Source of the DNA: Candidatus Poseidoniales archaeon
Lineage (GTDB): Archaea; Thermoplasmatota; Poseidoniia; Poseidoniales; Poseidoniaceae
Length of the DNA stretch: 34,867 nucleotides
Assembly: GCA_003602635.1 (NCBI GenBank)
Contig: QQSJ01000007.1
Coordinates: 1 to 34,867, forward strand
Direction of reading: 5' to 3'
Part shown: positions 1 to 34,867 of the stretch, piece after piece
Layout of the letters: every line of letters starts with the position of its first letter
How positions within the stretch are numbered: the stretch's first letter is position 1
The notes under the pieces: generated by a model
Database searches by the model: none
What the model saw: the letters and a program-made list of their open reading frames with translations, nothing else
Told to the model about the DNA's origin: nothing
Made by a program: the position numbers and the translations under genes

Positions 1-1
1 C

Positions 2-760
2 ATGCAAGAGGCCGTGGTCTTCCAGATCGCGGCTCTGCTCGCCCTGCTCGGCATGGGATTGGCATGGCGCGGCGTGATGACGCAGTACGCGGGCTTCTAC
101 GACCTGAGCCTCGCCTGGAGCCACGTCTTGTGGGGTTTCGTTCTCGGCGCCGTGGTGGCTGCCCTCGAATTTCAGACGCTGTTCATCCCGTACTACGAGG
201 TGGTTGTCGGCGGTGCACCGGCCTCCCAGGGGCCGAACCTGCTCGTCTTGCTGTGGTTTGTCTCGATGCATTCCGCCGCTGCGCACCTCATTCTGCGACG
301 AGCCAAGGTCCGCGAGGCGAGCGCACAAACGACCTCCGGCTGGGCCCTCGGTGCAGCGATGGGCGGCATGCAGGGCTTGTTCCTGAGCGCTCAATTGCTC
401 AACGCCGAAGGGACCTTCGACGGTGCGCATCGGTGGCTTGGAGCCGCCGCCTTCGGGCTGTTGTTTCCGCGTCTCGAAGGCACCTTGACCGCCTGGCAAG
501 GCCATTTGATGCTGCAAGGGCGGCGTGTCGGTGCTGTCGTTCGGGCAGCAGTGTGGCGCATGGTGCTCCTCAGCCTTGCCTACTACGCCTTCTTCCAGCC
601 CCTCATTTGGTTGGCGGCGGCCGTGCTCTTGCTGTCCATGGAACCCCGCGTGAGCGCATGGGTCTGGGACGGCCTCAGCCCGCAAGCGAAGCGCGCTCTG
701 CGCCGTGTTCGAGCAGAGCGAGCACGCGAACAGCGCACACGGGAACGAGAGGAGGAGTAA
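2..760 (+). CDS. multi-pass membrane protein of unknown function (start may lie upstream of window)
   Basis: 252-aa ORF with several hydrophobic segments and an Arg/Glu-rich C-terminus; begins at base 2 so N-terminus is uncertain. Confidence 0.6.
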   Translation: MQEAVVFQIAALLALLGMGLAWRGVMTQYAGFYDLSLAWSHVLWGFVLGAVVAALEFQTLFIPYYEVVVGGAPASQGPNLLVLLWFVSMHSAAAHLILRRAKVREASAQTTSGWALGAAMGGMQGLFLSAQLLNAEGTFDGAHRWLGAAAFGLLFPRLEGTLTAWQGHLMLQGRRVGAVVRAAVWRMVLLSLAYYAFFQPLIWLAAAVLLLSMEPRVSAWVWDGLSPQAKRALRRVRAERAREQRTREREEE

Positions 761-805
761 ATCCTCCAAGGAAGCGTTAAACGGCGTCGGTCGGCAGAAG
801 GATGC

Positions 806-2341
806 ATGGGCACCTGCCCACACTGCCGTGCGGTCACGCTGCCCGGCGATGCCGTATGCTACACCTGCGGCCGATTTCTGAAGGGTGAGGGCAAAGGATA
901 CTCCATGCCAAGCGCCCCAAAGCAGCGCGGTGTCGTGGTCGACCAAAAGGGACGCACGCGGAACATCATGAAGCGGCGACGGAACAGGCAGCGTTCGGTG
1001 TTCATGCTGGCCTTCGTGATTTTCGCCTTCCTTTCCCCTCAAGCCAGAGAGGCGGCTTTCGGCACCGTTGACAACCTCGACGAATACCTCGCACAACTGC
1101 TCGAGGGGCCGCTGATCTATCCACAGGAGGCATCGTTTGGCGTGCAACGCGATTTTGAGGTTGAAAACCACCTGAACCGACCAGCCTTCCTCTTGGAAAC
1201 CGTTCGACTGCCGCTTAATGTGACCAGTGCACACGGCATGGAGGCGGCCATTGACAGCAGCACACCGTTCGCGTTGCAGGTACCGGAGAGTTTCGTCGTG
1301 ACCGTGGCCGGCGAGAGTATCAGTGTCCCCTTGGACGGAACCACGGTCGAACGCGACAACGCATGGACCTCAAGCCAAGGCCATGAGGTCTGGTGGCCCA
1401 GTCAAGCGGTCAACGACCAAGAGCACTGTTCCATCACGGCATGCGTCAAAATCCGTCTCAACATGGAGGCTGGCGAAGTCGTGCGCTTCACCACCGTCTC
1501 AAACGTGGCGGTGAAGAGTTACACGTGGTGGGACCACGACCGCGTCGATGCACGAATTCCTGGCGGTGCAACGGGCATCAACATCGACCGCTCAGGAACG
1601 TTTGATGATTTGGACGACCGGAGGGACGGTCTTCGCGTCGACCAATTCACAGACGGCCGATGGTACGACCTCGGCGTCTACGAGAACGGCTCCGATCGTG
1701 GCTATGCCATCGATTCCACCGCTCAAATCGTCCAAGATACTGCAAACCTGGTTTCGATGCGCCTTCCTGAAGGTCGTCAAGACAACGTCTACGCCTTCGC
1801 TCGTGCTGCTTTTGACTGGATGCATGAAAACGTGCCCTACGACGATTTCGCCCTGGGCACACCCCGGTCAGGTCCGACATGCTTGGCCGATGGGACCGGC
1901 GACTGCGATGAACAAACGAACGCCTACCTCTCGATCCTGAGAACCAAGGGCATTCCAGGTTGGTTCGTGTTTGGCGCTCTTGTGGACCCACTCAGTTTCA
2001 CCACCTGGGAACTGCACGCGTGGGGCTACATCATGCTCCCACTCGATGAAGCGTGGTGCACGGCCAACCTGATTGACGCCAACGACTGCTTCGTGGAGGC
2101 CAGCGTTGACGTCGTCAACAACAAGTGGCTTCTCCACACCACCAACGCTTACGTGGATTGGATGGAAGAGCCCGATCCCTCTGGAGACGCCATCGCCTCC
2201 GCCTATCAGAGCACCATCTTCACGGCAGCCAACATCGGCGAGACGCCGATCGAACGAAACATGCTCATCAGCACGGCTGAAGGCGTCCAGCTGGACGGCG
2301 GTACGTACAGCGTGAGCAAACTCTCCGAAGACCTGAGGTGA
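806..2341 (+). CDS. membrane-anchored transglutaminase-like protein with N-terminal zinc ribbon
   Basis: N-terminal CPHC...CYTC zinc ribbon, one TM segment (SVFMLAFVIFAFLSP), then transglutaminase-like core GDCDEQTNAYLSILRTKGIPGWFVFG...ELHAWGYIMLP (Cys/His order of the fold). Confidence 0.75.
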   Translation: MGTCPHCRAVTLPGDAVCYTCGRFLKGEGKGYSMPSAPKQRGVVVDQKGRTRNIMKRRRNRQRSVFMLAFVIFAFLSPQAREAAFGTVDNLDEYLAQLLEGPLIYPQEASFGVQRDFEVENHLNRPAFLLETVRLPLNVTSAHGMEAAIDSSTPFALQVPESFVVTVAGESISVPLDGTTVERDNAWTSSQGHEVWWPSQAVNDQEHCSITACVKIRLNMEAGEVVRFTTVSNVAVKSYTWWDHDRVDARIPGGATGINIDRSGTFDDLDDRRDGLRVDQFTDGRWYDLGVYENGSDRGYAIDSTAQIVQDTANLVSMRLPEGRQDNVYAFARAAFDWMHENVPYDDFALGTPRSGPTCLADGTGDCDEQTNAYLSILRTKGIPGWFVFGALVDPLSFTTWELHAWGYIMLPLDEAWCTANLIDANDCFVEASVDVVNNKWLLHTTNAYVDWMEEPDPSGDAIASAYQSTIFTAANIGETPIERNMLISTAEGVQLDGGTYSVSKLSEDLR

Positions 2342-2345
2342 TGAC

Positions 2346-3764
2346 ATGCTGGTGGTGATTGCGGGTGCTGGTCGCGTTGGTCTGGGCTTGGCGGAGGCCC
2401 TCATCAAGGAACAGAAAAACGACGTCGTGCTTCTCGACATGAATTCGAGGGCCGTAAAGAACGCGCAAGCGTTCGACATGTTGGTCCTGCACGGCGACAT
2501 GCTCGACCGGCAGGCCTTGATTGAGGCAGGGATTGAGCGTGCTGACGTGTTCATCGCGGCGACCGACAAGGACGACCGCAACGTGCTCGCATGCGGTTTG
2601 GCCAAACACCTGCACGAGCATCGCGGAGGTAAGCGTGAGGACCTGTTGACCATTTGCCGCATCCGCGATGAGACCATCCTCGACGAACAGGCTCACGGTG
2701 GCCTGGCTGCGTGGGCAGAAGTCGATCGGGCCATCGACCCCATCGACGGCGCCATCAGCCGGCTCTCATCCGGCATCCGAGCATCCTCTTTCGCCGAAGT
2801 GATTCCCTTCGACCACGAAGCCTACCTCGTGGAACTCGAAATCACGGAAGACTGTCGCCTCCCCCTGGACGTGCCTTTGGCCGACGTCGAAGTGGAAGCC
2901 GGTTCTCCTGTTCCCCTGCTCATCGGCCTCAAGCGCAAGGGCACGCGGAGCATCGTGCCCTCAGGCACCACGGTGCTTCGACCGGGTGACCGAATTGCGG
3001 TGGCCACGACGGGCCTCGGCTCATTTGACGACCTTGTCCATACCTTCGGGCATGACGTGCGCGCCTTCCCCGCTCAGCCTAAGGTGGTCGTGGTCGGGGG
3101 GTCAAGGCTTGGCCTGCGCATCGCCGAGCATTGGTTGGACGAAGGCGCACACGTGATGATCGTTGAAGGCGATCTCCAAACGGCGAACGCCATCTCCGGT
3201 CACCGCATCGGCGGACATCCCGAACTCGAAGTCATCCACGGCGATCACGTCTCGCGAGAGACCATGGAAGAAGTGGGCATGGGCGGCATGGACGTCGCCG
3301 TCGGCGCTTTGGACGATGACCACGCCAACATCGCCGCGATGTTGTTCGCCATGGACCTCGGCGTGCTCAACACCGGACTGATCCTCAACGACAACGACCT
3401 CGTCCACGTCGTCCAGCGCATGGGCATCAGCTTCTCCGTCGACATCACCCGCGTGGCCGTCGACGAGTTGTTGACGCTCGTGCACAGGAAACTCGCCGGG
3501 CATTATGCGGTTCTCTCCACGATTCCCAACGTCGTTGGCGTCACCCACGAGGTCACCAAGGCGGCCAAGTTTTGTGGACGACGCATTCGAGAGGGTGGTT
3601 TCCCCGACTGGATGCGGATCGCCTTCATCCAACGCAGCGATTCGCATGGGCGCTGGTCGTCGCATGATCCTCACCCCGATGAAACCCTGATCGAACACGA
3701 TCGCTTGATCATCTTCACGTCCCCCGACCACGTCGCAGACGTGGAGAAAAAATTCCGGGTGTGA
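2346..3764 (+). CDS. trkA: Trk potassium uptake system NAD-binding regulatory protein (two TrkA-N/TrkA-C units)
   Basis: MLVVIAGAGRVGLGLAEAL Rossmann start, second Rossmann VVVVGGSRLGLRIAEHW; directly followed by TrkH. Confidence 0.92.
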   Translation: MLVVIAGAGRVGLGLAEALIKEQKNDVVLLDMNSRAVKNAQAFDMLVLHGDMLDRQALIEAGIERADVFIAATDKDDRNVLACGLAKHLHEHRGGKREDLLTICRIRDETILDEQAHGGLAAWAEVDRAIDPIDGAISRLSSGIRASSFAEVIPFDHEAYLVELEITEDCRLPLDVPLADVEVEAGSPVPLLIGLKRKGTRSIVPSGTTVLRPGDRIAVATTGLGSFDDLVHTFGHDVRAFPAQPKVVVVGGSRLGLRIAEHWLDEGAHVMIVEGDLQTANAISGHRIGGHPELEVIHGDHVSRETMEEVGMGGMDVAVGALDDDHANIAAMLFAMDLGVLNTGLILNDNDLVHVVQRMGISFSVDITRVAVDELLTLVHRKLAGHYAVLSTIPNVVGVTHEVTKAAKFCGRRIREGGFPDWMRIAFIQRSDSHGRWSSHDPHPDETLIEHDRLIIFTSPDHVADVEKKFRV

Positions 3765-3767
3765 TGC

Positions 3768-5378
3768 ATGCGTTGGGACGTGCTGTACCTCATTCTGGGT
3801 TGGACCGTCGGGGCCCTCACGGTCCCCTTGGCCCTCGTTGGCATCGCCACGGCCTTCCTCGATGACGTGCAGATGGCCCTCATCGCGTTCCTCCCATCCA
3901 CGCTGCTGGCGATGGGCTCCAGTTGGCTGATGCTGCGCTACGGCACCACCCCAGAAACCCCGGACCGCTTACGGGACAGGGAAGCCTTCGCCACCGTGGC
4001 GTTGGCCTATCCGGTCGTTGTGGCCTTTGGCGCCATGCCCTTCTGGTTAGGCGGCATGTTTCATGGCCCATTTACCCCAGACGTCACTCTCCTTGCCGCC
4101 ATGGAAGGCCTCATCCATTCTGGGTTTGAAGCGATGTCCGGATTCACCACCACAGGGACGACCATCATCGACGTGTCCACCTCACCGAATTGTTTCGCGA
4201 ACACGGAAGATTGCATCGGCGCCCAGTCGCGTGGGCTTCTGTTGTGGCGCTCAACCATGCAGTGGTTGGGGGGCATGGGTGTCATCATGCTGAGCATGGT
4301 GGTCCTGTCACGCGTTTTGGGCGGTGGGATGGCCCTCGCACGAGCCGAACTGACCGGTCCTTCCCTTTCCCGCCTGCGCCCCAAGCTTGCGCAAACTGCC
4401 CAGGCGTTGTGGATCATGTACCTCGTGCTGACCCTCCTCGAAATTGCGTTGCTCATCGGCCTGACGCCCATGAACACCTTCGAGGCCGTCAATCACGGCC
4501 TGACCACGATGCCAAGCGGCGGTTTCTCGACCACCGACGACAGCATCGGTCACTGGGACTCCGCTGCTCTGGAATCGATCATCTTGGTGTTCATGTTCCT
4601 GGCAGGTGTCAACTTCACGCTGCTCTACTTCATCGTCCAGCGGCAACCCGGAAAGATGTGGGCCGATGAGGAATTCAAGACCTACATCGCATACTTGGTC
4701 GGAGCCACGGCCATCATCACGGCTGCGCTGTACGTCAAGGGCGGTGACGTGGGGAGCGAACCCTTGCGGAAATCCCTGTTTCAAGTGGTCGCCATCGCGA
4801 CCTCAACAGGATACGGCACGGCCGATTACATGCTGTGGCCCGTCATTGCTCAAATCGTCATTCTGATGTTGATGGTGGTGGGCGCTTCCGCAGGTTCGAC
4901 CGCAGGCGGTCTCAAACTGCTGCGCATCAGCCTCGCCGTCAAGGTGGCGCGACGCCAATTGAACCGACTCACCCACCCGAGGCGCATCCACACCGTTCGA
5001 ATGAACGGCGAGCAGGTTGAACAGGAGCAAGTCGAATTGATCGTTGGCATGCTGCTGGTTTGGATCCTCCTCTTCGCCGGAGCATCGTTGCTCCTGGCCC
5101 TGATCATGGCCCCGATGGGCGAGGACCTTGACGTCCTGACCGTCATTGGCGTGACCGCAAGCGCGTTGGGCAACACGGGTCCCGCGATGGGTCAATTCGG
5201 GCCAGCGGTCACTTGGGCCGCCATGCCAAACGGCGGGCTGATTTTGACGGGGATTTTGATGTGGTTCGGCCGTCTTGAACTTCTGACGGCTGTGATCCTC
5301 TTTTCGCCATCCACGTGGCGAGAGCCGGGCGCGAGAAAGAAGGACGTCGACGAAGAAGATCAGAACAGCGTGGTCTGA
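3768..5378 (+). CDS. trkH: Trk/Ktr potassium transporter membrane subunit
   Basis: Selectivity-filter type repeats GFTTTGTTII, MPSGGFSTTDD, ATSTGYGTADY, ALGNTGPAMGQFGP; multi-TM. Confidence 0.93.
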   Translation: MRWDVLYLILGWTVGALTVPLALVGIATAFLDDVQMALIAFLPSTLLAMGSSWLMLRYGTTPETPDRLRDREAFATVALAYPVVVAFGAMPFWLGGMFHGPFTPDVTLLAAMEGLIHSGFEAMSGFTTTGTTIIDVSTSPNCFANTEDCIGAQSRGLLLWRSTMQWLGGMGVIMLSMVVLSRVLGGGMALARAELTGPSLSRLRPKLAQTAQALWIMYLVLTLLEIALLIGLTPMNTFEAVNHGLTTMPSGGFSTTDDSIGHWDSAALESIILVFMFLAGVNFTLLYFIVQRQPGKMWADEEFKTYIAYLVGATAIITAALYVKGGDVGSEPLRKSLFQVVAIATSTGYGTADYMLWPVIAQIVILMLMVVGASAGSTAGGLKLLRISLAVKVARRQLNRLTHPRRIHTVRMNGEQVEQEQVELIVGMLLVWILLFAGASLLLALIMAPMGEDLDVLTVIGVTASALGNTGPAMGQFGPAVTWAAMPNGGLILTGILMWFGRLELLTAVILFSPSTWREPGARKKDVDEEDQNSVV

Positions 5379-6889
5379 CCGGCCGCAGGCGAGGCCGCTG
5401 AATCGTCCTCTGCATCGTCAACCACGGGCGCTTCAACCACCGCAACAGGTGCAGCAGGAGCATCCTGTTCGGATTCACGTTGAAGCCGCTCGCTGAGCAC
5501 CTCATCATAACGAAGCATGAGATCCTTGGCCGAACGACGGCTGGTGGCGAGCCCCGTCAGCGCAACGTGCTCGTTGGAGGTCAGGCCGAGCCCGATGGAC
5601 ATGTCGAGGTGCTCATGGTCGCCCATGCCCCCCTCTGCGCTGAGACCGGCGGAGAGGATCGGGAGGAGTTCGGCCCTCATGCCCACCACGCTCGCACCGC
5701 AAGCATCGCCCAGAGCTTCCGCCACCGAGGCCGTCCTGCTCGCCGTGCGGCGGAGGTGAGCCGGATAATTCGTGTAGACCTTCTTCTGAACGGGTTCCGA
5801 ATTGGCCACCGAAGCCGCCAAGCTGCTGAGGTGCAGGGACCAGTAGGACGAACGATGCGCGGTGCTGAGGTAGCGGGAGGCTGCTGCTCGATCTGCGAAG
5901 GTCAGGCTTGTCGCAGCACGGTCACGCGAGGTTGCTTGCGTGAAGACGGACCCGTTGTTCCAGTGGACCCAGTCCACCAACTCAGCGGGATCCTTGTCGA
6001 GGCTCGATGCATGACGGACGGCCTCCTCCGCCGATCGTGATTGGTACACGGCGCCGAGTCCTGGGAAGACCCCCATGGTCAAATCACGACCACCGGTCTG
6101 AATGCGGCCCATGACGACCTCGGCCGTGAGCACGCGGTCAAATCCTTCACACAGGACTTGGAGGTCACGCACCAAGGCCCTCAGGTCACCCGGATTGTGT
6201 TTGACGAGCAGGTCCAGGGCATCGCCGTCGAAGGTCACGCCTTCTTCGCGCAGCACACGACGCGCAATTCGACGGATGGCATCGTTGGACACCCGGTCGA
6301 AGTTCAGCGTCAGCACGTGTCGAGAGAAACGATCACGGGTGGAGCGCCAATTGGATCCTGAGCCCCACAAACGCATCACGTCATTGCAAGCCAGCACAAC
6401 GGGTTGGCTGGTTTTCTCCAACAGGCGCAGCAGCTCTGCTTTTCCACCCGAATCCCCTTTCAACGCCTCTTTGTCGTCGTCGTCCATCAGTTGCCCTCGG
6501 ACACGCGCGTCACTGACAGCGCGCAAACCGCCAGAGAGGTGGTCCACCTCATCCAGAAGAATGAGGGTGCGCTGAGCGGGTTCGTTGGGGTCGTGAAAGA
6601 GCGAGCGGTGGGTTGCACCGTGCGTGGCCGCCCTCCGGATCGCTGCTGCATTGCGGTCGTCGGAGGCGTTGAGCTCGATGACGCTCCACCCCATGTCCGC
6701 CGCAACAGCACGGACGACGGACGTTTTGCCCACCCCCGGCGGTCCAACCAAAAGCACACCGGGGCGCTTTGGGCGGCCGGTCCGCCAATCTTCGAGCCAC
6801 TCGCGGAGTTTGCTTCGCTGCGCATCGTTGCCCTCGAGTTGACGTTCGGACGACGGGCGATGCCGCTCCGTCCAATCGCTCACGGGCAT
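5360..6889 (-). CDS. rfcL: replication factor C large subunit (clamp loader)
   Basis: SDWTERHRPSSERQLEGN...Walker A LLVGPPGVGKTSVVRAVA, Walker B TLILLDEVDHL; C-terminus QTTLF PIP box. Start set at MPVSDWTERHRP rather than the longer ORF start at 6964. Confidence 0.93.
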   Translation of the reverse strand: MPVSDWTERHRPSSERQLEGNDAQRSKLREWLEDWRTGRPKRPGVLLVGPPGVGKTSVVRAVAADMGWSVIELNASDDRNAAAIRRAATHGATHRSLFHDPNEPAQRTLILLDEVDHLSGGLRAVSDARVRGQLMDDDDKEALKGDSGGKAELLRLLEKTSQPVVLACNDVMRLWGSGSNWRSTRDRFSRHVLTLNFDRVSNDAIRRIARRVLREEGVTFDGDALDLLVKHNPGDLRALVRDLQVLCEGFDRVLTAEVVMGRIQTGGRDLTMGVFPGLGAVYQSRSAEEAVRHASSLDKDPAELVDWVHWNNGSVFTQATSRDRAATSLTFADRAAASRYLSTAHRSSYWSLHLSSLAASVANSEPVQKKVYTNYPAHLRRTASRTASVAEALGDACGASVVGMRAELLPILSAGLSAEGGMGDHEHLDMSIGLGLTSNEHVALTGLATSRRSAKDLMLRYDEVLSERLQRESEQDAPAAPVAVVEAPVVDDAEDDSAASPAAGQTTLF

Positions 6890-6929
6890 AACGTACTCTT
6901 GGTTACGACGGTGTATCAACCCGCCGTCA

Positions 6930-8633
6930 TCAGCGAGAAGCGAGACGTTGAACCGCGTCATCAACGGACATCCGCGTTTGTTCTCCCGTGTCTCGATCGC
7001 GCCAGGTAACCGTGCCGTCTTCGAGCGACGTATGGTCCACGGTCAGGCAACACGGCACCCCGATTTCGTCCGCTCTTGCGTACCTGCGGCCGATGGAACC
7101 GCTTCCGTCGTAACTGGCCAGCACCCCGCGCGTTGCACACAGACGGCGGTGAATCTCTGAAGCCAGAGCGCCCATGCCCTCCTTCTCGAACAAGGGCAAA
7201 ACGGCAGCATCGACGGGTGCAACATCGGGGTGAAGGCGCATGCGGACGTACATCTCCTCGCCCGCTCCGGATTCTTCGTAGGCGTGGTCGAGCAGGTGCC
7301 AAATGATGCGGTCGATGCCAAAGGCAGGCTCCACCACATGTGGGATGAACCACTCGCCGGCGACCGACTCTGTACGCTGCACACGTTTGACGTGCTCGGA
7401 TTCAACGGTGACCTCATCGCCACCGTCCAGCACAATGGATGCGGGGAAGACGGTGTCCGCTGCGAGGGTTTCGACCTTGGCCTTGACCTGCCCTGCAAGC
7501 GCACGGAAGGCAGGCCCTGCTTTGGCTCCGTCAATGGTCCAGCCGTCGATCTCGACAATTTTCGGTTCTGGGTAGGTACGCCATGCACGTAGACGCTGGC
7601 CGGTCGCTCGTTCGTGGGCTTCAAGGTCGTAACAGCCGCGGTGTGCAATGCCGACGCATTCCACCCAGCCGTAGGATCCGTGCAGTTCAACGTCCCAACA
7701 ATCCAAGGCATAGTGGGCCATTTCGTCCCGGGCGTGCTGCCTGAATCGGAGTTTCGTGGCGTGAACGCCCAGGGACATCATGAGATCGTAGGTCCGGGCC
7801 ATGAACCAAGCCACGGTTGGGTGCAGGATGATTCCATCAGCCAAGGCCTTCGGGATGGTGCCTTCGAAGGCTTCACCGTCGGCGGGCACAAGCTGGACCG
7901 AGGTTGCGGACCATGCGCTCAAATCCGGAACAACATCAGATTCTGGATCGATGAAGTATTCCAATTCAGCCATGTTGAACTCCCGCAAGCGGATCATGCC
8001 TTGCCTCGGCGAGATTTCGTTGCGGTATCCACGGCCAAGTTGCATCGCCCCGAAGGGCAGGCGTTCGCGGAAATGACGGTAGATGGCGGGATAGGTGGTG
8101 AACATCCCTTGCGCGGTCTCAGGCCGAAGGAAGGCGGGACGGCCAGATGAACCGGCGCCAATGACGGTGTCAAACATCAGGTTCTCCGCCACGATGGGCG
8201 ACCATTCCGAAGCTCCACAGGACGGACACGAGGGACGGACGTCATCCAACAAGGCCTGAAGGTCGGCCATCGACAGTGCGTCGGGGTTCGGGTGGTGGTC
8301 TTCGAGCATCGTGTCCGCACGACTGGCTTCGTTGCAGGCCTGGCAGACGGTCATGAAGTCGCTGAATTCAGCCACGTGACCGCTTGCTTCAAGCACGGCA
8401 AAGGGCGTCACGGTGGGGCATGACACCTCCACCACGTCACCTTGACTCAACCAATGATCGCGCCACACGTTCTGGACGTTGGCACGCAAGCGGCCACCGA
8501 CGGGACCGAAATCGTACAATCCCTTGGCACCACCATGGATCTCGAAGGCAGGGAGGATGACGCCGCGACGCCGCAGCATACCGGTCAGTCGCTCAAGCCG
8601 CTCCACGGCCTCGTGACCCTCGACCATGCACAT
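6930..8633 (-). CDS. glyS: glycyl-tRNA synthetase (archaeal/eukaryotic type)
   Basis: GMLRRRGVILPAFEIHGGAKGLYDFGPVG, RPETAQGMFTTYPAIYRHFRERLPFGAMQLGRGYRNEISPRQGMIRLREFNMAELEYF, VVEPAFGIDRIIWHLLDHAY; exact start among several Met/Val codons uncertain. Confidence 0.95.
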   Translation of the reverse strand: MCMVEGHEAVERLERLTGMLRRRGVILPAFEIHGGAKGLYDFGPVGGRLRANVQNVWRDHWLSQGDVVEVSCPTVTPFAVLEASGHVAEFSDFMTVCQACNEASRADTMLEDHHPNPDALSMADLQALLDDVRPSCPSCGASEWSPIVAENLMFDTVIGAGSSGRPAFLRPETAQGMFTTYPAIYRHFRERLPFGAMQLGRGYRNEISPRQGMIRLREFNMAELEYFIDPESDVVPDLSAWSATSVQLVPADGEAFEGTIPKALADGIILHPTVAWFMARTYDLMMSLGVHATKLRFRQHARDEMAHYALDCWDVELHGSYGWVECVGIAHRGCYDLEAHERATGQRLRAWRTYPEPKIVEIDGWTIDGAKAGPAFRALAGQVKAKVETLAADTVFPASIVLDGGDEVTVESEHVKRVQRTESVAGEWFIPHVVEPAFGIDRIIWHLLDHAYEESGAGEEMYVRMRLHPDVAPVDAAVLPLFEKEGMGALASEIHRRLCATRGVLASYDGSGSIGRRYARADEIGVPCCLTVDHTSLEDGTVTWRDRDTGEQTRMSVDDAVQRLASR

Positions 8634-8677
8634 AGGCGCGTTCACGGGCCCTTCAACCCCTCGGCTGAAATTGGCCC

Positions 8678-9031
8678 GTGGGCAGCACTCAAAAGGTTGG
8701 AGTCACCGGTCGAAGCATGGGCCAAGCCATGGTGGGCATCACCGATTCGGCCTGCACTGGATGCGACTTGTGCATCCCATTCTGTCCCTTTGAGGCCCTT
8801 CTGCCGCTGGTGGAAAACCCAACAGAACGCAAGCATCCGAAACGGCCGGTGGTCGTCGTCGAAGCGGCGTGCGTGGGATGCCTCTCATGCATCGGCTCCT
8901 GCCCGACAGGAGCGCTGCACGAAATTCCGTTGCCCCCCAAGAACGAGGCATCGCCTCTGCTCGAACCTCCGACCCCTCCTGACACAGCGCCCGTCCTCCG
9001 TTGGGGACGACATGGCATCGGATGGCCTTGA
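8678..9031 (+). CDS. 2x[4Fe-4S] ferredoxin-like protein
   Basis: CTGCDLCIPFCPFEAL and CVGCLSCIGSCPTGAL cluster motifs; GTG start at 8678 or internal Met. Confidence 0.82.
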   Translation: MGSTQKVGVTGRSMGQAMVGITDSACTGCDLCIPFCPFEALLPLVENPTERKHPKRPVVVVEAACVGCLSCIGSCPTGALHEIPLPPKNEASPLLEPPTPPDTAPVLRWGRHGIGWP

Positions 9032-9050
9032 CGCTGCAGCGCTTCGACCG

Positions 9051-9060
9051 TTTTATATAC
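9051..9060 (+). promoter_or_regulatory. putative archaeal TATA box upstream of the Lhr-type helicase gene
   Basis: ttttatatac, an AT-rich block in a GC-rich region, about 43-52 nt upstream of the ATG at 9103. Confidence 0.6.
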
Positions 9061-9102
9061 TGCAAATAGCCGAGGCTACGCCACGGGCGTCGTGAGAAAA
9101 AC

Positions 9103-12100
9103 ATGCCAGAAATCACATATCTCGATTCCTTCGAAGAAACGGAGGCTCTGGCAGCACGCTTGAGCGAACCCGTTCGAAGGTGGTTTTTGGATAAATTTCC
9201 AGACTTTACGCCCCCGCAAAAAATGGCCATCCCTGCCATCATGAAGGGCGAACACTTGCTCCTCTGCAGCCCCACCGGGTCGGGAAAAACGCTCACTGCC
9301 TTCCTGACCGTCATCGACGATTTGGTGCGACGTGCTTTGGACGGATCGCTCAAGGATCAGGTGTATTGCATTTACATCTCACCCATCAAGGCCCTCGCCA
9401 ACGACATCGAACGGAACCTCCTGGGCCCGCTTGAGGAAATTAAGGCCAAGTACCTGCCCGACAGGGCCAAGGAAATCCGCGTTGGGTTGCGCACCGGTGA
9501 CACCTCGCAATCCGACCGGCAAAAGATGCTCAGGAAGCCGCCTCACATCCTCATCACCACGCCAGAGAGCATGGCCATCGCGGTAGGTTCCTCACGATTC
9601 CAACCCATCGTTTCCCGCGTCAAGTGGATGATCATCGATGAGTTGCACAGCTTGGTTCCGACCAAGCGTGGGGTTCACCTGAGCCTGACCTTGTCCTTCT
9701 TGGACACCTTGCTCAAGGATCCCGTGCAGCGGATTGGAATCTCAGCCACCATGGAACCGTTGGACACCGTGGCAGAATACCTCGTGGCCAGCGACGACCG
9801 AGAATCACGCGGTGAAGACCAGCGCATCATGGTCGCGAAGATTTCTGGATCCCGAGAACTTGACCTAGACATCCTGATCACCCATCCTCGCTTCGCCGAT
9901 CGCTCAGTCGCTCAAACGCTTGAGGCGAACGTTGAGACCATCGCCGACCTCATCTCTGCTCACAACACCACCTTGGTCTTCGCCAACACCAGAAAAATGA
10001 CGGAAACGCTGGTGCAACGGCTCCGTCCCTTCCTCGGTGAATTGATCGCCGGCCACCACGGTTCGATGGACAAAAACATCCGGCTTGAGGTCGAACGGAA
10101 GCTGAAACTCGGCCACCTCCGTGCCGTCGTCACTTCGTCTTCGCTTGAGATGGGAATCGACATTGGGTCGGTCGATCTTGTGATTCAAGTCGGCTCGCCC
10201 GGCGACATCGCCACGGCTTTGCAGCGCATTGGACGTGCAGGCCACCACGTGGGCGGCATCCCACGTGCTCGTTTCCTTCCTTCGTCTGTGGACGACCTCC
10301 TGGAATTGGCCGCGCTCCAGGCCGCCATCCAAACCGGTGACATGGACCGCTTGTCCTTCCCCCAGAACTGCCTTGACGTCGTGGCTCAATTCCTGATCGG
10401 ATTGGTCATCAACGAAGAATTGGACATCGACGAAGCCTACGAGGTCGTCGTGAACGCGTGGAGTTACCGCAATTTCGCCTACGACGATTTCATCGAAGTG
10501 CTCGACCTGCTCGAGGACGAACGACGCATTTGGGTGGATTGGGAAGAGAACACCTTCGGTAAGCGTGGATATTCGCGCATGATCTACTACACGAACATCG
10601 GAACGATTGCACCGGACAACTCCTACTTGGTGTTCAATGCAGAAGGGTCGATCCTTGGAAAATTGTCCTCGTCCTTCGTGGCCAGTTTGCGCACCAGCGA
10701 CGTGATCCTCCTCGGTGGTTCCACCTATCGTGTGAACAACATTCAGGGCACGCGTGTGAACGTCAGCAACGTCACTGGCTACCGCCCAACCGTGCCCTCT
10801 TGGTCGGGCGAAGCCCGCTCGAGGTCCGCTGAACTCTCCGCTTCGCTGTTGGACCTCATCGGCCGCTGCACCGTCGCCCTTCGTCGTGAAGTGGACCCGC
10901 GTACGGTCTTGACCGAAGCCTATTCGCTCGGGCGAGATTCGGCCGAGGTCATTGCACGGCATTTGGAGGAACACGTCCTGACGACCTTCCAAGTTCCGGA
11001 CAAAGACCGAATTCTGGTTGAGCAGATCATCGGCGGCGCACACCCAACCTACCTGGTCACCACTTGCAGAGGACGTGGATTCAACACGGCCCTGGGCTAC
11101 TTCATGGCCGGATTGGCGGAACGGGCGAGCATTCCCGTCATCGAGATGTCCTTCGATGAAAACGGCTTGTTGCTGAAGACCGCCCAAGACGTCAATCCTG
11201 GAGCGATGTACGAAGCCTTTGCCGCAGGCGACCACATGGAGGTCATCGAGCGCTACATCATTGGCACGCAGATTTTCGCCAAGCGCTTCAGGGAAGTGGC
11301 CGGTCGAAGCCTGATCATCCCCAAGCGGATCGGCTCAGAAGAAATCAGCCCACAGCAGTTCCAGCAAAAGGCCGACGCCTTGCTGAACCGCCACCGCACC
11401 ATGGACGGTTCGATCCTCATTCGTGAGGCCAAAAACGAGATCCTCTACGGAGACATCGACCTTGGCGGATTGGAGCAATTCCTCACCGCTTGCCGCGAGG
11501 GCCAAGCAAGGATCGTCCACACGCGTGCGACCCTCCCCAGTCGAATCGGCATGTCGCTCTACATGTCGGCCTTCGAAGACCTGATGTCCATGCGCACCCG
11601 CGCCTTCCTGGTCAAAGACATCGACCCTGCCATCTTGGAACGGCTGCTTGGCCGTCGCTCGCTCGCCACAGAGATGACAAGCGAGCAAATTGAGGCCTAC
11701 TACGCCAGCAAGGTCCCGGTCCCGAAGGACGCCAACACGCTGCTGGCGCTGATGGAACACGGGGGCGGCTTGGACCGTTCGTTCGGAAACCCGCTTTACC
11801 GCGAAAAGCTGGCCGGCATTGACCTCGACGTCATACGTGGCTGGGTGGAAGAACTGTGCACCAAGGGATCCATCACCAAGATCGAAGGCACCGGCATGGA
11901 GGAACTGGACGGGAAATGGTTCAGCACCTACATGGGTGAAATTCACGGCACCTTGGGATGCTTGGCCGCCAACGGAGGTCGGGAAGTTGAGGACCTGCTG
12001 ACCTTGCACACGGCCGGATTGACCTACCGAATGGCCTCCGAGTTTGAGGGCACAAAGGTGGCTGCATGGAAGGACATGGAACTTGGAGACCCACAAGAAG

Positions 12101-14391
12101 CGCTCAGGGTGAAATTGATCGAGATGCTTGGCTCAGAAGGTCCACAGACCGCAGACCAACTGGAGGTCAGGTTGCCTTTCCCCCGAACCATGGTCGAACG
12201 CACCATCCACCAATTGGAAACGAGGAACGTCATCAGCATCGGTTTCTTCACCCAAACCGAAGAAGCTGAATTCATCCTCAAGGTGGACGAACACCGCATC
12301 ACGGGTGGGGAGGAAGACGTGGTGGAATACCGTTCCATCCAGAACATGATCCTCGACAAGTCGTTCACGATGTACGACGACGTCGACCAAGCCTTTGACA
12401 AGCATCTTCTGTTCCAAAAGCAACAGGAATTGCTCTATAGAATAAACGACTTCAGGTTCAGCGACTGGAAGGACCTGCAACTCGACCGCGACATTGTCAA
12501 CGGTCGTCTTCTTCACAACCGGCAGGGGTACACGACCCGGCGGAACCTGCCGATGCTGCTTGGTCTGAAACCGGAACCTTACATCGGCGCCATGGAGGCG
12601 GACCTGCTGGATCGCATCCTCCCCGGCGAAGAGCCTCAACGGTCAGAAATCGTCGCCATGTACCCCAAAGGCGACGAGCACAAACAACTCCAACGCGACG
12701 TCAAGAATGGATTGGCCAACCTTGAACGCCAGCTCTTGGTGGCCAAACAATTCGAGGAAGTGCCCGGCCGAAGACGGCGGCTTTCCTTCTACCACCGCGT
12801 CCACCAAGTCTACGACGGCCTGTCCTTTGAGGACGCCTTGTGTGAAGTGATTCACCGCATTGGACCGATCAAGGCCAACACCTTGCGCTTCTACGTGAGC
12901 CGGGCCTACGAAGAATTGGTGCTTGCGCTGAAGTCCCTCGAAACGCAAGGCCGCATCAGCCGGGTCACGACCTTGGTGCCCGAACCTGAGGATTTCTACT
13001 GCGCTCCGGAGGAAGTCGGCACCTTCCGACGCGCCCGCAGGGAAGACCGCGAAATGCGCATCTTGACGCAATCCGACCCTTACGTGTCCAGATTCATTTG
13101 GGAAGTCCGCGCCATGCTGGACCGTGGTTGGTACCTGCCCGTGTTCAAAGGCATCGACCCCGTTGGCAAGGTCTTGATGTTCAAGGTCAACGATTACCTC
13201 GAAGTCAAGGACATCCAGATCCCCGCTGCGTACCTCGATGAATTCTGTGAAGCCTTCGACGTGCTGCTCAACAACCACGCCGAGCAATTGGTCGACGTGG
13301 CCGTGCTTAGCGGCATCAACGGGCAACCGATCAGCGAAGTCGATCAAGTGTGGAGGGACGCGCTCGCCTCCATCGGATTCAAGCTCGCAGGCGAGCGAAT
13401 GATCCGAGGAGGTATCGTGGAAACACAACCTCGGAATTTGGCGGATCGGGCCCTTTTCCACAAGCACCACCTCCACCAAACCTCAAGGTTGGAGAACGAA
13501 TTCCTCGCGCTCAAGCGCATCCGTGAAGTCCGCGACGACTTTGCCCTCCGTGGACGCGCCGAACTGTACCGCGTCGACCTCAAGAGCATGGCCAGCGCCA
13601 ACCGCCTCCACCAAGGCGTCAACCTTCGTGGCCACCAGTCCTGGGCCTCGTACGAGCACTTCCAGACCTTGTTGGCGATCCGAGGCATCGAACCTGACGA
13701 GGACTTGGCCGACGTGCTCGACTTCTTCTCGAATCACTCCGACCATGACCTGTTCAAGGAACGCTACGCACTCAGCCAATCGGAGTTCAGGAAGCTGGTC
13801 CAACCTCTGATTCGCTCAGGACACATCGTCCAAGACTTCCGCGGCGGCTTCCGCACCGTGGCAAGAGACGCCTCGTTGGAACGTTCGGTGCTTCGCAAGG
13901 AATACCTCAGGTCGCTGGTCGCGGATTTCCCGGTGATGACGATCAAGCAGTTGTTGTCCTTGGCAGGAAGCCACTTCAAGCCGGAGGAAGTCAAAGCCAT
14001 CCTGACGGAATTTGAGGAAGACGAGACGCTGATCAAAGGCTTCCTTATCGACGATCTCCACGAAGTGTGTTGGGGCCGTAAGGACCTCCTTGCCGAAGCC
14101 AAGGAACTCCAACCTATGCGCGATTTCGTGCTCCCACCCTCGGACCCAATCGCCCCCTACTTCTCTGGCACCCTCAAGGAGCGATTCGGCTTCGGAAGCG
14201 CCTATCTTGTCTTCAAGAACGGTGAGCCGGCGGCGGCCTTCAAGGCCAACACCAGGAACCGCGTCATCGAGGTCACCGATTACGAAGGCCGAGAGGACGC
14301 GTGGCGCATCGTCAAGGAGTTCGCATGGGAGCACCAAATGCCGCTGACGTCCGAAGTCAGGATTGGCGGCCGAAGGCTGAGCAGTTCCTGA
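9103..14391 (+). CDS. lhr: Lhr-type superfamily 2 helicase with very long C-terminal extension
   Basis: Walker A LLCSPTGSGKTLTAFL, DELH box MIIDELHSL, motif VI LQRIGRAGHHVG, Lhr core TNIGTIAPDNSYLVF...GGSTYRVN...PTVPSWSGEARSRS; 1762 aa. Confidence 0.9.
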   Translation: MPEITYLDSFEETEALAARLSEPVRRWFLDKFPDFTPPQKMAIPAIMKGEHLLLCSPTGSGKTLTAFLTVIDDLVRRALDGSLKDQVYCIYISPIKALANDIERNLLGPLEEIKAKYLPDRAKEIRVGLRTGDTSQSDRQKMLRKPPHILITTPESMAIAVGSSRFQPIVSRVKWMIIDELHSLVPTKRGVHLSLTLSFLDTLLKDPVQRIGISATMEPLDTVAEYLVASDDRESRGEDQRIMVAKISGSRELDLDILITHPRFADRSVAQTLEANVETIADLISAHNTTLVFANTRKMTETLVQRLRPFLGELIAGHHGSMDKNIRLEVERKLKLGHLRAVVTSSSLEMGIDIGSVDLVIQVGSPGDIATALQRIGRAGHHVGGIPRARFLPSSVDDLLELAALQAAIQTGDMDRLSFPQNCLDVVAQFLIGLVINEELDIDEAYEVVVNAWSYRNFAYDDFIEVLDLLEDERRIWVDWEENTFGKRGYSRMIYYTNIGTIAPDNSYLVFNAEGSILGKLSSSFVASLRTSDVILLGGSTYRVNNIQGTRVNVSNVTGYRPTVPSWSGEARSRSAELSASLLDLIGRCTVALRREVDPRTVLTEAYSLGRDSAEVIARHLEEHVLTTFQVPDKDRILVEQIIGGAHPTYLVTTCRGRGFNTALGYFMAGLAERASIPVIEMSFDENGLLLKTAQDVNPGAMYEAFAAGDHMEVIERYIIGTQIFAKRFREVAGRSLIIPKRIGSEEISPQQFQQKADALLNRHRTMDGSILIREAKNEILYGDIDLGGLEQFLTACREGQARIVHTRATLPSRIGMSLYMSAFEDLMSMRTRAFLVKDIDPAILERLLGRRSLATEMTSEQIEAYYASKVPVPKDANTLLALMEHGGGLDRSFGNPLYREKLAGIDLDVIRGWVEELCTKGSITKIEGTGMEELDGKWFSTYMGEIHGTLGCLAANGGREVEDLLTLHTAGLTYRMASEFEGTKVAAWKDMELGDPQEALRVKLIEMLGSEGPQTADQLEVRLPFPRTMVERTIHQLETRNVISIGFFTQTEEAEFILKVDEHRITGGEEDVVEYRSIQNMILDKSFTMYDDVDQAFDKHLLFQKQQELLYRINDFRFSDWKDLQLDRDIVNGRLLHNRQGYTTRRNLPMLLGLKPEPYIGAMEADLLDRILPGEEPQRSEIVAMYPKGDEHKQLQRDVKNGLANLERQLLVAKQFEEVPGRRRRLSFYHRVHQVYDGLSFEDALCEVIHRIGPIKANTLRFYVSRAYEELVLALKSLETQGRISRVTTLVPEPEDFYCAPEEVGTFRRARREDREMRILTQSDPYVSRFIWEVRAMLDRGWYLPVFKGIDPVGKVLMFKVNDYLEVKDIQIPAAYLDEFCEAFDVLLNNHAEQLVDVAVLSGINGQPISEVDQVWRDALASIGFKLAGERMIRGGIVETQPRNLADRALFHKHHLHQTSRLENEFLALKRIREVRDDFALRGRAELYRVDLKSMASANRLHQGVNLRGHQSWASYEHFQTLLAIRGIEPDEDLADVLDFFSNHSDHDLFKERYALSQSEFRKLVQPLIRSGHIVQDFRGGFRTVARDASLERSVLRKEYLRSLVADFPVMTIKQLLSLAGSHFKPEEVKAILTEFEEDETLIKGFLIDDLHEVCWGRKDLLAEAKELQPMRDFVLPPSDPIAPYFSGTLKERFGFGSAYLVFKNGEPAAAFKANTRNRVIEVTDYEGREDAWRIVKEFAWEHQMPLTSEVRIGGRRLSSS

Positions 14392-14444
14392 AGGTCAGAA
14401 CAACACACCAACAGGTTTTGAAGACCCAATCATCTGTTCGATAC

Positions 14445-17400
14445 ATGCAGGATGCTTCGGCACGTGCGCTCGGCTTGGTTTCCATCCTCCTTCTTTCGAC
14501 CACGCTCGCCGTGGTGAGCCCGAGCGCAGGGGCAGAATCCGCTTTGGACATCGAGGTCCTCGACACCAAGGTCAACCCCGCCAACAACCACACCTACCAT
14601 CTGCTCTCCGCGTCCTCATGGACGGAGGCTGCACAGGCAGCACGGGGACTCGAAGGATTCCTTGTGACCGTCGATGACGAAGCAGAAAACACGTGGCTCC
14701 ATGAGACGTGGGGCAACGATGGGAACGTCACACGCCACCTTTGGACAGGCCTCAACGACGCCGGTGAAGAGGGCGTGTTCCGCTGGCATGACGGAACGCC
14801 TTTCCTCCACCGACAGTGGGGCGAGGACCAACCCAGCATGACCGACGTGGAAGATTACGTCCACATCACGGGACCCAACATGGGTTCGATCGAACCCGGA
14901 GCATGGAACGATCTCGAGAACGACCCGCAATATTTCCCTGTTTACGGCGTGGTGGAAATTGGACCCGGTGCAGACTTTGCGTTGCGCTTTGACGGCGACG
15001 ACGATCACGTCATCACCGACGACGACACCACCTTGACGGAACCTGCAACCGCAGGCGAACTGACCATTGAGGCACGCATCAATCCTGCAGACCTCGACGG
15101 CATCCACACCGTCGTCATGTACGGTGACCACGGCTACGGGCTCTACCTCAACGATGGACGGTTGGGGTACGCCTCTGAATACAGCCTTTCCAAGAACCCC
15201 CTCAGCGACGCAAACATCAGCGTGCCAACCGATGCATGGTCGACGGTGGCCGTGGCCGTGAACGCAACCACAGGCGGGACCTTCTTCCTCAACGGCGAGG
15301 CGATTGGAAGCTTTGACGCCACGAAGGCAGAAATCCCGTCGGGTGATTTTGGATCAAACGATTGCTATGAGTCTGGTTTGGCCTGTCAAAACTTGGTCAT
15401 TGGCCGGCATGGTGCCGGTGCTGACCGCTACCATTTCCACGGGATGATCGACCACGTGACCATCGCAGCGAACGACATGCGGGAGACGTCAAACGACGGC
15501 AACGTCACGTTGCTGGCGCCCACAAGTGCGATGTCCACCTGGACCTTTGGCGAGGGAGAAGGCGACCAAACCACCGACTCCAACAACCGTTCAGCCACCG
15601 TGCACGGGGCGGCTTGGGTCATGCCAGACGGTTCCATCGTGGCCCAAGCCATGGAACTGGAAAACGGTGAGGAACTCATGTTGGACGACATCAGTGCAGG
15701 AGACACGCTCCTGTTCTTCGCTGAACTTCCCCAATACACCCGCGACATGACCCTCCAAGCATTCGGATGGTCCGCAGGGAACGGGAAGGAAGAGGGCGAT
15801 GCGGAGTTCAGCCTCTTCCACGACATCGACCGTGTTCCTTCGGCTTGGTCCCACATGGACGAGGTGGAAGATTGGGGCTGGGGTGGCGTCTTCGCGTCCT
15901 ACAGTTGGCCCGACGCCGGTGTGCACTGGTTTGCGTTGCAGGCTGAAGCCGACATCGATGAATTCAGCCTCTGGATCGATTGGGACGTTGCCGAAGCACC
16001 CCCAACCTTGGACGACATGATTGAACTGAAGCACGGCATTCCCGTGGCCGACCAGGAACTGCAAAGCCAACGTGGCAGTGAATTCGGGGACAGCGTGCAG
16101 TACTACGTCAACGTCACCGAACCACTCGCTGACCTTTCCGTGGAAACCTACGGCGGCAACGGGAACGTCAACCTCGCCATCTCCTACGGCGGACCACCGG
16201 ACCCCTTCGGTCAGTGGAGCGAATGGGACGAGTGGGACATCATCGGTGCACCCGGAGTGTTCGGAGATGACAGCGACGTTGAAGCATACGAAGACTGGTC
16301 CACAGGCCCTGGAAACGAAGAGCAGGTGCACCTCTACAACCTGCAACCAGGCATCTACTACATCACCGCCTTCACGTGGGGCCAAGCCCGGGACTACAGC
16401 ATCGTCGCGGACTTGACACCGATGCCCACCAACGGAGAAGCCGCTGACGCGATTGCCCTGACGGCAGGCGTTCCCTACGGGCCATTCTCGGGATACGACG
16501 GACTCAGCCAATACTTCACCATCGATGTACCCGATGGAACAGAACGGCTTGAGGTCAGCCTCGACGACGGTCTTGGCGAAGCAGACTTGCATCTCGCCTA
16601 CGAATCCACGCCCACCGAGACCGTGTACGACGAGCGCAGTGCAGCGCCAGGCGCCAACGATCGGGTGGCGTTTAACGACCCAACTCCGGGAACGTGGATG
16701 ATCCTCGTGCACACCGACCGCGTCTTCAGCGGAACAACCATCCTTGCGGAATTCACCGACCGATACGTCTGGGATTGGGACGGTGAACCGATTCAACTGC
16801 TCAACGGTGAAGCCATTGTTGGCATCGAAGCCGAAGAGGGCACGGTGCTGGAGTTCTTTGGCATCCTCGAAGAGCCCGCATCACCCCTCGAGGTCAACAC
16901 GTGGGGCGATGAAGGGAGCATCGAACTCGAGGGCGAAGCCGAGCCCTACGATTGGGAGATGCTCTTCGAGGATGGACCACGCGGTCGACAATGGGGCGAA
17001 CAGAGCTGGTCCACTGGCGACGGTGTTGCTTGGACCTGGTACGTGGACACCGCCGCCAATGGACGCTTCGACGTCACCGTGGAAGTCGTCGATGACATCA
17101 CCGGCTTCGGCATCATCGCCACATGGTTCGAAGCCGACCTGCCTCCGGTCGACGACGATGACGACGATGATGTGGACGAACCGTTCGAACCAGAAGGATG
17201 CGAAGAGAGGGCCATGGATTGGTTCGAGGATCTGGACACCAACAGGGACGGTCTCGTCACCGTTGACGAGCATCGCCCCCATCCCTCGACGGGTACGCCT
17301 GCAGCGGACGTTGACAAGAACGGGGATGAACGCATCCAGATGGAAGAAGTGGAAGCGGACCTCTGCACCTGTGGCGAGGAATTCATGTTCATTTGGGACC

Positions 17401-18008
17401 AAGCGGACGATGCCGATGCAATCACCGTCGAAGACCTCGAGGAGATCGACTACCTGAACGAGATTGACGTCGAAGCCATCGACCGAGACGGAGATGGCGA
17501 CATCGACGGTGGAGAAGCCGAGCGTCACACCTTGGCCTGCAGCACGACCTACGACCCGCTGGACCTTGACGGAGACGGCGTGCCGAACGAAGACGATGCC
17601 TTCCCAGAAGATCCCGACGAAAGCCTGGACACCGACGGTGACGGCGTTGGGGACAACGCTGACTTGGTTTCAGGCGTCAACGACTCGATGGTCACCTACG
17701 GGGCTGCTGCGGCCGTCCTGGTGCTCATCATCGTCTTGCTCTTGACCATGCTGCGCCGAGGACCCGGCGGTTCGCACGTCGACCCATGGGCGGAATCCGG
17801 AGACGAGAAGCGAATGCCCGAATTGTTTGACAACACGATGGCCATGCCGGAGCCGCTACCTACCACCGCCGAACCAACCTCCAGCAGCGCAACCGTTGAC
17901 CCACAGGACGTCCAGCCTGTTCCGGAAATGATGGACCTGCCCAGCATGACCGACCTGCCACCTGCGTTGGATGACGCCCTTCCGGGTGCACCGCTCGAAT
18001 GGCGTTGA
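14445..18008 (+). CDS. large secreted/membrane-anchored surface protein: signal peptide, C-type-lectin-like, LamG/ConA-like, three PPC-like repeats, EF-hand/dockerin-like and thrombospondin-3-like Ca-binding segments, C-terminal TM and cytosolic tail
   Basis: Signal-like LGLVSILLLSTTLAVVSPSAGAES; lectin-like HTYHLLSASSWTEAAQAARGLEGFLVTVDDEAENTWL...LWTGLNDAGEEGVFRWHDGTPF; DTNRDGLVTVDE, DKNGDERIQMEE, DRDGDGDIDGGE; DLDGDGVPNEDDAFPEDPDESLDTDGDGVGDNAD; TM AAAAVLVLIIVLLLTML. Start placed at internal Met 14445 because it begins the signal peptide. Confidence 0.85.
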   Translation: MQDASARALGLVSILLLSTTLAVVSPSAGAESALDIEVLDTKVNPANNHTYHLLSASSWTEAAQAARGLEGFLVTVDDEAENTWLHETWGNDGNVTRHLWTGLNDAGEEGVFRWHDGTPFLHRQWGEDQPSMTDVEDYVHITGPNMGSIEPGAWNDLENDPQYFPVYGVVEIGPGADFALRFDGDDDHVITDDDTTLTEPATAGELTIEARINPADLDGIHTVVMYGDHGYGLYLNDGRLGYASEYSLSKNPLSDANISVPTDAWSTVAVAVNATTGGTFFLNGEAIGSFDATKAEIPSGDFGSNDCYESGLACQNLVIGRHGAGADRYHFHGMIDHVTIAANDMRETSNDGNVTLLAPTSAMSTWTFGEGEGDQTTDSNNRSATVHGAAWVMPDGSIVAQAMELENGEELMLDDISAGDTLLFFAELPQYTRDMTLQAFGWSAGNGKEEGDAEFSLFHDIDRVPSAWSHMDEVEDWGWGGVFASYSWPDAGVHWFALQAEADIDEFSLWIDWDVAEAPPTLDDMIELKHGIPVADQELQSQRGSEFGDSVQYYVNVTEPLADLSVETYGGNGNVNLAISYGGPPDPFGQWSEWDEWDIIGAPGVFGDDSDVEAYEDWSTGPGNEEQVHLYNLQPGIYYITAFTWGQARDYSIVADLTPMPTNGEAADAIALTAGVPYGPFSGYDGLSQYFTIDVPDGTERLEVSLDDGLGEADLHLAYESTPTETVYDERSAAPGANDRVAFNDPTPGTWMILVHTDRVFSGTTILAEFTDRYVWDWDGEPIQLLNGEAIVGIEAEEGTVLEFFGILEEPASPLEVNTWGDEGSIELEGEAEPYDWEMLFEDGPRGRQWGEQSWSTGDGVAWTWYVDTAANGRFDVTVEVVDDITGFGIIATWFEADLPPVDDDDDDDVDEPFEPEGCEERAMDWFEDLDTNRDGLVTVDEHRPHPSTGTPAADVDKNGDERIQMEEVEADLCTCGEEFMFIWDQADDADAITVEDLEEIDYLNEIDVEAIDRDGDGDIDGGEAERHTLACSTTYDPLDLDGDGVPNEDDAFPEDPDESLDTDGDGVGDNADLVSGVNDSMVTYGAAAAVLVLIIVLLLTMLRRGPGGSHVDPWAESGDEKRMPELFDNTMAMPEPLPTTAEPTSSSATVDPQDVQPVPEMMDLPSMTDLPPALDDALPGAPLEWR

Positions 18009-18011
18009 GCC

Positions 18012-18929
18012 TCAAAGGGCGTCCTTTGGTCGCAACGCGAGCCGTATTGGTCGCATCAATCGAAGCACATGACTGTGGAGTTCCGGCAAGAGCCGGAACA
18101 TCACGAGGGCCAAGCCATACATGGCGAGCAAGGCCACAACCCGAGCGGCATAGGTGTGCGCGAACTCGAACATTCGAAGACCGAAGACCTCCACCTCACC
18201 GTGGATGGCATGAAGCCAGACGATCCCAGCATTGCGGAAGATGTTCAGGACGTGAATGAGCGGGATCGTGAGCAGCAGAGCACGCATCCTTCGCTTCCAT
18301 GACAGGTCCAAGACGGCGATGGCACCGACAAAGACGATCATCGACTGCAGCGCGGTGCAGGCCAACACGATGTTGACCCCAACCGAGGTACCGTCCGCCC
18401 AGACAAGGTCGGTTTGGATGGGATAATCGCCGAACGGTTGGCTCCAGAACCACATGTTTCCATCCCACTCTTCCCAGAGCACTTGTCCTTCAGGCGTGCT
18501 GACGTAAGTCTCTCCGACGCGCACGTCACCGGCCCCACTGAACCGGAGCATCAGGGCCGATTGCGAAGCCACGGCCACGATGGCCAGTTTGCTCAACCAA
18601 GGAACATGGTAAGTCGCAAGGTACGGCAAACCGGCCAAGGCGACGGCCCCCTTCAACCAGCGCAAGGCCGAAACGTCACGTGCATCCTCCGCCTTCCATT
18701 CCCACCAAGCAAGACCAATGCAGGCAGGCAATGCAGCGCTGAGCATCACGGTCAGGACGGGATCTCCCTCCTGCCAATATCCGTCGGCCATGAGGAAAAA
18801 ACCGAGGCCAACCAAAGGCCAAGCGAGGAGACTGACATTGTGCAGGCCTACTCGACGGGACAAGGAAAGGCCGAGGAGGAGCATGCCTGAGGCGAGCAGC
18901 CCGATGGACTCCACAGAAGCCCCCGCCAT
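18012..18929 (-). CDS. artA: archaeosortase (exosortase/archaeosortase family transpeptidase-like membrane protein)
   Basis: Multi-TM protein with family-style motifs ACTALQSMIVFVGAI (Cys), KRRMRALLLTIPLIHVLNIFRNAGI (NxxRN), and FAHTYAARV; start at MAGASVESIG rather than the long upstream ORF extension. Confidence 0.82.
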   Translation of the reverse strand: MAGASVESIGLLASGMLLLGLSLSRRVGLHNVSLLAWPLVGLGFFLMADGYWQEGDPVLTVMLSAALPACIGLAWWEWKAEDARDVSALRWLKGAVALAGLPYLATYHVPWLSKLAIVAVASQSALMLRFSGAGDVRVGETYVSTPEGQVLWEEWDGNMWFWSQPFGDYPIQTDLVWADGTSVGVNIVLACTALQSMIVFVGAIAVLDLSWKRRMRALLLTIPLIHVLNIFRNAGIVWLHAIHGEVEVFGLRMFEFAHTYAARVVALLAMYGLALVMFRLLPELHSHVLRLMRPIRLALRPKDAL

Positions 18930-19017
18930 GCCCTTCACCTTGCTGCGTCCGTCTTCAACCCTCTGCGTTGCGCAAACCTGACGAGCGCCGGTGACCAACC
19001 TCAAGGGCTGAGCGGAC

Positions 19018-19023
19018 GGAGGT
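19018..19023 (+). promoter_or_regulatory. Shine-Dalgarno GGAGGT before HAD phosphatase gene
   Basis: ggaggt with 5-nt spacing to ATG at 19029. Confidence 0.6.
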
Positions 19024-19028
19024 AGACC

Positions 19029-19643
19029 ATGGACGGCCCGGTGGTGTACGCACGCCGTCCTTTCCCCGGTGGCAGAACCGATGCGCCCATCGCATTCCTC
19101 GACCGTGACGGCGTGTTGAACATGAGCCTGAACGGCTACGTCAACCGGCCGGAGGAATTGCGGTTGATCGCAGGAACAGGGGCGGCCATGAGGTCCTTGC
19201 GTGACGCTGGATTTTTGCTCTGCGTGGTCACCAACCAATCCGCCATTGAACGTGGGCATTGGGACGACGAACGACTCCACCTCATCCACGACCGTCTGGA
19301 CGACCTGCTGAAGCACGAAGGCGCTCAACCCGACCTCGTCCTCGCATGTCCACACCTCCCTTGGGCTGGATGCGATTGCCGCAAACCCGCACCTGGCATG
19401 CTTGGATTCGGCGCACATCTTCTTCGTTCCGAAGACGGATTTGAAGCGATGCGCGATCGATGGGAAAGCGGCCTTCATGGTCGGCCTCATCCACTCGATG
19501 TCATGGTGGGCGATCGAAGGTCAGACGTGCAGGCAGGGACACGGTACGGCGTCCGATCGTTTTGGGCCAAACGTGACCGAGGCCTTCGGGCCATGCTCTC
19601 TCGCCTCCTTGATCCCAATGACCACGGCGATGAGGTGGCGTGA
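19029..19643 (+). CDS. HAD-IIIA phosphatase, histidinol-phosphatase / heptose-bisphosphatase (GmhB-like) family
   Basis: FLDRDGVLN, VVTNQSAIERG, CPHLPWAGCDCRKPAPGML, MVGDRRSDVQAG motifs. Confidence 0.88.
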   Translation: MDGPVVYARRPFPGGRTDAPIAFLDRDGVLNMSLNGYVNRPEELRLIAGTGAAMRSLRDAGFLLCVVTNQSAIERGHWDDERLHLIHDRLDDLLKHEGAQPDLVLACPHLPWAGCDCRKPAPGMLGFGAHLLRSEDGFEAMRDRWESGLHGRPHPLDVMVGDRRSDVQAGTRYGVRSFWAKRDRGLRAMLSRLLDPNDHGDEVA

Positions 19644-20876
19644 ATGGGCTGGTTGGGGTTGGACGACACCGACCACCTCGGCGGTGGTTGCACGACCCTC
19701 ACCATGCATCGATTGTTGGCGTCCCTTCCACACGGAGTGCAGCTCATTGGGGACCCATCCCTTGTCCGTTTGTACCCCATGGCCAAAGCCAGGACACGAG
19801 GGAATGCTGCCTTGAGCGCCGAACTCAACGTGCACATCGACCCCGATGCTTGGTTGGCGTGGTTGGAATCGTATTGGTCCTCGACGATCGAACCTCTCGC
19901 GGGCCAATGCACCGCGTCAACCCACGCAGCGAGGCCACAGGTTCCGAGCGATCCTGGCCTCGTATGGTACGAATCGAAACCCTCTGAAGAATTCTATAGA
20001 AAGGCTGTCAGAAAAGAGGTCGTGTTGGATGACGGGCCAGCACCGGCGTGGTCCAAAGGTGGAACAGGAAAGATCGGAGCCATGGCCGCCGTCGCGTGGT
20101 CGGGACATGCCACGACATGGGAAGGAATTGCATGGCGCGATGAATCCAAGCAGTCACGTCGCTTGGACGAGGAGGCCTTGCGAGCGTTGGACCGAGATGA
20201 ACGGCTCTTTGCCTGCCGCGACCCCCGTCAAGGCCGAGGCCTTCTGGCCCCGCGGGGCGCTTCACCCGTGCTGTGCGGCATTCGAGGCACCGAGCGCAGC
20301 GCCGTGGCCGATGCGATGCAAACGCTCCTGACCGCCGAGGGAACAGAACCGGCAAGCGGACAGCGTGTGTTTCGCACCAACCAAGGAAGCGGAGATCATC
20401 TCAGACCACCCATTCAGGCCACGATCGAGAGCGTTGACGTCATCCAAGGTGGCCACGTTGCGCTTCGAACCGATCGAGGAACGTGGTTGGCTTTCGCACC
20501 CTCTGGTCTGATCCGTGAGGTGGCCTCACGGCTGTGCCCCGGTGACGTGGTGCAAGGCCTTGGGCTTCAGAGCACCAAACCCGGACGTGAGGGCCTGCAT
20601 TTGGAGGCCCTTCAGCACCTTTCCGGCCCGTTGCGAAACCTCCGACGACCCACGTGCCCTGCATGCCGGAAACGGATGAAATCTGCTGGGAAGGGGCAAG
20701 GACTGCGTTGCACGAACTGCGACCATACCGACGACGACCGATGGGTTGGGGACGAGGTGGTCCCATCCGGTTGGGTGCAACCACCCTTGGATCGGCGACG
20801 CCACCTCGCGCCTGACATGAGCACATGGAAGCCAGAACCCTTGTTGGATAGAAACAATGCACCGACATCTTCCTAA
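19644..20876 (+). CDS. tiaS: tRNA(Ile2) 2-agmatinylcytidine synthetase
   Basis: GLDDTDHLGGGCTTLTMHRLL N-terminus, OB-like region, C-terminal CPACRKRMKS...LRCTNC zinc ribbon; ~410 aa. Confidence 0.9.
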   Translation: MGWLGLDDTDHLGGGCTTLTMHRLLASLPHGVQLIGDPSLVRLYPMAKARTRGNAALSAELNVHIDPDAWLAWLESYWSSTIEPLAGQCTASTHAARPQVPSDPGLVWYESKPSEEFYRKAVRKEVVLDDGPAPAWSKGGTGKIGAMAAVAWSGHATTWEGIAWRDESKQSRRLDEEALRALDRDERLFACRDPRQGRGLLAPRGASPVLCGIRGTERSAVADAMQTLLTAEGTEPASGQRVFRTNQGSGDHLRPPIQATIESVDVIQGGHVALRTDRGTWLAFAPSGLIREVASRLCPGDVVQGLGLQSTKPGREGLHLEALQHLSGPLRNLRRPTCPACRKRMKSAGKGQGLRCTNCDHTDDDRWVGDEVVPSGWVQPPLDRRRHLAPDMSTWKPEPLLDRNNAPTSS

Positions 20877-20898
20877 TGCAGCGGCCGGTCTTGGTTTC

Positions 20899-21138
20899 AT
20901 GTCCGATGAAGCCACCGTCACCGTCACCACCGTTCTGGCTGGCCTGATGTTCCTTGCCCTCATCGCTTTCGTGGTGTGGAAGGCACGGCAAAACCGCACG
21001 GCTGCATTGGCCAAAACCGCACCAAAAGTGGCGGGAGAAGATCCCTTGGAAGGAGGCGCTCGTCGCCCTGAAGCCTTCGAGGAGCCCAGCGATGAGGACC
21101 TCGAAATGATGGGTGACCTTCTCGGCGAAGTCGAGTGA
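20899..21138 (+). CDS. small single-TM protein with acidic C-terminus
   Basis: TVTTVLAGLMFLALIAFVVWKARQ TM; acidic tail PSDEDLEMMGDLLGEVE; start at internal MSDEAT favoured over 20857. Confidence 0.55.
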   Translation: MSDEATVTVTTVLAGLMFLALIAFVVWKARQNRTAALAKTAPKVAGEDPLEGGARRPEAFEEPSDEDLEMMGDLLGEVE

Positions 21139-21141
21139 TCA
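21136..21141. other. abutting convergent stop codons forming TGATCA (small TM protein / RadB-like)
   Basis: tga 21136-21138 on +, tca 21139-21141 = stop on -. Confidence 0.85.
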
Positions 21142-21720
21142 CACCGTTTCGAGCCCTTCGTCAACGATACGAACGCGCTGCCCTTCACCCGGGCCGTCCA
21201 AACACCGCACGCCACTCGGTGCCAGGGTCATTCGCCATGAAACGAAACCCGCGCTTTGCAAGCGATCTTCTGAACGAACCCTGAACCCGTCCTCCGCCTC
21301 CATGTCGGTACCGAGCTTGGCGATGGCCAGCAACACCACGCCGTCCAACCCTTCGACGAGGCTTTGCATGGCGTCCAGCGATGCACCGGGAATGCGACCG
21401 GTGGCGGGAGCCCAATCGTCCATCACGACCAAGCCAACACCTGGAAGGGACGTGGCGGCTTGAAGCAGGGCTTTGGTCACCAAATCCATGCGGCCAACGA
21501 GGTTCATGGCGTGAAAACGGGTGGCCACGGTGGGGTCCAAACCACCGATGATCTGTGCAAAACGCGCCGGATCAGGCATGTCTGGAGCGGCCCACAAGAC
21601 GCGTTGGCCGTCTTCCAGCACCATCCTTGCCATGTGGAGCGCGAGGCTTGTCGCCCCTGCTCCGGATTCACAGGCCAAGTGAACGTTGGGCGCGTTGAAG
21701 GGGGGACGCCATGACGCCAT
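21139..21720 (-). CDS. RecA-superfamily / RadB-like protein with degenerate P-loop
   Basis: HLACESGAGATSLALHMARMVLEDGQRVLWAAPD and VGLVVMDDWAP resemble RecA/RadB Walker A/B layout but GKT is replaced by GAT. Confidence 0.6.
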   Translation of the reverse strand: MASWRPPFNAPNVHLACESGAGATSLALHMARMVLEDGQRVLWAAPDMPDPARFAQIIGGLDPTVATRFHAMNLVGRMDLVTKALLQAATSLPGVGLVVMDDWAPATGRIPGASLDAMQSLVEGLDGVVLLAIAKLGTDMEAEDGFRVRSEDRLQSAGFVSWRMTLAPSGVRCLDGPGEGQRVRIVDEGLETV

Positions 21721-21797
21721 GGACCTCCACGCATGACGAAGGAGAAAGACGCTTCCGGTGTCGGAACGCTCTTCATGGGGCAGCCAGAGACCGTGTC

Positions 21798-22010
21798 ATG
21801 GCCGAGGACGCTCCCAAGGAACGCATCCCACGTCGCCCCGCTCCCGAGTTCACCGAAGTCGGTTCCTTTGGAGAGGCCATGAAGCAGCATGGCCTCATTG
21901 GTACCGCGGTGAACGACAAGAATCAGTACGGGCCCGTTGGCATGATGGTGATGTTGTTCATCGTGGCGGCCATCACCTCCCTCGGACTTCTGCTGATTCG
22001 CTCGTCTTGA
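21798..22010 (+). CDS. small single-TM protein
   Basis: 70-aa ORF MAEDAPKERIPRRPAPEF... with C-terminal TM GMMVMLFIVAAITSLGLLLI. Confidence 0.5.
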   Translation: MAEDAPKERIPRRPAPEFTEVGSFGEAMKQHGLIGTAVNDKNQYGPVGMMVMLFIVAAITSLGLLLIRSS

Positions 22011-22048
22011 GGCGTAAGGGCTATCCTCCCGATGACCCACTTTGGGTC

Positions 22049-22486
22049 ATGGACCAAAGCCATCCTCCCGCAACGATGGCGTTCACCGACCGCCGTTGGA
22101 CGATCATGGCGGCCCTCCTCGGTTCGAACACCGCCGTGATGCTCGTGCACGGTCTTCAACAGGAGATGAACCCGAGCGTCACACGGGAGTTTGCACTGAC
22201 GCTGATCGCCGTGACGTTGCCCTTCCAAGCGGTCTATTTCATGATCCACACATACGCCGATTCCTTCGCCACCAACCTTGCTCCTGCCGAACGGCGCACG
22301 TTGGAGCGGCTCTCGACCGTATGCCAAATCATCGCCTATGCTTCCTTGTTGGGCCTGGCCATCCTTTGGAGCAACGTCTCACTCTTTGTCGGCGGCGGGT
22401 TCCTGTTGGCGTCCTTCTGCGCCTTGTTGATGGTCCGCATGGCCATGCGAGAGGCACGTTCCTCAGAAGCCGCCCGTTCGTTGTGA
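22049..22486 (+). CDS. small multi-pass membrane protein of unknown function
   Basis: ~145 aa with several hydrophobic segments (IMAALLGSNTAVMLV, ALTLIAVTLPFQAVYFMI, IIAYASLLGLAILW, LFVGGGFLLASFCALLMV); start uncertain. Confidence 0.6.
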   Translation: MDQSHPPATMAFTDRRWTIMAALLGSNTAVMLVHGLQQEMNPSVTREFALTLIAVTLPFQAVYFMIHTYADSFATNLAPAERRTLERLSTVCQIIAYASLLGLAILWSNVSLFVGGGFLLASFCALLMVRMAMREARSSEAARSL

Positions 22487-22532
22487 ACATCGGCCTGCGA
22501 AGGTTCTTGGGGCGGCCCCAACGCCCAATGGT

Positions 22533-23882
22533 ATGGCCTTCTGTCCGTTGGATTACCGCTACGGCTGCCAAGACTTCAAGCAAATCTGGTCCGAAGACGG
22601 ACGGCACGAACGTCAGCTCGAAGTCGAGCGTGCTTTGGTGTGGGCCCACCAGCAGATGGGCCGCGTTACCGCAGAGGATTACGCCGTCATCGAGCGCATC
22701 GCTGTGCCAGACGTCGTGACCAAGCAACGTGTCAGTGAGATCGAAGCAGAAACCCGACACGACATCATGGCGTTGACCAAGGCCATGGCCGAAGCCGCTG
22801 GTGAGGCCGGCTGGTGCGTCCACTTGGGTGCGACCTCAAACGACATCGTCGATACCGCTGTTGGGCTCCAGTTGAGGGACAGCCTCGTGCTGCTCCGCAA
22901 GGGATTGTGTGATTTGATCGCTGTCTGCGCCGATGTCGCAGAGCGCGAGCGCGACACCGTCATGCTGGGCCGCACCCACGGCCAAGCCGCCGTCCCCATC
23001 ACGTTTGGATTGAAGGCCGCCGTATGGCTGGACGAACTCCGTCGCCACCTCGTGCGTTTGGACGAGGCCAGCCCTCGCATCGCCGTCGGCAAATTCCTCG
23101 GAGCCGTTGGGACCGGAGCCGCTCAAGGAGAAGGAGCACGTGAGCTCCAACGCCTCATCCTCGAACACCTCGGACTCGGTGTCCCCTTGGCCACCACACA
23201 GGTTGTTGGACGTGACCGGTACATCGAGTACGTCCACTGGATGGCCAACACGGCCACCACGTGCCAGAAGGTCCTCACCGAAGTTCGAAACCTGCAGCGC
23301 TCTGAAATCGCGGAGGCTGGCGAAGGATTCGACGTCAAGAAGCAGGTGGGTTCCTCGACCATGGCGCACAAAAAGAACCCGATCACCAGCGAGAACGCCA
23401 GCGGTCTCGCTCGCATCGTGCGCTCCTTCATCGCACCAAGCCACGAAAACGCCATCCTTTGGCATGAGCGCGACTTGGCCAATTCAAGCGCGGAACGCTT
23501 CACCCTCTCGCATGCCTCCGCCTTGTGCGAAGACGTGTTGGCGAAGACGGCCAAGGTCCTACGTGGGATGTGGGTCGACGCTGAACGTTGCCTGAAGAAC
23601 ATCGAGGACCAGCGAGGATTGGTCATGGCCGAGAAGGTCATGATCGAACTGACCTCCCACGGTATCGGACGAGACGAAGCGCACGAAATCCTCCGGACCG
23701 CTTCCTTCACCGCCGTGGAAACGGGCGAGCACCTGATGGACATCTGCATGCGAACGCCCGAAATCACCGCGGTGTTCAGCATTGAGGACCTCGAAGCGAT
23801 GTTCAATCCGGCCAATCACATTGGCGTGTCCGGTGAATTGGTGGACGAAGCCGTGGCGCTCGCACGCCATGCCATCGCTTGA
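22533..23882 (+). CDS. purB: adenylosuccinate lyase
   Basis: PLDYRYG N-terminus, ATSNDIVDTA, GRTHGQAAVPITFG, GSSTMAHKKNPITSENASGLAR signature. Confidence 0.95.
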   Translation: MAFCPLDYRYGCQDFKQIWSEDGRHERQLEVERALVWAHQQMGRVTAEDYAVIERIAVPDVVTKQRVSEIEAETRHDIMALTKAMAEAAGEAGWCVHLGATSNDIVDTAVGLQLRDSLVLLRKGLCDLIAVCADVAERERDTVMLGRTHGQAAVPITFGLKAAVWLDELRRHLVRLDEASPRIAVGKFLGAVGTGAAQGEGARELQRLILEHLGLGVPLATTQVVGRDRYIEYVHWMANTATTCQKVLTEVRNLQRSEIAEAGEGFDVKKQVGSSTMAHKKNPITSENASGLARIVRSFIAPSHENAILWHERDLANSSAERFTLSHASALCEDVLAKTAKVLRGMWVDAERCLKNIEDQRGLVMAEKVMIELTSHGIGRDEAHEILRTASFTAVETGEHLMDICMRTPEITAVFSIEDLEAMFNPANHIGVSGELVDEAVALARHAIA

Positions 23883-23885
23883 TCA
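23880..23885. other. abutting convergent stop codons forming TGATCA (purB / dph6)
   Basis: tga 23880-23882 on +, tca 23883-23885 = stop on -. Confidence 0.85.
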
Positions 23886-24527
23886 GGTCACGACCAAGTG
23901 GCCTCTTCGGCCGTCCCACTCCGAGGACCAACTCAGGTCCAATCCTTCAGGGAACATCGGTGCTCTGACCACGAGGGTCTCGTACTCGCCTCCTTCGCCG
24001 TCGACGTTGAAGCGGTGCTTCTTGGCCAAGGGCTCCAGCACGTCCAACGTGGGGTGGTCCAGGATGCGCCCCAACCAAGCCTCGTCCAATCCTTCAGCGG
24101 AGACCGACGTGACCAGCACGTCAAATCCGTGCGAGGCAAGGCCACGAAGATGTTCCACAGGGTCCTGATGCCACAACGGAGTCCACGTGTTCAGGCCCAT
24201 CTTCTCACCGAGCCGTTCCAACCGGTTCCGTTGGTAATCCGAACGCAGGGCGCCGCTCACGAATCCATCGATCTCGTAGCCGCGAAGCATCTGCTCGAGC
24301 GCGTCCATGTCTGGACCCTCGGCCCCGTCGATGACGCGGTGATCCCATGGGACGCCCGCCGCCGAGGCTTGTGCCTCAACCAAGCGCGTGTTGGGAACCT
24401 GGAACATCGGAGAATCGCCTTCCACCACCAGCGTAACCAAGACGCTGACGTCCCAACCACGGCACGTTGCCCACCACCACGCCGCACAGGAGTCTTTCCC
24501 GCCGGACGAGAGGACCGCGACGCGCAT
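23883..24527 (-). CDS. dph6: diphthine--ammonia ligase (Dph6-type PP-loop ATPase)
   Basis: PP-loop SSGGKDSCAAWWWA, GFVSGALRSDYQRNRLE, PLWHQDP, GEGGEYETLVV. Confidence 0.88.
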   Translation of the reverse strand: MRVAVLSSGGKDSCAAWWWATCRGWDVSVLVTLVVEGDSPMFQVPNTRLVEAQASAAGVPWDHRVIDGAEGPDMDALEQMLRGYEIDGFVSGALRSDYQRNRLERLGEKMGLNTWTPLWHQDPVEHLRGLASHGFDVLVTSVSAEGLDEAWLGRILDHPTLDVLEPLAKKHRFNVDGEGGEYETLVVRAPMFPEGLDLSWSSEWDGRRGHLVVT

Positions 24528-24638
24528 GGTCCTCCGGGGTGGAAGGCCTTCATCAGCCTGTCACCGGAGAAAGAGGGTTCAAATGGGGTGGACCCGCGGT
24601 TCAACCGTAGGCGGCGCAGCCGTCTTGGAGGCAACATC

Positions 24639-25361
24639 ATGCAACCCAGCGGACGAGGCTACGACCACGGCATTACCACCTTCAGCCCAGACGGCCGCCT
24701 CTTCCAGGTGGAATACGCTCGGGAATCCGTCAAGCGCGGCACCACGACCGCCGGCCTGAAGTTCCGTGACGGCGTTGTGCTGGTTTGCGACAAGCGCATC
24801 GTCTCTCGCCTCATCATCCCCGAGTCCATTGAGAAGGTGTTCAAGGTCGACGAGCACGTCGGCGTTGCAACGTCCGGTCTTGTGGCCGACGCCCGCCAAT
24901 TGGTGGGTCGTGCCCGTGTTGAAGCACAGATCAACAGGATCACCTACGCGGACACCATTCCCGTCGACGTCTTGGTGAAGAAAATCTGCGACTTCAAGCA
25001 GTCCTTCACCCAGTACGGCGGTTCCCGTCCCTTCGGCACCGCGCTCCTCCTCGGTGGCGTTGACGACGAAGGCATTCATCTGTACGAAACCGACCCCTCC
25101 GGCGCTTACCAGAGTTACCATGCCGGTGCCATCGGCAGCGGCCGCAACACCGTCATCGAATTCTTTGAGCAGAAGTGGAAGGAAGGCCTCACACTGAACG
25201 CCGCCATGAAGCTCGGCCTCGAAGCCCTGCAGCACGCCAACGACAGCAACCTGAACCGGGAAGCCGTCGAAGTGGCCACCATCACGGCGGACGGATACAA
25301 CGTCCTCGACCGCGCAGCGGTCAACAAGCAGATCGACCGGCTCAAGCCCATCGATGAGTGA
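24639..25361 (+). CDS. psmA: proteasome alpha subunit
   Basis: GYDHGITTFSPDGRLFQVEYARESVKRGTTTAGLKFRDGVVLVCDKR; GGAGG at 24627-24631 precedes ATG at 24639. Confidence 0.96.
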   Translation: MQPSGRGYDHGITTFSPDGRLFQVEYARESVKRGTTTAGLKFRDGVVLVCDKRIVSRLIIPESIEKVFKVDEHVGVATSGLVADARQLVGRARVEAQINRITYADTIPVDVLVKKICDFKQSFTQYGGSRPFGTALLLGGVDDEGIHLYETDPSGAYQSYHAGAIGSGRNTVIEFFEQKWKEGLTLNAAMKLGLEALQHANDSNLNREAVEVATITADGYNVLDRAAVNKQIDRLKPIDE

Positions 25362-25374
25362 GCAGTGACCGCCC

Positions 25375-26067
25375 ATGGTCTCCCTCGATGACGCGGTCGT
25401 CGCGCGTTGGGAGTACGGTGGGAAGCGCTACGAAGTGCTCCTCAACCCTGATTTGGTCGAGACCTTCCGAGAATCACCCGATGACGTCAACCTCGACGAC
25501 CTCATGGCCGCAGAGGACGTCTTCCATGATGCGAGGCAGGGCGAACGACCGGCCGTCGATGACGTCGTGACCACCTTTGGGACAGAGGACATCGCAACCA
25601 TCACGCGCACCATCCTGGAACGAGGAAGCATCCAACTGACCACGGCACAGCGCAAGGCTCGCGTGGAAGCGATGCGGCAACGCATCATCCACCGGATTCA
25701 CAGCGAAGCGGTCGACCCGCGATCCAAATCCCCTCACCCGCGTGCTCGCCTTGAATTGGCGCTTGAGGAGAGCCGCTTTTCCGTGGACCCCTTCAAGCGC
25801 TTGGAGGCCCAAGTCAAGGATGCCATCGCCGTGCTGAAACCCCTCATTCCGTTGTCGTTTGAACGCATCAAGCTGGCCATCAAAGTCAGTGGAGCCGCCT
25901 ACGGACGCGCCCACCAGACCCTCCGTGGAGACCTGAAGCGAGAAGAGTGGCTCGCCAACGGATCTTGGGTCGGTGTGGTCGATGTTCCCGCAGCAAGAAA
26001 GGCCGACCTGATTGGCGAGATCATGCGAATCGACCGCGAAGCCGAAGTTCGGGAACTCCCGTCTTGA
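25375..26067 (+). CDS. ribosome maturation protein, SBDS/Sdo1 family
   Basis: ARWEYGGKRYEVLLNPDLV..., FGTEDIATITRTILERGSIQLTTAQRKARVE..., PFKRLEAQVKDAIAVLKPLIPLSFERIKLAIKVSGAAYGRA; adjacent to psmA as commonly in archaea. Confidence 0.93.
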   Translation: MVSLDDAVVARWEYGGKRYEVLLNPDLVETFRESPDDVNLDDLMAAEDVFHDARQGERPAVDDVVTTFGTEDIATITRTILERGSIQLTTAQRKARVEAMRQRIIHRIHSEAVDPRSKSPHPRARLELALEESRFSVDPFKRLEAQVKDAIAVLKPLIPLSFERIKLAIKVSGAAYGRAHQTLRGDLKREEWLANGSWVGVVDVPAARKADLIGEIMRIDREAEVRELPS

Positions 26068-26115
26068 CCAAGGGCGAAGCGGGGCAGAGCCCCATGTCGC
26101 ACCCGTTCGTTGCCC

Positions 26116-27141
26116 TCAGCGAGAGGCCAGGGTGAGGTTCTTCCACATGTCCTCAGGAACTTCCATGGACAAACGGAGGCCACCCATGGCACCCAGACGG
26201 ACGGGGTCATCGACCACGTGAACGTTGACGTCGCCCATGTCGGACAGGCGGCGCTCGATCATGGCGCCAAGGCCACGGATGCCAGAGCCACCGCCAGCGA
26301 GGACCATGTTGCGACGGAACTCGTCGTGGAACTCAGGGTTGGAACCGGCGATGAGCACCTTCACGTTCTCAACGATAGGGTCAACGATGGATTCGCACGC
26401 TCGCTGCACGCAATCGGTGATGTCCAGGGTCATGGCCTTGCCTTCGATGGAGAAGTCCACCATGATGGGCTCATCAGGAGGCGACGTGGAGACGAAGGAG
26501 TGCTGTTCCTTCCATCGGCGAGCCATGTCCTTGGTGACCTGGGCGCCGTTGTACTTGCCTTGGACTTCCTTGATGATCTGGCTGTCAACATAATCTCCAG
26601 CGTAGCCGGTGTGCATCTGGTCCCCGGGTCCCGGGATGGTCCCGTAGACGCGGCACAAGTCGGTCGTACCCGCACCGATGTCGATGACAAGGGTGTGCTC
26701 AAGCATGTCGAGGGCGTAAGCGACGGCGAAAGGTTCCGAGATGATCATGGCGGCGTTGACGGAGCCTGCTGCTGCATCAAAGATGGCCGTCTTGTCCACG
26801 TGGCTGGCTTCAGCGGGAGCACCGATCACGGCCACGACACGGTCGTAGTCCTCTGGGTCGGACAAGCCGATGAGGTGGGTGATGAAGTGAGCGATGTACT
26901 GTCGGTCTTCAGGGGTGTCCTTGATCACACCGAGTTCGAGCGGACGGTAGAGGTTGAGCGCAAGACGGTTCTTGAGCGCCTCTTCGCCGAAGAGCACGTC
27001 GCGCTTCAGGAAGTTGCGGGCCACAGGGTCCTTGGGGGTCCCAATCACGGTCAACTCTTCCACTTCGTGGGATGCGGAGGACACCATGACGGAACGGAAG
27101 GTTCCGAGGTCGATTCCAATGTAAAGCGTCTCTTTGGCCAT
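26116..27141 (-). CDS. actin-like ATPase, MamK/MreB family (MamK-like)
   Basis: Phosphate-1 IGIDLGTFRSVMVSS, phosphate-2 LVIDIGAGTTDLCRVYGTIPGPGDQ, AGDYVDSQI, KEQHSFVST, adenosine motif VLAGGGSGIRGLGAMIERRL, C-terminus DPVRLGAMGGLRLSMEVPEDMWKNL. Confidence 0.9.
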   Translation of the reverse strand: MAKETLYIGIDLGTFRSVMVSSASHEVEELTVIGTPKDPVARNFLKRDVLFGEEALKNRLALNLYRPLELGVIKDTPEDRQYIAHFITHLIGLSDPEDYDRVVAVIGAPAEASHVDKTAIFDAAAGSVNAAMIISEPFAVAYALDMLEHTLVIDIGAGTTDLCRVYGTIPGPGDQMHTGYAGDYVDSQIIKEVQGKYNGAQVTKDMARRWKEQHSFVSTSPPDEPIMVDFSIEGKAMTLDITDCVQRACESIVDPIVENVKVLIAGSNPEFHDEFRRNMVLAGGGSGIRGLGAMIERRLSDMGDVNVHVVDDPVRLGAMGGLRLSMEVPEDMWKNLTLASR

Positions 27142-27192
27142 GGGCCCACGAGCGTGGTTTCGCTTATGAACCATCCCTTGGCTGAATCGGGC

Positions 27193-28245
27193 TCAGCACC
27201 ACGCCTCACAGGTGTGGCAATACCATGCTGCGTGTTCGGGGTAAAGCTGAGCCATACCCGAGCACGAGGTGCACTCTTTCTGGGCTTGATCGCCGAACAG
27301 TTGCATCACGATGGACACGTGGTGATGGTCATCGATGCCTAGTTGTTGGCGCATGGCCCAAAGGAGCTGGTCCTCGGAAGGTGAGATGATGCCGTCTTCA
27401 AGCACCAGTTGAACGACGCTCTTGTAGTCGTCAATGACCTGAATTTCACGGTGATCGAGGCGCACTCCTCCTTTTTCTGCGACGATGTCCTGTCCACCAG
27501 GGTCATCGGCAAACACCACGAGGGAATGGGCCTTGAACGCATCATCACGCAATTCGAGGTGAATGCTGCTGCCTTCGAGATTGGCGTAGACCAACCGCGA
27601 GTGACGGTTGATTGTGTTCGTGATGGAACGGGCCGTGTCTTCCTTGGTACGACCACGTCGCCAACCGGTGGGGCTGGATTCGTTGTAGGCGTAGAATTCG
27701 GTACCGTAGCCTGGATACTCCAGCCGGAGTTCTTCGCCACCGTCGAAATCGTTGGTCAAAATGTGGAATGCAGCCACGTGGGTGGACATGATGTTGTCAT
27801 CGTCATCGAAACTGATCATCAGCGGTTTTCGCTCTTCAGCCGCTGCGTTGAATTGTCCTTGCATGCCCGTCATCCACTTGTCTTCGAGGCGCTTCAGACT
27901 GGCTTCCTGTTCACCTGACAATCCCTTGTCGATGCCCAACATGCCGCGCAATTCACCGGATTGCATCTCTTGGTTGAATTGGCTGATCAGTTCGCTGTTG
28001 TAGTGATGATCATCCCGTGTCGGACCAGCGTTGCTTTCGACATGGTTTGGGTCGGCCCATTCGTAGTTGCACTTGGAACACGCCAAGTATCCTGTCATGG
28101 TCGAAGGTTGTGCATCACCACCGCAGCGTGGGCAATCGCCCTCTTCGTTCACGGCCAAGTTGTCTGCTGCTTCACGCCGTCCTCGACGGGGGTTGAATCC
28201 AGCCATGGCCTCCGAGGGTCCGAGGCCGGACTTCAAGGTGTCCAT
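27193..28245 (-). CDS. protein with N- and C-terminal zinc ribbons and a TerB-like helical segment; unknown function
   Basis: CPRCGGDAQPSTMTGYLACSKC near N-terminus; CTSCSGMAQLYPEHAAWYCHTC at C-terminus; preceding helical stretch YKSVVQLVLEDGIISPSEDQLLWAMRQQLGI; start could also be TTG 28251 or ATG 28206. Confidence 0.7.
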   Translation of the reverse strand: MDTLKSGLGPSEAMAGFNPRRGRREAADNLAVNEEGDCPRCGGDAQPSTMTGYLACSKCNYEWADPNHVESNAGPTRDDHHYNSELISQFNQEMQSGELRGMLGIDKGLSGEQEASLKRLEDKWMTGMQGQFNAAAEERKPLMISFDDDDNIMSTHVAAFHILTNDFDGGEELRLEYPGYGTEFYAYNESSPTGWRRGRTKEDTARSITNTINRHSRLVYANLEGSSIHLELRDDAFKAHSLVVFADDPGGQDIVAEKGGVRLDHREIQVIDDYKSVVQLVLEDGIISPSEDQLLWAMRQQLGIDDHHHVSIVMQLFGDQAQKECTSCSGMAQLYPEHAAWYCHTCEAWC

Positions 28246-28247
28246 CC

Positions 28248-29066
28248 TCAAAGGCGGAGGGCCTTCCGTCCGTAGCGAAGGGTTCCGTCTTGCGCGTACA
28301 CGCGTCGCACGACCAGACCAACGGCGTCGTCAATGGCGACCTCCGACGGATGACCGTCGGCGTACAGGAACACACCAGAGGGACCATGGTCAAAGGCGAC
28401 GATCAACGACGTAAGGCCACCAAGAACCGGTGCGCGGATGGAAAATTCCGACGGGCATCCGGCTGCGATGAGGCGCGTCCAGGACATCACACGGGCCGTC
28501 AGCGAGAGGGCGTGTCCTTCGCTTGGAAGAGAGCCGTCGGCGTTGGAACCTCGAGGAGGCCACATCGGTCCAGCTTGAGCCTGCATGCCAAGCCGCGCCT
28601 CTAAACCAAGAAGGTGGACCTGGTCGGAAACGTAGGCACCTTGGGACACGTTTTGTCCGCTCAGTTCCACGGCCCAAGCCTCCTGCATGGCGGCGTGGGT
28701 CGCTTCATCCACTGGAATGCGAGCGTCTGTGTCGACCACCACGGCAGCGGCATCAAAGGAAGCGGAACGCTCCATGACGGCCGCACCATGGTCGAAACGA
28801 TGCACGACGTGAGGGCCTTGTTCGTTGAGGGTCAACCACGGCAAACTCGCCGTCAAGATGGGGCGTTCTTCCTCCGTGAGATCGACGGACACGTCACCGT
28901 CATGGCCCCGGCGATGCCATGCCTCAAGGGCGTCGATCACCGTGGTGAGGGCGTCAGCGTCTGGTGCATGCACACGAGTATCGTTCACGTGGAAGCGGGA
29001 CGCCACGACCACGCCGTTTGACCCGTGATGAACGGCCACACCTGCTTCGGTTTCGGCGAGGTTCAT
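28248..29066 (-). CDS. DUF35 OB-fold-like acyl-CoA-associated protein, zinc ribbon cysteines missing
   Basis: C-terminal SLTARVMSWTRLIAAGCPSEFSIRAPVLGGLTSLIVAFDHGPSGVFLY...DAVGLVVRRVYAQDGTLRYGRKAL matches DUF35 OB layout; 4-nt ATGA overlap with thiolase. Confidence 0.6.
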   Translation of the reverse strand: MNLAETEAGVAVHHGSNGVVVASRFHVNDTRVHAPDADALTTVIDALEAWHRRGHDGDVSVDLTEEERPILTASLPWLTLNEQGPHVVHRFDHGAAVMERSASFDAAAVVVDTDARIPVDEATHAAMQEAWAVELSGQNVSQGAYVSDQVHLLGLEARLGMQAQAGPMWPPRGSNADGSLPSEGHALSLTARVMSWTRLIAAGCPSEFSIRAPVLGGLTSLIVAFDHGPSGVFLYADGHPSEVAIDDAVGLVVRRVYAQDGTLRYGRKALRL

Positions 29067-30232
29067 TCCTGTGACCTCCCGAACACGTGAACGGCACAGG
29101 TGGCTCCAGAACCTCCAACGTTGTGGGTGAGGCCAAGTTCAGCATCACGCACCTGACGTGGTCCTGCTTGACCACGAAGTTGCTTGAACACCTCCACGGC
29201 CTGACCCGCGCCTGTAGCGCCCAAGGGGTGACCTTTGGCCTTCAATCCACCAGAACCGTTGACGGTGGTACGTCCCTCGTTCCGCCGGCCTTCGCCGTCG
29301 CGTGCGTACCGTCCGCCTTGGCCGACATCGGTCAGGCCAAGGTCTTCCGTCGCCAAAAGTTCGGCGACCGTGAAACAGTCGTGAACTTCGGCCAAGTCAA
29401 GGTCCCCGGCCACGATTCCTGATTGCGCGTAGGCTTGCGACGCGGCTGACCGTGTGGCCGCCAGCGTCGTGAGGCTGGGTCGGTCATGGAGCGCTAGGTG
29501 GTCTGCTGCAGCCCCGCTTCCACGCATCCACACCGGCGTGTCGGTGAGGGTCCTGGCCACGTCCGCGGAAGCGAGCACGACGCACGCTGCACCGTCCGAA
29601 GTCGGGCAGCAGTCGTACAGCGTCAACGGGTCCGCGATCACCATGCCGCCCGCCGCCTTTTCGAACGAGACGTCCTTGCGCAGGTGAGCGTGAGGGTTGT
29701 CGAGGGCGTGAGCGTGATTCTTGACGCTGATGTGCACCAAGTCGTCATGCGTCGAACCGTGTTCGTGCATGTGGCGGCGAGCCATCAGTGCGTAGGTCCC
29801 GGGGAAGGTCAGGCCCGCGAGCCGTTCCCATTCCGTGTCGCCCGAGACCCCCAACCAGAAGCGCTTCCGTTCGGGGGTGAGGTCGTTCATTTTCTCAACG
29901 CCTCCAACCACGACCACGTCGGCTCGACCACTGGCGATGGCCGCCCAACCGTCACGCAAGGCGAAACCAGACGATGCACATGCGTTCTCGATCCTTCGAG
30001 CTGGAACGCCCGCCATACCTGCGTGTTCGGCCAAGTAGGCCGCCGTGTTGCCCAATTGACCGCCGCCAAAGGCCGTAGAGCCCAGGAAGACTTCCTCAAC
30101 GGAGGAGGGGGCAAGGTCCCCGTCAATGGAGGCAAAACAGTCCCGCACGGCCTCGGCCCACATGTCCTTCATGGCGGCGGGATGGGTGCCATAGGGCGTT
30201 TGCCCCGCGCCGACCATGGCAACATCGACCAT
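29063..30232 (-). CDS. thiolase family acetyl-CoA acetyltransferase
   Basis: VAMVGAGQTPYG..., ENACASSGFALRDGWAAIASGRADVVVVGGVEKM, AEVHDCFTVAELLATEDLGL, NGSGGLKAKGHPLGATGAGQAVE. Confidence 0.93.
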   Translation of the reverse strand: MVDVAMVGAGQTPYGTHPAAMKDMWAEAVRDCFASIDGDLAPSSVEEVFLGSTAFGGGQLGNTAAYLAEHAGMAGVPARRIENACASSGFALRDGWAAIASGRADVVVVGGVEKMNDLTPERKRFWLGVSGDTEWERLAGLTFPGTYALMARRHMHEHGSTHDDLVHISVKNHAHALDNPHAHLRKDVSFEKAAGGMVIADPLTLYDCCPTSDGAACVVLASADVARTLTDTPVWMRGSGAAADHLALHDRPSLTTLAATRSAASQAYAQSGIVAGDLDLAEVHDCFTVAELLATEDLGLTDVGQGGRYARDGEGRRNEGRTTVNGSGGLKAKGHPLGATGAGQAVEVFKQLRGQAGPRQVRDAELGLTHNVGGSGATCAVHVFGRSQE

Positions 30233-30288
30233 GAGGCTCCATCCACCCCCGGCACTTGACCATCACGGTGGGAAAGGCCGATGATGCT

Positions 30289-30999
30289 ATGAACCACGCG
30301 CGGGGGCGGGAAAACATGCTGCGCCAGTGTCGAGAGCACGGACACTTTTCTGGAACGAACTGTCCCGTCTGCAACGAAGAAGGGAAGTTCATCATGTCCG
30401 ACCGCGAAGCCAACTCCGTTGGCCGAATCCTCGCACTTGTGTTGCGTCACGCACCAGAGAAGTTCAACGTGGACATGGACATCAACGGCTGGGTCGAGAC
30501 CCGCGAACTTTCCAAGTCCATCGCTGACAGCCGCCGTCACCTTCACTGGGTGCGTGCATGGCACTTCGAAGCCATCGCCAACGCCGACGAAAAGGGCCGC
30601 TGGCAAGTCGAGAACGAAATGATTCGAGCCACCTACGGCCACTCCATCGAAATCGAGCTGGATCTCCCCACGGACGACATCCCCGATGCGCTGTACTGGC
30701 CGTGCGAGGCCACCGAAGTGGAGTCCCTCCTGAAGTTCGGCATCCTTTCTGGAGACCGTAAGCACATCCACCTCTCCCGCACCATTGGAAACGCGCTTGA
30801 GGCCGGACACGTCCGCATCGGACGACCTTCGATCATCGAAGTCGACACCATCCGTGCCATCGCGGACGGCCATACGATTTACCGCGCGGGAACGACCGTG
30901 TTCCTGACCGAAGAAGTCCCACCAACGGCTCTTTTCCCCGTTGGCGCAGACGATCCAATCGTCCAGGAAACCTTCGCCCGTTGGGACGAAGAAGAGTGA
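30289..30999 (+). CDS. kptA: RNA 2'-phosphotransferase (Tpt1/KptA family)
   Basis: N-terminal CREHGHFSGTNCPVC, VGRILALVLRHAPEKFNVDMDINGWVETRELSKSI, GILSGDRKHIHLSRTIGNALEAG, ALFPVG; start among 30256/30289/30316 uncertain. Confidence 0.9.
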   Translation: MNHARGRENMLRQCREHGHFSGTNCPVCNEEGKFIMSDREANSVGRILALVLRHAPEKFNVDMDINGWVETRELSKSIADSRRHLHWVRAWHFEAIANADEKGRWQVENEMIRATYGHSIEIELDLPTDDIPDALYWPCEATEVESLLKFGILSGDRKHIHLSRTIGNALEAGHVRIGRPSIIEVDTIRAIADGHTIYRAGTTVFLTEEVPPTALFPVGADDPIVQETFARWDEEE

Positions 31000-31002
31000 T
31001 CA
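30997..31002. other. abutting convergent stop codons forming TGATCA (kptA / zinc-ribbon protein)
   Basis: tga 30997-30999 on +, tca 31000-31002 = stop on -. Confidence 0.85.
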
Positions 31003-31326
31003 ACGCGCACCGCACGCTGGGCAAAAGTCCAGCTCCGGGTCCAGCATGGCACCGCACGACTCGCAGATGCCTGCGGCCAACGTTGACATCGTCTCACGGA
31101 CCTCGGATTCAACCGTCCTTTGCGCGGGCCTGACGGTCACCGTCGGGTCAAGACCCAGGCGAATCCGTTCGTCGTGAGCGGCCACAAAGCGCATCGCTTC
31201 CTGCAAGGCCGCCTGCAGTTGACGTTGCCGCTGTTGCCGTTCCACCGCGTCCGCAATGGTCTCGGTGGCTTCGAGTTCCGCCTGAAGATGACGCATGAAC
31301 ACGTTGACCGTCGCTTCATCGCCCAT
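31000..31326 (-). CDS. small protein with C-terminal zinc ribbon
   Basis: 108 aa; helical Gln/Glu-rich N-terminal region and CESCGAMLDPELDFCPACG. Confidence 0.65.
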   Translation of the reverse strand: MGDEATVNVFMRHLQAELEATETIADAVERQQRQRQLQAALQEAMRFVAAHDERIRLGLDPTVTVRPAQRTVESEVRETMSTLAAGICESCGAMLDPELDFCPACGAR

Positions 31327-31400
31327 GGAGCAGCGTGGAAAGCGGTCCGCCTTGAATGCTCGCGAGGCACCCTCTTGAAGCGGCGGTGCGTGGCCCCACC

Positions 31401-32216
31401 ATGGCCCCCGCCGTCGTCGTCAAACTCGGCGGCGGCCTCATCACCGACAAGGCCTCACTGACCACGCTTCGGGCATCGCTGCTCAAGCGGCTGGCGGAGG
31501 AAATCGCTGCAGCCGTGGACGCAGGAATCCATGTCCTTGTGGTTCACGGAGCAGGCTCCTTTGGCCACCTTCGTGCCAAAGCATGGGCACTGGCCGAAGG
31601 CCGCTCAGATGTCCAAGGCAACGACGGGTGTGCAAACCAAGACGAAGCCGTTGAGATGGTTCGCGCTGACATGCTGGCCTTGTCGAAGCACGTGGCCTCG
31701 GCCCTGCACGATGCAGGCGTCTCCACGAGCCGCCATCCTCCGCATCGCTGGGCCAACGGTGTCGGCCCAACGTTCTCTGGAAACGTCGCTCCCTTGCAAC
31801 CCGGCACCACCGTTCCTGTGACGTGGGGCGATGTCGTCCCAGTCCCTGGCCATGCCTCCTTTGGCATCCTTTCGGGCGATGACGTGGTGCATCGCTGCGC
31901 CGTGGAACTCCCCAACATCTCGCGCGTGGTGTTCGCCATGGGCGGCGCAGATGGTGTGCTTCGACGCCCACCGCACGAGGCCACAGAAGAGGATTTGATC
32001 ACCGAATGGCGGGACGATTCCGTCTTTGAGGGGCATCATGCTGCTGAAATGGACGTGACCGGTGGCATCGGACTCAAGGTCGAGCGCGCTCGAAGCATCG
32101 CTCAGCACGGCGTGGAGACCTTCTTTGTCAACGGAGAGGTCGAAGGGCGCCTGCAAGCGGCCTTGATGGGACAACTGGTACGGGGAACACGCTTCCCACC
32201 AGCGCAGAAGGGATGA
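31401..32216 (+). CDS. ipk: isopentenyl phosphate kinase
   Basis: VVVKLGGGLITDKASLTTLR, VLVVHGAGSFGHLRAK, VPVTWGDVVPVPGHASFGILSGDDVVHRCA, TGGIGLKVERA; amino-acid-kinase fold with catalytic His (GAGSFGH). Confidence 0.92.
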   Translation: MAPAVVVKLGGGLITDKASLTTLRASLLKRLAEEIAAAVDAGIHVLVVHGAGSFGHLRAKAWALAEGRSDVQGNDGCANQDEAVEMVRADMLALSKHVASALHDAGVSTSRHPPHRWANGVGPTFSGNVAPLQPGTTVPVTWGDVVPVPGHASFGILSGDDVVHRCAVELPNISRVVFAMGGADGVLRRPPHEATEEDLITEWRDDSVFEGHHAAEMDVTGGIGLKVERARSIAQHGVETFFVNGEVEGRLQAALMGQLVRGTRFPPAQKG

Positions 32217-32224
32217 AGTGTTGA

Positions 32225-33970
32225 ATGCAACACCGGATGACCATGGCTTCCGCCATGAGAACCGACGTCGCCGATGAGGACGCGGAACTGCTCGACGGGC
32301 TCGACGCCCAACAGGTCGACATGATGGCTGAAGCCCTCATCCTCGTCGACGAACAGGACCGCCCGCTTGGCCGGGCGTCCAAAGTCAAGGCACACCGCCA
32401 TGCGGGCGCCTACCACCGCGCCTTCTCTGTGATGCTCTTTGATGAGCACGATCGTTTGTTGCTCCAGCGCCGGGCGGACGACAAAATCACCTTCCCTGGA
32501 ATCTGGGCCAACACCTGTTGCTCGCACCCATTGGACGTGCCTGAAGAGCGCGACGAAACGAACGGGATCGGGGTCCGCCGGGCTGCCGTGCGGAAACTGG
32601 AACAGGAATTGGGCATCGAGGCCGTGGGCGTTGACGACTTGACCTACGTCGGGCGGTTTCGCTACCAAGCCCGACAAGACGAGACATGGATCGAACGTGA
32701 AGTGGACCATTTGCTCGTCGGCCGCGTCAACAACTTGACCGTCAACCCCAACCCCAACGAGGTCGCTGAGGTGCGCTGGGTCAGCCATGATGAATTGGAA
32801 GCGATGTTGATCGAAGAAGACCCAGAACATCCTGTCGCCCCTTGGTTCAGGTGCATCGCCGCACGTCTGATGACCGAGGCATGGTGGACGGCGACCGCTG
32901 CAGAAGACTTCCAAGCCCTCCGCGACGACCACATCCATGACCTCGGCGACGTCAGCCACATGCTACCAAACGCGGTCGGAGCGGACCTTTCGACCTCCGT
33001 CCTTGAAGTCCTCCCGCTCATCGAATCCCGCATCGCCAAGCGTTTGACCGCATCCCGCCACCCACGCCTTGGCCAAGCCATGATGCACCTCATCGAAGGC
33101 GGTGGAAAGCGCATGCGAGCCTCGCTGCCTTGGCTGGTCGCCAAAGCCATTGGCGACACCCACAGCGGTTTGCTCGACGTGGGCGCTGCCATTGAGATCA
33201 TTCACAACTTCACCCTGGTCCACGACGACATCATGGACGACGATCCTGTTCGTCGTGGTCGTCCAGCGGTGCACATCGCCTACGATGTCCCGACCGCCAT
33301 CAACGCAGGCGATGCGATGTTGGCCATCGCCTTCGAACACCTGTGCGACGCACCTTCGTTTGACATGGCCTTGCTTCCTGACATCGTCGAGCGCATCGCT
33401 TGGATGGTGCGCCGGGTGTCGGAAGGCCAGCAACTGGACATTGAATTTGAGCACGAAAGTGACGTGACGGAACCGCGCTACCTTGAGATGATCGAAGGGA
33501 AGACGGCCGTGATGTTCCAAGTATGCTCCGAATTGGGAGCCCTTCTCTCGGGAGCGGACGAGGACACCATCGATTGCATGCGAGAATGGGGCCTGAACGT
33601 CGGCCTTTGCTTCCAACTGATGGACGATCTGATCGACGTCGTGTCCGACACGGCGACCCTTGGAAAGCCGGCTGGCTCAGACGTGGCCCAAGGAAAGCGC
33701 ACGCTCATGGTCATCCACGCACTTGACCAACCTGAGAGCGAGGCAAAATCTGACCTCCTCAGGGTCCTTGGCAAGGGCGAGGAAGCCACCACAGAGGACA
33801 TTGAAGCGGCGCACGCCGGCCTCGAGGCTTCAGGTTCCATCGCCTACGGAAGGGAACGCGCCACGGCCTACCACGCAGCTGCTCACGCCTGTCTGGACCG
33901 TTTGCCTTCGAGCCCAGCGCTTCGGGCGCTTCGAGAATTCACCGATTTGCAGTTGGCTCGTCTTTCCTGA
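32225..33970 (+). CDS. fusion: type I isopentenyl-diphosphate delta-isomerase (N-term) + polyprenyl (geranylgeranyl-type) diphosphate synthase (C-term)
   Basis: IDI-1: AYHRAFSVMLFDEHDRLLLQRRADDKITFPGIWANTCCSHP, Nudix-like RAAVRKLEQELGI, WIEREVDHLLVG; prenyl synthase: GGGKRMRASLPWLVAKA, LVHDDIMDDDPVRRGRPAVH, LMDDLIDVVSDTATLGKPAGSDVAQGKRTLMV; one uninterrupted 581-aa ORF. Confidence 0.93.
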   Translation: MQHRMTMASAMRTDVADEDAELLDGLDAQQVDMMAEALILVDEQDRPLGRASKVKAHRHAGAYHRAFSVMLFDEHDRLLLQRRADDKITFPGIWANTCCSHPLDVPEERDETNGIGVRRAAVRKLEQELGIEAVGVDDLTYVGRFRYQARQDETWIEREVDHLLVGRVNNLTVNPNPNEVAEVRWVSHDELEAMLIEEDPEHPVAPWFRCIAARLMTEAWWTATAAEDFQALRDDHIHDLGDVSHMLPNAVGADLSTSVLEVLPLIESRIAKRLTASRHPRLGQAMMHLIEGGGKRMRASLPWLVAKAIGDTHSGLLDVGAAIEIIHNFTLVHDDIMDDDPVRRGRPAVHIAYDVPTAINAGDAMLAIAFEHLCDAPSFDMALLPDIVERIAWMVRRVSEGQQLDIEFEHESDVTEPRYLEMIEGKTAVMFQVCSELGALLSGADEDTIDCMREWGLNVGLCFQLMDDLIDVVSDTATLGKPAGSDVAQGKRTLMVIHALDQPESEAKSDLLRVLGKGEEATTEDIEAAHAGLEASGSIAYGRERATAYHAAAHACLDRLPSSPALRALREFTDLQLARLS

Positions 33971-34439
33971 GGACCACAGCATCGCCGGGGCGAACCTCGC
34001 CCTCGACCAACACTTCGGCGTACCAACGCGTTCTGGAAGGATGGCGCGTCGCATCAATCGCACGGAAACTGCCGTCGGTGAACGCGCCAGCAATGGTCCT
34101 GCACGGTGGAGCAGGACCGGTCAACCGTGCATGCACCTCGCCGATCTCAACGACGTCACCCACGGCGAGGCCCTCAAACGAAAGGCCACGAAGAAGCACG
34201 TTCTCACCAACGTCACCAGGCCGTACAGGATGCCCTTCTGCCCGCAAGGCGTGCAGCACCTCCAGACTCCACAAACAAAGAGCGCGCGTTGGGCCGCCGT
34301 GATGTTTCAGGTCGCGCTGACGATCGCCAAGGCAACCGTTTGTCCTGACCGAAAGAACCGGGACCGTGGGTTTGGGCACGCCACCTTCGGCAGCGGCATG
34401 AAGCGAGACGACGCTCGCTTCGGCAACCATCGGCCTCAC
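33939..34439 (-). CDS. MOSC domain protein
   Basis: GDRQRDLKHHGGPTRALCLWSLEVLHALRAEGHPVRPGDVGENVLLRGLSFEGLAVGDVVEIGEV...PPCRTI; GTG start overlapping preceding stop by 4 nt. Confidence 0.78.
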   Translation of the reverse strand: MRPMVAEASVVSLHAAAEGGVPKPTVPVLSVRTNGCLGDRQRDLKHHGGPTRALCLWSLEVLHALRAEGHPVRPGDVGENVLLRGLSFEGLAVGDVVEIGEVHARLTGPAPPCRTIAGAFTDGSFRAIDATRHPSRTRWYAEVLVEGEVRPGDAVVLRKDEPTANR

Positions 34440-34867
34440 TCAGCGTAGTACGCTTCGCCGTAGGGCTCAGGCTTGAGGCCCTTGCGCGTGCGGATGTCGC
34501 CGACGACCTTGTCGAAGAGGTGCTCAGGGAGCTTCTCGAATCCAAGGTTCTCCGTGTTCCACACCGCACGGCCTTGGGAAGCGGCGCGGATGTCGTTGGA
34601 GAAACCGAAGGTCTCGGCGATGGGAAGCACACCGACGACGGTGGTCACTTCGCCTTCGCTGGGCATGTCTTCGATGATGCCACGGCGGTTCGTGACTTCA
34701 CGGGTGACCTGTCCGAGCCAGTCGTTGGGAACCGACACGAAGGCCTTCTGCATGGGCTCCATGATGACCGTGCGGCCACGGATCATGGCGCCCTTGATGG
34801 CGTTGCGAACGGCGGGAATGGTCTGGGCGGGGCCACGGTGGATGGCGTCCTCGTGGAGCTTGGCGTC
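34436..34867 (-). CDS. fusA: translation elongation factor EF-2, C-terminal part (truncated by window end)
   Basis: Reverse strand reads DAKLHEDAIHRGPAQTIPAVRNAIKGAMIRGRTVIMEPMQKAFVSVP...RRGIIEDM...FGFSNDIRAASQGRAVWNTENLGFEKLP...RTRKGLKPEPY. Confidence 0.95.
   Translation of the reverse strand, partial: DAKLHEDAIHRGPAQTIPAVRNAIKGAMIRGRTVIMEPMQKAFVSVPNDWLGQVTREVTNRRGIIEDMPSEGEVTTVVGVLPIAETFGFSNDIRAASQGRAVWNTENLGFEKLPEHLFDKVVGDIRTRKGLKPEPYGEAYYAE

Follow-up and report, generated by a model that had tools for sequence, protein, structure and literature searches.

MamK-like actins with conserved neighbouring genes in archaea of the order Poseidoniales

The window, meaning the whole stretch of DNA analysed here, comprises 34,867 nucleotides from a Candidatus Poseidoniales archaeon (Thermoplasmatota, Poseidoniaceae; GenBank assembly GCA_003602635.1, contig QQSJ01000007.1, positions 1 to 34,867, forward strand). 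It carries an actin gene, designated paralog A, followed upstream by three genes on the same strand:

26116..27141, minus strand: paralog A, MamK-like actin ATPase of 341 aa (NCBIfam, PDB and fold match)
27100..27117, minus strand: phosphate-1 motif GIDLGT, residues 9-14 of A (alignment)
26734..26736, minus strand: Glu136 of SEPF in A, lined up with MamK's catalytic-Glu motif and invariant in the A/B/MamK alignment
26659..26682, minus strand: phosphate-2 motif DIGAGTTD, residues 154-161 of A (alignment)
26284..26298, minus strand: adenosine motif AGGGS, residues 282-286 of A (alignment)
27193..28251, minus strand: F4, zinc-ribbon, mixed alpha-beta protein of 350-352 aa with a TerB-like C-terminal part, separated from A by 51 bp on the upstream side; putative adaptor of A
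28248..29066, minus strand: F28, 272 aa, uncharacterised; shares the direction of F4-A in only some of family 1 (6 loci)
29063..30232, minus strand: thiolase-like gene, upstream, co-directional syntenic neighbour lying outside the module

The open reading frame of A runs from an ATG at 27141 to a stop at 26116; starting from the ATG at position 27174 would lengthen the protein by 11 aa, and the start equivalent to 27141 is used by most orthologs. Comparison with a same-genus ortholog gave a dN of 0.036 and a dS of 1.2 (ratio ~0.03), so the reading frame is not a chance one, and A is under strong purifying selection. The motifs GIDLGT, SEPF, DIGAGTTD and AGGGS bear out the full set of actin ATPase motifs that a sequence-only reading, made before any database search, had seen in the 341-aa protein, and the archaeal host it assumed agrees with the SBDS, diphthamide synthase and KptA genes around A, to which proteasome and RFC genes can be added by eye. 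Elsewhere in the window a membrane protein (18012-18929), by eye archaeosortase/exosortase-like, adjoins a large surface protein (14445-18008).

Searches against NCBIfam with its curated cut-offs gave A 357.7 bits with the MamK model (NF040964, cut-off 400), 206 with BeeR (530), 91 with MreB (NF010539, 293) and 59 with salactin (400), below the cut-off in each case, while the MamKs of 11 magnetotactic genomes scored 422-548 bits on the MamK model. Among PDB sequences (phmmer) the matches were MamK (1.2e-74, 255 bits, 38-39% identity), BeeR (4.5e-44) and MreB (1.6e-14), and in Pfam A matched MreB_Mbl at 91 bits. An AlphaFold model of the A monomer (mean pLDDT 89) had as its top fold match the MamK filament subunit 5ljv (TM 0.89/0.93), followed by MamK monomers, BeeR and MreB. 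By NCBIfam, PDB, tree and fold alike, A is nearer MamK and BeeR than MreB, other actins or Hsp70, and there is a strong case that it is a MamK-like actin ATPase.

A and MamK are 37-40% identical over their full length and have in common the stretches GTxPxPxDQ...AGDxID, KEQxSFV and DP..GA.GGLRLxxEVPxxxW. MreB, which has the same actin fold, lacks PKD, GTxPxPxDQ and the C-terminal MamK-type stretches, and retains of the shared stretches only the general AGDxxD and DP positions. The earlier judgement that A resembles MamK rather than ordinary MreB, based on such stretches, thus agrees with the NCBIfam, PDB and tree results. BeeR, a three-stranded actin of Verrucomicrobiota (8r2n), is the second best solved relative and, like A, is a MamK-related actin of non-magnetotactic organisms (PMC11929497), but it is only 30% identical to A and has an N-terminal extension of 30-50 aa, whereas A begins at the first strand. 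Salactin is likewise an actin of archaea, reported to be most closely related to MamK (PMC10746226), yet A scores six times lower on the salactin model than on that of MamK. Bbp (big bacteria protein), compared with A by description alone, is another MamK-related, non-magnetotactic actin, in this case bacterial, reported to fall between MamK and MreB (PMC10580974). An Asp in A at the site of the MamK mutation A278D, which blocks polymerisation, was discarded as a diagnostic residue because acidic and polar residues are frequent at that site in bacterial MamKs.

A is not a lone gene, as it had first appeared to be: the same genome encodes a further MamK-like protein, paralog B, whose gene lies on a different contig (44% identity between A and B), and both have conserved partner genes across the order. 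The distribution was examined in 146 genomes of the order, representing two families and 21 genera, within a sample of 390 genomes of the phylum Thermoplasmatota. In family 1 a strong MamK-like match was present in all genomes (73/73), most of which have two, with scores around 350-376 bits for A and 328-349 bits for B. In family 2, MamK-like proteins were found in 13 genomes of the genera g14 (part), g16, g18 and g21; the remaining genomes showed nothing beyond weak matches (E ~1e-6 to 1e-9), such as chaperones would give. The actins are dispensable in many family-2 lineages. Beyond the order, the sole strong match in the phylum sample was in G211, a Thermoplasmatota genome of 5 Mb (435 bits, exceeding the MamK cut-off), where the actin gene (L080:9128-10225) lies directly upstream of a gene for a 618-aa coiled-coil protein (L080:10423-12279). 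Bacterial contamination was rejected as the source of this match because its contig has archaeal-type RpoB, TsaD and diphthamide synthase genes, though the contamination of the genome is 7%. Two other sources of the actins were considered and set aside: SAR324 as a marine donor (only 3 of its 52 genomes matched strongly, each scoring higher than the MamK cut-off) and plasmids or phages (no plasmid homolog, and phage matches at MreB level at most).

A tree was built from 33 bacterial MamKs, 13 MreBs, BeeR, the G211 protein, A and B, with the root set by the long MreB branch. The 33 magnetosome MamKs are monophyletic (100/100) and exclude A and B; the G211 protein joins them (96/99), A comes next (91/73) and B lies nearer the root, with A separated from MreB at 100/100 and adjoining MamK. 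The AU test retains both a clade of A and B (p 0.41) and one of A, B and G211 (p 0.42). Judged by these alignments and trees, A and B belong to the MamK superfamily without being MamK, their mutual branching order being unsettled, and A forms a separate lineage beside MamK. The affinity to MamK originally proposed for A stands, A adjoining MamK in the tree, with the correction that A is not MamK proper, as it scores below the cut-off and lies outside the magnetosome clade. Among the magnetotactic genomes themselves, tandem mamK pairs were observed in several of the delta type (L172, L175-L177, L179), the copy in L179 being notably divergent.

When the neighbourhoods of A and B were compared with the mamK neighbourhoods of magnetotactic bacteria (blastp), the sole matches were the actins themselves and a generic ABC transporter, and the sequence-only reading was right to see no mam-type neighbour at this locus. 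That A is a magnetosome gene, acquired horizontally by a magnetotactic archaeon, is suggested by the similarity to MamK itself and by nothing else; A lies in an archaeal host outside the magnetosome MamK clade, there is no other mam-like gene in the A and B neighbourhoods, and the actins are spread over a planktonic order with no reported magnetosomes. We give this explanation next to no chance, and a magnetosome role of A and B is excluded as far as tested in the neighbourhoods.

Genes were called in about 40 neighbourhoods of A and B, and the orders F4-A and F3-B-F2 are kept across both families. Wherever F4 was called (18/18 neighbourhoods), it immediately precedes A. F4 consists of an N-terminal and a C-terminal zinc ribbon, one or other of which is absent in single genomes, a conserved middle and a weakly TerB-like stretch, and a fold search with the protein gave no significant match. 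The fold of its middle (residues about 158-263) weakly resembles those of flagellin and phage tail proteins (E 1e-3 to 1e-2), perhaps by chance. In profile searches of family 2, F4 was found in 13 of 13 actin-positive genomes and in none of 60 negatives, counts that ignore kinship, and it is missing from two family-1 genomes that have B only (G066, G119). Exceptions are G010 and G055, fragmented assemblies that have F4 and a single, B-like actin match.

Six family-2 genera without actin keep the synteny IPK - F11 - KptA - thiolase - (F12) - CoaBC, and between the thiolase and F12 or CoaBC only F4-A is absent, the flanking matches lying as little as 10 bp apart. The absence of F4-A alone from otherwise intact synteny argues that F4 and A come or go together, and the retention of the thiolase gene where they are absent places it outside the unit. 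F28 is probably not part of the module either. F4-A has the same synteny in the two families, which fits a gene pair present in the ancestor and later lost from the small-genome genera of family 2. Absence of the genes from three g14 genomes (G007, G065, G132) was not accepted as a true loss, since the CoaBC gene is also absent there and an assembly gap may be responsible.

B sits between F3, upstream, and F2. F3, at L057:5454-8375 and just upstream of B in the neighbourhoods where the region is covered, is a secreted subtilase with TSP3 repeats, a C-terminal hydrophobic (transmembrane) segment and a short cytoplasmic tail. F2 is a soluble coiled-coil protein, roughly 380-430 aa long, whose central part is very conserved and which has no convincing Pfam match. 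Profile searches of family 2 found F2 in 12 of 13 actin-positive genomes and 0 of 60 negatives (kinship again ignored), a weak partial coiled-coil match in G019 being treated as unrelated; three family-1 genomes that have A only (G112, G093, G123) lack F2, and one fragmented assembly (G141) has two actin matches and no F2. F2 has no recognisable homology to the coiled-coil protein of G211, and none of F2, F3 and F4 has a relative of solved structure that would reveal a linking function.

ParM is an actin-fold protein that acts in DNA partition. With this precedent, and given the zinc ribbons of F4, A and B might segregate DNA (the chromosome) in the manner of ParM with F4 as a DNA-binding adaptor, but neither F2 nor F4 contains a recognised DNA-binding domain above cut-off, and the lack of plasmid homologs and the MreB-level scores of the phage matches also weigh against such a function, which we consider decidedly unlikely.

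We propose instead, with about as much reason to expect the proposal to hold as to fail, that A and B together with F4, F2 and F3 form a filament system, powered by ATP and belonging to the MamK superfamily, whose task is to position a cargo that is not magnetic and may be linked to a membrane. It is in keeping with the sequence-only suggestion that A may belong to an archaeal filament system for another cargo, which the results support. The proposal draws on the nearness of A to MamK in sequence and predicted fold, on the two paralogs in this genome and in most of family 1, on the strong purifying selection on A, on the conserved orders F4-A and F3-B-F2 and on the joint presence and absence of F4 and F2 with the actins; the coiled-coil gene downstream of the G211 actin is counted in its support. 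A and B would polymerise with ATP, separately or together, into cytoplasmic filaments, a property that we infer for both. F4, adjoining A, and F2, adjoining B, would be filament-specific adaptors that link the filaments to a cargo at the membrane or cell surface. The F3 product is the best candidate for this cargo, though naming the surface protease, or its membrane region, as such is guesswork. Much as MamK does with its adaptors, but without magnetosomes, the system would serve to position the cargo or to segregate it. Gene adjacency does not prove contact, and the contacts A-F4, B-F2 and B-F3, like the joint work of A and B, are presumed. A more far-reaching version would make A, B and the G211 protein one archaeal clade sister to magnetosome MamK, forming a two-filament cytoskeleton tied through the coiled-coil and zinc-ribbon proteins to the surface protease, and thus an inside-outside positioning system of archaea that are very abundant in the surface ocean; we think it unlikely that all of this will hold.

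The distribution of the module also bears on two other roles. A and B could be a cytoskeleton for cell shape or cell size that scaffolds the envelope in larger cells. Lineages with larger genomes retain the module (family 1; family-2 g16, g18 and g21, 1.6-2.1 Mb), most of the small family-2 genomes (1.2-1.7 Mb) are without it, and the MamK-related Bbp, for which a similar role has been suggested, marks big bacteria (PMC10580974). Genome size is not cell size, however; deletion of salactin leaves the rod shape unchanged (PMC10746226), and an mre-type partner was not noticed in the neighbourhoods, where none was searched for by name. We regard the scaffold as possible but doubtful.

The families of Ca. 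Poseidoniales (Thermoplasmatota) are Poseidoniaceae and Thalassarchaeaceae, and every genus of the former and half of the genera of the latter possess an archaeal flagella operon (Rinke et al., PMC6461757); the archaellin pattern over our 146 genomes resembles this, and family 1 is presumably Poseidoniaceae. Family 1 combines universal actins with nearly universal archaellin, as would be expected if A and B organised the archaellum pole. In family 2, archaellin occurs in 7 of 13 genomes with actin and 16 of 60 without (Fisher p 0.10), g16 has actins without archaellin, and g13 and g20 have archaellin without actins. Tested across the 146 genomes, the link is unsupported in family 2, and a pole organiser is highly improbable.

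Nine genomes tested for division proteins have 2-3 FtsZ-type proteins each, so division is probably FtsZ-based with or without the actins. Snf7/CdvB gave no match in the same nine genomes, in a search that detected its Sulfolobus control itself weakly. Three matches to the FtsZ/tubulin superfamily were seen in most of G016, G002, G017, G044, G003, G007 and G024.

MamK-related actins outside magnetotaxis are already known (BeeR, Bbp, salactin). No paper naming MamK together with Poseidoniales was found in a literature search that left most subscription journals outside, and the main texts examined of genome papers on Marine Group II (MGII, the Poseidoniales) mention no cellular actin or MreB; an archaeal two-actin system with its own partner genes looks so far undescribed within the literature covered. 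Few planktonic archaea are commoner than those of Marine Group II, which are uncultured, and a conserved two-actin module with fixed neighbours offers a concrete handle on the organisation of their cells. The position of A and B in the tree, between magnetosome MamK and other actins, bears on the origin of MamK.
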